Positions 1 to 64,000 of a stretch of DNA of 64,000 bases are shown one piece after another. Each line of letters opens with the position of its first letter. The first letter of the stretch is position 1. The notes beneath the pieces were generated by a model. The model worked only from the letters and a program-made list of their open reading frames with translations, searched no databases and was not told the origin of the DNA. This DNA comes from Hydrogenispora sp. (GTDB taxonomy: Bacteria; Bacillota; UBA4882; UBA10575): contig DUQQ01000083.1 of NCBI GenBank assembly GCA_012837705.1, positions 1 to 64,000 on the forward strand, in the 5' to 3' direction. Position numbers and translations under genes: made by a program.

Positions 1-996
1 ATTGTGCCCCAAAGCGCCCAGGCGTAAAGCCCACTGGTTACCGGTGACCCCCAGGTAAGTGGTGGTAGGAGGTTGGGTTTCGTGGGTGCCGCTGAAAAAA
101 AAGTCGACGCGGGTATCGGCAGAAAGTTCGCTGCTGGAGCGGAAGTTCAAATTCCAAGGCAAGATTGTATTGGCTGTTGGCGGCAGGTAACTAAAGTTCA
201 CTGCCGTACTAACCGGGAGGACCAGATCCAGATCACGGTGGGCATTTTGCGTTCCGGTGATGAGGATCTTCACCTTGAAAGGTGGTGTTTCGGGCCCGCT
301 GTCGTGCAGCTGGAGGGCAATCTCTTCTAACGTACCGGTGGGTGTGGCCGGCGGGACCAGGCAACTAAGGAAGAATTCCCTGGCTTCGCCGGGGTCAAGC
401 GGGTTAGTTGTCGGGTTATGCCAATAGACCGGCCAACCCTTTTCCGAGTTGATCTCCAGGTCAAGCCGTTCGGTGGTTGTTCCCAGGTTGAGGAGGCGGA
501 CCGGAATGAACACTTCCGTACCGGCTTCTGCCCGGATCAGAGGAAGCGGTTCCCATTTAAGGTGGCGCACGGGTTTGACCTTCGTTTGCACAATGTATTC
601 TTTTTCGGTATTATTTGCTCTTAAAAACAGGTGTAAATGATCCGCAGTTCCCGCCATTACCGACGACGGGATCAGGAGTGAGCATACCACATACTCTTCG
701 CCACCCGGCGCGACAACCAGTTCTTCCGTGGGACCAAGCAGGGGCCAGCCCTGCGTGGAATGGGCCTTTGCTTTAAGGAAGATGGATTCTGTTGTCCGGT
801 TTTCCACCCGAAAAATATAAGTGGCCACTTCTGCCGGTTCAACCTCTTGGCCCGGGGGCACTGAGACAAGGAGACCAGCAGCAAAAAGGGAATCTTCGGC
901 GGCATGGACACCGAAGGAGGCGACCATGGTTAGAAAAAGGACCAAACCGGAGACAAGAAAAGTCTTCTGGTAACGGCGAAACAATTTCTGGACCAA
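1..996 (-). CDS. Secreted hypothetical protein, N-terminal part (C-terminus lies beyond the left edge)
   Basis: Minus-strand frame open from a TTG at 996 to base 1, absent from the ORF track because it runs off the window. Reads MVQKLFRRYQKTFLVSGLVLFLTMVASFGVHAAEDS (signal peptide), then beta-rich sequence; AAGGTGG upstream as RBS. Confidence 0.75.
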   Translation of the reverse strand, partial: MVQKLFRRYQKTFLVSGLVLFLTMVASFGVHAAEDSLFAAGLLVSVPPGQEVEPAEVATYIFRVENRTTESIFLKAKAHSTQGWPLLGPTEELVVAPGGEEYVVCSLLIPSSVMAGTADHLHLFLRANNTEKEYIVQTKVKPVRHLKWEPLPLIRAEAGTEVFIPVRLLNLGTTTERLDLEINSEKGWPVYWHNPTTNPLDPGEAREFFLSCLVPPATPTGTLEEIALQLHDSGPETPPFKVKILITGTQNAHRDLDLVLPVSTAVNFSYLPPTANTILPWNLNFRSSSELSADTRVDFFFSGTHETQPPTTTYLGVTGNQWALRLGALGHN

Positions 997-1212
997 AATA
1001 TCCACCTTCCCTTAGGAATCATGAAAACGGTAGCCTGTTTTATCAGTTGAATTCAAGAAAAATTATGGAAAACCCTTCATTTGATCCGACAAATTAATAA
1101 AAAGGTGATAAAGATTACGGCCCGGACAATGGACCGGAAGGTGATGGGTTTAAAGGAAACCAAAAAAGGGGAGAATGAGGAGGAGAAAAACAAGTAGAGA
1201 GGTGGTATCCCG

Positions 1213-2256
1213 ATGACCGCCCGGTATACGTTGCTCTCCCTTTTTCTGGTCTTCTCTTTGCAAGGGTGTAATCTGTGGGATTATTTGAACATCCCTGAAC
1301 GGCAACCAACGGTTCCCCAAGGTAACCGCGGGGAAGCGCGGGAACTTTTGCACTCCTTTATGAACGCCCGGTTAGCGGATGAGAATGAAGACAAGCTCCG
1401 TGCTTATTTGACCGACGAAGCGTGGAATGACTACCAGGGTACAGATTTAACCTTGCGCGCGGAGGCAAACCAGGAATTTGTCGGCTACAAAATAATGGAG
1501 GAGTCGGATCTCACCGACGGACGCTACGCGTTCACGACCAATCTACAAACGCTTGACCGCAGCCAACCATATGGGGCCAACATTACCGAGGATCTGATTG
1601 TCAGTTTTAACAATGATGAGTACCGAATCGCTTCGGCGCGCCCGCTGAAAACCGTGGAAGTGCGGGCCGTCGGCACTGACCTGATCTGGGTCCGCCGGGA
1701 AAAGGAGGAAACCAAGGAAGTTAAGCTCTTTAATCTCCAAGACTTCCCACCACGCCTGACGCCACTGGGCGGAACGACGGAACTGGAGGCTGGTCGGGCT
1801 GGTTACGCCACGGCGATCTTGAACCCGGAAAACAGTCGTGTCGCGTTTGGCACAACCGGGACCCACGGCGCTTTAGCCGTCTTGAAATGGACCGGGGAAA
1901 CGCCCGACCCGGAACAGGTCACGCTGGAACCATTGGACCTTTATTACGGACAACACACCATTTTGCAGGCTTTTTCCCCGGATGCCCGGTATTTGGCGGT
2001 GGAAATTCGTAGTACCGCCGGAACGGACCGGGTTGAGGTTTATCAGGTTGACGAGAAAAACCGGCTTAACTTCCATCTCGAACAGGCTTTTCCTGTTGGC
2101 GAGTATAATGTGTCCTTTCGGCAGTGGGAACCGGACAGTAAAGCGTTCTTAATCCGGGTTAGCGCCGGGGTACAAACGAACGGTGATGAAGCGAAGATGG
2201 GTACTTGGCGGATTAATGTCCAAACGGGTGAACGGGAAAAGGTGATTGGCGGGTAA
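1213..2256 (+). CDS. Hypothetical lipoprotein
   Basis: 347 aa, signal peptide with lipobox LQGC at the N-terminus. Confidence 0.8.
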   Translation: MTARYTLLSLFLVFSLQGCNLWDYLNIPERQPTVPQGNRGEARELLHSFMNARLADENEDKLRAYLTDEAWNDYQGTDLTLRAEANQEFVGYKIMEESDLTDGRYAFTTNLQTLDRSQPYGANITEDLIVSFNNDEYRIASARPLKTVEVRAVGTDLIWVRREKEETKEVKLFNLQDFPPRLTPLGGTTELEAGRAGYATAILNPENSRVAFGTTGTHGALAVLKWTGETPDPEQVTLEPLDLYYGQHTILQAFSPDARYLAVEIRSTAGTDRVEVYQVDEKNRLNFHLEQAFPVGEYNVSFRQWEPDSKAFLIRVSAGVQTNGDEAKMGTWRINVQTGEREKVIGG

Positions 2257-2270
2257 AGGTAGGGAAAGGT

Positions 2271-2762
2271 GTGGCTTTCGACACTGACCAGAGGCGGAGC
2301 GGTGGTCAGCTCCACTGGTTGGACCTGTTGTTAGGGTTAGCCCTTCTGGTTTTGATCGGGCGGACGGTGGTTCAAACCTGGCCCCGTGTCGACCCGAAAG
2401 AAATGAGAACGGTCCGGTTGGAGGTGGTGGTGGACGGTCTGACCGCCGCACAGGCCATGCAGATTGCGACGGGCCAATGGGTTAAGGACGGAACCAGTGG
2501 CGAATTTATGGGGAAGATCATCAAGAAAACCCTAAATTCCGGGGGCGTCCAGGCGGAGCATAGCTGGGAGGAGGCGCTGCCCCCAAACGGCTTGTCCACG
2601 CCAGGCCTGGTTTTGCTTTTGGAACGGGAGGGGAAGATCGTGGAGCGGGAAGGGATCTTTTTTGGCCGAGAGACCGTCCGGTCCGGACAACAACGGAACT
2701 TCCATACTTTTTACGTGGAATTCACCGGCACCATCAACCGGATTGTTGTGGTGAAGGAGTGA
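2271..2762 (+). CDS. DUF4330-like single-TM protein
   Basis: 163 aa, one N-terminal TM segment; resembles the DUF4330 family; GTG start; next to O-antigen ligase-like/CsaB genes. Confidence 0.6.
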   Translation: MAFDTDQRRSGGQLHWLDLLLGLALLVLIGRTVVQTWPRVDPKEMRTVRLEVVVDGLTAAQAMQIATGQWVKDGTSGEFMGKIIKKTLNSGGVQAEHSWEEALPPNGLSTPGLVLLLEREGKIVEREGIFFGRETVRSGQQRNFHTFYVEFTGTINRIVVVKE

Positions 2763-3919
2763 GTAAGGTAGAAGGCCGGATTCTGGCCAATTGGCCCCGA
2801 CTATTCTTTTTCACCTTCCTTTTGGTGCTGTTGCGGCCGCAGGATCCCCTGCATTATCTTCTTTTTCTGCCCGGCTGCTTTGCCTCTTTATCCTGCCGGG
2901 AACAGTTAAGACCGCTTTACCTCTGGTTAGGCTGGTCTTTTTTTTCCGCCCTCTGTGCTCCGGAACCTTCTGTCGCGCTAGTGGCTTGGGGCGGTGAGTG
3001 TATCGTGGCCGGAGCGGGTTTCGCCGCCGGTCTTTCTGGCCGCCAGGACCGGTGGTGGTTACGCGTGCTGCAAGTTATAGGTTGGCTCATGGGCGGGATG
3101 ATCCTGGTCCAAGCGGCGGTTGCCCCGCCTTTTCCCCGCGGCTGGGTGGCGCCGACGGAACGGAGCGTGCTCCCTTTTCGGGTGACCGGCCTTTGGTACA
3201 ACCCGAACCAAACCGGGTTATTCCTGGCTTATCTGCTCCCCCTGTTTTTCGCTAATGCGGAAGAAAGGGCCGCCCGGGGCGGATGGTCGCGGGCTTTTCT
3301 TACCATTGTGCTCGCCGGTTTGACCGCGACGGCTTTGCTTTTTACTTACGCCCGGACCGCCTGGGTAGCGGCGTTGGTCGCCCTCTTTTATTACTGGGGA
3401 CCGCGGGAAACGGCGAACCGCCGCCGTTTGATCGTGCTTCTCTTCCTCCTGGTTGGTTTTTTGCCGTCGGTGGCGGGGCGCATTGGGCGTAATCCGCTTG
3501 CCAGTGGGACGCTGGACTATCGTTTTATGATTTGGCAGGAAACCTGGGGACTGGTGCAGAAATATCCCCTGGCGGGAGGCGGCAAAAAGGAGTTGCAGGC
3601 GACTTTGCGGCCTTTGCGGGTTGACCACGCCCATAACCACTATTTACAGATCGCGGCGGAGAAGGGGATCCCCGCTTTTCTGCTTTTTGGTTGGCTGCTT
3701 TTGCGGTTCTGGAAAGCCGCCTGTTCTTCGGGGCAAGCCGGTCACGATGACCGGCTTACGCGGGGGGTAAAAGCGGCCTTCACCGGTCAACTGGTCGCCG
3801 GATTAGCCGAGAGCATCTGGGCGGTTCCGCTCGGCTCTTTTTTATTCTGGTTTGCCTTTGCCCTGGTGGCCGCCGAACGGGAACCGGTGGTAACCGGAGA
3901 AGGAGAGGTTTCTGTTTAG
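2759..3919 (+). CDS. O-antigen ligase/polymerase-like membrane protein
   Basis: 386 aa polytopic protein with Wzy/ligase-like features (LWYNPNQTGLFLAYLLPLFFA, DHAHNHYLQIAAEKG); overlaps upstream stop. Confidence 0.8.
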   Translation: MSKVEGRILANWPRLFFFTFLLVLLRPQDPLHYLLFLPGCFASLSCREQLRPLYLWLGWSFFSALCAPEPSVALVAWGGECIVAGAGFAAGLSGRQDRWWLRVLQVIGWLMGGMILVQAAVAPPFPRGWVAPTERSVLPFRVTGLWYNPNQTGLFLAYLLPLFFANAEERAARGGWSRAFLTIVLAGLTATALLFTYARTAWVAALVALFYYWGPRETANRRRLIVLLFLLVGFLPSVAGRIGRNPLASGTLDYRFMIWQETWGLVQKYPLAGGGKKELQATLRPLRVDHAHNHYLQIAAEKGIPAFLLFGWLLLRFWKAACSSGQAGHDDRLTRGVKAAFTGQLVAGLAESIWAVPLGSFLFWFAFALVAAEREPVVTGEGEVSV

Positions 3920-3949
3920 CAGCGCCAACGGAAATATTGGGGGGATTTT

Positions 3950-5017
3950 ATGCCGAAGGTCTTTCTCTTTGGCTATTATGGCTTTGGTAACCTTGGAGAC
4001 GAACTTTTATGCGATTATTACGTGAGGTTGTTTCGTGATTATTACCCCGGTTTTGAACTTGTGGTGTTGACCGGGGATAAGCACCAAGGCAGCGCGGACG
4101 GGAGCGCTGCTTATGCGGTGGCCAGCCGTTGGAACCTCTGGCGTTTGGGCCGGATGATGGCCCCAGGGGATCTTTTGGTCGGGGGCGGAGGGAGTATCTT
4201 TCAGGATGTAACCAGCAAGCGGAGTCTCCTTTATTATCTGGCGCTTTTGCGCTTGGCCCACCGGCGGGGGGTGGCGATCATCCTGGCTGGTCAGGGGGTC
4301 GGCCCGTTGTCCACTTGGGGACGGAAGATGGCCCGCCCGGTTTTAAACTTGGTGGGGACGATCGCCTGTCGGGACCAGAGATCGATCCTGACGTTGGCGA
4401 TGATGGAGGTAAACGCGCCCCAGCTTTACTTGGGGGTTGATCCGTTATGGGATTATCCGTTCCCGCCCGGGCGGCTCGCCGTTGCGACGCGGGGGCGGCG
4501 TAAGCCGGTGATCGGCTATATCTTGCGGTCGGGGTTAAGCCGGGAAAAAAAACAACTGCTCATAAACCTGCGAACCCTTTTCGGTAATTTACAGCTGATA
4601 ACTTTATCGCCCGCCGATGATCGGGCTGCGCACGAGCTCGCGGACGTGCTCGGGACCGCCGCGCCCTGGTGTATACGGGATGCGGATACTTTCTTTCGCT
4701 TCGCGCCCGAACTGACCGTCGTGCTGAGTGAACGTTTACATGGACTGTTGCTGGCTGCCCGCTGTCGTATCCCCGGGATTGGACTTGGTACGGACCCGAA
4801 ACTCCACGCTTTTTGCCACCAAATGGATTGGACTTGCTGGCGGTGGCAAGATCCTTCCTTCCAATTGGGGGTTTGCACTCTGGTTAAGGAGCTGATCGCG
4901 GATCCGGTCTCAGCCTACCAGAAGGTACGGCAGCTGGCGGAGGTCATGGAGGAAAAAGGAGAGGAGGATCGGCATTGGTTCATCAACCAGGTGCAAGCAA
5001 TGCTACTGGGCGGGTAG
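3950..5017 (+). CDS. csaB: Polysaccharide pyruvyl transferase CsaB
   Basis: MPKVFLFGYYGFGNLGDELL N-terminus, VGGGGSIFQDVTSKRSLLYYL, LSERLHGLLLAARCRIPGIGL. Confidence 0.9.
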   Translation: MPKVFLFGYYGFGNLGDELLCDYYVRLFRDYYPGFELVVLTGDKHQGSADGSAAYAVASRWNLWRLGRMMAPGDLLVGGGGSIFQDVTSKRSLLYYLALLRLAHRRGVAIILAGQGVGPLSTWGRKMARPVLNLVGTIACRDQRSILTLAMMEVNAPQLYLGVDPLWDYPFPPGRLAVATRGRRKPVIGYILRSGLSREKKQLLINLRTLFGNLQLITLSPADDRAAHELADVLGTAAPWCIRDADTFFRFAPELTVVLSERLHGLLLAARCRIPGIGLGTDPKLHAFCHQMDWTCWRWQDPSFQLGVCTLVKELIADPVSAYQKVRQLAEVMEEKGEEDRHWFINQVQAMLLGG

Positions 5018-5748
5018 AGGTGTTGGGGTTTCCGGTTGATCCGATACCGCTGGAAGCAGCGGTGTGGCGTTTATCATCAGCCCTCGCGGCTGGTGGGGAA
5101 AGATTAAGGGTGGTCACACTGAACCCGGAAATGTTGATGGCGGGTTTAGCCGATCCGGGGTTGGGAAAGGCGCTCCGCAGCGCCGATCTGGTTGTCCCCG
5201 ATGGGATCGGAATTGTTTGGGCGTTACGGCGGCAGGGGCGGTGTCAGCAAAGGCGGGTGACCGGGGTTGATCTGGTTGAAACCCTGCTTACGCAGGAGCA
5301 AACCCGTCCCTTACGCCTGTTTCTACTCGGTGGTGAACCGGGCGTTGGGGTAGCGGCGGCAGCCAAGATCGAGCAGCGTTGGCCCGGAATTACGGTGGCC
5401 GGGGTCGCCCACGGCTTCTTTCCTCCGGAAGAGGACGCCAAGATCGTGAATAAGATTAACCAGGCCCGTACCGATCTACTCCTGGTCGGAATGGGGGTGC
5501 CCCGCCAGGAAAGATGGCTCCATCAGTACTGGCCTGACCTGACGGTTACGGTGGGGATCGGCGTCGGTGGACTCCTCGATCTTTGGGCGGGCCGGAGTAA
5601 AAGGGCGCCTGCTCTACTCAGGAGGAGCGGTCTGGAATGGGCTTATCGGGTGTGGCGGGAACCAGCCCGGTGGCAGCGGTTACGCGTTTTGCCCGTTTTC
5701 ATCCGCATGGTCCGCGCCGAACAGCCGGACAAGAAGAAGGATTGGTGA
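4975..5748 (+). CDS. tagA: WecB/TagA/CpsF family glycosyltransferase
   Basis: TLNPEMLMAG, VVPDGIGIVWALR, LLLVGMGVPRQERWLHQYW, GIGVGGLLDLWAGRSKRAPALLRRSGLEW. Confidence 0.9.
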   Translation: MVHQPGASNATGRVEVLGFPVDPIPLEAAVWRLSSALAAGGERLRVVTLNPEMLMAGLADPGLGKALRSADLVVPDGIGIVWALRRQGRCQQRRVTGVDLVETLLTQEQTRPLRLFLLGGEPGVGVAAAAKIEQRWPGITVAGVAHGFFPPEEDAKIVNKINQARTDLLLVGMGVPRQERWLHQYWPDLTVTVGIGVGGLLDLWAGRSKRAPALLRRSGLEWAYRVWREPARWQRLRVLPVFIRMVRAEQPDKKKDW

Positions 5749-5760
5749 GGAGGAGAACAG

Positions 5761-6624
5761 ATGGCACAACAGAAGGAGAACGGCAGCCGCCTCAAAAGAG
5801 AGATCATTGATTATATCGGGATTTTTATCGGGGTTAATATAACTGCCCTTGGATTAGTTTGGTTTTTGATTCCCAACAAGATCGCGGCCGGTGGGGTCAG
5901 TGGCCTGGCGACAATCCTGTATTATCTGTGGCAGTGGCCGGTGGGGGTTGTTATTCTGCTGGTGAATATCCCGCTCTTTTTGGCCTGCCTTCTAGTCTTT
6001 GGCCCCAATTTTGGCATGAAGACCGTCTTCGGCACGGTCTTGCTGTCAGTGGTGATCGAGTATTGGGGAGCGTTTTTACATCCGTTAACCCTCGACCCCC
6101 TGCTGGGCTCCTTGTGGGGGGGCGTTTTAGCCGGTGCCGGTGTGGGGATCGCCTTACGTTATCACGGCACAACCGGCGGGACTGATCTGGCCGCCAAACT
6201 TCTGGCCCGGTTCTCCAGTTTATCAATGGGGCAAGCGGTTTTGGTACTCGATGGTTTGGTGATCGCCCTGGCCGGCTTGGTCTTTAAGTCGGTCGATCTC
6301 ATGTTGTACGCCTTGATCTCAATAGTAGTTTCTGGTAAAATTATAGATGGTGTATTAGATGGTTTTAACTATTCAAAAGGGGTTTACATCATCTCTGACC
6401 AGTCGGAACGGATCGCCCAGCGGATCCTCAACGAAATGGACCGGGGGGTAACGGGTCTGGCGGGGCGCGGCGTCTATTCGGGGCAAGCCCGCGAGGTTCT
6501 GCTCTGTGTGATCGGGCGGACGGAAGAGATGCGGCTGAAACGCTTGGTGAAAGAAGAAGACCCTAACGCTTTTGTGATTATTACGACGGTCCATGAGGTA
6601 TTAGGCGAAGGTTTTCAAGAATAG
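5761..6624 (+). CDS. YitT family protein (DUF2179 C-terminus)
   Basis: 287 aa, multiple TM segments, RYHGTTGGTDLAAKLL and IITTVHEVLGEGF motifs. Confidence 0.9.
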   Translation: MAQQKENGSRLKREIIDYIGIFIGVNITALGLVWFLIPNKIAAGGVSGLATILYYLWQWPVGVVILLVNIPLFLACLLVFGPNFGMKTVFGTVLLSVVIEYWGAFLHPLTLDPLLGSLWGGVLAGAGVGIALRYHGTTGGTDLAAKLLARFSSLSMGQAVLVLDGLVIALAGLVFKSVDLMLYALISIVVSGKIIDGVLDGFNYSKGVYIISDQSERIAQRILNEMDRGVTGLAGRGVYSGQAREVLLCVIGRTEEMRLKRLVKEEDPNAFVIITTVHEVLGEGFQE

Positions 6625-6823
6625 AATAAATTGACCACTCCCTGTTTCTGTAGATAATATATGATGAAATTATCTAGTAAAAAAGGGAGGAATTTGATCC
6701 GGAAAAGAGAATAATATGGTATAAGAGCCATCCTTGTGTTTCAGGAGGTTGGGGGATGAAGCGTTCCTAGAATACTCTCCAGTTCTCCTTGGCTCAAAAA
6801 ATATATAAAGAAGGAGGATTAGA

Positions 6824-7429
6824 ATGAGAAAAGTTTTGGTCGTCTTAGTTTCGCTTGCGATGCTGTTCTCGGTTGTTCCGGTAGCGATGGGTGCCTTCGA
6901 AGATGCACCGAAAGCGACCCACTGGGCGTATGACAATTTCACATTGTTATATAATGCCGGGTTGTTAAAAGGCTACCCCGACGGCACCTTTAAGGGCGAA
7001 AGGTACGCAACCCGTTACGAGATGGTTGAATTGACCGCTCGGATTCTGAAGTACCTCGAAAGCCAAATGGTTGGCGGCGTTGCGCTTCCTGAGAATGGCG
7101 GACGGATCGCTCTGACTGAAGCCCAGGCTAAACAACTGATCAGCCAGGCTTTAGCGGAAGAGCAAGTGGCAACTGCTGCCGATCTCGATGTCATTTACGG
7201 TGCGTTGCGTGCTCTTGAAGAAGAATTTATGGACGAATTGAATGCGCGCAGTGACGTCAACGTTTCCCTTCTCGAGAGCAGAGTTACCGCCCTCGAAACC
7301 AAGGTTGACGAACAAGGGGCAAGACTTGACGCTGTTGAGCAGCAGTCCAAATCCAACAAGACCATTGGTATTGTTGCGTTGATTCTGGGCGTAGCCGGCA
7401 TCGTCTTTGGGTTTGTGCCCGGTAAATAA
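6824..7429 (+). CDS. Small SLH-domain protein with coiled coil and C-terminal TM segment
   Basis: Signal peptide, FEDAPKATHWAYDNFTLLYNAGLLKGYPDGTFKGERYATRYEM SLH motif, coiled coil, C-terminal hydrophobic helix; AAGGAGG RBS. Confidence 0.85.
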   Translation: MRKVLVVLVSLAMLFSVVPVAMGAFEDAPKATHWAYDNFTLLYNAGLLKGYPDGTFKGERYATRYEMVELTARILKYLESQMVGGVALPENGGRIALTEAQAKQLISQALAEEQVATAADLDVIYGALRALEEEFMDELNARSDVNVSLLESRVTALETKVDEQGARLDAVEQQSKSNKTIGIVALILGVAGIVFGFVPGK

Positions 7430-7462
7430 TTCGAGCGCTACATACAAACGATATGCAAAACA

Positions 7463-7489
7463 GGCCGTTTAACCATAACGGCCTTTTTT
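7463..7489 (+). terminator. Rho-independent terminator after SLH gene
   Basis: GGCCGTT/AACGGCC stem followed by T6. Confidence 0.8.
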
Positions 7490-7534
7490 CATGGTCCCTT
7501 TGGCCTTGGGCAAAAAGGCTTTGACCGGTTTTGC

Positions 7535-7564
7535 TTGACAGAGGAAAGTTTGGTGTGGTAGATT
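7535..7564 (+). promoter_or_regulatory. Candidate sigma-A promoter upstream of pcrA
   Basis: TTGACA - 18 nt - TAGATT. Confidence 0.5.
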
Positions 7565-7642
7565 AGCTTTTAAATAGAGGTGGTTTTTGGATTATCCCAT
7601 ACCAACAAAAGGAAGCAAGTACATTTTTGGGGGCTAAGCAGA

Positions 7643-9823
7643 TTGGAATTATGGAAGAATGAACTTAACCCAGCGCAACGGGAAGCGGTCTGCCATACTG
7701 AAGGACCGCTTTTGATTTTAGCGGGGGCCGGGAGCGGAAAGACGCGAGTGCTTACTTACCGCATCGCACAGCTCTTAAAGAACGGGGTTGATCCCTGGCG
7801 GATTCTGGCGGTGACCTTTACCAATAAGGCAGCCCAGGAAATGAGGGAGCGGGTCGGACAGCTCATTGGCCCGCAGGCGGAAAAGATTTGGCTCATGACC
7901 TTCCATGCGACCTGTGTCCGGATTTTACGGCAGGACGGTACCGCGATCGGGGTGGCGTCCAACTTTGTGATCTACGACACGCAAGACCAGTTAATCGTGG
8001 TGCGGGAAGCTTTACGGGAGTTGAATATAAGCGAGAAGAATTGTAATCCCCGGGCGGTACTGGCCACCATCTCCCGGGCGAAGAATGAATTGATTGGGCC
8101 CGAGGAATATGCGGGTAATGCGGTTGACTTCTGGGCCAGCATCGTTAAGAAAGTGTACCCGCTTTACCAGCGGAAACTGGCCGATAATGGGGCGGTTGAT
8201 TTTGATGATCTGATCGGTTTGACGATCCGTCTGTTTCAGGAATGCCCGGCCGTTCTCGAGAAATACCAAGAACGGTTCCAGTATATCATGATCGACGAGT
8301 ACCAGGATACCAACTACGCGCAATATACTTTAGTACGATTACTGGCGGGTAAGTACCGTAATCTTTGCGTGGTTGGCGATGATGACCAGTCCATCTACGG
8401 GTTCCGCAATGCAGATATCCGGAATATTCTCGATTTTGAAAAGGATTACCCCGAGGTTAAAGTGGTCAAGCTGGAACAGAACTACCGGTCGACGCAGAAT
8501 ATTTTGAAGGTAGCCAATGAGGTGATCCGCAACAACCATTCCCGGAAGACGAAGACCCTGTGGACCGAGAATGACGAAGGGGAACTGGTTACCCTGCTCA
8601 AAGCCGCTGATGAACGGGAAGAGGCGTGGTTGGTGGCGGCGACTCTGGAAGAGCTGATCCGGACCGAAGGCTATCGCTATTCCGATTTCGCTTTTTTATA
8701 CCGGACCAATGCGCAGTCGCGGGTGTTTGAAGAGATCTTGATCCAAAAAGGCCTTCCTTACCAGGTGGTGGGGGGGCAGCGTTTCTATGACCGCAAGGAG
8801 ATCCGGGACTTACTCAGCTACCTGAAACTGATCTATAACCCAAACGACCGGATTAGTTTGCGGCGGGTGATTAACACACCTAAACGGGGGATCGGGGAAA
8901 CCACCGTCGAACGTTTTTTTTCCTTTATTGATGCGGAAGGATTAGACACCATGGACGCTTTCCGGCGGGTCGCGGAAGTCCCCGGTTTAAGCAGTCGGGC
9001 GGTGAAAGCGCTCTCCGGATTTGCCGCGTTTTTAGAGGAGATCTTGGCTTTACAAGCGACGTTTTCGATCACCAGCTTAACACAGGAGATCTTGGATAAG
9101 TCCGGCTACCTGGCCAGTTTGCAACAGGAGGGTACGGTGGAAGCCGAGAGTAGGCTGGAAAACTTGAACGAATTCCTGTCGATCACCGCCGGGTTTGAAA
9201 AGGAGAGCGACGACCAAACGTTGGGGGCTTTCCTCGAGACCGTGGCCTTAGTGGCCGATGTTGATCAATTCCAGGAGCAGGAGAGCATAACGCTGATGAC
9301 GATCCATTCGGCCAAAGGATTGGAGTTTCCCGTCGTTTTTCTGGTTGGTATGGAAGAAGGGATCTTTCCCCACAGCCGCTCGCTTATGGACGAAGCGGAG
9401 TTGGAGGAGGAAAGGCGCCTGTGTTACGTGGGGATGACCCGTGCCCGGCAGCGTTTGTACCTTTCTTATGCCCAGATGCGTACCCTTTACGGTAACTTCC
9501 AGTACCAGGTGCCCTCCCGGTTCATCCAGGAGATCCCGGCGGCGCTTCTCTTCCGGAGGGAGGAACCGGAGCAAGAACCGGTAGTTACGACTACACCGAG
9601 TCCCCGGTTTTTTAAGCCATCGGTGTCGGCGCCTTCTGCGCCAGCGGCGGCCGGGTCCGTCACCTACCGCCCCGGGGAAAAAGTGATCCACCGTAAGTGG
9701 GGGCAAGGGACGATTATCACCGTGGAAGGGAGTGGCCAGGAGACGAAGGTGAAGGTGGCTTTTCCCGGTTTGGGGATCAAAGAACTCCTGGTCGAACTGG
9801 CACCGCTGGAAAAGGTGGAATAA
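7643..9823 (+). CDS. pcrA: UvrD/Rep family DNA helicase PcrA
   Basis: LNPAQREAVCHTEGPLLILAGAGSGKTRVLTYRIAQL, DEYQDTNYAQY, TIHSAKGLEFPVVFLVGMEEGIFPH. TTG at 7643 preferred over the ORF-track start at 7580. Confidence 0.95.
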   Translation: MELWKNELNPAQREAVCHTEGPLLILAGAGSGKTRVLTYRIAQLLKNGVDPWRILAVTFTNKAAQEMRERVGQLIGPQAEKIWLMTFHATCVRILRQDGTAIGVASNFVIYDTQDQLIVVREALRELNISEKNCNPRAVLATISRAKNELIGPEEYAGNAVDFWASIVKKVYPLYQRKLADNGAVDFDDLIGLTIRLFQECPAVLEKYQERFQYIMIDEYQDTNYAQYTLVRLLAGKYRNLCVVGDDDQSIYGFRNADIRNILDFEKDYPEVKVVKLEQNYRSTQNILKVANEVIRNNHSRKTKTLWTENDEGELVTLLKAADEREEAWLVAATLEELIRTEGYRYSDFAFLYRTNAQSRVFEEILIQKGLPYQVVGGQRFYDRKEIRDLLSYLKLIYNPNDRISLRRVINTPKRGIGETTVERFFSFIDAEGLDTMDAFRRVAEVPGLSSRAVKALSGFAAFLEEILALQATFSITSLTQEILDKSGYLASLQQEGTVEAESRLENLNEFLSITAGFEKESDDQTLGAFLETVALVADVDQFQEQESITLMTIHSAKGLEFPVVFLVGMEEGIFPHSRSLMDEAELEEERRLCYVGMTRARQRLYLSYAQMRTLYGNFQYQVPSRFIQEIPAALLFRREEPEQEPVVTTTPSPRFFKPSVSAPSAPAAAGSVTYRPGEKVIHRKWGQGTIITVEGSGQETKVKVAFPGLGIKELLVELAPLEKVE

Positions 9824-9931
9824 GGGGCTACCAACATATTCCTGCCAGTGTTGGACGCCCTACCGGAAGGAACGCTCCGTTCCAAGTCGAAGATTCATAC
9901 GATGAACATTGCTTTGGCGGGAGGACTAAAT

Positions 9932-11554
9932 GTGGAAAAATCGACGTACCAGAAGAGAATCGTTTTAAGCATCGCCCTTGTTCTGCTGTTCTTTCTTTCC
10001 CCCTTTACCGGAGCAGGGCTCTATTCCTGGCCGGTGGCGGCTGCGTCGCCAGTGGACGGGCCGGCGTCGGGGAACATCCTGTTGGAACTGGCCCGGACCA
10101 ACGACCGGGGGAAATTAAGTTATGACCTGATCATCGAGGGGGATTTTACCTATAATTCGTTTCTTCTGTCCGAGCCTGAGCGGTTGGTGATCGACCTGAC
10201 TGGTCTGGAACTGGATCCGGCCTTATCCACTGCCGGGCTTGCGGATGATCCCGTCAAAGGGGTACGGGTTAGCCGTTTTGACCACAATACGGTGCGGGTG
10301 GTCTTTGATCTGGAATATTTAGTCGGGTATAAACTGGAGCGGCGGACCGAGGCGCCAGGGGGCTTACGCCTTGATTTTAATGTGGTCTTAAAGGACATCG
10401 GCTTTCAACTGGCCAGTGCGGTGCCCGAGATTTATGTCGACACGTCCGGACCGGTGCAGTATAAAGTGGATTTTCTCCTTAATCCGCACCGGTTGCTCAT
10501 CGACCTCTGGGATGTGACGTTGACCGGTCCGGCCTTGACCGTACCGGGGAACGATACGTGGGTGCAGAGTATCCGGGTCAGCCAGTTTGATCCACAGACC
10601 ATTCGCTTGGTGTTGGATATTAAAGAACCCCGCAACTGTGTTGTGGGGATTGACGAAACGAATCCGGCACGGCTGCTGATTAAGACCATGACGGAGCTAC
10701 AAGAAGCGACGTGGCTTCCGGACGGTAACGGTGGCCGTTTGATACTAAAGGGTTCGGGCCGGTTACCGGGTGAACCCCGTTACGACCAGAATACGGGCAA
10801 ACTCTATATCAGGATCCCCCAGACCAAGCTGGGGAAGGAGCTGCAGGCTACGGCGGACGCGGACGCTGTCTTCAAACTCCGGGAGCTGGAATCATCCACC
10901 GTGGAAGTGGAATTAACGGTTCCCCGCGGCCACGACTACAGCGTTTCCTGGAATCAAGACCGCCGGGAGATCACGGTGGAGGTAAAAAACGCACCTTTGG
11001 CCGGAAAGGTGATCATTCTTGATCCGGGGCACGGGGGTGCCGATGCTGGGGCGATCAGTCCCAACGGCTTACGGGAGAAAGAGTTGAACCTGGCGGTGGC
11101 GGTTCGCCTCAAGCAAAAGCTGGAGGACCTGGGGGCCGAGGTTCTCCTGACCCGTGAGGATGACCGGTATCTATGGCTCTATGACCGGGTTGCGATTGCC
11201 AACCGAACAGGCGGGGCGGTTCTGCTCAGTATTCATGCCAACAACCACGATAACCGAAAGATTCATGGTTTGGAAATTTGGCATCATCCGGACCGGAATG
11301 AAAGTGCAATTCTGGCCCAAGCCCTTGCCGAGGCGGTTTTGGCCCGGACCAAACAGCACTTCCGCGGGATCATGTCCAGCAAGGACTTTGTCATCCCCCG
11401 GGAGGCGCAGATGCCCGCCGTCATCTTTGAGATGGGTTTTGTCTCGAACCGGGATGAAGAAAAACTCCTTATAACCGAGGAGTTTCAGGATAAAATTACC
11501 GACGGGATCTGCCAAGGATTGATTGCCTACTTCCATCCGTCTGATGGGTCCTGA
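9932..11554 (+). CDS. N-acetylmuramoyl-L-alanine amidase with AMIN-type N-terminal repeats
   Basis: IILDPGHGGADAGAISPNGLREKELNLAVA, LSIHANNH, PAVIFEMGFVSNRDEE; GTG 9932 with GGCGGGAGG RBS. Confidence 0.9.
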   Translation: MEKSTYQKRIVLSIALVLLFFLSPFTGAGLYSWPVAAASPVDGPASGNILLELARTNDRGKLSYDLIIEGDFTYNSFLLSEPERLVIDLTGLELDPALSTAGLADDPVKGVRVSRFDHNTVRVVFDLEYLVGYKLERRTEAPGGLRLDFNVVLKDIGFQLASAVPEIYVDTSGPVQYKVDFLLNPHRLLIDLWDVTLTGPALTVPGNDTWVQSIRVSQFDPQTIRLVLDIKEPRNCVVGIDETNPARLLIKTMTELQEATWLPDGNGGRLILKGSGRLPGEPRYDQNTGKLYIRIPQTKLGKELQATADADAVFKLRELESSTVEVELTVPRGHDYSVSWNQDRREITVEVKNAPLAGKVIILDPGHGGADAGAISPNGLREKELNLAVAVRLKQKLEDLGAEVLLTREDDRYLWLYDRVAIANRTGGAVLLSIHANNHDNRKIHGLEIWHHPDRNESAILAQALAEAVLARTKQHFRGIMSSKDFVIPREAQMPAVIFEMGFVSNRDEEKLLITEEFQDKITDGICQGLIAYFHPSDGS

Positions 11555-11582
11555 AAGGGTAAGGAAGTTGCATGAAGAGTAG

Positions 11583-12995
11583 ATGGATCAGGAGTTGACT
11601 GGTGTGCGCCCCTATTTGTTGATTGATTTTGGTAGTACCTATACGAAACTGACCGCGGTGGATATGGCGCAACCCGCCGTCCTCGGCACGGCCAGTGCCT
11701 TGACGACGGTGGCGGACGGTCTTAATCGCGGTTACCAGCAGGCTCTGCAGCGGCTCACGGCAGAGGTTGGCCCGCTTGAGTATGAGCGGCGGCTAGCGTG
11801 CAGTAGCGCCGCAGGCGGCTTGAGGATGGTGGCCATCGGTTTGGTCCCCGAATTGACGGTTGAAGCCGCCAAAAGAGCTGCCCTCGGCGCGGGAGCCCGC
11901 CTTGTTGGTAGTTTCAGTTTTGAGTTGACCGCCGCCGACCTTGACGAGCTGCTCGCTCTGAAGCCCGACTTGATCTTACTGGCCGGAGGGACTGATGGTG
12001 GTAACAAAACGGTCCTCCGTCATAATGGCGCTCTCCTGGCGGCGAGCCCCTTGGCGGTCCCGGTGATTCTGGCCGGTAACAAAACTGTCGCCGCCGAGGT
12101 GGAAACAGCCCTCAAGCAGGCGGGGAAAGTTTGCTACCGGGTGCCGAATGTCCTCCCGGAACTGGACCGGTTAAATATCGAGCCAGTCCAGGCCAAAATC
12201 CGGGAAGTCTTTTTAGAGCGGATCATCTACGCCAAGGGTTTGGCGGAGGTGGAAAGGGAGATCGATGGGATTCTGATGCCGACACCGGCGGCGGTCCAGG
12301 CCGCTGCGGAACGGCTGGCGACCGGGCCCGACGACGGCAGACCGGGCTGGGGTGATCTGCTCCTGGTGGATGTGGGCGGCGCAACGACTGACGTGCACAG
12401 CATTGCCGAAGGCCGCCCGACTGAGCCCCACGTCTATATCCATGGGCTACCCGAACCCAGGGTGAAACGGACCGTCGAAGGCGATCTGGGGATGCGGGTG
12501 AGCGCGGTTGCGATGCTCGAACTGTTTACACCACAACTGATTGCGGAACTTGCCGACCTTACGGTTGAAGCGGTGAACGCCTGGGTCCAGGCCAGGATGG
12601 ATGCGCCCCAGTACATACCGGAGCAGCCAGCGGACCAACGCTTGGAAGCGGTCCTGGGCTATCTGGCCGTTAAAGGGGCGACCGAGCGTCACGTGGGCAA
12701 GATTGAACGGGTTTATTCGCCCCAAGGGGTTTGCCATCTCCAAGAGGGTAAGGACCTGACCAAACTGAAAACCGTCATAGGGACCGGCGGCGTTTTGGTA
12801 CATTCGGCGGATCCCAAGCGGATCCTGGCTGGAGTCTTACCGACACCAGACCGCCCCGAACTTTTAAAACCGCAGGTGCCCCGTTTTTACCTTGACGCGG
12901 ATTATCTCTTCTCTGCTTTGGGTCTGATTGCCCAGGAATACCCGGATATTTCCTTTTCTCTTCTGGAAAAAGCTTTAAAGCCAGTAAAAGACTGA
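11583..12995 (+). CDS. glmL: MutL/GlmL family protein (aminomutase-associated ATPase-like)
   Basis: YLLIDFGSTYTKLTAVD, LLAGGTDGGNK, LLVDVGGATTDVHS, VIGTGGVLVHS. Confidence 0.85.
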   Translation: MDQELTGVRPYLLIDFGSTYTKLTAVDMAQPAVLGTASALTTVADGLNRGYQQALQRLTAEVGPLEYERRLACSSAAGGLRMVAIGLVPELTVEAAKRAALGAGARLVGSFSFELTAADLDELLALKPDLILLAGGTDGGNKTVLRHNGALLAASPLAVPVILAGNKTVAAEVETALKQAGKVCYRVPNVLPELDRLNIEPVQAKIREVFLERIIYAKGLAEVEREIDGILMPTPAAVQAAAERLATGPDDGRPGWGDLLLVDVGGATTDVHSIAEGRPTEPHVYIHGLPEPRVKRTVEGDLGMRVSAVAMLELFTPQLIAELADLTVEAVNAWVQARMDAPQYIPEQPADQRLEAVLGYLAVKGATERHVGKIERVYSPQGVCHLQEGKDLTKLKTVIGTGGVLVHSADPKRILAGVLPTPDRPELLKPQVPRFYLDADYLFSALGLIAQEYPDISFSLLEKALKPVKD

Positions 12996-13127
12996 ATTCC
13001 CCGACAAAATTAAGGTGTTTTGAAGTTGACAGTGGGGAAATGCTTATATATAGTTAGTAGAGAATCGATTTGGTCAAGCCTAATCACGGTGCCGTTTTGG
13101 CGAGATTATTTAGTGACGGAGGATAAA

Positions 13128-13901
13128 ATGGATAGAATTGACGGAAGACAACCGGATCAGTTGCGACCGGTGAAAATTACGCGGAACTTTATCCAGCACG
13201 CCGAAGGATCAGTCCTGATTGAAGTGGGCGGTTCCAAGGTAATCTGTACGGCAACGATCGAAGATAAAGTCCCGATCTGGTTACGGGGCAGTGGGCAGGG
13301 TTGGATCACGGCCGAATACGCCATGCTTCCCCGGGCAACACCCCAAAGGAACATCCGGGAAGTAGCAAAAGGAAAACCGACCGGACGTTCCCAGGAGATT
13401 CAACGCCTTGTCGGCCGGTCTCTGCGTTCGGTGGTCAATCTGACGGCGTTAGGGGAGAAAACCATCTGGATCGACTGTGACGTGATTCAAGCCGACGGGG
13501 GGACACGGACCGCGTCGATTACCGGGGCGTATGTGGCTTTGGTTGATGCTCTGGCCGCCGTGGCGAAAGACGACCAAGAACCCTTGCCGCTCTATGATTT
13601 TTTGGCCGCAACCAGTGTGGGAATTGTCGATAACCAACTGCTCTTGGACCTGTGTTACCAGGAGGATTCGCGCGCTTCGGTCGACATGAATCTGGTGATG
13701 ACGGGCAATGGTCAACTGGTGGAAGTGCAGGCGACCGCGGAGGGGGCGCCCTTCTCCCATGAGGAGTTTGAAATCTTGTTAAGCTTGGGGAATAAAGGCA
13801 TCAGTGAACTGGTGGCCTTTCAAAAGAATGTCCTCGGTGATCTGTCGCAAAGAATCGGAGGGGTGCCCGTTGCCAAGACTCGTGCTGGCGTCGAGGAATG
13901 A
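13128..13901 (+). CDS. rph: Ribonuclease PH
   Basis: [49 protein letters not shown] 13128 with GGAGG RBS; ORF track starts upstream at 13020. Confidence 0.95.
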
Positions 13902-14484
13902 GGGGAAGGTAAAGGAGATCAAGATGCTCCTCGCCGGTCTACCTTGGGAAATCTTCTCCCTTTCCGAGTTTCCGGCGGTCCCGGAAGTGGAAGAAGACGG
14001 GGCAACCTTCCGGGAGAATGCGCTGAAAAAAGCTTCTGTTGTCGCGAAAACGCTAAAAATGTGGGCTTTGGCCGACGACTCCGGCCTTGAGGTTGATCAT
14101 CTAAACGGTGCGCCCGGCGTTTATTCCGCCCGCTTTGCCGGGGAACACGGCGATGACGTAAAGAACATCGAGAAGCTCTTAACACTCCTGAATGGGGTCC
14201 CCTGGGCGCAAAGAACCGCCCGTTTCTGTTCGGCGTTGGCTTTCGTTTCGCCGGAGGGTGACGCCTGGACTACCGAGGGTACCTGCGAAGGAATTATTGC
14301 CTTGGCACCGCGGGGTGAAGGCGGTTTTGGGTATGACCCCGTTTTCTACCTGCCGGAATACGACTTGACCATGGCCGAAATCCCGGAGGAAAAGAAAAAC
14401 CAGATCAGCCACCGGGCGGTGGCTATGGAAAAATTCCGTAATTATTTGTTATATGAGTTTCCAGGAACAACGGAGCGGAACTGA
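13870..14484 (+). CDS. rdgB: XTP/dITP diphosphatase (RdgB/HAM1 family)
   Basis: [45 protein letters not shown]; likely TTG start overlapping rph. Confidence 0.92.
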
Positions 14485-14546
14485 AGGGAGTTCAAGCGGC
14501 GGTCGCTAGTCGCCGTGTGTTAGGTTGATGATGGAGGGGAACGGCG

Positions 14547-15047
14547 TTGCGGATTTTAGTCGTCAGTGATACCCACGGTAATTACCAACTTTTACGCCAA
14601 GTGGTTAAAGCGGCGGGCTCGGTGGATCTGTTGCTCCATGCTGGCGACGGAAGCAGTGATCTGAGCAAATTAACCCGGGAGTTTCCCACCCTTTCCCTGG
14701 CGGCCGTGGCTGGAAACTGTGATCCTTTTTCGAACCAGCCCCGGGAACTATTGCTTGACGTGGGAGGAAAGAAACTATTCCTGACCCATGGCGACCGGTA
14801 CCAGGTGAAGTGGGATCTGCTCCGTTTGTACCTGGAAGGGCAGGAGCGCGGGGCGGATCTGATTGTCTTTGGCCACACCCATCGTCCGTTGATCAACTAC
14901 GAACGGGGAATTCTGCTCTTTAACCCCGGAAGCCTCAGCCGGAACAATACGGGGGAGAGTCCCAGTTACGGGTGGCTGGAGCTGGGGCCGGGTGGTTTCG
15001 AGCCAAAGCTGGTCTTCACGGGGATGAAAAGCGAAATAAAGGGATAG
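14547..15047 (+). CDS. YfcE/MJ0936-type metallophosphoesterase
   Basis: ILVVSDTHGNYQLL, HAGDGSSD, GNCD, LTHGDRYQVK, VFGHTHRPL. Confidence 0.92.
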   Translation: MRILVVSDTHGNYQLLRQVVKAAGSVDLLLHAGDGSSDLSKLTREFPTLSLAAVAGNCDPFSNQPRELLLDVGGKKLFLTHGDRYQVKWDLLRLYLEGQERGADLIVFGHTHRPLINYERGILLFNPGSLSRNNTGESPSYGWLELGPGGFEPKLVFTGMKSEIKG

Positions 15048-15072
15048 CACAAATTAGATGCTATCCCTTTTA
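15041..15072. terminator. Terminator between convergent genes
   Basis: GGGATAGCA/TGCTATCCC stem followed by TTT on the + strand. Confidence 0.75.
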
Positions 15073-15076
15073 TCTT

Positions 15077-15721
15077 TCACCACCGGCTGGTTGTTTTTTG
15101 TTTCAAGAGGATTAAACTATCAATTGCTTCTGTGGTCGAGAAGATGTTGTTTTCAACCAGTTCGGTTAGGTAATTAAAGGTGTTTTCTTCGGGGGATAAC
15201 CGGTATGAAGAAAACCGGATACGTTGTAAGTAACTAAAAAGGTTGTTGCGCGAGACTTTACCCAGGTCATAAAGGCAAAGCTCGATGACGAGATTGTTGA
15301 TCCGGTCAGAGAGCGAAAGGTAGCTCCGGAAAGGGACCTGTTGGGCGGCCAGGTAATCGGCAAAACGGGTGGGGTCGATCCGTCGTTCCTTCGCTTTATC
15401 GGTCAGCCGGATAATTAAAGCCAACTCGGGGTCGATATTCCCCAGTAAAAGATAGCGGATCTCCTGGGGCTCGCTTGGGGATTTCGGCGGAGTGGTCGGC
15501 GGTCTGAAGTCGAAATTTTTCTTACTTTGGCTTGGCGGTGAAATTTCGAACCAAAAACGGAAAAACTGTTCAGAGCTGGTTTGTCCGGAAGAGGATGGTG
15601 GGACCTCCACATCCTTACTGGATTGACTATCGGCTCCAGCGGCGGCTGTGCATAAGAAAAACAAGGAAAAGGCGAGCACCAACAGGGACCAACGGGCACT
15701 AGGCTTCTGTAGCAATTTCAT
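15077..15721 (-). CDS. Hypothetical secreted protein
   Basis: 214 aa with clear signal peptide MKLLQKPSARWSLLVLAFSLFFLCTAAAGA; helical C-terminal region. Confidence 0.7.
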   Translation of the reverse strand: MKLLQKPSARWSLLVLAFSLFFLCTAAAGADSQSSKDVEVPPSSSGQTSSEQFFRFWFEISPPSQSKKNFDFRPPTTPPKSPSEPQEIRYLLLGNIDPELALIIRLTDKAKERRIDPTRFADYLAAQQVPFRSYLSLSDRINNLVIELCLYDLGKVSRNNLFSYLQRIRFSSYRLSPEENTFNYLTELVENNIFSTTEAIDSLILLKQKTTSRW

Positions 15722-15923
15722 TTTCTAACCTCCACATATTTAATGTCGTAACCTAAAAGATGTTTTGCCTCTATTTTATTCGGGCTGCGGGGATAAATCC
15801 CTTTTTTGTTCCGTTTTGAAAAGCAGGACAACTTGCAAACCCGGTTTAAAAGTATTTTACAGGAGTCTTAAACATAGATTATAATGGGAATATAATGGAT
15901 AAAAAGCGAAGGGAGGTCATCAT

Positions 15924-16643
15924 ATAAAACCGGTCATCGGGGTTACATGTTGCCATGAGCGTAAACGTAAACCCGATCAGTACATGCTGGCTGGTGCCTA
16001 TTGCCGGGCGGTCGAAAAGGCCGGCGGCATTCCGGTTCTCCTTCCGGCTTTGGCCATATTGGATCGTCCTTTGCATAGCTTCTGTCAAGGCCTCCTCCTC
16101 AGCGGAGGCGGAGATTTTGACCCGGCTTTCTTTGGCGAAGAACCCCATCCCCAGTTAGGAACGGTCGATCTTGAACGGGACCGTTGGGAGATTTCCCTCA
16201 TTCGCAAAGCCCGGGCGGAGGGCCTGCCCATACTGGGAATCTGCCGCGGAATCCAGGCCTTGAACGTGGCCTTTGGGGGGACGCTCTATCAGGATTTACC
16301 CGCACAATACTCGCCAGCGCCAAACCGGCCCCTGCTGGAACATAACCAGCAGATTCCCGGCGATCAGGTCAGCCACCGCGTGACCATTGTTGCCGGTTCA
16401 TTACTGTCAAGGGTGATTGGGCCTACGGAAATCTGGACCAACTCCCACCATCATCAGGCGGTCAAAGACCCGGCTCCCGATTTAAAAGTAACCGCCCGCA
16501 GTGATGACGGCGTGATCGAAGGGCTCGAAGGAACCGGTGACCATTTTCTCCTCGGGGTGCAGTGGCATCCGGAACGACTTGCGAACCCCGATTCTCAGCG
16601 GTTATTTACCGCTTTTGTCCGTGCATGTCAGCCTTTAATGTAG
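15924..16643 (+). CDS. Gamma-glutamyl-gamma-aminobutyrate hydrolase-like class I GATase (peptidase C26)
   Basis: LPILGICRGIQALNVAFGGTLYQDL, NSHHHQAVK, GVQWHPE. The family N-terminus (x)KPVIGVTCCHE is in frame upstream of the ATG at 15984, implying an ATA start at 15924. Confidence 0.85.
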   Translation: MKPVIGVTCCHERKRKPDQYMLAGAYCRAVEKAGGIPVLLPALAILDRPLHSFCQGLLLSGGGDFDPAFFGEEPHPQLGTVDLERDRWEISLIRKARAEGLPILGICRGIQALNVAFGGTLYQDLPAQYSPAPNRPLLEHNQQIPGDQVSHRVTIVAGSLLSRVIGPTEIWTNSHHHQAVKDPAPDLKVTARSDDGVIEGLEGTGDHFLLGVQWHPERLANPDSQRLFTAFVRACQPLM

Positions 16644-16702
16644 TCTAGTTTTGTTCCAGGAGAAGCTTCCAAAAAACCTATAGAGAAGAGGGATTTGCGA
16701 TC

Positions 16703-17749
16703 ATTAAAAGAAAATTTACTTATTTAACCTTTGTTGCATTGGTTGTCATCATCTTTTTGTTTTCTGGTTGTCGGGTTTCTTTCGAAACCGGGAAGTATCA
16801 AATTTCTGGACAGGTTACCACGATCGATGGGAAAGAGGGCATCCCCGGGGTGACTATTGAGTACGAAATAAATGGAAGAAAAGGGTACAAACAGGCGAGT
16901 GAAAATGGGACTTGGGAAATCAGAGCCAATAGCGGTAATCGGGTGAAGATCTGGGCGCATAAGGATAATTATCTGTTCCAACCAGCACCCTATGATTTTA
17001 CCGTGAGGAAGGATTTGTCTGGCCTTAATTTTAAGCTGATCGGCTGGACGGAAGATTTTTCGGATGCGTGGAGCGGTTGGGATGAGGAATATTACGCGGA
17101 TGGTTCCTCCCAGGAGTATATACTGGTAGAAGGTGGGAGCGAATACGAAATCGTGGTTGATAATGAGGGTTATTATGGAGACGACCCCAAATCGATCAGT
17201 ACAATCTCGCCCTTGCTGGTTCCCCAGAATTATACGGTGGAAGTAACCACATACCACTATTATTGGGATAAACCTGGATGGGAAAAGGGAACATCCGGCT
17301 TAGTTTTTAACGTGAAAAATCTGAATAATCCAGGGGAATTCTATTATATTTTCCGGGTCCGACCGGATGAGGGCGAAGTAGAATACTTAAAAGTACGGAA
17401 ACAGCAGAGTAAGACCGAAATAGTTGAACAATATAAGAAAAGAAATAACCAAATAAACTACTATAATAATACAATCAGTTCAGCAGTTAATATTTTAAAA
17501 GTCATTCAGAACGGAAACCGGGCTTATCTCTACGTGAATGGCGTCGAAGTCTGGGGTAATATACCGGTCGAACAGCAAAACGCTGAGTTTATTAGGGCCG
17601 GTTTATATGCGAGCGCGGATCCCGGCTATACTTATACCGCCCGATTTGATGACTTTAAACTTTCTTCCATGGGTTATGCTCCCCAGCCTCAGATTATGGG
17701 GAACCAATCGATCGAAATTAAGTCGCAAAAAGGGATCGAAATCAAGTAG
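16703..17749 (+). CDS. Hypothetical lipoprotein
   Basis: Lipobox FLFSGC; the positively charged n-region IKRKFTYLTFVAL lies upstream of the ORF-track start at 16739, suggesting an ATT start at 16703. Confidence 0.65.
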   Translation: MKRKFTYLTFVALVVIIFLFSGCRVSFETGKYQISGQVTTIDGKEGIPGVTIEYEINGRKGYKQASENGTWEIRANSGNRVKIWAHKDNYLFQPAPYDFTVRKDLSGLNFKLIGWTEDFSDAWSGWDEEYYADGSSQEYILVEGGSEYEIVVDNEGYYGDDPKSISTISPLLVPQNYTVEVTTYHYYWDKPGWEKGTSGLVFNVKNLNNPGEFYYIFRVRPDEGEVEYLKVRKQQSKTEIVEQYKKRNNQINYYNNTISSAVNILKVIQNGNRAYLYVNGVEVWGNIPVEQQNAEFIRAGLYASADPGYTYTARFDDFKLSSMGYAPQPQIMGNQSIEIKSQKGIEIK

Positions 17750-17769
17750 CGAAAAAGACCCGCCGATAT

Positions 17770-17818
17770 GCTCCCTTCTAGCTAAGGATTGAACCTTTGC
17801 TCTAGAAGGGAGCTTTAT
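17770..17818 (+). terminator. Long-hairpin terminator
   Basis: GCTCCCTTCTAG/CTAGAAGGGAGC 12-bp stem followed by a weak T-rich run. Confidence 0.65.
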
Positions 17819-17958
17819 TATAATTTATACTTATAAGTGATGAAACGGGTTACGGCCGCTTTCACGGGTCCAGTTGTGGGTACTTAGCGGGGCGGATCAA
17901 TGAATTATCGTTAATTATTATAGTGCAAAATAGACCATTTTTGAAAAGGGTGGGATTA

Positions 17959-19068
17959 ATGATGAATAAGAACCAAATTACCGTTGTCTATGGGGAAAAC
18001 CCGCGGGAGATGGTCGAGACACTGCTGGCGCAATTAAAACCGGAGACGGCGCTGCGGCCGGGGGCGACGATTGGGTTAAAACCTAATCTGGTCTTGGACA
18101 AGCCGGCGGCGTCGGGAGCAACGACCCATCCGGAGATTGTTGAGGGGGTCATCCGCTACTTTCAGGCGAAAGGCTATTCCGATCTAGTTATTATGGAAAG
18201 CTCCTGGGTGGGAGCCGCGACGGAGGAGGCTTTTCGGGTCTGTGGCTACCGGGAACTGGCGGCGCAGTACGGGGTTGAACTGGTTGATCTAAAAAAAGAC
18301 CGGACCATTAAGAAAAAAGGGGAGTACGGGGAAATTACGGTTTGTACCGCCCCGCTTGCGGTGGACTTTTTAATCAACCTTCCCGTCTTAAAAGCCCATT
18401 GTCAAACCTTGTTGACCTGTGCCTTGAAAAACCTGAAGGGATGTATCCCGGATCATGAGAAACGGCGTTTTCACCGGCTGGGGCTGCATGAACCCATTGC
18501 CCAGTTGGCGGCGGTCCTTCCGGTCCACCTTACGATCGTCGATGCGATCTGCGGCGACCTTACCTTTGAGGAAGGCGGAAACCCGGTACCGATGGGCCGG
18601 TTGTTGGCGGGTACGGATCCTGTCCTCCTCGACAGCTACGCCGCTTCATTGTTGGGGCTCACGGCGGCGGAGATTCCCTACCTGGACCTGGCGGCGAAGC
18701 TTGGCGTAGGGACGACCGCTCTCACCGGTGCGGTTGTGACTGAGGTTAATCCGGAAGCAAAGCAAGCGGGCGGCTTCCGTTTGAGCGGGCGGGCGAAGAC
18801 GCTAGCCCGGTATGTTGAAGAACGGGATGCTTGTTCGGCCTGCTATGGTTCGCTCATCCACGCGCTGCACCGGATGGCGGAGGCGGGGGAACTGGAAGCG
18901 CTAAAATATGGTAACAAAAAGATTAAGATTGGACAAGGGTTTCGTGGGGAGAAAGGCGGTGGCATCGGGATTGGTACTTGTACACGTGCCCTGGATGACG
19001 CGCTGACGGGTTGTCCGCCAACAGCGCGGGAGATCCGCGCCTTTCTAGAGCGGGTCTTGGCTGACTAA
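17959..19068 (+). CDS. DUF362 domain-containing protein
   Basis: IGLKPNLVLDKPAASGATTHPEIVEGVIRYF, LPVLKAHCQTLLTCALKNLKGCIPDHEKRRFH. Confidence 0.85.
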   Translation: MMNKNQITVVYGENPREMVETLLAQLKPETALRPGATIGLKPNLVLDKPAASGATTHPEIVEGVIRYFQAKGYSDLVIMESSWVGAATEEAFRVCGYRELAAQYGVELVDLKKDRTIKKKGEYGEITVCTAPLAVDFLINLPVLKAHCQTLLTCALKNLKGCIPDHEKRRFHRLGLHEPIAQLAAVLPVHLTIVDAICGDLTFEEGGNPVPMGRLLAGTDPVLLDSYAASLLGLTAAEIPYLDLAAKLGVGTTALTGAVVTEVNPEAKQAGGFRLSGRAKTLARYVEERDACSACYGSLIHALHRMAEAGELEALKYGNKKIKIGQGFRGEKGGGIGIGTCTRALDDALTGCPPTAREIRAFLERVLAD

Positions 19069-19077
19069 GTCCGGAAC

Positions 19078-19653
19078 TTGACGCTGGTAAAGGGTTATGC
19101 TAATCTTGAACCAAAAGAGATTGAAGGGGGATGTCCGGTGCGGGTAAAGAAAGAAGCCGGGGGAAACCTTGTGATATGGTCGGAGAGCCCGGCGGAGACA
19201 GAGGAACTCGGTAAAATACTGGGCGGGATTCTGCTACCGGGTGACCTCTTTTTTTTATCAGGGGACCTGGGGAGCGGGAAGACTTTGCTCGTACGCGGCG
19301 TTACCCTCGGGCTGGCCAGTACGGAGACGGCAACTAGCCCTACTTTTGCTTTGATCCATCGTTATGAGGGGGAACTTCCCCTTTATCATCTGGATTTATA
19401 CCGTTTGGCGGGGGCCGAAGACTTAGCGCCGCTGGCCCTGGAGGAGATGATGGAAGAGGAAGCCGCGTTCATGATTGAATGGGGGGATCCGGCGAAAGAA
19501 GTTTTGGCGGATACCTATATGGAGATTGAGTTTACCCGGGGGGAGCAAGCGGAGGAGCGGATTCTTGCCTTTCATCCGGTGGGGGAACGTTATCGTAAGA
19601 TCAATCATTCATTATGGTTAGCGCTGGAAAAAGAACAAACAACGGGGAAGTGA
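19078..19653 (+). CDS. tsaE: tRNA t6A synthesis ATPase TsaE
   Basis: LSGDLGSGKTLLVRGVTLGL, TSPTFALIHRYEG, YHLDLYRL; start may be GTG 19138. Confidence 0.92.
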   Translation: MTLVKGYANLEPKEIEGGCPVRVKKEAGGNLVIWSESPAETEELGKILGGILLPGDLFFLSGDLGSGKTLLVRGVTLGLASTETATSPTFALIHRYEGELPLYHLDLYRLAGAEDLAPLALEEMMEEEAAFMIEWGDPAKEVLADTYMEIEFTRGEQAEERILAFHPVGERYRKINHSLWLALEKEQTTGK

Positions 19654-19660
19654 ACGGAGA

Positions 19661-20380
19661 GTGCGGGTGTTAGGGATTGATACCTCCGCCCAGAGTGGCG
19701 CGGTGGGGATGATCGATGGGGAGCAAGTTGTCTTCTCGGAGCAGATGAAAATCAGGCCGGGGGGGAGTGAGCAAATACCGGCTTTAATCGCTGAAACCTT
19801 GGACCGGACTGGTCGTGACGTGAAGGAATTGGAACTGATTACCGTGGGTATTGGCCCCGGTTCTTATACCGGTGTCCGGGTTGGACTAGCGATCGCCAAA
19901 GGTCTGGCCTACGGCCTTGGCGTCCCTTTGGTGGGGGTCCCCACCTTTAACGCGCTGGCGTTGAATGGACCAGCCGATGCCAAGCTCATCTGTACGCTGG
20001 CGCGGTCGCGGAAGGGTGAAGTCTATGCTGCTTTGTACCGGCCGGATGGGGGTGGCATGGCGGAAGTGATCCCACCGACGATCTGGACGGTGCCGGAGCT
20101 GGCGACGGCGTTGAAGGAGAAGGGGCAGCCGGTTTTGATTCTGGGTGAGGTTTTACCAGAAGTCCAAGCCGAGCTGGCCATGGTTCTAAAGGAACAGGCC
20201 GCTTTTGGGCGCGGCGCGGAGAACGTTGTGGATGGTGTTCATGTGGCCCGCTTGGGGCTGTCCTACTGGATGGCGACCAGAGAGAACCAGTTAGATACGG
20301 TTTTGCCTTTATACTTACGGCGTACCGAGGCGGAGGTCCGCTGGGAGGAAAGGGGTTGCCGGGCGGATGTTCCAGGTTAA
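19661..20380 (+). CDS. tsaB: tRNA t6A synthesis protein TsaB
   Basis: VLGIDTSAQSGAVGMI, VGIGPGSYTGVRVGLAIAKGLA. Confidence 0.92.
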   Translation: MRVLGIDTSAQSGAVGMIDGEQVVFSEQMKIRPGGSEQIPALIAETLDRTGRDVKELELITVGIGPGSYTGVRVGLAIAKGLAYGLGVPLVGVPTFNALALNGPADAKLICTLARSRKGEVYAALYRPDGGGMAEVIPPTIWTVPELATALKEKGQPVLILGEVLPEVQAELAMVLKEQAAFGRGAENVVDGVHVARLGLSYWMATRENQLDTVLPLYLRRTEAEVRWEERGCRADVPG

Positions 20381-20810
20381 GACGATGACCTTAGAGGATT
20401 TACCGGAGGTTTTAGCCATTGAGGAACAATGCTTCCCGATTCCCTGGTCCCGTTCCGCCTTTCTGTATGAATTATTAGAGAACGAACGGGCCTATTACTG
20501 TGTGGCCAAGACCGCCACGAAGGTGGTGGGGTTTGTCGGGATGTGGGTTATTTTAGATGAAGGCCATATTACCAACCTGGCCGTGGATCCGGCATACCGC
20601 CGGCTAGGGATTGGCCGGGCGCTCATGCACCACCTGATGGCGGAGAGCATAAAACGGGGGGTACGTTTTCTAACGTTGGAAGTCCGTTCGTCCAATCTAG
20701 CAGCCCAACGCCTCTACCGGGAATTGGGGTTTTTCGAGGCGGGTGTACGCCCCGGTTATTACCAAGATAATCAGGAAGATGCGATCATTATGTGGAAAGG
20801 TCCGATGTAA
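20367..20810 (+). CDS. rimI: Ribosomal protein S18 alanine N-acetyltransferase RimI
   Basis: GNAT fold, ITNLAVDPAYRRLGIGRALMHHL, ARRL-like RLYRELGF; sits between tsaB and tsaD. Confidence 0.92.
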   Translation: MFQVKTMTLEDLPEVLAIEEQCFPIPWSRSAFLYELLENERAYYCVAKTATKVVGFVGMWVILDEGHITNLAVDPAYRRLGIGRALMHHLMAESIKRGVRFLTLEVRSSNLAAQRLYRELGFFEAGVRPGYYQDNQEDAIIMWKGPM

Positions 20811-20822
20811 TCAGCGGGCTGG

Positions 20823-21881
20823 TTGACGAGACGGGAGGAAGTAGTGATGTTGTGTTTAGGGGTGGAGACCTCTTGTGATGAAACCGCCATCGCGCTTGTC
20901 GAAGATGGTAGAAAGATCCGGAGTAACCTGATTTTGTCCCAGATTGATAAACACCAGAAATTTGGCGGGGTGGTTCCGGAGTTAGCGGCCCGTTGCCATT
21001 TGGAGGTCATCTCCCGGCTGACCGCGGAAGCGCTTCAAGAAGCGGAGGTTGCCCCGGAAGCGATTGATCTGGTGGCTGCCACTTACGGTCCGGGGTTAAT
21101 CGGCGGTCTGCTGGTCGGTTTGTCGCTGGCCAAGGCGTTGAGTCTGGCGTGGAAAGTCCCGTTTGTCGGGGTTAACCACGTGGAAGGGCATATCTACGCC
21201 AATTTTCTGGCCCATCGGGATTTAGAACCGCCTTTGATCTGTTTGACGGTCTCCGGTGGCCATACCCAGTTGGTGCTGATGCCGGAACATGGGCGCTACG
21301 AATTGTTAGGACAAACGCGGGACGATGCCGCCGGCGAAGCCTTCGATAAGGTGGCGCGGGTCCTTGGTTTGGGGTACCCCGGCGGTCCGCGCGTTGACCG
21401 TCTGGCGAAGACCGGCCAACCCACATTGACGCTTGTTCAGCATGATGCTTTGGCTGGAACCTATGACTTCAGTTTCAGCGGTTTAAAGACGGCGGTGGTG
21501 AATCTAGTCCACAATTTAGAACAGAAAGGGGAGCCGATCCCCGTTGCCGATGTGGCGGCCAGTTTTCAAAGGCAAGTGGTGACGATCTTAATGGACCGGA
21601 CCTTCCGGGCATTAGAGGAGAATAACGTTAAGACCCTGGCCCTTTCCGGCGGGGTGGCGGCCAATTCGGAGCTCAGAGCGCGCTTCGCCGCCGAAGCGGA
21701 GGCGCGGGGCGTTAAGCTATACTACCCGCCGCTGGCGCTTTGTACTGACAATGCGGCGATGATTGCCGCCTGCGGCTATTTCCAGTGGTTACGGGAGGGT
21801 GCTTCCCCCTTGGCGTTAGCGGCCAATCCCCGTTTGCGTTTTGAACCACCGCTGGTCGGCGCAGACAAAAATAGCCTATAA
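20823..21881 (+). CDS. tsaD: tRNA t6A synthesis transferase TsaD
   Basis: LGVETSCDETAIALVEDG, LICLTVSGGHTQLVLM, LALSGGVAANSELR. Confidence 0.95.
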   Translation: MTRREEVVMLCLGVETSCDETAIALVEDGRKIRSNLILSQIDKHQKFGGVVPELAARCHLEVISRLTAEALQEAEVAPEAIDLVAATYGPGLIGGLLVGLSLAKALSLAWKVPFVGVNHVEGHIYANFLAHRDLEPPLICLTVSGGHTQLVLMPEHGRYELLGQTRDDAAGEAFDKVARVLGLGYPGGPRVDRLAKTGQPTLTLVQHDALAGTYDFSFSGLKTAVVNLVHNLEQKGEPIPVADVAASFQRQVVTILMDRTFRALEENNVKTLALSGGVAANSELRARFAAEAEARGVKLYYPPLALCTDNAAMIAACGYFQWLREGASPLALAANPRLRFEPPLVGADKNSL

Positions 21882-21909
21882 GCAGTGGTGTGTGGTAGTT
21901 GTGCAGGGC

Positions 21910-22081
21910 TTTGGATAACGACTGTGGATAATTGTGGATTATTCCTTAAACTCCTCTTAAAATCGGGTTTTTTATGGACAATTATTTTGTAGACTGTATT
22001 GTGGATATTGTGGAATATCCGATAAAAACTCCCCAAATCCCCTTGTTTCCTTGTGGATAAGTCTGTGGAATGTGTGGAGAA
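21910..22081 (+). promoter_or_regulatory. Cluster of DnaA-box-like 9-mers
   Basis: TGTGGATAA at 21923 and 22052; TGTGGATTA 21933; TGTGGATAT 22000; TGTGGAATA 22009; TGTGGAATG 22064; TGTGGAGAA 22073; TTTGGATAA 21910. All on one strand. Confidence 0.6.
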
Positions 22082-22197
22082 CCATCGGATAGAGAGCAGG
22101 CCCTTTTGGAGTAAGTAAAAGGTGATAACGGGTTGTAGCTGGGCGAAAGCTGGATTTGCGGTGACTAGGTTATGTTAAGCCTGGCGTAAGGAGGAGA

Positions 22198-22755
22198 ATG
22201 TGGATGGCCGACGGGAAGTTAAGCATTCAGATTGCCGGAGTTACCCCGGAGAGTGTCGTTGACGGACCGGGTTTGCGGGCCGTTGTCTTTTTCCAGGGTT
22301 GCCCCCACCACTGTCCGGGTTGTCACAATCCGGACACCTGGGATCCCCGGGGTGGGCAGCGCCTCTTGGTTGATGAAGTCTGGCGGATGTTACGTTACAA
22401 CCCATTGCTCTCGGGCATTACCTTAAGCGGTGGTGAGCCGTTGGACCAGCCGGAAGGAGCGCTGGCCCTTGCCCGGAAGGCCCGGGCGGCGCAGGGGAAT
22501 GTGATGATCTATACGGGTTATACTTGGGAAGAGATTTCCAGAATGAACGCGCCGGTCATTAGCGCGCTCCTGAAAGAGACCGCGCTTTTGGTCGACGGCC
22601 CGTTTCTGGTGGCCGAAAAGGATGATCGTTTGCCCTACCGGGGTTCACGCAACCAACGGATCATCGATGTCCAAGCTTCTTTGGGTAAACAGCGCCCGGT
22701 GTTATGGGCACAAAATGGAGGTATAAATCATGGCCTGGCAAGTACGGGAGAGTAA
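22198..22755 (+). CDS. nrdG: Anaerobic ribonucleoside-triphosphate reductase activating protein (radical SAM)
   Basis: VDGPGLRAVVFFQGCPHHCPGCHNPDTWD radical-SAM cluster motif, ITLSGGEPLDQ. Confidence 0.9.
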   Translation: MWMADGKLSIQIAGVTPESVVDGPGLRAVVFFQGCPHHCPGCHNPDTWDPRGGQRLLVDEVWRMLRYNPLLSGITLSGGEPLDQPEGALALARKARAAQGNVMIYTGYTWEEISRMNAPVISALLKETALLVDGPFLVAEKDDRLPYRGSRNQRIIDVQASLGKQRPVLWAQNGGINHGLASTGE

Positions 22756-23476
22756 CGGAATCAGGTATTGTCGTTCGAAAGTGCTAGCCGCTTTTCCATG
22801 GCTACAACAGGGGTTTTCCACCCGTTGTTCGGCTCCGGGGGCGCGGGAAGAAGCCGGTGCCGAGGAGGAATACCGGCGGCGTTTTCTGGCAATCTTTCAG
22901 CTTGCTCCGGACCAAACACAGCTGGCGAAGCAGGTCCATGGGGATACGGTCCTCATCATTGACCAGCTCCAGCCGGGAAAGGAGTTGCCGGAGGCGGATG
23001 CCATGATCACTAACCGCCCGGGAGTAGGGCTGGCGACGATCCATGCCGATTGTGTCCCCGTTGTTCTGGTTGACCCGGTGCACCGGGTGATCGCGGCGGT
23101 TCATGCCGGCTGGAAAGGGACGCTCGCCGGGATTGTCCGGAAAACAGTTGTCCGTATGGGCGAGGAGTACGGGAGTGTGCCGGCGGAATGTTACGCGGCA
23201 ATCGGTCCGGCGATCGGTTCCTGTTGTTACCGGGTTCCGCCCGAGCGGATTGCTTTGTTTGCCGAAAAATGGCCTGAGTTTGACTTTGCTGCCTTCCAAG
23301 AGGAGTCCACATTGGACCTGGCCCTGATCAACCAGCAATTCTTGGAAAACTGTGGTTTCCGACCGGAGCAGATTGATAATGCCCGGGTGTGCACGGCCTG
23401 TCACCATACGGACTTCTACTCCTTCCGGCGGGAGCGAGCAACCGGGCGGATGCTCTCCTTGATTGTGATGAAATAA
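22730..23476 (+). CDS. pgeF: YfiH/PgeF (laccase-domain) family protein
   Basis: QVHGDTVLIID, IHADCVPVVLVDPVHRVIAAVHAGWKGTLAGI, GPAIGSCCYRV. Confidence 0.9.
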   Translation: MAWQVRESNGIRYCRSKVLAAFPWLQQGFSTRCSAPGAREEAGAEEEYRRRFLAIFQLAPDQTQLAKQVHGDTVLIIDQLQPGKELPEADAMITNRPGVGLATIHADCVPVVLVDPVHRVIAAVHAGWKGTLAGIVRKTVVRMGEEYGSVPAECYAAIGPAIGSCCYRVPPERIALFAEKWPEFDFAAFQEESTLDLALINQQFLENCGFRPEQIDNARVCTACHHTDFYSFRRERATGRMLSLIVMK

Positions 23477-23579
23477 ATGCAAAGAATAGGGGAGAAAGCA
23501 GGAAAAAAGTAGAACATTACCGAACATATAATTTTTAAGGGGAATTCCAACGACCGGGAGGTCAGAGGTGGGATAGTTC

Positions 23580-24716
23580 TTGAAACGTTATACCTTGAGA
23601 CCTGATTCTTTTTTGGCGCGCCTGCTAAAATTTTTGCCCAACTGCCGCCTTCCGCTCCTGATCATCGTTGTTCTGTTGTTTTTTCTCCTTCTATCCCAGT
23701 TGATCTACACCGGAATTAGCTATCTCTTTCCCCGTGTCCGCGTGGTGGACTGGGGGACGATTGAGCATGGACAATGGGTGGATGTGTTGGTGTTGCGGTC
23801 AGAGGCGGTGCTGGCGGCCCCATTCAATGGTGAAGCCAGTTTACTGGTGGAAGAAGGGACCCGGGTCCGGACTGGTGAAGCGGTTGCTGAATTAGTGAGC
23901 ACGGAAGCCCGGTCCAAACTCGGCGCCGATGACCGTGTGGCGTTACGGACGATTGCTCACCGTCTTTACCATATCGACCAAGAAGTTGCGCAAATCGAGA
24001 AAGACCTGGCTTTTCGGGCTGTACACAACCAAAACTTAGCCGGAGAACAGGCGGAGGAGCGTTATCTGTCGCAACGTAAAGCCCAGTTGTTAGCGGACCG
24101 TAGACAGCTTGATCGGAATGCCGAGGCGATCTGTGCGAACTGGCGTGAATGCTATCATCTGGTCGTCGTGGACCAGCCGGGAATATTCAGCACCCAACTG
24201 GACGGGGGCGAAGGGTTTGATCTCTTGGAGCATGCGCAACCTAAGGGCCTTTTGACACGGGGGTCTACCGGAAACCGGGGTTCGAGTCCGAAGGTAAAAG
24301 CGGACGAACCATGGGCGAAAATGATCACCGAGTATACCCAAACGCTGGTCTGTCAGTTGTCGGACGGCGTCAACCTGGACCCACCGGAAGAAGCGGTGCT
24401 ACTGGTGAACGGGAAACGCTTTAAACTTTCCTTTTTGGCGACCGACTACACCAATTGCCGTTGGTATTTTACGGAGGATACGATGCCGCCGGAGTTTTTG
24501 GCGAAACGCAGTTTTTCCGCTTATCTCATCTACCGTTCGGTAACGGGTTTACGGGTGCCGACGCCAGCCCTGGCTTATGAAGAAGAGGCGGGTTGGACCG
24601 TAACGACTTCCGTCAAAGGGGATAAACGCCCCACGGGGGTGGAAGTGGTGGATATGAACGAGCAATGGGCAATTGTGAAAGGGCTTCCCCTGGGTACGGC
24701 GATCTATTACCGGTAA
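23580..24716 (+). CDS. HlyD-like (membrane-fusion-type) protein
   Basis: N-terminal TM, biotinyl-lipoyl-like segment APFNGEASLLVEEGTRVRTGEAVAEL, helical hairpin; followed by yggS-sepF. Confidence 0.75.
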   Translation: MKRYTLRPDSFLARLLKFLPNCRLPLLIIVVLLFFLLLSQLIYTGISYLFPRVRVVDWGTIEHGQWVDVLVLRSEAVLAAPFNGEASLLVEEGTRVRTGEAVAELVSTEARSKLGADDRVALRTIAHRLYHIDQEVAQIEKDLAFRAVHNQNLAGEQAEERYLSQRKAQLLADRRQLDRNAEAICANWRECYHLVVVDQPGIFSTQLDGGEGFDLLEHAQPKGLLTRGSTGNRGSSPKVKADEPWAKMITEYTQTLVCQLSDGVNLDPPEEAVLLVNGKRFKLSFLATDYTNCRWYFTEDTMPPEFLAKRSFSAYLIYRSVTGLRVPTPALAYEEEAGWTVTTSVKGDKRPTGVEVVDMNEQWAIVKGLPLGTAIYYR

Positions 24717-24738
24717 CTAAAAGAGAAGAAGCCTTAGT

Positions 24739-25458
24739 ATGCTGGGGGTGAATCTTATGGCTTTAGCAAATAACATTACAGCAGTCCGGGCAAAGATCAA
24801 CGAAGCATTAGCCATTGCGGGCCGTCATCCGGAAGAATTAACTTTGGTGGCGGTAACAAAGTACGTGGACGCCCCGGCCGTTAAAGCGTTAATTGCCCAC
24901 GGGGTGGGGCATATTGGGGAAAGTCGTCTCCAGGAGGCGGCGAGGAAACAAGCGGTCTTGGGCGACTTGAAAAACAGTTTTAAATGGCATTTTATCGGAA
25001 GCTTGCAGACGAATAAGGCACGTCAGGTGGCGGCCGGGTTCGACCTGATCCATTCGCTGGACCGGATGAGTCTGGCGGAAGCGCTCCATAAGGCGGGCCG
25101 AAATTTAAACAAAGAGATTCCTGTTTTGATCCAGGTTAATGTCTCTGGGGAGCGGACGAAGCATGGGATTGCCCCCGGAGAAGTGGGGGCCTTTTATGCC
25201 GAGGTCCGGAAACTAGCGGGCTTACGTCCGGTTGGTCTGATGACGATGGCCCCTTACAGCGAAGATCCGGAGACAAGCCGACCGGTCTTTCGGGAATTGC
25301 GGCTTCTTTTTGAACAGATTAAGCAGGAGTATAATCCGGGACCCCAGTGGCGTGAACTATCGATGGGGATGAGTAACGACTATGGGGTCGCGATTGAAGA
25401 AGGAGCAACGATCGTACGGATTGGCAGCGCCATCTTTGGCGCCGGAACGGAGGGATAA
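24739..25458 (+). CDS. yggS: YggS family pyridoxal-phosphate-binding protein
   Basis: LVAVTKYVDAPAVKALI, IGESRLQEA, WHFIGSLQTNKAR, LSMGMSNDYGVAIEEGATIVRIGSAIFG. Confidence 0.93.
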   Translation: MLGVNLMALANNITAVRAKINEALAIAGRHPEELTLVAVTKYVDAPAVKALIAHGVGHIGESRLQEAARKQAVLGDLKNSFKWHFIGSLQTNKARQVAAGFDLIHSLDRMSLAEALHKAGRNLNKEIPVLIQVNVSGERTKHGIAPGEVGAFYAEVRKLAGLRPVGLMTMAPYSEDPETSRPVFRELRLLFEQIKQEYNPGPQWRELSMGMSNDYGVAIEEGATIVRIGSAIFGAGTEG

Positions 25459-25460
25459 CC

Positions 25461-25946
25461 ATGAAAACGCCGGGTAATGAAGAATGGGCGGAGGCGGAAG
25501 GGAAAAAAGGCTTTTTAGAACGATTAATGAACCTCTTGGGCTTTGAGACTCAGATCGAGTTAGAAGAGGTCTACGACGACCCCGTTCCGGGGGCGAAGGA
25601 TAAGAACCCGGGTAAAGATCGGGGGAAGGTGGTCAGCCTCTCCAGCCCTAATAAAGCGACGCGTCTTGTTGTCTATGAACCGCGGAGTTTTGATGATGTC
25701 CAATCCATTGTTAACCAGTTAAAGAACAAACGACCGGTGATTTTAAATTTGGAAGAGACCGATAAAGCGATAGCCCGCCGGATTACCGATTTTGTCGGTG
25801 GTGCGGTTTACGCTTTAGATGGCGGCGTGCAGAAGGTCAGCGCGTCAATCATGCTGTTTACCCCGTTGAATGTGGAGGTTTCTTTCCCGTTACGTTCCGA
25901 GACGGAGCGAAACCCCTACCTCAACTCTGATTTCTTAGAACGTTAG
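25461..25946 (+). CDS. sepF: Cell division protein SepF
   Basis: VVYEPRSFDDVQSIVNQLKNKRPVILNLEETDKAIARRITDFVGGAVYALDG. Confidence 0.93.
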   Translation: MKTPGNEEWAEAEGKKGFLERLMNLLGFETQIELEEVYDDPVPGAKDKNPGKDRGKVVSLSSPNKATRLVVYEPRSFDDVQSIVNQLKNKRPVILNLEETDKAIARRITDFVGGAVYALDGGVQKVSASIMLFTPLNVEVSFPLRSETERNPYLNSDFLER

Positions 25947-25956
25947 GAGGAGTCCC

Positions 25957-26766
25957 TTGGGCACGTTAGGTTTAATTGGTGGTGGGCTGATGGGTACGGC
26001 CTTAATCAAAGGATTATTGAAGCAAGGTTATCCGGCGACCGCAATCTACGTGGCCGATCCCGATCCCTCCCGCCGACAGCTCCTCGCCGAGCTAGGGGTG
26101 GAAACCTTTGCGGAGACCAAAAAAATGTTGGTCGCCCTATCCCAGCGGGAAGCTGACGGGGTAATTTTAGCGGTTAAGCCGCAGATGGTTCCGGAAGCCT
26201 TGTCGGGCTTAAACCTGGCAGGTCTTCCGCTCCTTTCCATTGTTGCTGGATATAAGGTGGCGGCTTTGGAAGCATTGCTTCCCGCCGGAACCAAAGTCCT
26301 GCGGGCCATGCCCAACACGCCGGCGTTGATCGGGGCTGGGGTTACGGCGCTCGCCTTAGGTACGCAAAGCGGGACTGCGGAGCAAGCCTGGGCGGAAAAA
26401 GTCCTCCGTAGTTTGGGTCAGGTGGTGTTGGTTCCGGAAAACCTGATGGATGCGGTGACCGGACTGTCAGGAAGCGGGCCCGGTTATGTCTATCTGTTTA
26501 TCGAAGCATTGATCGACGGCGGGGTCCTGGCGGGACTGCCGCGGGCCTTGGCCCGGGAACTGGCCGTCGCGACGGTTTTAGGGAGTGCGCGGATGGTCGC
26601 GGAGACGAAGGAGCACCCGGCGGTCCTCCGCGATATGGTTACTTCGCCAGGCGGGACGACCATTGCTGGTCTCTATGCCTTGGAGGAGGAAGGCTTTTCC
26701 GGGCAAGTGATGAAGGCCGTCCTAGCGGCGACCGACCGGTCCCGCGCCCTGGGTGGAGATCAATAA
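25957..26766 (+). CDS. proC: Pyrroline-5-carboxylate reductase
   Basis: LGLIGGGLMGTALIKGLL, RAMPNTPALIGAGVTAL, GLSGSGPGYVYLFIEALIDGGV, SPGGTTIAGLYALEE. Confidence 0.95.
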   Translation: MGTLGLIGGGLMGTALIKGLLKQGYPATAIYVADPDPSRRQLLAELGVETFAETKKMLVALSQREADGVILAVKPQMVPEALSGLNLAGLPLLSIVAGYKVAALEALLPAGTKVLRAMPNTPALIGAGVTALALGTQSGTAEQAWAEKVLRSLGQVVLVPENLMDAVTGLSGSGPGYVYLFIEALIDGGVLAGLPRALARELAVATVLGSARMVAETKEHPAVLRDMVTSPGGTTIAGLYALEEEGFSGQVMKAVLAATDRSRALGGDQ

Positions 26767-26840
26767 GCAAGGGTGTCCCGGCGCCTGTCTGTGAAGATAT
26801 TGCAGAATGCGAACGACCAGCAACGAACAGAGGAGTAAAC

Positions 26841-27650
26841 ATGGATAAAGAACGTTTTTTAGCGCCCCTGGAGGGGGAAGATCGGGAGTTGGTGGCCCGG
26901 GTCCTGGATCAGGTGGAATTGGCCTTAAAGAAGACCTCTCCGGTGGCGACCGATTTTCTTGACCCGCGGGAACGGGCCCTTTGTGGCGAAGCAATTCACT
27001 TTCTGCCGGAGGTCAAGACCTTATATTTCGGCGGCTACCGTGGGGCAGAGCGGCAACGCATGGTGATTATGCCCGCATTTTACCTGGCGGAAGCCGTGGA
27101 ACCACCGTTGGCCTACTTGTCAATCAAGCTACCGACGAAAGGGGGGAAGGCCGCCCCCGCCGCAGATGAACCGCTTTTTACTCACCGGTCGGTGTTAGGT
27201 AGCATAATGGGATTGGGGCTGAAACGGGGCAAAGTCGGTGATCTGCTCTTGGGTCCAGATGAGGCCCAAGTGGTGGTTGCCGAGGAGATTGCCGAGTTTC
27301 TCTTGACCAACCTGAATAAAGTTGGTTCCTGCGCCGTAACGGTGGAGTTGATCGATCCGGAACAACTGAATACACCGGTGGAAAGGGTTAAAGAGATCAA
27401 AAGTACCGTCGCATCACCGCGTTTGGATGCGGTGGCGGGTCTGGGTTACGGTGTTTCCCGCAGCCGGATGGCCCGGGAGATCAAAATGGGGAAAGTTAAG
27501 GTAAACTGGCAAGTGGTTACTGCTCCCGACTACAAGGTGAGCGCCAGCGATGTGCTTTCAATCCGGGGTCGGGGCCGGGTTGTTGTGGAAGAATTTGGTG
27601 GCGAGACCCGAAAAGGGCGTTTGTTTGTAAGACTGAAGAGATTATTATAA
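26841..27650 (+). CDS. ylmH: YlmH family S4-domain RNA-binding protein
   Basis: DFLDPRERALCGEAI, SRSRMAREIKMGKVKVNWQVV S4-like segment, SIRGRGRVVVEEFGGETRKGRLFV. Confidence 0.9.
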   Translation: MDKERFLAPLEGEDRELVARVLDQVELALKKTSPVATDFLDPRERALCGEAIHFLPEVKTLYFGGYRGAERQRMVIMPAFYLAEAVEPPLAYLSIKLPTKGGKAAPAADEPLFTHRSVLGSIMGLGLKRGKVGDLLLGPDEAQVVVAEEIAEFLLTNLNKVGSCAVTVELIDPEQLNTPVERVKEIKSTVASPRLDAVAGLGYGVSRSRMAREIKMGKVKVNWQVVTAPDYKVSASDVLSIRGRGRVVVEEFGGETRKGRLFVRLKRLL

Positions 27651-27694
27651 AGGAACAGCAAGATCATTTTAGCAAGCAAAAGGAGGCTTGTCCG

Positions 27695-28462
27695 ATGTTT
27701 ACACCAGTTGATTTGGAGACCATGGTTTTTCGACGGGGATTCCGCGGCTACAAGACCAGAGAGGTTCAAGAATTTATGCGGAAGCTGATCGTTGATTATG
27801 AAAAACTATACAAAGAAAACATTGACCTCCGGGAAGAGTTGGAAAAGCAGAAAGATTTACTGAAGAACTACCAAGCAATGGAAGATACCTTGAAAAACAC
27901 CCTTTATCTCGCCCAAGGAACCGCCGATGAGATTAAGTCCGCCGGGGAAAAACAAGCCGAGATTATCCTCCGGGAGGCGCAGAATCGTGCCGAGCAGATG
28001 CGGTTGAAGGTACGGGAGGAGATCCAGGCCGAACTCCTCGAATTGGCTAACCTCAAGCAACAGGTGGATATGTTCCGGATCCACTTCACCCGCTTCTTAC
28101 AGTCGCTGATCGAGATGGCCGAAAAGAATCTGGATATCGAGGACGTTTGGGAGCAAATGGCTAGTCTTTCTCGTTATGGTGTGACCCCGAAGAAGGAAGA
28201 GCAGGAAGTGAAGGAAGTAAAACCGGAAACGCCAGAGCAACGGGAACGGTTAGAGCAGCTTGACAAGAAGCTGGATAGTATCCAAAAGCTGGACAGTATC
28301 GAGCAACTGGATAGTATCGAGAAGCCGGATAAGCTGGAAAGATTGGGTGATTTCGAGAAGCTGGAAACGCCGAAAAAGCCAACGACCGAAGATTTTGGCG
28401 ATGATGTGTTAGCGGCGGCCAAAGCGAAGGCGGCTAGCCTATTTGAAACCACCGAGCTATAA
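27695..28462 (+). CDS. divIVA: DivIVA domain protein
   Basis: MFTPVDLETMVFRRGFRGYKTREVQEFMRKLIVDYEKLYKEN; C-terminal low-complexity repeats. Confidence 0.92.
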   Translation: MFTPVDLETMVFRRGFRGYKTREVQEFMRKLIVDYEKLYKENIDLREELEKQKDLLKNYQAMEDTLKNTLYLAQGTADEIKSAGEKQAEIILREAQNRAEQMRLKVREEIQAELLELANLKQQVDMFRIHFTRFLQSLIEMAEKNLDIEDVWEQMASLSRYGVTPKKEEQEVKEVKPETPEQRERLEQLDKKLDSIQKLDSIEQLDSIEKPDKLERLGDFEKLETPKKPTTEDFGDDVLAAAKAKAASLFETTEL

Positions 28463-28958
28463 AGATCGCGGCGAAGAAGGCCGCCAGATCGCCGAGGAGG
28501 CCCATGCTGACTAGATGCTTTGGACGGCTGATCCCGATGGCCCCAAGGTAAACCGTGAGAACATAGAAAGTGGTCTCCGATCCCCCGGCGATGATGGAAG
28601 CCATCAAACCGAGGGGGGAATCGGGGCCATATTTCTGCGTTAAGTCGGCCATAAAGCCAATCGTACCCGAACCCGAAAGCGGCTTCACCAGGCCTAAGGG
28701 GAGGATTTCTTCGGGAATCCGAAGTAATCGGGCGAGCGGCGTGGTCAGGCGGCAAAACAGGGTGAGGGCACCTGAGGTCTTGAAGACCGCTAACGCCCCG
28801 AAGATGGCCAGGAAATAGGGTAAGAGTTGGAACCCGGTTTTCAATCCAGTGCTGGCCCCCTTAATAAAGGTTTCATACACTTTAACCCCTTTATACTCGC
28901 CATAGGCGAGAACGGCCATGATAAAGAGGGGAATAGCCCAAACTGAGAGTGTCTTCAT
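28434..28958 (-). CDS. spmB: Spore maturation protein SpmB
   Basis: Nucleoside-recognition (Gate)-like membrane protein, IIAGGSETTFYVLTVYLGAIGI; downstream of spmA-like ORF. Confidence 0.9.
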   Translation of the reverse strand: MKTLSVWAIPLFIMAVLAYGEYKGVKVYETFIKGASTGLKTGFQLLPYFLAIFGALAVFKTSGALTLFCRLTTPLARLLRIPEEILPLGLVKPLSGSGTIGFMADLTQKYGPDSPLGLMASIIAGGSETTFYVLTVYLGAIGISRPKHLVSMGLLGDLAAFFAAIFIARWFQIG

Positions 28959-29551
28959 TTTTTACTCTCCTTTCGGGTTTTTTTTATGATAAAGTGCGTA
29001 CAAAGGGCCACGGTGGTTCCGATGAACGAAACGATTAAGATGGGGAGGATCACCACCGATGGTCGGGTGGAACCAGCACGGGAACGTACGGCAATGATGG
29101 TGGAAGGGACGAAGGAGATCCCGCCTAAGATTAAAGCCAAGTACACGGCCATCTCATCGGAGACTTCGCCGGGGGATGGGTTGACCTTTTCCAATTCGTG
29201 CATTGCCTTAATGCCCAGCGGCGTGGCGGCGTGGCTTAAACCAAGCAGATTGGCGGCTAAACTGAGGGTAATCGCGCCGATGGCGGGGCTATCATGCGGG
29301 AGTCGGGGGAAAAGCCGACGGAGGAAGGGATGGAGGGCGCGAGCCAGTCCTTGAGTGATGCCAGCGGCTTCGGCGATCTTTAACAGGCCGGACCAGAAGG
29401 CTAAGAAACCAATGAGACCCAGCGTAAAGCTGACGCTCTCTTCCATGGCGGCAATGAGGGCCAGCGTTGTCTCTTCGACACGTCCGGTCGCCCCGGCAAC
29501 TAAAAAGCCGAGAAAAAAAAGGGCAAACCAGATTTTATTGATGGTGAACAC
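28955..29551 (-). CDS. spmA: Spore maturation protein SpmA
   Basis: MFTINKIWFALFFLGFLVAGATGR, NLLGLSHAATPLGIKAMHELEKVNP; overlaps spmB start. Confidence 0.9.
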   Translation of the reverse strand: MFTINKIWFALFFLGFLVAGATGRVEETTLALIAAMEESVSFTLGLIGFLAFWSGLLKIAEAAGITQGLARALHPFLRRLFPRLPHDSPAIGAITLSLAANLLGLSHAATPLGIKAMHELEKVNPSPGEVSDEMAVYLALILGGISFVPSTIIAVRSRAGSTRPSVVILPILIVSFIGTTVALCTHFIIKKTRKESKK

Positions 29552-29630
29552 CCCCCATAGATCTATATATACTGTGGCTTGGCGGGTTTATGCTTAATAA
29601 ATCGATGGTCTGTGATGGGAGAGAAAGATC

Positions 29631-30590
29631 GTGGGAACCTATTCCCAACGTACAAAGGAAGAGTTGGCAAGGAAATACCCGACGCAAAAATGTTGCGTCA
29701 AAGCCGAGTTGGCCGCGATTGTTCGGGCCAGTGGCAGTCTACATTTACGAGCCAACTACTCCTATGCCGTTACGGTGCTCAGTGAAAGCGCCGCTTTGAT
29801 CCGAAAAACCCACTTACTCCTGAAAAAATATTTTCAGCTGCACGGGCGGATCATCGTCGAAGATACCGGCCGTTTTAACCGGCGCCGCTATCGTTTACAA
29901 CTGATTGGGGCCCGGAACGTCAAGCGCGTCTTGCAGGAGTTGGATATCCTGTCGGCCGGGTTGAACTTGAACAGCGCCATTCCACCTTCGCTCGTCCGGA
30001 CCGATTGCTGTCGGGCGGCTTTTCTCCGGGGGGCTTTTCTGGCCCGCGGTTCGATCACCGATCCCCAAAAGCAAAACTATCACCTGGAGATCACCACGGA
30101 GAATGAGGAGTTTGCCCTCGGTTTGAATTATTTAATGAACCTTTGCGGGTTCCGGGCGGGTACGCACCACCGGAAGGAATATATTGTTTATCTGAAGGGT
30201 GCAGAAACGATCGGGCGCTTTATCAGTTTCATCGGTGCCCACGGCGCCTTTTTGGCCATGGAAGAAGTACGTGTGATTAAAGAGATGCGCAATGAAGTGA
30301 ACCGCTTGGTCAATTGTGAGACGGCTAACTTGGAAAAATCGGTGCGGGCGGGGTTGGAACAGGTAGAGGTGATCAACGAGTTAAAGGCCCGGAAGTTACT
30401 GGATAAACTGCCTGCGAATCTCCAGGAAATCGCGCTCTTGCGCCTGGACCATCCTGAAGCCAGCCTGCGGGAACTGGGCGAGTTGGCCACTCCGCCTCTG
30501 AGTAAATCTGCGGTGAACCACCGGATGCGGAAATTGTTAAAAATTGCCGAAACTTTTGTCGACCAGGAGGAAATGAATTCTCCAGGATGA
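29631..30590 (+). CDS. whiA: WhiA family DNA-binding/sporulation regulator
   Basis: LAGLIDADG-like half with RGAFLARGSITDPQKQNYHLEI, C-terminal HTH SLRELGELATPPLSKSAVNHRMRKL. Confidence 0.93.
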   Translation: MGTYSQRTKEELARKYPTQKCCVKAELAAIVRASGSLHLRANYSYAVTVLSESAALIRKTHLLLKKYFQLHGRIIVEDTGRFNRRRYRLQLIGARNVKRVLQELDILSAGLNLNSAIPPSLVRTDCCRAAFLRGAFLARGSITDPQKQNYHLEITTENEEFALGLNYLMNLCGFRAGTHHRKEYIVYLKGAETIGRFISFIGAHGAFLAMEEVRVIKEMRNEVNRLVNCETANLEKSVRAGLEQVEVINELKARKLLDKLPANLQEIALLRLDHPEASLRELGELATPPLSKSAVNHRMRKLLKIAETFVDQEEMNSPG

Positions 30591-30789
30591 AGCTTTAATT
30601 TTGAACTAAATTGTCCTTAATTCAACCTGAGTTAAACACCATTTCCCGACACTACCTTCTTTTCTCCAAAGGGAAACTCCCACGATTGACGGTCAAGTTG
30701 CAAAAACTGTTATTGATAGTTTTAGCTTGATCGGGAGATAATTCCAGTAGCAATAAAAATCGTGCCCGGCGCAGGGGACGATGGAATAG

Positions 30790-31857
<1,068 letters not shown>

Positions 31858-31893
31858 TATAGCAAAAAATCCGAGAATGAAGCAAGGAGTGGT

Positions 31894-33087
31894 GTGCTGA
31901 TGAAAAAGATGACCATTAAGGATCTGGCGGTTAAAGGAAAACGAGTCTTAGTCCGGGTCGATTTCAACGTACCGGTGGATGACAACGGACAGATCACCGA
32001 TGACCGCCGAATTCAAGCCGCATTGCCGACCATCAATTATCTGGCCGAGCAAGGCGCGAAGGTAGTTTTGGTCTCCCATTTTGGCCGGCCCAAAGGGGTG
32101 GACGACAAATTACGGATGGACACGATCGCCCAAAGGCTGCGGGAACTCAGTGGCCGGAAGGTGATTAAGGTCAACGACTGTATCGGTGAAGAACCGCAAA
32201 AAGCCGTGGCCGAAATGGCGGAAGGCGACATCTTACTCTTGGAGAATGTGCGCTTCTATAAAGAGGAGACCGCGAATGATCCGGAGTTTGCCCGGCAATT
32301 GGCGGCAGTGGCTGATCTTTATGTGAATGACGCGTTTGGGACGGCGCACCGCGCCCACGCTTCGACCGCCGGGGTGACCGCCTACTTGAAACCGGCCGCG
32401 GCGGGCTTCCTGATCGAAAAGGAACTGGAGATTATGGGTAAAGCCATCAGTGACCCTGAAAAGCCCTTTGTGGCCATCTTGGGCGGGGCGAAAGTGGCCG
32501 ATAAATTAGGGGTGATCACCAATCTTCTCAACAAAGTTGATACTTTGATCATCGGTGGCGGAATGGCTTACACCTTCTTAAAGGCGAAAGGTTATGAGAT
32601 TGGTAAATCCTTAGTTGACACCGAAAAAATTGACTTTGCCCGCGATATGATCGCCCAGGCAGAAGCAAAAGGGGTCAACTTGTTGCTTCCGGTGGACGTG
32701 GTCGTGACCGATAACTTCAAAAATCCAACCATGCATAAGACGGTGGCGGCCGACGCGATCCCGGCGGATCTGCAAGGTGTGGATATTGGGCCCGAGACGA
32801 TCAAAGCGTTTGCGGCGGCGATTAAAGCGGCGAAGACAGTGGTCTGGAACGGACCAATGGGGGTCTTTGAGAATCCTGACTTTGCCGTCGGAACCAATGC
32901 GATCGCCGAAGCCATGGCCGAAGCCGACGCGACGACGATCGTCGGTGGCGGGGACTCGGCAGCGGCTGTCGAGCAATTAGGCTATGCCGCGAAGATGACC
33001 CATGTTTCGACCGGTGGCGGAGCCTCCCTGGAGTTCCTGGAAGGGAAAGTGCTTCCGGGTGTAGCGGCCCTGACCGATAAAGAATAA
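31894..33087 (+). CDS. pgk: Phosphoglycerate kinase
   Basis: [43 protein letters not shown] at 31900 also possible. Confidence 0.97.
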
Positions 33088-33090
33088 GAG

Positions 33091-33846
33091 GTGGTAACAG
33101 TGAGAAAACCAATTATTGCTGGAAACTGGAAGATGTATAAGACCAATACCGAAGCACAGGCCTTGGTCAATGGGTTGAAAGAGAAAACACTGCCGGAGGC
33201 GGTAGAAGTAGTTCTTTGCCCGCCCTTTACGGCCTTGTCGACCGTTGCGGAGCTCATCAAGGGGACCGCGATTGGCCTGGGTGCCCAGGACCTGTTCTGG
33301 GAGGATGAAGGGGCCTATACCGGGGAAGTGTCACCGGTGATGCTCAAGGAGTTGGGCTGCACCTATGTGATTATCGGCCATTCGGAGCGGCGGCAGTATT
33401 TTGGCGAAACCGACGAAACGGTGAACAAAAAGGTAAAAGCGGCGCTGAGCCACGGCCTAAAACCCATCATTTGCGTAGGTGAAAGTTTACAGCAGCGGGA
33501 AGCGGGCGAAACTAACGCTTTCGTCGCCGGGCAAGTGGAAAAAGCCCTGGACGGTCTGGCACCGGAGAGCATTCCGCAGGTGGTCATCGCCTATGAACCG
33601 ATCTGGGCGATCGGCACCGGCCGTTCCTCCAGTGCTAGCGATGCCAATGAAGTAATCGGCATGATCCGCCAGACGATCGCCAAGAAGTTCGATGCAAACC
33701 TGGCCGCTCAGGTGCGCATCCAGTATGGTGGCAGTGTGAAACCGGGGAACATTAAAGAATTCATGGGCCAAGCGGAGATCGACGGCGCATTGGTCGGTGG
33801 TGCCAGCCTTAAGGCGGAGGACTTCTTTGGGATTATTTCCTACTAA
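33091..33846 (+). CDS. tpiA: Triosephosphate isomerase
   Basis: [39 protein letters not shown] at 33100 likely. Confidence 0.97.
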
Positions 33847-33900
33847 CTTGGCGCTGTTTATTTAAAGCAAGTTAGGCAGTGTTGAACGGAGAGATGAAAA

Positions 33901-35451
33901 ATGGAAATTAAAAACAGACCGGTTACGTTGATTATCTTGGACGGTTGGGGCCATAATCCCGAGCCAACCCATAATGCGATTAAAGCGGCCCATACTCCTT
34001 TCCTAGACCGGTTGATGGCAGAAAATCCCCATGCGCTAGTCGAAACCTCCGGCGAGGCTGTTGGTCTACCTGAAGGACAGATGGGCACCTCGGAAGTGGG
34101 ACACCTGAATATCGGGGCCGGGCGGATTGTCTACCAAAGCCTGGTCCGGATCAGTAAAGCGTTGAAGAGCGGAGAAATCAAGGAAAACCCGGTCTTTTCC
34201 GAACTAATCGATTACCTAGTAGCCAACGGTAAACCCCTCCATTTCATGGGGCTTGTCTCCCCCGGCGGCGTCCATAGCCACACCGAGCATTTATACGAAT
34301 TCATCCGGTTGGCGGTGGAGATGGGTGTGAAAGACATTTATGTCCACGCTTTTCTCGATGGACGTGATACCCCACCGGCCAGCGCCAAGGAATATTTGGC
34401 GGAACTTGAGGCGCAGCTGCAAAAGATCGGGACCGGCCGCATTGCGACCGTTGCCGGACGGTACTACGCCATGGACCGGGATAAACGGTGGGACCGGGTG
34501 GAAAAGGCTTATGCTGCCATGGTTGATGGCGAAGGAGAAAAAGCCGCCGATGCCTTGGCTGCGGTGGAAGCTTCCTACCAAAAGGGTGTCCACGATGAGT
34601 TTGTGCTGCCGACAGTGATCGAAAGCGACGGGAAGCCGGTGGCGACGATCCAACCCGGTGACGGAGTGATCTTCTTTAACTTCCGTCCCGACCGGGCCCG
34701 GGAGATCACCAGGGCCTTTGTGGAACAGGACTTTGCTGGTTTTCCCCGGAAAAAAGGCTTTCTCGGGACCCGCTTTGTCTGCTTGACCCAATACGATGAG
34801 GAGCTGGACGTTCCCCTCCTTTTCCCGCCGGAGGAAGCAATGGAAAATATCCTCGGGAAATACCTCAGTGTTTTAGGGCTGAAACAGCTCCGGATCGCGG
34901 AGACCGAGAAATACGCCCATGTGACCTACTTTTTTAATGGTGGGGAAGAGGTTCCCTTCCCGGAGGAAGAGCGGGTGTTGATTCCTTCCCCGAAAGTGGC
35001 CACCTACGACTTGCAGCCGGAGATGAGTGCCGTGGAGGTTACCGACCGGGTCTTAACCGAGATTGCCTCCGACCGTTTTGATGTGATTATTATGAACTAC
35101 GCCAACTGTGATATGGTGGGTCATACCGGAGTCTGGGAGGCGGCAGTGAAAGCGGTGGAGACGATCGATGCTTGCCTGGCGCGGGTCGTACCGGCGATCC
35201 TGGAAAAGGGTGGGGTGGTGCTGATTACGGCCGACCATGGTAACGCTGAGTTGATGGTTAATCCGGAAACGAAGGAACCCTGGACCGCCCACACAACCTT
35301 CCCCACACCGGTCCTCCTCGTTGGTTACGAAGAGAAATGTCGGTTAAAGAACGGAATTTTGGCGGATATTGCCCCGACTGTGCTTGAACTTTTGGGCCTC
35401 GACAAACCGGCGGAGATGACAGGGAATTCCTTAATCGAACGCCTTTCCTAA
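33901..35451 (+). CDS. gpmI: 2,3-bisphosphoglycerate-independent phosphoglycerate mutase
   Basis: LIILDGWGHNPEPTHNAI, QMGTSEVGHLNIGAGR, LITADHGNAELM. Confidence 0.97.
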   Translation: MEIKNRPVTLIILDGWGHNPEPTHNAIKAAHTPFLDRLMAENPHALVETSGEAVGLPEGQMGTSEVGHLNIGAGRIVYQSLVRISKALKSGEIKENPVFSELIDYLVANGKPLHFMGLVSPGGVHSHTEHLYEFIRLAVEMGVKDIYVHAFLDGRDTPPASAKEYLAELEAQLQKIGTGRIATVAGRYYAMDRDKRWDRVEKAYAAMVDGEGEKAADALAAVEASYQKGVHDEFVLPTVIESDGKPVATIQPGDGVIFFNFRPDRAREITRAFVEQDFAGFPRKKGFLGTRFVCLTQYDEELDVPLLFPPEEAMENILGKYLSVLGLKQLRIAETEKYAHVTYFFNGGEEVPFPEEERVLIPSPKVATYDLQPEMSAVEVTDRVLTEIASDRFDVIIMNYANCDMVGHTGVWEAAVKAVETIDACLARVVPAILEKGGVVLITADHGNAELMVNPETKEPWTAHTTFPTPVLLVGYEEKCRLKNGILADIAPTVLELLGLDKPAEMTGNSLIERLS

Positions 35452-35613
35452 GGTCGTCGCCGTGCTGGTTACCGCCAAGTTATTCTTGCCAGCGACATTA
35501 ACTTCACGAAGTTAATTGAATTAAGCCAGGAGGTCGGCAAGCCTCAAAGGCGGACAGCAGTAGGTCATTGGCCGCGGCGTCTAGGCGCCGGGAGAATGAC
35601 AGACTATTATTAG

Positions 35614-36984
<1,371 letters not shown>

Positions 36985-37009
36985 GCGGATAAAAAATGTA
37001 AACGGAAAA

Positions 37010-37045
37010 GGTACGGAAGGTTGGAATAACCCAACCTTCCGTACC
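37010..37045 (+). other. Perfect 15-bp hairpin downstream of eno, no U-tract
   Basis: GGTACGGAAGGTTGG AATAAC CCAACCTTCCGTACC. Confidence 0.85.
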
Positions 37046-37144
37046 GCTGGAAACATCCGTACAAAAAATCTCTGCACAGGCCTTGTTAAGGGTGGACAAC
37101 TTTGATACAATAAAACAATAAGCAACCCAGCAGGGGGTGAAGAT

Positions 37145-37360
37145 GTGAATTTCTTTTCAGTCCTTTTATTAATTGTCTCCTTGGCTTTGATTGTGCTGGT
37201 CACGATTCTACCGAGTAAGGAAGAAGGCCTGGGCGCATTGGGTGGCGGGTCTTCCCGTTTTTTTGGTAAAAACAAAGGATTAGAGGCGCTCCTGACCAAA
37301 ATAACAGCCGGGTTAGGTGTGGCTTTTTTCCTGCTGGCGATCATTGCCAATCTAGTTTAA
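37145..37360 (+). CDS. secG: Preprotein translocase subunit SecG
   Basis: 71 aa, two TM segments, LPSKEEGLGALGGGSSRFFGKNKGLEALLTKITAGLGVAFFLLAI. Confidence 0.92.
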   Translation: MNFFSVLLLIVSLALIVLVTILPSKEEGLGALGGGSSRFFGKNKGLEALLTKITAGLGVAFFLLAIIANLV

Positions 37361-37381
37361 CTCCCGAATGGGAGTTTTTTC
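37361..37381 (+). terminator. Terminator after secG
   Basis: CTCCC gaat GGGAG followed by T6. Confidence 0.8.
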
Positions 37382-37601
37382 GTGTTCCAACTGGGATCTT
37401 TTACTTAAGAAAAAACAGTGTTAAACCGAAGTTATTATTGAGTTGACCTGGACTGTTTCGTCCACCGGGGTATAATACACTTTCCGCCCGAAGAAAGCAG
37501 GATAAAACTACCTTGACGTAGAATAGAGTTATAGTTTAAGGATGTTATAGGTTTCAAAGCTTTAGTTTCGGGAGAGTATTAGGCCATAGGGAGGGATTCC
37601 T

Positions 37602-39077
37602 TTGGAATTTACCAGTATAAAAAAGCGCCTGATGATACGGATCGTTGCATGTTTCGCGGTAGCGCTCCTGCTCAGTAATCTCTTGGGAAATCTAATCTCC
37701 AGCATCTTTTTTCGTATTCTCCTCAATTTGCTGATGGTTGTGGGGTACTATAAATTAGCAGAAGGCTTTTTTAACCAAGGAGTATTAAAACCAGTATACC
37801 AGATCAACAAAGTTGCCGAGGAGGTTGCCGAGAACAACTTCAGTAACGAAGTTGCGATTCTCACCAATGATGAGTTTGCCATCCTCGGCTATAATATCAA
37901 CCGTATGCTGGAAAATCTCCGTCGTATTCTCCAAGAAAACCTGGAAGCGGCGGAAAAATTGACATTGGCAGCCCATGATATGTCAACCATGGCGGAACAG
38001 GCCAATATTTCCTCGCAAGAAGTGACGAACTCAATCGACGTCATTGCGCAGGGTACCGAGGAACAATCCCACCATGTCAAACAATCATCCCTTGCCGCCC
38101 AACAGATGGCCTCAACCGCCCAAGAAGTGGCGGCGGAATCGCAAAAAGCGGCCTCCTTCTCGAGTAAAGCTTCGGAGCGGGCGAAAGCCGGCGGTGAAAT
38201 TATTCAGACCGTGCGCGCTAAAATTCTTCAGGTTAAAGAGACGGTTGACGCCTCGGCCGATACTGTTCGTCGTCTCGGACAACGTTCACAGGAGATTGGA
38301 AAGATCACTGACGTCATCCGGGGGATCTCTCGCCAAACCAACCTTTTGGCATTGAATGCGGCCATTGAAGCCGCCCGGGCCGGGGAACACGGACGCGGTT
38401 TCTCCGTGGTTGCCGATGAAGTTCGGGCGCTGGCCGAACAAACCACCGAATCCACGGGCCAAATTGTCGAAATGATCGATGAGATTCAGAAAGAGACCCA
38501 AGCCGCCGTTGCGGCCATGGAATCCGGGAAAAACGTGGTTGATGAAGGTGCTGCTTTGGCCATCCAAGCGAACGAAGCCTTTACGGCAATCGTTACCGCC
38601 GTTACCGAAACCGTTCAGACGATTCAGGAGATTGCCGCGGCTTCGCAGGAACAGGCGGCCAGTAGTGAAGAGATGACCAGCACGATGACGGGTGTGGAGG
38701 AGATTGCCCAACGCAACGCGACGGCAGCCCAACAAGTGGCGTCTGCAACCGAACAACAAAGAACCGTTATGGAGCAGTTAACGAGGTCTTCCAGCGCCCT
38801 TGTGGAGATGGCGGAGCATTTGACTTCGATGGTTGGCAGATTCAAGGTTGCTTCCGACTTCCAACGGTGCTGGCGGGTTCATGATTGTAACTGGGTTGAT
38901 TGCCCAGCCTACCAAGCGAAAGAGGAGAAATGCTGGTTGATTCCGGACACCTTACAGCGGTGTGGAATCCCCGCCGGTTCCGTCGAAGAAAAACGGGCCA
39001 CGTGTCACCAGTGTGAAGTCTTTAAAATTAACACCTCAATCCGGGAAAGAGAAGAAGGACAACTGGTTGATGTCTAA
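37602..39077 (+). CDS. Methyl-accepting chemotaxis protein with C-terminal Cys/Trp-rich domain
   Basis: [25 protein letters not shown] hairpin tip; C-terminal [26 protein letters not shown]...CHQCEVFK. Confidence 0.93.
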
Positions 39078-39251
39078 GGATTCAAGTAAAATGTTTTTAA
39101 GGAGAAGCCAGTATAATGCTGGCTTCCTCTTATGTCCATTCCCAACAGTACAATTGGGTTAATAAAGGGAGGTGGTGGTTGAGAGGGGTGATTTAGGCTC
39201 AGTTTTCCGGCGCATATTAAATAGAAATAATCCTGAAAGGAGTTGCGTACG

Positions 39252-40451
39252 ATGAATATATTGGTGCTAAATAGCGGTAGTTCATCGCTGAAGTACAAAC
39301 TGTTTTCCACCGTAAAAGAAGAAGTATTAGCCTATGGTTTGGTAGAAAGGATTGGAATGCCGGGGGGACTGGGCAAGATTACCCACCAAGTTCAGCAGAA
39401 TGGTAAGTACGAGGCTGAAGAGGAGATCTCCAACCACCAACAGGGTTTACGTATGATCCTCGAACTGTTAACCGATGAAAAGTGGGGTGTCGTCAATGAC
39501 CTCAAAGCGATCGACGGCATCGGGCACCGCGTTCTGCATGGTGGTGAATACTTTAAGGAGTCGATCTTAGTGACTCCCGATAGTATACAGAAGATGGAGG
39601 AACTGATTGAGCTTGGGCCGTTGCATATGCCCGCCAATATAATGGGGATCAAGGCTTGTGCCGAATTGATGCCTGGTGTTCCCCAAGTCGCGGTCTTTGA
39701 CACGTCTTTCCACCAGACGATGCCGAAGAAGGCCTATCTCTATGCCCTACCCTATGATTTATACGAAAAACACCGGATCCGTCGGTATGGGTTCCACGGA
39801 ACTTCCCACCGTTATGTGTCAAGTCAAGCGGCAAAGGTGCTTGGACAACCTTTGACAAGTTTGAAGATGATCACCGCCCATCTCGGTAACGGGAGTAGTC
39901 TCGCCGCAATCGATGGGGGTAAAGTAATAGATACATCGATGGGTTTAACTCCCCTCGAAGGTTTAGTAATGGGGACCAGATCCGGTGATCTGGATCCGGC
40001 GATTGTACCGCTGATTGGGAGTAAATTAAAGCTCACTCCGGAACAGGCCGATGAGTTTTTAAATAAAAAGAGCGGCTTTGCGGGGATGACCGGTTACTCC
40101 GATATGCGTGATATTCAGCGGGAACGCCAGGCCGGTAATCCGCGTGCCCAGGAAGCCTATGATCTGTTTATTTACCGGATCACGAAGTACATTGGGGCCT
40201 ATACGGCGGCATTAAAAGGCCTAGATGTGCTGGTCTTTACGGCTGGGATTGGTGAAAACGACTGGCAGGCGCGGGCCGACATCTGTCGGGAATTGGAGTT
40301 CTTCGGGGTCAAGCTCGACTACGCCAAAAACGAGCAGCTGCGTGGGGAAGAGACCATCCTAAGCCTTCCCGATTCGAAAGTGAAGGTTCTCTTGATCCCA
40401 ACCAACGAAGAGCTGGTGATTGCACGGGATACGGTGGCTTTGATATCGTAA
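39252..40451 (+). CDS. ackA: Acetate kinase
   Basis: [64 protein letters not shown]. Confidence 0.97.
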
Positions 40452-40473
40452 ACAGCCCGCTCTCTTCTATTTC

Positions 40474-40502
40474 TTGACATCTTCGGCGGACCCGGATATA
40501 AT
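40474..40502 (+). promoter_or_regulatory. Consensus sigma-A promoter for smpB
   Basis: TTGACA - 17 nt - TATAAT. Confidence 0.8.
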
Positions 40503-40533
40503 GGAAAATGACAATTTTGAGGAGTTGGCACTT

Positions 40534-40995
40534 TTGGAGGTCAAAAAAATTGCCACGAATCGTCGGGCCCGACACGATTATTTTATCGAAGAGACCATCG
40601 AAGCAGGAGTGGTTTTAACGGGGACCGAGGTGAAAGCTTTACGGCACGGGAAGGGAAACCTCAATGACAGTTATGCTCAGGTCAAAGCGGAGGAAGTCTT
40701 TCTTTACAACTGCCATATAAGCCCGTATGATTATGGAAACCGGTATAATCATGATCCTTTGCGTCCCCGTAAACTGCTTTTGCATAAAGCGGAGATTCGC
40801 AAGTTGGCGGCGAAAATTAAAGAGAAGGGTTATACCTTAGTGCCGTTAAATTTGTATTTCGACCGGAATAACCGGGTTAAGCTTGAACTGGCGCTGGCCA
40901 GGGGGAAGAAACTCTACGATAAGCGCCATGACATCGCGAAACGGGACGCGGCGCGCGAAGTGGCTCGGGCGTTAAAAGGAAGGCCCGATTATTAA
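40534..40995 (+). CDS. smpB: SsrA-binding protein SmpB
   Basis: [48 protein letters not shown] 40501 overlaps the -10 element; TTG 40534 or ATT 40549 are more plausible starts. Confidence 0.95.
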
Positions 40996-41023
40996 AGTTA
41001 TGTTGATTTTGCCCAGCGGTTAT

Positions 41024-41052
41024 TTGCCAAAACCCTGCGGATCGAGTATAAT
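41024..41052 (+). promoter_or_regulatory. Promoter for ssrA
   Basis: TTGCCA - 17 nt - TATAAT, about 25 nt upstream of the tmRNA 5' end. Confidence 0.7.
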
Positions 41053-41076
41053 GAGGATGTAAACCATCTTCCCGTT

Positions 41077-41427
41077 GGGGGCGACTGGTTTCGACGGGGA
41101 GTATGATGACAGGGGTAGCGGGTCGAGGTGCTGTGGCCTCGTTAAACTGCAGCAAGCACATTAAGTGCCGATAACAATTTAGCTTTAGCTGCTTAATTAA
41201 AAGTAGCCGTCCAATCCGGATTTAACCTGGGAGTCTGGTGCGGGCGTCGCTTAAACCAGGTTGCTCACCGGCCAATTCTCGGAGGCAGGTGCTAAGATCA
41301 TCGAGATAGCCTAAGTCCAGTTTGTCCGTAGACGGGATCACGGTGAAAACTAAAGTACGGACTGCACCCGGAGAGACTCCTGTGGTCATCTTTTCGGACG
41401 GGGGTTCGATTCCCCCCGCCTCCACCA
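41077..41427 (+). ncRNA. ssrA: tmRNA
   Basis: 5' GGGGGCGACTGGTTTCGACGGGG, 3' GGGGGTTCGATTCCCCCCGCCTCCACCA; tag ORF gcaagcacattaagtgccgataacaatttagctttagctgcttaa ending DNNLALAA; directly after smpB. Confidence 0.97.
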
Positions 41428-41569
41428 TAAAATCCACAAGTGCGACTATCTAGGCTACTAGAGAAAGAGTCTACTAGCGAAAAAGTAATATTACCACCAA
41501 CAGGTCATACATATTAACCAGTAGGCTGCGCTCGCAACTAACCGTAGGAAAGGAGACGTTGTGCGGATG

Positions 41570-41758
41570 AACCATAAAATATCTTCGGCGATCGGAGAAA
41601 TGTTAGAAGCCCAGGGCTCCTCCCTGACGGCAGCGGAAGCCATTGCTAAACTAAAAGGAAGTTTTTCCGATGCAGAGTTGGAGGAGTTTTATAAAGCATT
41701 GAATTTTGGCAATCTAGAGCAAGCTGTGGAAGCGCTAATAAAAGACATAAAAGGATAA
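41570..41758 (+). CDS. Small conserved-looking hypothetical protein
   Basis: About 62 aa MNHKISSAIGEMLEAQGSSLTAAEAIAKLKGSFSDAELEEFYKALNFGNLEQAVEALIKDIKG; RBS upstream and a strong terminator directly after the stop. Confidence 0.65.
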   Translation, partial: NHKISSAIGEMLEAQGSSLTAAEAIAKLKGSFSDAELEEFYKALNFGNLEQAVEALIKDIKG

Positions 41759-41780
41759 CCCCGTACGGGGTTGTTTTTTT
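41757..41780 (+). terminator. Terminator
   Basis: AACCCCGTACGGGGTT then G T7. Confidence 0.85.
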
Positions 41781-41825
41781 ACCCTTTTGTTGCTTACGGG
41801 CAAAATGAAGTTAACTGTTTTTTGC

Positions 41826-42019
41826 TATAATAAATGCAGACAAACAAACAACCTTTTTTCATTTTCCTCCTTTTTATTTAGATGGGGTTTGTCCACATAA
41901 CCCGCACTTGCCGAGTAAGCGGGGGCATAAACCCGCTGATGATGTGGAACTTTTACCTTTGCGAAGGCCTTAGGCTCTAAGGCCGGAAAACAAGAAGCGC
42001 CAACGGCGCTTTTTTTTTA
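41826..42019 (+). ncRNA. Candidate stand-alone structured RNA of unknown class (promoter to terminator)
   Basis: Extended -10 TGCTATAAT (TATAAT 41826-41831); multiple nested helices; terminator AGCGCC AAC GGCGCT T9 at 41996-42019; no same-strand ORF downstream. Confidence 0.55.
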
Positions 42020-42025
42020 TGGACT

Positions 42026-42109
42026 GGGAACAATTAAGGAGGAAGAACGTTTTATATGATATCACCTCCTTTTATATATTCCTGTTCCCCTCGGTGAGGG
42101 GATTTTTTT
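42026..42109 (+). other. Structured intergenic element with terminator and anti-SD sequence
   Basis: GGGAACA(42026)/TGTTCCC(42083) and AAGGAGG(42036)/CCTCCTT(42065) nested stems; CCCCTC GGT GAGGGG T7 terminator at 42087-42109. Confidence 0.6.
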
Positions 42110-42111
42110 AT

Positions 42112-42645
42112 TTAGGCGAGCAGGAGGCCGCAGAGGGCCGATAACATGATGACTGGAATCGGGTGGAGACGCCCTTTGATCAGTAATAAAAGCGCACCTA
42201 GAAAAATGAGAATGGATTTGAAATCAATCAACGCCGCACTACCTAGACGCCAAAGGGCGATACCGATTAAACCGATGATCGCCGGTTTTACACCGCTAAA
42301 AAAGCCTTGCGCCCAGGGTAAATCGGTTAAACCTCGGAAAAAACGGGCGATGAGGAGAATGATCAGGAAAGAGGGCAGAACCACCCCTAAAGAGGCAAAG
42401 ACGGAACCGAAAACGCCTGCGGTACGGTAACCAACAAAAGTAGCAGTATTTACCGCGATTGGACCCGGAGTCATCTCGGCAATAGCAATCACCTCTAAAA
42501 ATTCCGTCAGTGTTAACCAACCGTGTTTATTGATCACCGCATCCTGAATCAAAGGGAGCATAGCGTAACCGCCGCCGAAGGTAAAAGCGCCAATCTTAAA
42601 AAAAGTAAAAAACAGGTCACCCAAGAGTTTCATGGTTGCCATCAC
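42112..42645 (-). CDS. chrA: Chromate transporter family protein (short ChrA)
   Basis: FFTFFKIGAFTFGGGYAMLPLIQ, IAEMTPGPIAVNTATFVGYRTAG. Confidence 0.92.
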   Translation of the reverse strand: MMATMKLLGDLFFTFFKIGAFTFGGGYAMLPLIQDAVINKHGWLTLTEFLEVIAIAEMTPGPIAVNTATFVGYRTAGVFGSVFASLGVVLPSFLIILLIARFFRGLTDLPWAQGFFSGVKPAIIGLIGIALWRLGSAALIDFKSILIFLGALLLLIKGRLHPIPVIMLSALCGLLLA

Positions 42646-42727
42646 CTACTTAAGAAAATATTCGTCTAGCTACTGTCTGCTTTCGGGGCTTGTCGCCCCC
42701 GGGTTTAGCATTATTAGCTTTGATTGA

Positions 42728-43297
42728 TTAGTCTGCTTCCCGTTCTTCCATTTGTTTCTGGTGCCGATTAGAATAAAGGATTCCCGCTCCGGCGGCCATG
42801 AGCAGCGCGGGAATGGGCGGAATCTTAAATAAGAGTTGAACTAGGAATACGCCGAGGGCGACCGCATAGGCAAAGGAATTGGTCAAGATCTTACGGCCTA
42901 AATTATAAATGGCATAGCCAATTAAGGCCACGACCGCTGGCCGGATACCGTAAAAAATCCGTTCGACCACGGGGTGACCGGCAAAACGAGGCAGAAAAAT
43001 GGCGATACACAGGATTATTAAGAAGGAAGGAAGCACGACGCCCAGCGTCGCCGCGATGGAGCCGAGGACGCCGACGGTCTGGTAACCAACAAAAGTGGCG
43101 GTATTAACCGCAACCGGTCCCGGTGTCATCTCGGCAATGGCCAGTAACGCGGTGAACTCTTCCGTGTCTAACCATTGATGTTCCTCAATGACTTCCTTTT
43201 GGATCAGGGGGAGCATGGCGTAACCGCCGCCGATGGTAAAGGCTCCGATTTTAAAGAAGGTGAAAAACAGATCGAACAGCGAGGTTTTTTTCTTCAT
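42728..43297 (-). CDS. chrA: Chromate transporter family protein (short ChrA)
   Basis: FFTFFKIGAFTIGGGYAMLPLIQKEV, IAEMTPGPVAVNTATFVGYQTVG; paralogue of the adjacent gene. Confidence 0.92.
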   Translation of the reverse strand: MKKKTSLFDLFFTFFKIGAFTIGGGYAMLPLIQKEVIEEHQWLDTEEFTALLAIAEMTPGPVAVNTATFVGYQTVGVLGSIAATLGVVLPSFLIILCIAIFLPRFAGHPVVERIFYGIRPAVVALIGYAIYNLGRKILTNSFAYAVALGVFLVQLLFKIPPIPALLMAAGAGILYSNRHQKQMEEREAD

Positions 43298-43334
43298 AGA
43301 TTATACACCGTCCTTTTCGGGGATCGTTGCTTGA

Positions 43335-43368
43335 AAAAAGAACCTGGGCTTAGCCCAGGTTCTTTTTT
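43335..43368 (-). terminator. Terminator after tkt
   Basis: AAAAAGAACCTGGGC / GCCCAGGTTCTTTTT 15-bp stem. Confidence 0.85.
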
Positions 43369-43379
43369 AGCACGTTTAA

Positions 43380-45347
43380 TTACCAGCTAAAGTAGGTTTT
43401 GATCCGTTCGACGACCGCATCTGGGGTGAAGCCAAAGAGTTTCTTCAAGTCTCCTGCTGGTGCGCTTGCTCCGAAGCGGTCGAGGGAGATTACCAGGCCG
43501 GAGGGGCCAGTTAGTTGATACCAACCACTGCTAACGCCGGCTTCGATCACAACGCGCGGTAGATCGGTACCGAGCACACTATTGATGTAGTCTTGATCTT
43601 GGGCCATAAAGACTTCGCGGCAAGGCATCGAGACCACGCGGGCCTTTTTACCCTGGGCGGCCAGTTTTTCCGCAGCGTCGAGGGCCAGGGAAACTTCGCT
43701 GCCGGTGGCGATGAGAACAAGGTCGGCACCGCCTTCCGGTTCGCTGATGACGTAACCACCCCGTTTAAACCCGTCCAGACTAGTGCCGGAAAGGGTCGGG
43801 ACACCCTGCCGGGTTAAGAGGAGGGCAGTGGGTCCATCGGTCCGCTGTAAAGCTAGTAACCATGCCCAGGCTGTTTCATTGGCATCGGCCGGGCGGATGG
43901 TGTGGAGCCCGGGAATAACCCGTAACGCCTCGGCATGTTCAACCGGTTGGTGGGTAGGTCCATCTTCGCCCACGTAGAAAGAGTCGTGGGTAAAGACATA
44001 AATGACCGGTTGTTTCATGAGCGCGGCCAAACGGATGGTTGGACGCATATAATCGGAGAACACAAAGAAAGTCGAACCGTAAACCCGGAACCCGCCGTGG
44101 AGTACCATCCCGTTCAAGATGGCGCCCATCCCGTGTTCGCGGACGCCAAAACGGAGGTTTTTTCCGCTGTAATCATCGCCGCTCACATCACCCGCACCGT
44201 TGATGTAGGTTTTGGTGGAAGGAGCCAGGTCGGCCGAGCCCCCGACCAGTTCGGGCAGTTTTTCTGCGAGCGCGTTTAATACTTTTCCGCCGATTTCGCG
44301 GGTGGCGAAGGAGGTTCCAACTTCGTACTTGGGTAGTACCGACTCAAGATCAGCAGGGAGTTTCTGCTGCATGATCCGGTCCCAGTCCGCCTTCAAATCG
44401 GGATGGGCAGCAGCCCAAGCTTCGAAGCGGCGCTCCCAATCCTCGCGGTTTTTGGCCCACGCGCCCTGTTTTTCTTGGAAGAATTTCTGTACTTCGGCGG
44501 GAATGTAGAACTCTTCATCGGGTAAGCCCAGGTTCTTTTTGAGGGCGGCTAAGTTTTCTTTACCTAAAGGTGCCCCATGAACATTGGCATTATTGGCCAG
44601 AGGACTACCATGACCAATTTCAGTTTTGGCCACGATTAAGCTCGGGCGGTCAAGATCGGTTTTGGCTTCGGCGATGGCCTTGCGGATCTGTGCGGGATCA
44701 TGGCCGTCAATGCGCAGAACCTGCCAGCCATAGGCTTCAAACCTTTTGGCCACATCTTCTTTAAAGGCGAGGTCAGTCGAGCCTTCGATCGTGATCGCGT
44801 TATCATCATAAAAGACGATAAGCTTACCGAGTTTAAGGTCACCAGCTAAGGAGCAGGCTTCAGCCGAAACCCCCTCCATTAAACAGCCATCGCCGGCAAT
44901 CACGTAAGTATAATGGTCTATGATCTCATGCCCAGGCCGATTAAAGCGGGCGGCTAACATTCTTTCGGCTAAAGCCATCCCCACGGCGTTGGCGATACCT
45001 TGCCCCAGGGGACCGGTGGTGGTTTCGATGCCAGGAACTTCCCAGTACTCGGGATGACCGGCGGTTTTGGAGTTTAATTGGCGGAAACGTTTTAGTTCTT
45101 CCATCGGCAGTGGATAGCCGGTCAAATGTAAAAGGCTGTAGAGGAGGGCAGAACCATGTCCAGCGGAGAGAACAAAACGGTCCCGATCGGGCCACGCAGG
45201 GTTAGTCGGATCATGTTTTAAGGCCTCGGCATAGAGGACAGCCGCGATATCCGCCGTACCCAATGGCATACCGGGGTGACCGGAATTAGCTTTTTCGACC
45301 ATATCTGCGGCTAAACCTCGAATAGTGTTGGCAACTGTTGTAATCAT
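43380..45347 (-). CDS. tkt: Transketolase
   Basis: [72 protein letters not shown]. Confidence 0.96.
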
Positions 45348-45460
45348 GGATAAACTCCTTTCCTATTTTTTTGGATAAGAACCCAAAATTATTATTTCTT
45401 CTTTATGCGGTGATAATCCTTTTTGAAGCTATGTTACGAAATTAAAAAAGAAAATGTAAA

Positions 45461-46528
45461 CTAATATTCAGATTGGAAGAGCCCGAGATCGTGCAGTAAT
45501 GTTTCCAGATCCGGCGGCAGCGGCGCACGAAACTTGATGCGCCGTTGGTGACGGGGGTGAATAAAGCTAAGACTGACCGCATGGAGGGCTGGACGGGAAA
45601 AAGTCGCGTCGGCCTGTCCGTACAGGGCATCGCCCCATAAAGGAGCCGCTAAATGCGCAAAGTGTACTCGAATCTGATGGGTGCGTCCCGTGATTAACTT
45701 GACAAGGTGCAGGCCCGCTTGGTCCGTACGTTTGAGTGTCCGATAACGGGTACGGGCGGGTTGACCGTCAGGGGCGATGAACCGTTTAACGCCAGTAGCA
45801 CACTTTTTGATTGGGGCGGTGATCAAGCCGTGCGTCGAAGGCGGAAGGCCGGCGGATACGGCCAGATATAGGCGGTCGATTGCTCTACTTTGCAACTGTA
45901 AAGAAAGCTGCTGGTGGGACCAGGAACTCTTCGCGATCAAAAGCAATCCGGAGGTCGGCTGGTCTAACCGGTGTACTGGATGGAAGGCGGCTACTGACCC
46001 CGTACTTTGCCAGTGGTAAGTTAGGGCATTGGCCAAAGTTCCGGTGCGGTGGAAGCGAACGGGATGGACCAGCATTCCGGCGGGTTTATTCACCACGATC
46101 AGATCGGGGTCTTCGTAGATAATGGCTAAATCGATCTTTTCGGCGATGATCTCCTGGGGGTTAGGAGGCGGAAAGCGGATGAGCAGATCTTCTCCACCCC
46201 GGAGAAGGGTTTTCGCGTAAACAGGAACGCCGTTGAGGATAATTCCATCACTCTTTTTCAGGGCAATAACTTGGCGGCGGGAAAAGGAAAACTCATGACG
46301 CAGGACGGACTCGATGGTCCGACCTCGCCAAGCGGGGAGAATTCCAATCCGGAGAGGAGGGGGCTGGGACAGGGAATGAGACTGAGACTGAGACCGAGAC
46401 ATGGGTAACCTCCTGCTGAATGCGTAATCAGCTATATTATAACATAGTCGTAGGCGCTTGTTACTTGTACCTTCCGCCCGGGGACAAATAGATACTCCTT
46501 CGAATATGCTAAATTGAAAGCCGTACAT
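45461..46528 (-). CDS. RluA family pseudouridine synthase
   Basis: DLIVVNKPAGMLVHPV, HRLDQPTSGLLLIAKS, GRTHQIRVHFAHLAAPLWGDALYG; true start probably the internal M of MSRSQSQ. Confidence 0.93.
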   Translation of the reverse strand: MYGFQFSIFEGVSICPRAEGTSNKRLRLCYNIADYAFSRRLPMSRSQSQSHSLSQPPPLRIGILPAWRGRTIESVLRHEFSFSRRQVIALKKSDGIILNGVPVYAKTLLRGGEDLLIRFPPPNPQEIIAEKIDLAIIYEDPDLIVVNKPAGMLVHPVRFHRTGTLANALTYHWQSTGSVAAFHPVHRLDQPTSGLLLIAKSSWSHQQLSLQLQSRAIDRLYLAVSAGLPPSTHGLITAPIKKCATGVKRFIAPDGQPARTRYRTLKRTDQAGLHLVKLITGRTHQIRVHFAHLAAPLWGDALYGQADATFSRPALHAVSLSFIHPRHQRRIKFRAPLPPDLETLLHDLGLFQSEY

Positions 46529-46602
46529 CTACTGTTATCATCACTGGAAAGCAAAAAAAGCTATTCGGTAGAGATTTAGTTTCGCATTAAGGAGGGAGAA
46601 GC

Positions 46603-47460
46603 ATGTACGTAAAGGACGGAATCGAAGGAGGAGGTCATCATTCTCCTCTGGTGCCGCCTTTTTGTCCCCAAGGACAACTATACACGGTCATGGCCGGTGA
46701 TACGTTGTTTTTTATTGCCCAACGCTTTGGCGTATCCTTATCGGCTCTGATCGCTGCCAACCCGCAGATTGCCGACCCAGACCTGATCTTCCCCGGACAG
46801 GTAATCTGCATCCCCATGGAAGCCACCCCGGTTCCCCCCTGTCCGGGTCCGACTTACACCGTCGTGCAAGGGGATACCTTGTTTACGATCGCACAGCGCT
46901 TTGGCGTTACATTGGAGGCACTGCTGGCGGTTAACCCGCAAATCACCAACCCCGATCTGATCTTTCCCGGGCAAGTAATCTGCTTGCCACCGACGACAGA
47001 GCCACAACCGGTTTGTCCGACCGGTTTGACTTATATGGTGATGCCTGGAGATACGCTCTTCAGTATCGCCCAAAGGTTAGGGGTTACCGTCGAGGAGATC
47101 TTATTCCTCAACCCACAGATCAGCGATCCGAATCAGATCCAAGCCGGCGATTTGCTCTGTGTTCCGCTGCCCATGGCTCATCCGTGCCCGCCGTGTCCTC
47201 CGCCGCCCATGCCGCCCATGCCCTGTCCACCACGGGAAGAATGGTCACCCCATCCGCATCCGGAACCGCCGGTGGTGAATCCCATGCCCTGCCCACCGCG
47301 GGAGCAAGAACGCTACCCCAGTGTGGCCGGGACAGCGCCGCTGCCAGAGCCCTATTACCCGGGAGCTTTTGTTTACGCCAGTCCCCAGGTGCGGTGGGAA
47401 GACTGCCCCTATCGCCCCCGCCGCCGTAGACGACTCCGCCGGAGAAGAAGGTTATTCTAA
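46603..47460 (+). CDS. Protein with three LysM repeats, Pro/Cys-rich linker and Arg-rich tail
   Basis: YTVMAGDTLFFIAQRFGVSLSALIAANPQI, YTVVQGDTLFTIAQRFGVTLEALLAVNPQI, YMVMPGDTLFSIAQRLGVTVEEILFLNPQI; C-term RPRRRRRLRRRRRLF. Confidence 0.9.
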   Translation: MYVKDGIEGGGHHSPLVPPFCPQGQLYTVMAGDTLFFIAQRFGVSLSALIAANPQIADPDLIFPGQVICIPMEATPVPPCPGPTYTVVQGDTLFTIAQRFGVTLEALLAVNPQITNPDLIFPGQVICLPPTTEPQPVCPTGLTYMVMPGDTLFSIAQRLGVTVEEILFLNPQISDPNQIQAGDLLCVPLPMAHPCPPCPPPPMPPMPCPPREEWSPHPHPEPPVVNPMPCPPREQERYPSVAGTAPLPEPYYPGAFVYASPQVRWEDCPYRPRRRRRLRRRRRLF

Positions 47461-47461
47461 A

Positions 47462-47484
47462 GAAAGGAGGCAAAGCCTCCTTTC
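47462..47484 (+). terminator. Hairpin after LysM gene
   Basis: GAAAGGAGGC aaa GCCTCCTTTC; T-rich stretch follows. Confidence 0.6.
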
Positions 47485-47538
47485 TGCGGTTCTTTCTTTT
47501 TAGGGGGGCGTTTTATCTTCGGGAGCGGAGACCGTTTT

Positions 47539-49731
47539 TTAAGGTGCCAACTCTTGGGTGGGGCCGGATAATTCTATAGTAGCCTCTAAAACCGGGGTTC
47601 CGGTTAAAGCGTAGCTTCTGGCATCCGGTTGCCGTCCCCCCACGTAGATCTGGATTTTGCCGGGTTCCAGCCGGAAGGTACCGGTCTCATCGACCACCGC
47701 CAGCTGTCGCGGTTGGAGGATAAACTCCACGGTTTGCTTTTCGCCAGGAGCCAAGGACAAGCGTTTAAAGCCCTGCAGCTCCCAGATGGGGGTGTCCACC
47801 ACAGCTTCAATGTGCTTCAGGTAGAGTTGGACGACCTCGTCCCCGGCTACTGGTCCCGTGTTTTCCACCTCCACGGTGATCCTTACGGTTTGGTCTTGGC
47901 CAAGCGCAAAGCAGGTCTTGTCAAGGGCCAAATTACGATAGGTGAAGGTCGTATAGCTCAGACCATAACCAAAGGGGTACAAGGGTTCTTCTTGCATATA
48001 ACGGTAGGTCCGGCCCTTCATGCTGTAATCGGTAAAGGGTGGGAGCTGGTCAAGGGACTTCACAAAAGTCACTGGTAACCGACCACCCGGATTATAGTCG
48101 CCAAAGAGCACCTCGGCGAGGGCGGTTCCGCCTTCCTCTCCCGGATACCAAGCCTCAATAATGGCAGGAATATTCTCTTGGGCCCAATTGATGGCAATCG
48201 GACTGCCGTTGAAAAGGGCTAAAACAACCGGTTTGCCCACGGTCATTACGGCCTTGAGCAGTTCCTCTTGCATACCCGGTAATTCCAGGCTGATCCGGTC
48301 ACCGCCACCGTCGGAGTTAGCGACGGCCCCTTCTTCACCCTCCAGTTTCGGGGACAGTCCCAGACAGAGGATGGCTACATCCGCCCGTTCGACGGCGGCC
48401 AAAGCCTCGGCAAACCCGCTGGTGGGTGATTCTCCCCAAAAATCGGGCGTGTTGGTTTCCAAGTCGCACCCGGGCGCATATATAACCTGTACTTCCGGGC
48501 CGACATGGGCTCTAATCCCGGCGAGGGGGGTCACATACTGGGAAGGAATACCGAAGTAGTTACCGAGAAGAATATCTTTGGAATCGGCATTCGGCCCAAT
48601 GACCGCGACCTTTTTAATCTTCTCCCGGTTCAACGGGAGTAAATTGTTTTCATTTTTCAGCAAGACCATCGATTCCCGGGCGGCCTGCAAAGCTAACTGC
48701 CGGTGTTCCGGACAATCATTGATTTCATAAGGGATGTTGGCGTAGGGGACAAGCTCCGGCGGATCGAACATACCCAGTTTAAACCGGGTCTTAAAGAGAC
48801 GCGCCACTGCCTGGTCAATTGTTTGTTCGGAGATTAGCCCCTGTTCGACCGCTTTTTGCAGCGCAGTAAAGACCCGCCCACAATTGAGATCACAGCCGTT
48901 GTTGACCGCTAAGGCCGCGGATTCTTCAGGCGAGGATGTACATTTGTGGTGTTCATGGATGTCTTGAATCGCACCACAGTCAGAAACCACATGACCGTTA
49001 AAACCCCATTCTTCCCTCAGGATCTTCTGCAGGAGCGTTGGCGAAGCACAAGCGGGCTCGCCATTGACGCGACTATAGGCGCCCATGACCGACTCGACCT
49101 TCGCCTCGATAACGGCATCCCGGAAGGCGGGTAGATAGGTCTCCCGCAGATCTTTGGGCCCGACGACCGCATTGAACTCGTGCCGCAGGATCTCCGGCCC
49201 GCTGTGGGCCGCAAAGTGTTTGGCACACGCGGCTACTTTCAAATACTTTGGATGATCCCCCTGCAGACCGCGGATGAAAGCCACGCCCAAGCGGCCGGTG
49301 AGGTAAGGATCCTCCCCATAGGTCTCCTGGCCGCGTCCCCACCGGGGATCACGGAAGATGTTGATGTTCGGAGACCAAAAGGTTAACCCCTTATAAATCC
49401 CGCGTTCTTCTTTTTTGGCAAACTCATGGTGTTTAGCCCGGGCTTCATCGGCAATGGCGGAGGCCACTTCGTACAATAAATCCTGGTTGAAAGAGGCGGC
49501 CATGCCGATCGCCTGTGGAAAGACCGTAGCTACGCCGGCGCGGGCGACCCCGTGTAAGCATTCATTCCACCAATTATACTCTGGAATCCCCACGCTACTC
49601 AGGGCGGAGGAGAAGTAAAGCATCTGGCTGATCTTTTCTTCCAGTGACAACCGGGAAATTAGATCGTTCACACGTTCGTCGATGGTTCGGTTCGGGTCTT
49701 TGAAAACCGGCAACGTTTCATTCTTCGCCAT
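47539..49731 (-). CDS. Glycoside hydrolase family 3 (beta-glucosidase/beta-xylosidase-like)
   Basis: SPNINIFRDPRWGRGQETYGEDPYLTGRLG, GHVVSDCGAI, ARESMVLLKNENNLLPL, PFGYGLSYTTF; start set at MAKNE (49731). Confidence 0.93.
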   Translation of the reverse strand: MAKNETLPVFKDPNRTIDERVNDLISRLSLEEKISQMLYFSSALSSVGIPEYNWWNECLHGVARAGVATVFPQAIGMAASFNQDLLYEVASAIADEARAKHHEFAKKEERGIYKGLTFWSPNINIFRDPRWGRGQETYGEDPYLTGRLGVAFIRGLQGDHPKYLKVAACAKHFAAHSGPEILRHEFNAVVGPKDLRETYLPAFRDAVIEAKVESVMGAYSRVNGEPACASPTLLQKILREEWGFNGHVVSDCGAIQDIHEHHKCTSSPEESAALAVNNGCDLNCGRVFTALQKAVEQGLISEQTIDQAVARLFKTRFKLGMFDPPELVPYANIPYEINDCPEHRQLALQAARESMVLLKNENNLLPLNREKIKKVAVIGPNADSKDILLGNYFGIPSQYVTPLAGIRAHVGPEVQVIYAPGCDLETNTPDFWGESPTSGFAEALAAVERADVAILCLGLSPKLEGEEGAVANSDGGGDRISLELPGMQEELLKAVMTVGKPVVLALFNGSPIAINWAQENIPAIIEAWYPGEEGGTALAEVLFGDYNPGGRLPVTFVKSLDQLPPFTDYSMKGRTYRYMQEEPLYPFGYGLSYTTFTYRNLALDKTCFALGQDQTVRITVEVENTGPVAGDEVVQLYLKHIEAVVDTPIWELQGFKRLSLAPGEKQTVEFILQPRQLAVVDETGTFRLEPGKIQIYVGGRQPDARSYALTGTPVLEATIELSGPTQELAP

Positions 49732-49812
49732 CCTAAAGCCTCCTTGTGTGTATAATGCCTTTTCTTGGTTACTATCGGTTTTAGTTATCAAACGGGTATT
49801 CTTTTGACAGAG

Positions 49813-50688
49813 TTACCCTTTCAAAGCGCCCGCCAGTGTGCCCTGGATAATCCAGCGGTGACCAAAGATGTACAGGATTACGGTTGGTGCTGCCGCAATA
49901 ATGGTGGCTGCGGCATAACGCGGCATGTGGTCAACACCGTATTGGTTCATAAACTGCGCGATCCGTAACTGCATCGTATAGTTCTTGGCGCTATTGATCA
50001 TGATTAAACTCAATAAGTAATCGCTCCAGGCTCCCATAAAGACAAGCAAGGTGGCCAGGACAGTTGCCGGTTTGGCAAGGGGTAACATGATCCGGACAAA
50101 GATATTGGTATGGCCCGCGCCGTCAATCCGCGCGGCTTCGGCCAACTCATTGGGTAAACCCGCGAAGAAGGAACGGTAAATGATGGTCCAAAAGGGAATC
50201 CCGAAGGCGGTCATCGGTAAAAACAGCCCGGGAAGGGTGTCGGTGATATTCAACAATCCGCACAGTTGATATAGGGGGATTAAAACCATCTGTACCGGTA
50301 CAAAATAACCGGCTAAAATGAAGTAGAAGATTACTTCCGTCACTTTACTACGGTACCGTGCGAAGATATATCCAGCCATGGCGGCCGCCGGTACCGTACA
50401 GACAATGGCACCCAGACAAACATAGAAGGTGTTCAAAAGCCCTTGTCCGATCTGGATGGCCCGCCACGCCTCAACAAAGTTGATCCAACGGATCTCCGTC
50501 GGCCAACTCCAGGGGTGATAGTTGTACTCCAGTCGTGTCTTAAAGACGAACATAAAAGGGAGGAGTAGCGGTAAGATTACGGCTAAAGCCAGTATAATCA
50601 GGATAATGGTTATGAGGATCTCCGAGATTTTGGAACGGATTGGAAAAGCTCTCCCCATCGCAACGGAAATGGCCGGTTGTTTTCTCAT
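49813..50688 (-). CDS. Carbohydrate ABC transporter permease (MalG-type)
   Basis: Six-TM permease with EAARIDGAGHTNIFVRIMLPLAKPA EAA motif. Confidence 0.93.
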   Translation of the reverse strand: MRKQPAISVAMGRAFPIRSKISEILITIILIILALAVILPLLLPFMFVFKTRLEYNYHPWSWPTEIRWINFVEAWRAIQIGQGLLNTFYVCLGAIVCTVPAAAMAGYIFARYRSKVTEVIFYFILAGYFVPVQMVLIPLYQLCGLLNITDTLPGLFLPMTAFGIPFWTIIYRSFFAGLPNELAEAARIDGAGHTNIFVRIMLPLAKPATVLATLLVFMGAWSDYLLSLIMINSAKNYTMQLRIAQFMNQYGVDHMPRYAAATIIAAAPTVILYIFGHRWIIQGTLAGALKG

Positions 50689-51641
50689 AGCACATCACCT
50701 TCCTTTCTCTGTAAAGAAAATTGGATTATTGTAAAGAACAGAGAGAGTAAGAAGATGACTACGCCGATCGCGGCTGCCCGACCATACTGCCAGTTAACAA
50801 AGCCGTTTTTGTAGAGGACAATCCCCAAGGTTGAGGTGGCATAACCCGGTCCGCCACTAGTCATCAGCCAAGGCAGGTCAAAAATTTTCATACTGCCGAC
50901 GATACATAAGATGGAGACAATCCGCAGGGCATAGGAGGTCATTGGGAGAACAATAAACCGCGCGTATTGCCAAGGTGTTGCTCCGTCGAGCTGAGCGCTC
51001 TCTTGAATATCCTTGGGAATCTGTTCGATATTGGCCATCAGGTAGATAATATAGAACCCACAATAGGCCCAGGTTGCGACGGTAAAGATCGACCAGAAGG
51101 CCAAATCGGGATTGCCCAAAAAGTCAATCCGCGCTAGCCACTGCCAGTTGAACTTGTTGGCTAGGGAGGGAATGACGCCATGACGGGGGGCAAAGACGAA
51201 GCGCCCGAGCATGGCGGTGATTGCCGACGGAAGCACGTTTGCTAAGTAATAGATGACCCGTAATGGTTTGGTAATTCTGTTTTTAAAGACTGATAAGCTG
51301 AAGGCGATAAAGAAGGAAAAGGGAATCTGGATCACTACACTCCAAAAAGCCCACAAGAGAACGTTTTTTAAACCCATCAGAAACTCTTCGCTTTGAAAGA
51401 GGCGCACATAATTCTGGAAACCGATGAAGACAGTCGGGCCGAGACCGGTCGAACGGGTCATCGAGAGCCGAAAGGTTTCTTCAATTGGGTAATACATAAA
51501 CACGACCAGGAAAAGGATGGCGGGGGCCAGGAGCGCAGCCTTGAAGACCAGTGCATTCCAGTCCCGCTTCTTCTTTATCCTGAACTGTTCAGGTATCATT
51601 GAGTAAGCTTTGGCGTTTTTGTTCACCAAAAACACCTCCAA
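50685..51641 (-). CDS. Carbohydrate ABC transporter permease (MalF-type)
   Basis: ESAQLDGATPWQYARFIVLPMTSYA EAA motif; overlaps next gene. Confidence 0.93.
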   Translation of the reverse strand: MEVFLVNKNAKAYSMIPEQFRIKKKRDWNALVFKAALLAPAILFLVVFMYYPIEETFRLSMTRSTGLGPTVFIGFQNYVRLFQSEEFLMGLKNVLLWAFWSVVIQIPFSFFIAFSLSVFKNRITKPLRVIYYLANVLPSAITAMLGRFVFAPRHGVIPSLANKFNWQWLARIDFLGNPDLAFWSIFTVATWAYCGFYIIYLMANIEQIPKDIQESAQLDGATPWQYARFIVLPMTSYALRIVSILCIVGSMKIFDLPWLMTSGGPGYATSTLGIVLYKNGFVNWQYGRAAAIGVVIFLLSLFFTIIQFSLQRKEGDVL

Positions 51642-51807
51642 ATCAAGATAAATTATATTTAAGCTAGAAGTGAAAGCGAACTGGGGACGAACCGGAACCC
51701 ACAGAAATTTTCGCTTATTATTTATGGGAAAAACATGAAACGGGGGCCAATTTAAGGGCAGCGGGGGTGGAAGACTCTTCCTACCCCCGTCTGCTTGTGT
51801 TCCGGTC

Positions 51808-53073
51808 TTATTTGGCCGGACCGACGTTCTCTTCGACTACCATCTCGTAGTTGGTTAAGAGCCGTTTTACGTTAGCGTTAGGCAGTAAGAATTGCTGTAG
51901 CGTATCGGTGAGCGGTGAAGTGACTGTGGGCGGGAGGTCTTGGTCCCACCAGAACTGGATCGCTTCGGCTTTGGTGAAGGCCGCGGAAGCCATCTCGGTC
52001 AGGCGGTTCGGCGCCTTGACCCCCGGAACGGAACAGATCCGTCCAAGCTCGGCGGAGCAGGCTTCGACGCTCATCGCATATTTCATGAAGCGTACAACAG
52101 CCTCTTTGTTTTCCCGCGCCATTCTGGTTGCGGCGAATCCAATATCGGTCTGGCCCATAAAGTCGGTGGCTTTCCCTTTTCCTCCTTCTAAGACGGGGAA
52201 GGGATAGAAGCCGATCTTCTGGTCGGTAAAGCTGGGATCGGCGTATTGGGCGCACATCCAGGAACCAGTCACGTGCATACCAGCTTTGCCGGTTGCCATC
52301 AACTGTTGCGCATCACCATAGGCTTCACCCAATGGGGTCGGACCAAAGTAACCTCTTTTTGACCATTCTTGGTACAACTCGGCGGCTTTGACCATGGGTT
52401 CGGAGTCAAAGCGGGCTTTTCTGGCCTGCGCGTTATCAAAGGCTTCCATGCCGCCAAACCGGTTGACAAAGTACATGTACATGGCAAGGACCGGCCATTT
52501 ATCACGGGCACCTACGGCAAAGGGTTGGATCCCATTGGCCAAGAGGGTGTCGGCAACTTTTTCCATTTCAGCGATGGTCGTGGGTACTTCCAGGTTATAC
52601 TTGGCAAAAACATCTTCATTCACGAACACGCCAGCAATGGCAAAGAAGGGTGCCACACCGTAGATCTTACCTTTCCAAGTCATGGCCTGTTGGGCGGCGG
52701 CGCTACCCGGAATATCCTTCAGTTCCTTGGTCAAATCATATAACCGGCCTGCATCGGCATAACCGCCCATCACCGAACCGCCCCAGCTTTGGAAGATATG
52801 GGGGAGGTCGCGGTTATTCGCCATCGCTACCTTGGTTTTGTCCATTAAGCCCGGATCCCCTAAAGCTAGATATTCCAGTTCAATATCGGGGTTCTTCGCG
52901 GCAAAACCATTGACCAACGCTTTGATATATGCGTGGGCCGGATCATCGTCGGGTAGATCCCGACCCCAAACCACCAGTTTAAATTTGCTGGCGGCTGTCG
53001 CCGAAAACACTCCCACGAGCATAGCAACAACGAGAAGCAGCGCCATGAAAACGGCCTTTTTCGACTTTAACAA
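51808..53073 (-). CDS. ABC transporter extracellular solute-binding protein (family 1)
   Basis: Signal peptide, KFKLVVWGRDLPDDDPAHAYIKALVNGFAAKNPDIELEY, MATGKAGMHVTGSW. Confidence 0.93.
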   Translation of the reverse strand: MLKSKKAVFMALLLVVAMLVGVFSATAASKFKLVVWGRDLPDDDPAHAYIKALVNGFAAKNPDIELEYLALGDPGLMDKTKVAMANNRDLPHIFQSWGGSVMGGYADAGRLYDLTKELKDIPGSAAAQQAMTWKGKIYGVAPFFAIAGVFVNEDVFAKYNLEVPTTIAEMEKVADTLLANGIQPFAVGARDKWPVLAMYMYFVNRFGGMEAFDNAQARKARFDSEPMVKAAELYQEWSKRGYFGPTPLGEAYGDAQQLMATGKAGMHVTGSWMCAQYADPSFTDQKIGFYPFPVLEGGKGKATDFMGQTDIGFAATRMARENKEAVVRFMKYAMSVEACSAELGRICSVPGVKAPNRLTEMASAAFTKAEAIQFWWDQDLPPTVTSPLTDTLQQFLLPNANVKRLLTNYEMVVEENVGPAK

Positions 53074-53186
53074 ACTAATCCCTCCTCAAAATAATCACTA
53101 TACATGTGTCCGCACGACCAGGCGGGGTAAATCATCCGTCGGTCTCTCACCCCCTCAAAAACCTCTGCTTCCTTGACCGGAACATT

Positions 53187-53202
53187 TCACAAACGTTTGT
53201 GA
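53187..53202. promoter_or_regulatory. LacI-type operator palindrome
   Basis: Perfect 16-bp palindrome TCACAAACGTTTGTGA with central CG, between the lacI-family gene and the SBP gene. Confidence 0.75.
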
Positions 53203-53216
53203 TGACCAAAAAATTT

Positions 53217-54209
53217 TTATGCGGAGTTACGAATGACTAATTCGAAAGGAAGGCAAAGGTTGATACCATTTTTCTCCTCACCTTGGAGGATTTTTATTAA
53301 AATCTCCATTGATTTTTTACCCATTTCATAACGGGGCTGCCGTATGGTGGTCAGGGGAGGATTGGTAAACGCGGAGAACTCCAAGTCATCAAAGCCTACT
53401 ACAGCAATATCCTGTGGTATGGCAAAACCCGCTTCGTGAATTGCTTGGAGGGCACCATAGGTCATACTATCGTTGGCAACAAAAACCCCGGTACAATCAG
53501 GTTGCGCTCTTAGGATCTCTTGCATGGCGCGGTAACCATCTTCACAAACAAAGTTACCATGAATGACCAAACGGTTCGGTTCGGGCACACCACTTTCCTT
53601 TAAAGCCTGCGTATAGCCAGCCAGGCGTTCAATGGCCACTTGATTCTGTAAGTTTCCAGCAATATGGGCGATTTTTTTATGCCCTTTTTCGAGCAGAAAC
53701 TTGGTGGCCGTGTAAGCGGCTTTTTTATTATCAATCCAGATACAATTGACCTTATCTTTCTTGAAATTGCGTTCAATCAGGACAAAAGGGATCTTTCTTT
53801 CAAGTAACATCCCAATAAAACTGGTGTCTTGCCGATTGCTACCAACAATGACTAAACCATCGACATTTTCGGTGACAATCATTTTTTGTAAAACGTTTGT
53901 TTTTTCCAGGTTGTCATAAGAGTTGGAAAACAACAAGGTATAGCCGGTTTGACTGGCCACATACTCCATACCTTTAATGATCTGGGTGTAGAAAGGTTCG
54001 GAGATGTCCGCCATCATGACGCCGATCATGCCGGATTTGCGGGTCACCAGGCGGCGGGCGGCCGCATTCGGGTAGTAATTCATTTCGCGGGCGATGTTTT
54101 TAATTAACTGTCTTGTACTTTCTTTTACACCATATTTGTTATTTAAGGCCCGTGACACCACACTAGGGCTTACGCCAGCGCGGCGGGCAATATCTTTAAT
54201 CGTTACCAT
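53217..54209 (-). CDS. LacI family transcriptional regulator
   Basis: MVTIKDIARRAGVSPSVVSRALNNKYGVKESTRQLI HTH; start at 54209 rather than 54320. Confidence 0.94.
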   Translation of the reverse strand: MVTIKDIARRAGVSPSVVSRALNNKYGVKESTRQLIKNIAREMNYYPNAAARRLVTRKSGMIGVMMADISEPFYTQIIKGMEYVASQTGYTLLFSNSYDNLEKTNVLQKMIVTENVDGLVIVGSNRQDTSFIGMLLERKIPFVLIERNFKKDKVNCIWIDNKKAAYTATKFLLEKGHKKIAHIAGNLQNQVAIERLAGYTQALKESGVPEPNRLVIHGNFVCEDGYRAMQEILRAQPDCTGVFVANDSMTYGALQAIHEAGFAIPQDIAVVGFDDLEFSAFTNPPLTTIRQPRYEMGKKSMEILIKILQGEEKNGINLCLPFELVIRNSA

Positions 54210-54662
54210 GGAAAACCCCCAAAAATACTCCGCGTTTTGGTGTAACTGTTTTACTTCTCCGAGTAAGTAGGGAATAAAACCGTTACGATCATCATATGTT
54301 AATGAAATGTAAAAAACCACTCATTTAATAAGTTCGAACTGTTTGGCAATAATCCTTTTTTTATTTTCAAAAGACGAATAATCCGCCACCCGTTGACGAT
54401 TTAGAGTCAAATCCAGTCAAATCGCCGTGCTTTAACTTTGTATTAACAACTTTCTATGTGAGTTTTGAAAAGATTTTTCAAAAGTATATATTCAAGATTT
54501 CTCCCTTGATCCAATTTTTCCTGCTGATATTAAAAAAATATTTATTTTTTTTGTTTCAGCTGCTAATGGGGTTTAAATAAAGAAAAAACGTTAAGAAACA
54601 AATTGACGCGGTTACTTAAATATAGTAATATTAAACCATATTAATAAAAGGTCGTGTCATAA

Positions 54663-55199
54663 ATGGATATTGAGTTGCTGGACCTCACAATAAAACTCTT
54701 TGCTCTGGCTCTAGAAAAGGTGGTGTATGAACCACTGACCCAGGACGGGGAGGTTTTAACGCCAGTTCAAGAGAATTGTCTACGTTTTATCTATTACCAC
54801 CAGACGCCGATGGTGAAAGAAGTCGCCGCTGGGTTGCAAATTAGTAACGCTGCGGTGACTAAATTGATTGACCGGTTGGAAAAGAAAGGCCTGGTGCGTC
54901 GGGAGTATTCTTGCACCGACCGGCGGCAGATCCTTTTACACCTCACCCCGGCCGGAAGCAAGCTTTTAGAAAACGCCCGGCGGCAATCGCTTCACCGGCT
55001 CCAAGCGATTGTTGATCGTCTGGACCCGGAAAGTTTGGTCGCTCTCGAAGCGAGTCTACAGAAATTTCTCGAAGCGGCTTTGATCAACACCGAAACGCTT
55101 GATCAGATTTGTCTACGGTGTGGTCTTGCGCATCTCAACGAATGTCCCGGAAATCTGATCTGTCGGGAATTAACCGGAAAGGATCGGTTTCCGCACTAA
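54663..55199 (+). CDS. MarR family regulator with Cys-rich C-terminus
   Basis: wHTH MVKEVAAGLQISNAAVTKLIDRLEKKGLVRREYSCTDRRQILLHLTPAG; C-term CLRCGLAHLNECPGNLICREL. Confidence 0.9.
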   Translation: MDIELLDLTIKLFALALEKVVYEPLTQDGEVLTPVQENCLRFIYYHQTPMVKEVAAGLQISNAAVTKLIDRLEKKGLVRREYSCTDRRQILLHLTPAGSKLLENARRQSLHRLQAIVDRLDPESLVALEASLQKFLEAALINTETLDQICLRCGLAHLNECPGNLICRELTGKDRFPH

Positions 55200-55227
55200 T
55201 AAGAAAAGAGAAAAAGGAGGACTAAAG

Positions 55228-55563
55228 ATGAAAAAGTGGTTATGTGGCGTTTGCGGGTACATCCATGATGGGGAGCAAGCACCCGAAGCTTGCCCGAAAT
55301 GTGGGGCACCGATGGAGAAGTTTAGCGAGATTCCAGCCGAAAAAAGTGCCCTGATCGACCGATCCCGGAAGACCAACCAGATTTATATGGAGATCTCGGC
55401 CTTGCTGGAGCAGGTTAGAGAGCTCTCCGAGATTGGCCGGGACGATGATTTGGATCCGCCCTGTGTTGCCCTTTTCAAAAAAGCCATCGTCTATTCGGTT
55501 GAACTGCAACAAGGGATCAAAGCGGAGCTGGCTTCGCATATGGGGAAAGGAAAATGGGGTTAA
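55228..55563 (+). CDS. Rubredoxin-like domain protein with helical C-terminus
   Basis: WLCGVCGYIHDGEQAPEACPKCGAPMEKF; AAGGAGG RBS. Confidence 0.88.
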   Translation: MKKWLCGVCGYIHDGEQAPEACPKCGAPMEKFSEIPAEKSALIDRSRKTNQIYMEISALLEQVRELSEIGRDDDLDPPCVALFKKAIVYSVELQQGIKAELASHMGKGKWG

Positions 55564-55596
55564 GGGAAAAGGCCTAAAGCATCTTTGTGAATGTAG

Positions 55597-55624
55597 AAAA
55601 AACCCGCCACACGGCGGGTTTTTT
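55597..55624 (+). terminator. Terminator
   Basis: AAAAAACCCGCC acac GGCGGGTTTTTT. Confidence 0.85.
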
Positions 55625-55691
55625 AATTTAGAAGGGTCATTTTCAATTTAAACGGTGCAAACCAACTTCTGTACACGCGGTTTAGAGCGGT

Positions 55692-55997
55692 TTAACCCAG
55701 GAAGAACTGGCAGAGGTAGACCGCGAGAGAAGCACAGATCGCAACGGTCATCAGCCCTTTTTCGTAGAAGGCAAGGAGGAGGGCAACGCTAAAACCAACT
55801 AAAGCCGTGACCGTATTCCCGGTGGCACTGAGGATGGCGGGGAAGGTCATAGCCCCTAAGACGGCGTAGGGGACATAGTAAAGAAATGATTGGATAAAGG
55901 GAGATTTGATCTTTTGGCGGAGAAAAACCAGGGGTGTCACGCGCGGGAGGTAAGAGACCAGCGCCATGAGGAAGACCGCCAATAGGATCCGGGCCAT
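55692..55997 (-). CDS. azlD: Branched-chain amino acid transport protein AzlD
   Basis: 101 aa membrane protein downstream of azlC; YLPRVTPLVFL motif. Confidence 0.88.
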   Translation of the reverse strand: MARILLAVFLMALVSYLPRVTPLVFLRQKIKSPFIQSFLYYVPYAVLGAMTFPAILSATGNTVTALVGFSVALLLAFYEKGLMTVAICASLAVYLCQFFLG

Positions 55998-56746
55998 TAT
56001 TCAACCTCCTTCCTGGGAAAAAAATACGCTCCGTAGAGACAGGCAATGAGGGTGGCAATCATGATCCGCCATCCGGCCGAGAGCAGTCGTAACCCGGGTA
56101 GCCAGGTGAGGGCGGAACTGAGCCCGACCGCCACGGCAGCAACCCAGCGGACGGCGGGGGATTTCTTGGCGGGGGGAAGCACTAAGGCGATGAACATGGC
56201 GTACAAGGTAATGCCCAGGGCGTTCTGGAGATTGTCGGGCAGCAGCGTACAGACAATCCCCCCGAGGAGAGTCCCGGTTCCCCAACCGGTATAGGGACCA
56301 ACGATCAATCCTACCATATAAGGAAAGGAGATCGCGGTTCTTTCCAGCGAAGCGACGGTGAAGGTCTCGTCGGTAATCCCGAAGGCGATCAGGCACCGTT
56401 GGCGTAAGGTCATGCCGGGGGACAGTTTCTGTCCAAGGGACAAGGACATGAGGAGATAACGGAGATTAATAATCAAGGTGGTCAGCGTAATCTCGAGGAG
56501 GGAGGCTCCGGCGAGAATCAGGTTTGTCCCGGCGAACTGTCCAGCCGAGGTTAGATTCGTAAGGGAAATAAGCGTGGCCACCCAGGCGGGGAGTCCACCC
56601 TTCACGGCCAATAAGCCGAAGGCAAAGGAGACCGGGAGATACCCGAGGGCGATGGGCAGCCCGTGGCGGAGACCGAGGCTAAATTCATGGGAAGGTCGGT
56701 TTTCCGCTGCTGTTGAGTTCTGATAAGTTAAAGATGAGTTCGGCAA
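55997..56746 (-). CDS. azlC: AzlC family ABC-independent branched-chain amino acid exporter subunit
   Basis: GLPIALGYLPVSFAFGLLAVKGGLPAWVATLISLTNLTSAGQFAG. Confidence 0.9.
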   Translation of the reverse strand: MPNSSLTYQNSTAAENRPSHEFSLGLRHGLPIALGYLPVSFAFGLLAVKGGLPAWVATLISLTNLTSAGQFAGTNLILAGASLLEITLTTLIINLRYLLMSLSLGQKLSPGMTLRQRCLIAFGITDETFTVASLERTAISFPYMVGLIVGPYTGWGTGTLLGGIVCTLLPDNLQNALGITLYAMFIALVLPPAKKSPAVRWVAAVAVGLSSALTWLPGLRLLSAGWRIMIATLIACLYGAYFFPRKEVE

Positions 56747-56984
56747 GTTTCGTCCCTACCTTTTTATGATATTTCGGAAATCATAGTAAGTGATACCTGG
56801 CATCTGTCCTGTACACCGAAGGAAGAGATTAATTTCAGTTATAAGCGCTACCGGGGCGGAATGGTATTTCCTTTTTCCGGTGAATTTCTTGGCATTTTCT
56901 AGAGCGCAGCTTCGTACCACGGCCTGTTGGCGGGATTTGACATTGAGTTTTTGGTCAATTCATGATAAACTATTGTTCCTGGAA

Positions 56985-57383
56985 CCAACCGAACCGGGTA
57001 ACCGCGGGCGCAAGGCCGTAAGGCTGCGCCTGAGGAAAGTCCGAGCTCCAGAGGGCAGGGTGCTGGATAACGTCCAGTGAGGGTGACCTCAAGGAAAGTG
57101 CCACAGAAAAGGAAACGCCGACTGGGGCAGCAATGCTGGTCCAAGGGCAAAGCTGAAAAGGTGCGGTAAGAGCGCACCAGCGGTTAAGTGATTAACCGGC
57201 TTGGTAAACCCCACCTGGAGCAAGACCGAATAGGAGGGGGCGTCGCTTCGTCAGACGCAAGAATGGCCCGTTCTACCCTCGGGTACGGTCGCATGAGGCG
57301 GCAGGTAACTGTCGTCCCAGATAAATGGTTACCGCCGACTGCCGTGCGTGGTCGGTACAGAACTCGGCTTACAGGTCGGTTGG
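56985..57383 (+). ncRNA. rnpB: RNase P RNA, class A-like
   Basis: GAGGAAAGTCCGAGCTCC, CAGGGTGCTGGATAACGTCCAG, GTAAACCCCACCTGGAGCAAGACCGAATAGG, terminal CCAACCGA/TCGGTTGG pairing with ACAGAACTCGGCTTACAGG. Confidence 0.96.
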
Positions 57384-57396
57384 GAACAGTAGAAAA

Positions 57397-57428
57397 GAAG
57401 CTATCCCCGGGGATAGCTTCTTTTTTTT
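57397..57428 (+). terminator. Terminator after rnpB
   Basis: GAAGCTATCCCCGGGGATAGCTTC then T8. Confidence 0.9.
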
Positions 57429-57504
57429 GAATCTATCAGCGTGGTGCGTTTGGTTGTGCCGTCCGCGGTGGTGTCAAAACGGTTCGGTAAAAGATGTATA
57501 TGGA

Positions 57505-58203
57505 TTAATCTTGGTTAATCAGACCCAAGGCGGTGTTAACCGGAAGCGAGAAACAGATCCCGCGACCGGTGGTGTTCAACCCGGCCTCGTGGGTGATTTC
57601 TTCCATGATCCGGGCCTTTTTCGCTTGGGGGGCCAGAATAAGGATCACATCTTTTTCCGGTTGGATCGTGATGCCAAGAAATTTTTCCGCTTCCTTCGAA
57701 CCCAACCCCAGGCCGTGGAGGAGCGTGCCGCCGGTGGCACCGGCCGCTTTGGCGGCGGTCATCACCAGGTCGGAATGGCCGCGGTTTACAATGGTGACAA
57801 TTAAAGCATAAGGTTCTTTTAATTCCATGGTCTGATCCTCACTTCCCATATATGTATTATCCTCATCCGCTTGCTGGCATATTTTCCAGAGGACACTGCT
57901 GGAACTATCCAGAGGAATGGTGAAGGCAATGCCCGTTCCGGCCTGGTACAGATCAATCCGCGCGCGGAGTCGCGCGAGGATCTGCGGTGTTAAGTTGACA
58001 CTTTGGATGCTGATGGCAACTAGTTTCTTGGGACTACCAAAGCCGAGAAGCTCATAGATTTCCGAGTCGGCAGAGCCGTACCCATGGCTTAAGAGATAAA
58101 AGGGTAATTCATCCCGTTTATATATTTTTTTCAACAGGTTTCCCAGACTATAATCGACAATGGTAATCAATGCTTCTAAGGGACGACCCACTTTTTCTTC
58201 CAT
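57505..58203 (-). CDS. P-II-like (GlnB-superfamily) protein, apparently two ferredoxin-like halves
   Basis: C-terminal half PYALIVTIVNRGHSDLVMTAAKAAGATGGTLLHGLGLGSKEAEKFLGITIQPEKDVILILAPQAKKARIMEEI is P-II-like; start at MEEKVGR. Confidence 0.75.
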   Translation of the reverse strand: MEEKVGRPLEALITIVDYSLGNLLKKIYKRDELPFYLLSHGYGSADSEIYELLGFGSPKKLVAISIQSVNLTPQILARLRARIDLYQAGTGIAFTIPLDSSSSVLWKICQQADEDNTYMGSEDQTMELKEPYALIVTIVNRGHSDLVMTAAKAAGATGGTLLHGLGLGSKEAEKFLGITIQPEKDVILILAPQAKKARIMEEITHEAGLNTTGRGICFSLPVNTALGLINQD

Positions 58204-58291
58204 TATTAGTACCCCCCTGTTTCCTTCGCGAAAGGTAGTCATCAATCGGTTGTTGGTGATTTAACCGGTGGTGCTGCCGTTTTTCCACCCT

Positions 58292-59818
58292 TTATTGCTG
58301 TGGTGTGTTTTCTTCTTTATCATATATAATAATCGAGTCTTCAGCAACCGGAATTACGATATCTTTCTCGGCCCGTTTGGCTTTTATCCGATAAACCAGG
58401 CCAAAAAATTGGATGGTGAGCACCGGAGTCAACGCAATCAGCGCCACGATGCCAAAGGCGTCAGTGAAGATGTTACCGCCAATGGTTTCACAGGCCCCCA
58501 TCGCTAGCGGTAACAGAAAGGTAGCGGCTAAAGGTCCGGAGGCGACGGCACCGGAGTCGAAAGCAATCGCCGTAAAGAGGGGCGGGACAATCAGCGCTAA
58601 GAGTAGTACGATAATATAACCGGGGATCACGATATAAAGCAAGGAAGTTTCCGTTAAGATCCGGAACATGGATAGCCCTACGGAGATGCCTACTCCGATG
58701 GAGAGGCCGATGCCCATGGTGCGACCGGGAATCGCGCCGTCGGTAATGTCTTCAACCTGTTCTTTTAGGACAAAAACGGCCGGTTCGGCAGCGACGACAA
58801 AATAACCGGTGATGAAGCCGATCAGGATTAAGGCCCAGGGCGGCGTATTTGTGATTAAAGATCCCCCCAGTTGATACCCGGCGGGCATAAAACCCACATT
58901 AACACTGGTTAGGAACAAAACAAGACCAATGTAAGTATAGATTGTGCCGATCAGGATTTTTAACAATGTTTTATTCCGGAGACGAAGAGAGACCAGCTGA
59001 AAAACGATAAAAAGCAGGATAATAGGGAGAAGGGCTATTGCCACCTGCCCAAAATATTCAGGGAAATTAGCCAGGTAAAGCCGGAAGATATCGCCCAGTG
59101 CGAAGAGCTCAGGAATGGTGAGAACGCTACCGCCGGATGGTTCAAAAAAGAGACCTAAGATTAACATTGTAATAATAGGCCCGATCAAACAGAAGGCGAC
59201 CAACCCGAAACTGTCTTCTTCGGAGGTTTTATCACCCCGGACCGCAGCCAACCCAAGTCCTAAGGCCATGACAAAAGGGACCATAATGGGGCCGGTGGTT
59301 ACGGCACCTGCTTCCCAAGCGATAGAAAGAAAATTTTTACTGGTAAAACCCGATAAGATAAAGGCCAGTATATAGCAGATGGCCAGGATCCGGGAGAGAC
59401 GAATCTGAAACAGGATCCGGAGGAAAGCACCGACCAGAGCAATTCCGACGCCAGCCGAAATTGCCGAAATAATAATGGGGTTGGGGATCCCACTGATTTG
59501 ACCGGCTAAAACATGCAGGTCCGGTTCGGCGATACTGATAAAAGTGCCAATCACAAAGGTTAAGACCACAATCAGTCTCAAGTTTCTGCTCTTCACTAAC
59601 CCGGAGCCGATATGCTCGCCAATGGGCATCAAAGAAACATCGACCCCAAGGTTAAACAGGGTGATGCCAAGAATCATCATCATGGCGCTCAGCAGAAAAA
59701 GAACCATGCTATAAAAGGGCATCGGTGCGACTGTTAGAGTTAAGACCAAGACAATAACGATAATCGGTAGTACCGCGAAAAAAGATTCTTTGAATTTTGC
59801 CAAGAGCAATTTTTTCAT
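58292..59818 (-). CDS. DUF1538 family membrane protein, two repeats
   Basis: 508 aa; repeated GxxLFLTSVNVGFMPAG / LFNLGVDVSLMPIGEHIGSGL and GFITGYFVVAAEPAV / TFISIAEPDLHVLAGQISGI segments. Confidence 0.82.
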   Translation of the reverse strand: MKKLLLAKFKESFFAVLPIIVIVLVLTLTVAPMPFYSMVLFLLSAMMMILGITLFNLGVDVSLMPIGEHIGSGLVKSRNLRLIVVLTFVIGTFISIAEPDLHVLAGQISGIPNPIIISAISAGVGIALVGAFLRILFQIRLSRILAICYILAFILSGFTSKNFLSIAWEAGAVTTGPIMVPFVMALGLGLAAVRGDKTSEEDSFGLVAFCLIGPIITMLILGLFFEPSGGSVLTIPELFALGDIFRLYLANFPEYFGQVAIALLPIILLFIVFQLVSLRLRNKTLLKILIGTIYTYIGLVLFLTSVNVGFMPAGYQLGGSLITNTPPWALILIGFITGYFVVAAEPAVFVLKEQVEDITDGAIPGRTMGIGLSIGVGISVGLSMFRILTETSLLYIVIPGYIIVLLLALIVPPLFTAIAFDSGAVASGPLAATFLLPLAMGACETIGGNIFTDAFGIVALIALTPVLTIQFFGLVYRIKAKRAEKDIVIPVAEDSIIIYDKEENTPQQ

Positions 59819-60013
59819 TCCCCAACCGCCTCCAACTTCATTCTTCTACGGACATGCCAAAAAGCCGTGCCTTTTTTAAATCACAGCGAATACATCCCAA
59901 ATAGGGCATAACATAATTATATATTATCTTTATCCATCCATTCCACTCATTTAAACGAATCTTTAACGATATTTAAGCATTATGGCTTATTCTGTTTTGT
60001 ATTTGGGGTTAAG

Positions 60014-60044
60014 AAAACCCCGGGGGTTGAACCCCGGGGTTTTT
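60014..60044 (-). terminator. Terminator after fabH-like gene (symmetrical, possibly bidirectional)
   Basis: AAAACCCCGGGG / CCCCGGGGTTTT stem. Confidence 0.7.
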
Positions 60045-60093
60045 AGGGGAATGTGGGAACATGCTAATATTTGCAGTTTGACTTCTTTTCGCC

Positions 60094-61035
60094 TTACCAC
60101 CGTATTGCCGCGGCGGCCCAGGACAATCCACCCCCAAAACCAATTAGGAAAAGGTAATCACCCTTGGTAAAGCGCTGTTCGGCCCAAGCTTCCTTTAAGG
60201 CCAGACCGATGGAGGCGGCTGAGGTATTGCCGTATTTGGCGATGTTGGAGATAAAGCGTTCCTCCGGGATGCGTTTGTTCCGGGCGACAGCCTCTAAGAT
60301 CCTGCTGTTGGCCTGGTGCGGAATGATGAAATAGCGGTCATCGTCCTTGAGGCCAAGGCGGGCTTTTAAGAGGTCGATCAGACTACCCATTTTTTCCACG
60401 GCGAACTTAAAGACGTTACGCCCGTCTTGGCGGAAATAAAATTCATCGCCCATCCCGCCCATCACGACCAAGTCGGCACCACTCGGGTCGGCACCCAGTT
60501 CAACGGTGAGAATCTCATGTTCGGGCTCGTCGGCACTGAGCAAGAGGGCCGCGCCCGCATCGCCGAAGAGGACACAGGTGGCGCGGTCTTTGTAGTCAAC
60601 GAAGCGGGAGAGTTTTTCCCCGGCGGTGATTAAGGTATGGTCATAGCCTTGGGTCTGCATTAAACTCCAGCCGACGGCTAAGGCGTAAACCAGACCGGAG
60701 CAGGCGGCATTTAAGTCAAAGGCCGCCAAGGGGGAAAGGTTTAATTTCTGTGCGATGATACTGGCCTGGTTCGGTACGTTTTTCTCGGCGGTACTGGTGG
60801 CGGCGATGAGCAACTGCGGATGGTGACGGGTAGAAGTTTGGGCTAAGCAATCGGCCGCCGCTTTTGCCGCCAGGTCGGAGGCGTGCATATGGTTGGGAGC
60901 AATCCGCCGTTCTTTAATCCCCGTCCGCGACGTGATCCATTCATCGGATGTATCGACCATCTTCTCCAGGTCGCCGTTGGTGAGCTTCTCTTCCGGTACA
61001 TAACTGCCGACAGCGGCAAGTCCTATTTTTTTCAT
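60094..61035 (-). CDS. fabH: Beta-ketoacyl-ACP synthase III (FabH-like)
   Basis: DEWITSRTGIKERRIA, FDLNAACSGLVYALAVG active-site Cys, FIIPHQANSRILEAV, NTSAASIGLAL. Confidence 0.92.
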   Translation of the reverse strand: MKKIGLAAVGSYVPEEKLTNGDLEKMVDTSDEWITSRTGIKERRIAPNHMHASDLAAKAAADCLAQTSTRHHPQLLIAATSTAEKNVPNQASIIAQKLNLSPLAAFDLNAACSGLVYALAVGWSLMQTQGYDHTLITAGEKLSRFVDYKDRATCVLFGDAGAALLLSADEPEHEILTVELGADPSGADLVVMGGMGDEFYFRQDGRNVFKFAVEKMGSLIDLLKARLGLKDDDRYFIIPHQANSRILEAVARNKRIPEERFISNIAKYGNTSAASIGLALKEAWAEQRFTKGDYLFLIGFGGGLSWAAAAIRW

Positions 61036-61236
61036 TTTCGGTCCCTTCTTTTCGCTTTTTTTTGCTGAATTGCGCCTAAAGCGACTGGTTTATTAGAACC
61101 AGGTATTAATATTTACTACCAATTATAAATGATTCTCCCCGTTGGGGCAAGAGTTTTGGGGAAATAATTGCGAAAAACGACCGAAAAAATGGTTACAGTA
61201 AAGACAGTAAATAAGCGTTTAAGCGTTGTTTTGTAG

Positions 61237-61294
61237 AAAAAAGGCCTCTGTTGCTTGATTTTATTGCAATCCGGAGCAATCAAGCTTAATGAGG
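61237..61294 (-). terminator. Two-tier hairpin terminator
   Basis: AAAGGCCTC/GAGGCCTTT outer and GCTTGATT/AATCAAGC inner stems; T-run on the minus strand. Confidence 0.75.
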
Positions 61295-61307
61295 CCTTTC
61301 GCTAATG

Positions 61308-62324
61308 TTATGTGATCCGGAACTGTTCCGGATCGAGCGTCCCTTGTTTTTTCAGGACGGATATGGTAGTCAGGTGGTGTTTTTCCCCACTGACCAGAAT
61401 CTTGACGAGAACCGGCGTGTCCCAAGGATGGTCGCTATAACGGCAGGTTAAGTGGGCGAGATTTTGCCGGTCGTCGGCGGAGGGCTTGCCCACCCCTAGC
61501 GTTAAGGGGCCGGGTGCACCCAAAGCTTTGAAGAGATAAAGCCCTTCGGTGTTGCGTTGCCGGTAAAAGTAACGGAAGAGGATCTGGTTTTCCCGGTGGT
61601 TACGGCCGATAATTCCCTTAAAATGCGGACTTAAGCGAAAATGGCGGCCGATCCGCAACAAGCGAAGGCCGTCTACGGTCAGCCCCCCCGTTTTGATCAG
61701 GTCCTTAACTTTTCGGCCGTACTCCACATTGGTGAGGAGACACCCCCCGGCGGGTGCTTCATACTCCAACCCGTATTTGGCGGCTAATTCCAGTTGGACT
61801 TTGCGCTGCCGTCCTTGGATCGATGGACAGTGGTCCAGTGAAATCCAGCCTTTCTCCTCGGGGATCGTCGGCGGGAGCAGGCGGGCGGAGAGGGGACGGA
61901 CGATTAATCCGGCCAGTCCGGTCTCTTCGTCAATTTTGGGGAAAGCGCCCCGGTTTTGGGATTTGGGCCGTTGCCCGACGACTTCACCGGTGACTAAAAA
62001 AGAAGCGCCCAGCTTGTCCAGCATCGCACCGGCTTTGCGGAAAAAGAAGATATGACAGTCCAAGCAGGGATTGGCCGCTTTACCATAACCGTGTTTCGGG
62101 TTTTCCAAGATCTGGAGGTATTCCTCGTCGAGGCGGACAATGTGGAGTTTCACCCCCAGCTGCGCAACGAGCTTTTGGAGGTGGGCAATGAGCTTTTCTT
62201 CTTCGGCGGGTGCGAGAAAAGGTTGGAGGAAATAAACCGCCTCGACCTCGACCCCGGCTTCTTGGGTTAGTTTAATCGCGAGTAAACTGTCGAGCCCCCC
62301 CGAAAAAAGGGCGAGTGCTTTCAA
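61308..62324 (-). CDS. PP-loop ATP pyrophosphatase, MnmA/ThiI-like tRNA thiolation superfamily
   Basis: ALALFSGGLDSLLAIKL PP-loop, ANPCLDCHIFFFRKA, GEVVGQRPKSQ, APAGGCLLTN. Confidence 0.8.
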   Translation of the reverse strand: MKALALFSGGLDSLLAIKLTQEAGVEVEAVYFLQPFLAPAEEEKLIAHLQKLVAQLGVKLHIVRLDEEYLQILENPKHGYGKAANPCLDCHIFFFRKAGAMLDKLGASFLVTGEVVGQRPKSQNRGAFPKIDEETGLAGLIVRPLSARLLPPTIPEEKGWISLDHCPSIQGRQRKVQLELAAKYGLEYEAPAGGCLLTNVEYGRKVKDLIKTGGLTVDGLRLLRIGRHFRLSPHFKGIIGRNHRENQILFRYFYRQRNTEGLYLFKALGAPGPLTLGVGKPSADDRQNLAHLTCRYSDHPWDTPVLVKILVSGEKHHLTTISVLKKQGTLDPEQFRIT

Positions 62325-62527
62325 CAGGGATCGCCTCCTTCGTTTATTTTTGAGCGAATATAAATTATTCCGGGTTTACCCCCTTTTTCCTGCCGGCCCC
62401 GGTGGTTGGATCCATTCCCTTTATAAATTGATTACAATCTGATTACTTCTCGCTTCTGGTGTTGATTTCATTAAGAAAAAATGTTAATCTAATTTCGACA
62501 TCCGGGCATGACATAATATTATTATGA

Positions 62528-62995
62528 ATGAGGGTTGGTATAAAGTTGGAAAAAAGTTTGAGGGAACAGATCACTGAAATTAGCGAAGCTTTACGCCGAA
62601 AGGGTTACCGGCTGACTCCCCAACGAGAGGCCGTTATTAAAATCCTCCTTGAAAACCCCAATCAACATCTGGCGGCGGAGGATATTTACGCCATGGTCCG
62701 AAAGACCCATCCAGAGATCGGGATGGCCACGGTCTACCGGACACTGGATCTCTTAAGCAAAGAAAAGATTATTAACCAATTGAGTTTTGAGGAAGGGCAT
62801 TGCCGTTACGAGATGGAAAGCCAAGCCCACCATCATCATTTAGTCTGTCTGAAATGCGGAAAAATTACCGAATTCAATATCCAACTGCTCAAAAAAATGG
62901 AGGAGGCGCTCGCCGCCGAACATGAGTTTCAGATCGTTGGGTATCTACTGAAGTTCTACGGATATTGCGCCCAGTGTACCCCGGCGGAAGAATGA
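62528..62995 (+). CDS. Fur family regulator (PerR-like)
   Basis: LRRKGYRLTPQREAVIKILLENPNQHLAAEDIYAMVRKTHPEIGMATVYRTLDLL, HHHHLVCLKCGKITEF. Confidence 0.93.
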   Translation: MRVGIKLEKSLREQITEISEALRRKGYRLTPQREAVIKILLENPNQHLAAEDIYAMVRKTHPEIGMATVYRTLDLLSKEKIINQLSFEEGHCRYEMESQAHHHHLVCLKCGKITEFNIQLLKKMEEALAAEHEFQIVGYLLKFYGYCAQCTPAEE

Positions 62996-63741
62996 AACCG
63001 TACTTACCGAAGAGCTATAACCAGAAGATTTTGCGGGCCATCCATGAGTTTGGCCTGATCGCCCCCGGCGACCGGATTTTAATCGGTTTTTCTGGGGGTA
63101 AAGACAGCGCCCTGTTGGTATGGGTCCTGGGTTTAATGGCGCGGCACCGGATTATCCCGGCGGAGGTAGCGGCGCTAACCCTTGACTTAGGGCTTGAACC
63201 GCGGCTTGATCCCGAACCCCTGCGGGAGTTATGTGCCCGGGTTGGGGTGGAGTTTCATTACCTCCCCACCGAGATCGGGGCGGCGGCTTTGGCAGCCGAT
63301 GACCCCTGTGCCACCTGCTCGTTTCTGCGGAACGGGCGCTTGAACCGTTTTGCCAACCGGCACCGCTTTAATAAGGTTGCTTTGGCCCACCACCATGATG
63401 ATGCGGTGGAGACCTTCCTGATGAGTATATTGTACTCAGGGCAGATCCGGACTTTTCTCCCCAAAACCTACCTTGACCGGGCAAAAATTACGGTAATCCG
63501 TCCTTTGGTCTACCTCCGGGAGGCCGAGATCAAAGCAGCACAGGAATTTATCCCTTATCAACCGGTGGCGCGGAGCTGTCCCTACGATGGGTACACCTAC
63601 CGCCAAAAAGTGAAAGATTTAATTGCCGCCTTAAATAAAGAAAACCCGGTGGTTTACGCCAATCTAAGCAAAGCAATGCGGGCGGGGCGGCCTCTGGCCC
63701 TGTGGCCTCCGGCGCTGGAGTATTCTCCCAAGACACGATGA
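62992..63741 (+). CDS. TtcA-type tRNA thiolation PP-loop protein
   Basis: DRILIGFSGGKDSALLVWVL, DPCATCSFLRNGRLNRFA, LAHHHDDAVETFLMSILYSGQIRTF; ATGA overlap with the Fur-family stop. Confidence 0.9.
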   Translation: MKPYLPKSYNQKILRAIHEFGLIAPGDRILIGFSGGKDSALLVWVLGLMARHRIIPAEVAALTLDLGLEPRLDPEPLRELCARVGVEFHYLPTEIGAAALAADDPCATCSFLRNGRLNRFANRHRFNKVALAHHHDDAVETFLMSILYSGQIRTFLPKTYLDRAKITVIRPLVYLREAEIKAAQEFIPYQPVARSCPYDGYTYRQKVKDLIAALNKENPVVYANLSKAMRAGRPLALWPPALEYSPKTR

Positions 63742-63798
63742 AGGTTTGGTCAAGATGCGATGAAGATTCGGTCAATATACGATGAAGGTTCTTGACAC
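63733..63798 (+). repeat. Three contiguous imperfect 22-bp direct repeats
   Basis: ACACGATGAAGGTTTGGTCAAG / ATGCGATGAAGATTCGGTCAAT / ATACGATGAAGGTTCTTGACAC. Confidence 0.8.
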
Positions 63799-63821
63799 GC
63801 AGCTATGATCATACCTATAAT
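63792..63821 (+). promoter_or_regulatory. Consensus sigma-A promoter of the T-box leader
   Basis: TTGACA (63792-63797) - 18 nt - TATAAT (63816-63821). Confidence 0.85.
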
Positions 63822-63827
63822 CGGGGA

Positions 63828-64000
63828 AAGGACTGGATAATCAAGAAAGATTCACGGCGGGCTGAATATGTTATACGGACCTTGCCCACCGGGAATATAA
63901 CAAGAACAAGGCGAAGACCGGGAGAGTAGTCTGGACGGGACGGACAGAGAGGGGAGACCAGCGGCTGGAAGTTTCCCCCCGGAACTACAGACGAAATGCA
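63828..64000 (+). promoter_or_regulatory. T-box leader, Stem I region (truncated by right edge)
   Basis: GGCGAAGACCGGGAGAGTAGT...GACAGAGAGGGGAGACCAGCGGCTGGAAGTTTCCCCCCGGAACTACAG: AGTA/GAA loop-E pieces and apical AGAGAGG..GGCTGGAA resemble T-box Stem I; candidate specifier UAC at 63986-63988. Confidence 0.75.

Follow-up and report, generated by a model that had tools for sequence, protein, structure and literature searches.

The locus

The window analysed is a stretch of 64,000 nucleotides of Hydrogenispora sp. A tmRNA gene (41077-41427, found by an Rfam scan of the window) is followed on the same strand by an open reading frame (ORF) of 65 amino acids with its own terminator and by a small RNA gene, here called RNA1. 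The ORF, located at 41561-41758 (+) between tmRNA and RNA1, is conserved in the genus with a DNA identity of 81%. Between the RNA1 terminator and the chrA-like genes that lie downstream on the opposite strand, a second short element, RNA2, was recognized (Table 1). The earlier statement that no ORF follows on the RNA1 strand up to 46.6 kb holds, the next genes being the chrA-like ones on the other strand. Elsewhere in the window, an RNase P RNA of class A (Rfam RF00010) is located at 56985-57387 (+).

The extended -10 sequence, the strong terminator and the 3' hairpin that had been proposed for RNA1 are all present in the sequence, and the ends of the predicted transcript were placed from the -10 sequence and the T-run. 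The promoter has no good -35 hexamer; the TGnTAnnnT pattern is kept in nearly all homologues for which upstream sequence is available. The variable hairpin 3' of the core has, in one relative (G008), the sequence GGTGGGAATCGAACCCACA, which is the antisense of a tRNA T-arm.

Table 1. Features of RNA1 and RNA2 in the window
Feature	Positions	Strand	Remarks
RNA1 promoter	41800-41831	+	Conserved block GCAAAATGAAGTTAAC at 41800-41815 and extended -10 TGC-TATAAT at 41823-41831
RNA1 predicted transcript	41838-42018	+	About 180 nt
Genus-specific 5' extension GACAAACAAA	41839-41848	+	Absent outside genus g1
Conserved unpaired tract CAACCTTTTTTCATTTTCCTCCTT	41849-41872	+	Reverse complement of start regions with SD, AUG and Lys-Lys codons
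Stem A, 5' strand	41881-41886	+	Partner strand at 41901-41906; the window has 4 pairs, several relatives have 6
Stem B, 5' strand CCACAT	41893-41898	+	Pairs with 41942-41947; sits in the loop of stem A
Stem A, 3' strand	41901-41906	+	Pairs with 41881-41886; covariation counts
S1, 5' strand TGCC	41909-41912	+	Pairs with 41924-41927; three inner pairs invariant
Loop GAGTAA	41913-41918	+	Nearly invariant, relatives having KAGTAA; its last base, A41918, is in addition paired with T41937 as part of S2
S2, 5' strand A-GCGGG	41918-41923	+	Pairs with 41932-41937; H-type pseudoknot with S1
S1, 3' strand GGCA	41924-41927	+	Pairs with 41909-41912
S2, 3' strand CCCGC-T	41932-41937	+	Pairs with 41918-41923
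Stem B, 3' strand ATGTGG	41942-41947	+	Pairs with 41893-41898; covariation counts
RNA1 3' hairpin GGCCTTAG-GCT-CTAAGGCC	41966-41984	+	Size and sequence differ among genera; hairpin usually retained
RNA1 intrinsic terminator AGCGCC-AAC-GGCGCT-T9	41996-42018	+	Window sequence; the other homologues read also have terminators 3' of the core
RNA2 promoter, ECF-sigma-like	42027-42051	+	GGAAC at 42027-42031, N16, CGTT at 42048-42051
RNA2 predicted transcript	42057-42109	+	About 50 nt; 5' TATCACCTCCTTTT, terminator hairpin at 42086-42102, T-run

Distribution of RNA1

Using blastn against related genomes, RNA1 was detected in all eight members of the genus and in most other genera of the family, and a shorter core was found in another family of the class. 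A covariance model (R1) built from 16 cores was used for searches of the class and the phylum. The core of about 67 nt (41881-41947) is present as a single copy in each of 16 of the 29 class genomes (E values of 1e-14 to 1e-21), in 13 of 16 genomes of family f1, where it is absent only from genus g3, and in 3 of 10 of family f5. This homologue search, which the original prediction had proposed as a check, places the conservation of RNA1 above chance. Within the genus, the core is 92% identical and the tract 94%, the linker between them 60% and the 65-amino acid ORF 81%.

In most f1 genomes RNA1 is located a short way downstream of tmRNA. In f5 it has G5/YabE-like or similar genes upstream and a convergent protease-like gene downstream (names according to our reading of the translations). 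RNA1 was previously uncatalogued. Because the neighbours differ between the two families, it is, as judged from sequence comparison, an independent gene that most likely acts in trans and not in cis. The conserved plus-strand promoter and terminators, the lack of an Rfam match and the changing neighbourhood bear out the stand-alone structured RNA that had been postulated.

No further credible R1 match was obtained in 398 genomes across the phylum, apart from one in G320, and a scan of GTDB contigs returned RNA1 from metagenome-assembled genomes (MAGs) of Bacillota only. The G320 sequence (C6:98181-98241, minus strand; L049/L065) belongs to another class and, at an E value of 2.4e-5, is a possible remote homologue. 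Its B, S1 and S2 helices are preserved but built from other bases (GGC-GGTAA-GCC-T-GCC-AAGT-GGC-TGACGATGTGG), S1 being reversed to GGC/GCC; stem A is weak, the anti-Shine-Dalgarno (anti-SD) tract is absent and the context is different. Two other remote matches in the phylum (G405 and G099) look like chance. A viral, phage or plasmid origin was rejected, as no real match was present in those collections; seven viral matches to a relaxed pattern, all GCTGAAGATG, are due to chance. Downstream of tmRNA in G009, G015 and G016 no related RNA was seen, and a literature search for the RNA1 motif yielded nothing specific.

Two interlocked pseudoknots in the core

Comparison of the homologous cores supports a fold of two interlocked pseudoknots, one formed by stems A and B, the other by S1 and S2. 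A and B form a pseudoknot because the 5' strand of stem B lies in the loop of stem A; the S1/S2 pseudoknot is enclosed by stem B. Standard pairs occupy 94% of the cells, as against 35-46% for a slid structure, and 26 double-change cells were counted as against 8.8 in shuffled alignments (0 of 500), with covariation in stems A, B and S2. In stem A, four of the six pairs have changes on both sides; stem B is paired in 100% of the cells, with two pairs changed on both sides, and S2 in 99%, with a change from G-C to A-U at 41922/41933 in four sequences. Such pair changes arose in more than one lineage: those at 41922/41933 are seen within g2 (G013 versus G008), in g6 and between g10 and g16, those at 41895/41945 in G010, G011 and G027. 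RNAalifold, in which pseudoknots cannot be drawn, selects A and S2 unaided. A plain minimum-free-energy fold misses the pseudoknots, and the z-score of the core is only -0.5. In the G010 homologue (L015/L046), stem A and S1 are separated by a large additional insertion, which probably forms further helices; extra insertions are common in structured RNAs.

A covariation check of the suggested helices, made by eye and by counting pairs, spoke for stem B and for a pseudoknot of the S1/S2 type, and against two other pairings. The proposed helices CCACAT/ATGTGG (41893-98/41942-47), which covaries as stem B, and TGCC/GGCA (41909-12/41924-27), now S1, are both present. The H-type pseudoknot of the original prediction also exists, but its partner for GCGGG41919 is CCCGC41932 and not CCCGC41901. 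The sequence CCCGC41932, which had been thought to compete for GCGGG, does pair with it and is the actual S2 partner, as the change from G-C to A-U in four sequences indicates; covariation between CCCGC41901 and GCGGG41919 does not go beyond that in shuffles (186 of 500 equal it, and column pair 24/83 is broken in 8 of 16 sequences). Of the 16 sequences, only 3 keep the helix GACAAAC/GTTTGTC, drawn earlier within RNA1, intact; one-sided changes disrupt it in further congeners, and outside the genus it is lacking. The second pseudoknot, stem A across stem B, was absent from the earlier drawing.

The anti-start tract and its predicted targets

The first 35 nt or so of RNA1 are predicted to be unpaired, and a generic translation start of the form 'GGAGG...AUG-AAA-AAA' is complementary to them. 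The tract alone folds to 0 kcal/mol, i.e., it is predicted to be unstructured, and its complement reads GGAGG-AAA-AUG-AAA-AAA-GG. Among members of the genus, its segment CAACCUUUUUUCAUUUUCCUCC has an identity of 94% and is thus as conserved as the core, and CCTCC or a close C/U-rich variant is kept in all homologues that cover the tract; in family f5 the CAU complement is lost and the C/U-rich part alone is kept. A looped-out anti-SD tract had been proposed: the CCUCC tract is there, but because GACAAAC/GTTTGTC is broken or missing in relatives, it is to be seen as plain single-stranded 5' sequence rather than as a loop. The 5' extension together with C41849 complements GTTTGTTTGTC, which corresponds to codons 5-8 of the mRNA of a TAXI-type TRAP solute-binding protein.

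When the RNA1 region was compared by blastn with its own genome, one other place was found, the start of this TAXI-type gene, the product of which was assigned from sequence. Targets were ranked among 724 gene starts, drawn from stretches that add up to 0.82 Mb of the 2.4-Mb genome. The TAXI gene ranked second (mean of all starts -16.1, sd 4.7 kcal/mol), with a predicted duplex of -35.5 kcal/mol that covers the SD sequence, the AUG and codons 5-8. None of the 40 shuffled tracts had a best target as strong as that of the real tract. Genes with a signal peptide-like start make up 9 of the top 20 targets, against an average of 2.5 (maximum 4) for shuffled tracts, an enrichment that comes partly from the likeness of the tract to the complement of any AUG-AAA-AAA start. 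Nucleotidase-like, ABC sugar-binding and S-layer-like proteins, so named by our reading, are among the top seven. The target prediction with the CCUCC tract that the original prediction had called for thus gave a complementarity to gene starts above the background of shuffled tracts; combined with the conserved, unpaired anti-SD tract, this is consistent with the probable action on ribosome-binding sites foreseen there. A rubredoxin-like gene in the window (55228-55563, +) has a start that ranks fourth as a predicted target (-32.1 kcal/mol).

The TAXI orthologues are predicted to pair with the RNA1 of their own genome at -28.5 to -35.7 kcal/mol in five other congeners and at -24.7 kcal/mol in G008. 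Upon synonymous recoding of the first codons, equal or better pairing was obtained in 0.8-5% of the trials in five of six congeners; in G003 the pairing is no better than that of synonymous recodings. The RNA and target sequences GACAAAC/GTTTGTC of G000 and G005 read CACAAAC/GTTTGTG in G006 and G007. The change in the target yields a synonymous codon, and the pair is preserved with the change in the RNA; the compensatory change shared by G006 and G007 may be a single event. In two congeners that have RNA1 (G001 and G004) no close TAXI orthologue was found, and the genomes do not share any long complementary target (at most 3 mismatches within 22 nt). Taken together, the mRNA of the TAXI-type solute-binding protein is the best-supported candidate target on the basis of these sequence comparisons.

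RNA2

The RNA2 block is conserved in nine genomes of three genera and occurs within the class only next to RNA1, which it always adjoins; a scan of the phylum gave one other match, which is probably due to chance. It consists of GGGAAC-N16-CGTT, 8 nt and TATCACCUCCUUUU, replaced by TAACACC in G008, and closes with a terminator hairpin preceded by an AT-rich stretch. The promoter spacer is 16 nt long in all nine genomes and variable in sequence; a constant spacer length with a variable spacer sequence is a property of ECF-sigma promoters. By chance, 0 occurrences of the promoter pattern are expected in the window. Apart from the terminator, the predicted transcript is unpaired. Its 5' end, TATCACCTCCTTTT, is identical to the usual 3' tail of 16S rRNA, the comparison having been made with the general sequence of this tail. 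RNA2 may be a second anti-SD RNA.

The pattern GGAAC-N16/17-CGTT is also present in front of two signal peptidase-like genes and an hpf-like gene of the same genome (L170 13581, L187 8162 and L159 1305). An ECF regulon is not claimed, as the 12 intergenic ECF-like sites in the 0.82-Mb sample are near our chance expectation.

Comparison with known RNAs

Scanning 41826-42019 with the covariance models of Rfam 15 gave no family at or above its gathering threshold, even with permissive filters, in agreement with the earlier view that the class is not a known one. The best sub-threshold matches, STnc40 (25.8 bits; cut-off 45) and sraL (20.9 bits; cut-off 39), are both driven by the terminator. No match to the RsaE/RoxS or FsrA families of Rfam was seen at E values up to 10.

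RoxS and FsrA are stand-alone small RNAs (sRNAs) of Firmicutes in which C-rich single-stranded segments pair with Shine-Dalgarno regions (PMC8216469). RNA1 shares with RoxS/RsaE, FsrA and CsfG the stand-alone organization and a C-rich unpaired segment complementary to the SD sequence, but its own tract is rich in U and C, sits at the 5' end and spans both SD and AUG. To our knowledge, its double-pseudoknot core has no counterpart in these RNAs. In GcvB, as in AbcR-type sRNAs, one unpaired segment hits the start regions of many mRNAs for solute-binding proteins of transporters. This resembles the mechanism proposed for RNA1, of which the targets are predicted only, but GcvB is unrelated to RNA1 in sequence and structure, and its segment is G/U-rich and Hfq-dependent. 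In RNAIII of Staphylococcus aureus, C-rich unpaired stretches pair with ribosome-binding sites; RNA1 has such a stretch too, but RNAIII is about 510 nt long, uses hairpin loops and encodes a peptide, all of which sets it apart from RNA1. With small riboswitches of the H-type pseudoknot kind, such as preQ1, SAM-II and fluoride, RNA1 has in common a compact pseudoknot architecture and invariant unpaired bases; unlike these, it lacks a downstream gene and an Rfam match, its two pseudoknots are interlocked, and a putative trans-acting tract is attached.

Proposed function and alternatives

We lean towards RNA1 being a trans-acting sRNA that would block ribosome binding on mRNAs of exported proteins, those of solute-binding proteins foremost. 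Its unpaired 5' segment would pair with the SD sequence, the start codon and the first codons of such mRNAs, and this pairing would prevent binding of the 30S subunit; the genus-specific 5' GACAAACAAAC would extend the duplex with the TAXI mRNA. The pseudoknot core could act as a stabilizer or protein-docking platform, or possibly as an aptamer, which is the least certain step. We infer pairing with mRNA starts and ribosome blocking by analogy with RoxS, FsrA and GcvB.

If the core instead bound a protein, with the tract as a binding site or spacer and not as a pairing seed, the wider conservation of the core than of any predicted target and the different tract of family f5 would be understandable. 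This scaffold function is a minor possibility, as the tract is more complementary to start regions than shuffled tracts are, and RNA and target covary within the genus. A ligand-sensing sRNA or trans-acting riboswitch, in keeping with the orphan ligand-binding RNA of the original prediction, in which the ligand of a double-pseudoknot aptamer controls the availability of the tract or the stability of the RNA, would suit the many invariant unpaired bases of the core (KAGTAA, AUAAC, UGAYG) and the compact interlocked pseudoknots, which are frequent in small-molecule aptamers. It is considered unlikely, and a little more so than the scaffold, with no associated gene pointing to a ligand, neighbours that differ and no conserved alternative pairing between core and tract. 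A classical riboswitch arrangement, with the aptamer ahead of the gene that it regulates and both on one strand, is not seen either: in both families RNA1 is followed by a terminator and then by convergent genes. Still less probable is a two-gene anti-Shine-Dalgarno cassette in which the aptamer of RNA1, as a trans-acting riboswitch, would gate the anti-start tract, with exported proteins as its targets, while the ECF-sigma-driven RNA2, as a 16S-tail copy of about 50 nt, would compete during envelope stress for the SD sequences that ribosomes bind.

Read on the minus strand, the region could be the structured leader of a tiny ORF that has a perfect SD sequence (AGGAGGAAAATGAAAAAAGG...), and SD and ATG are indeed present in all f1 homologues read. 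The predicted peptides have only 8 to 27 residues, however, with shifts of frame (MKKGCLFV/MEKVVC), GGAGG is just 3 nt away from the ATG, SD-ATG is absent from the three f5 homologues (G026 has a chance TTG only), and promoter and T-runs are on the plus strand, which makes this very improbable. Hardly conceivable is a diverged housekeeping RNA (6S RNA, tmRNA, SRP RNA or RNase P RNA) or small ribozyme, despite the fitting size and stand-alone organization and the likeness of the core CUGANGA to part of the hammerhead core. The window has its tmRNA and RNase P RNA at other places, RF00023 (tmRNA) scoring only 8.3 bits at RNA1; 6S RNA (RF00013) does not match RNA1, and its genes are found elsewhere in all 11 genomes tested, including that of RNA1. 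No such family reaches its gathering score, no Rfam ribozyme family appears, and next to CUGAYGA the GAAA partner of the hammerhead is missing, AAC being present in its place.

Significance

RNA1 is new as an RNA family, and its proposed mechanism resembles that of known SD-targeting sRNAs. It adds a conserved family with an unusual double-pseudoknot core to the uncultured anaerobic Bacillota, which are represented here by MAGs only and the small RNAs of which are little catalogued. With the TAXI mRNA, it offers a concrete candidate RNA-target pair in which a compensatory change between species is seen. RNA1 probably switches off the translation of secreted nutrient-binding proteins in these bacteria. 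RNA2, a putative mimic of the 16S tail with an ECF-type promoter, would, if true, represent a simple way of competing with ribosomes for start sites.
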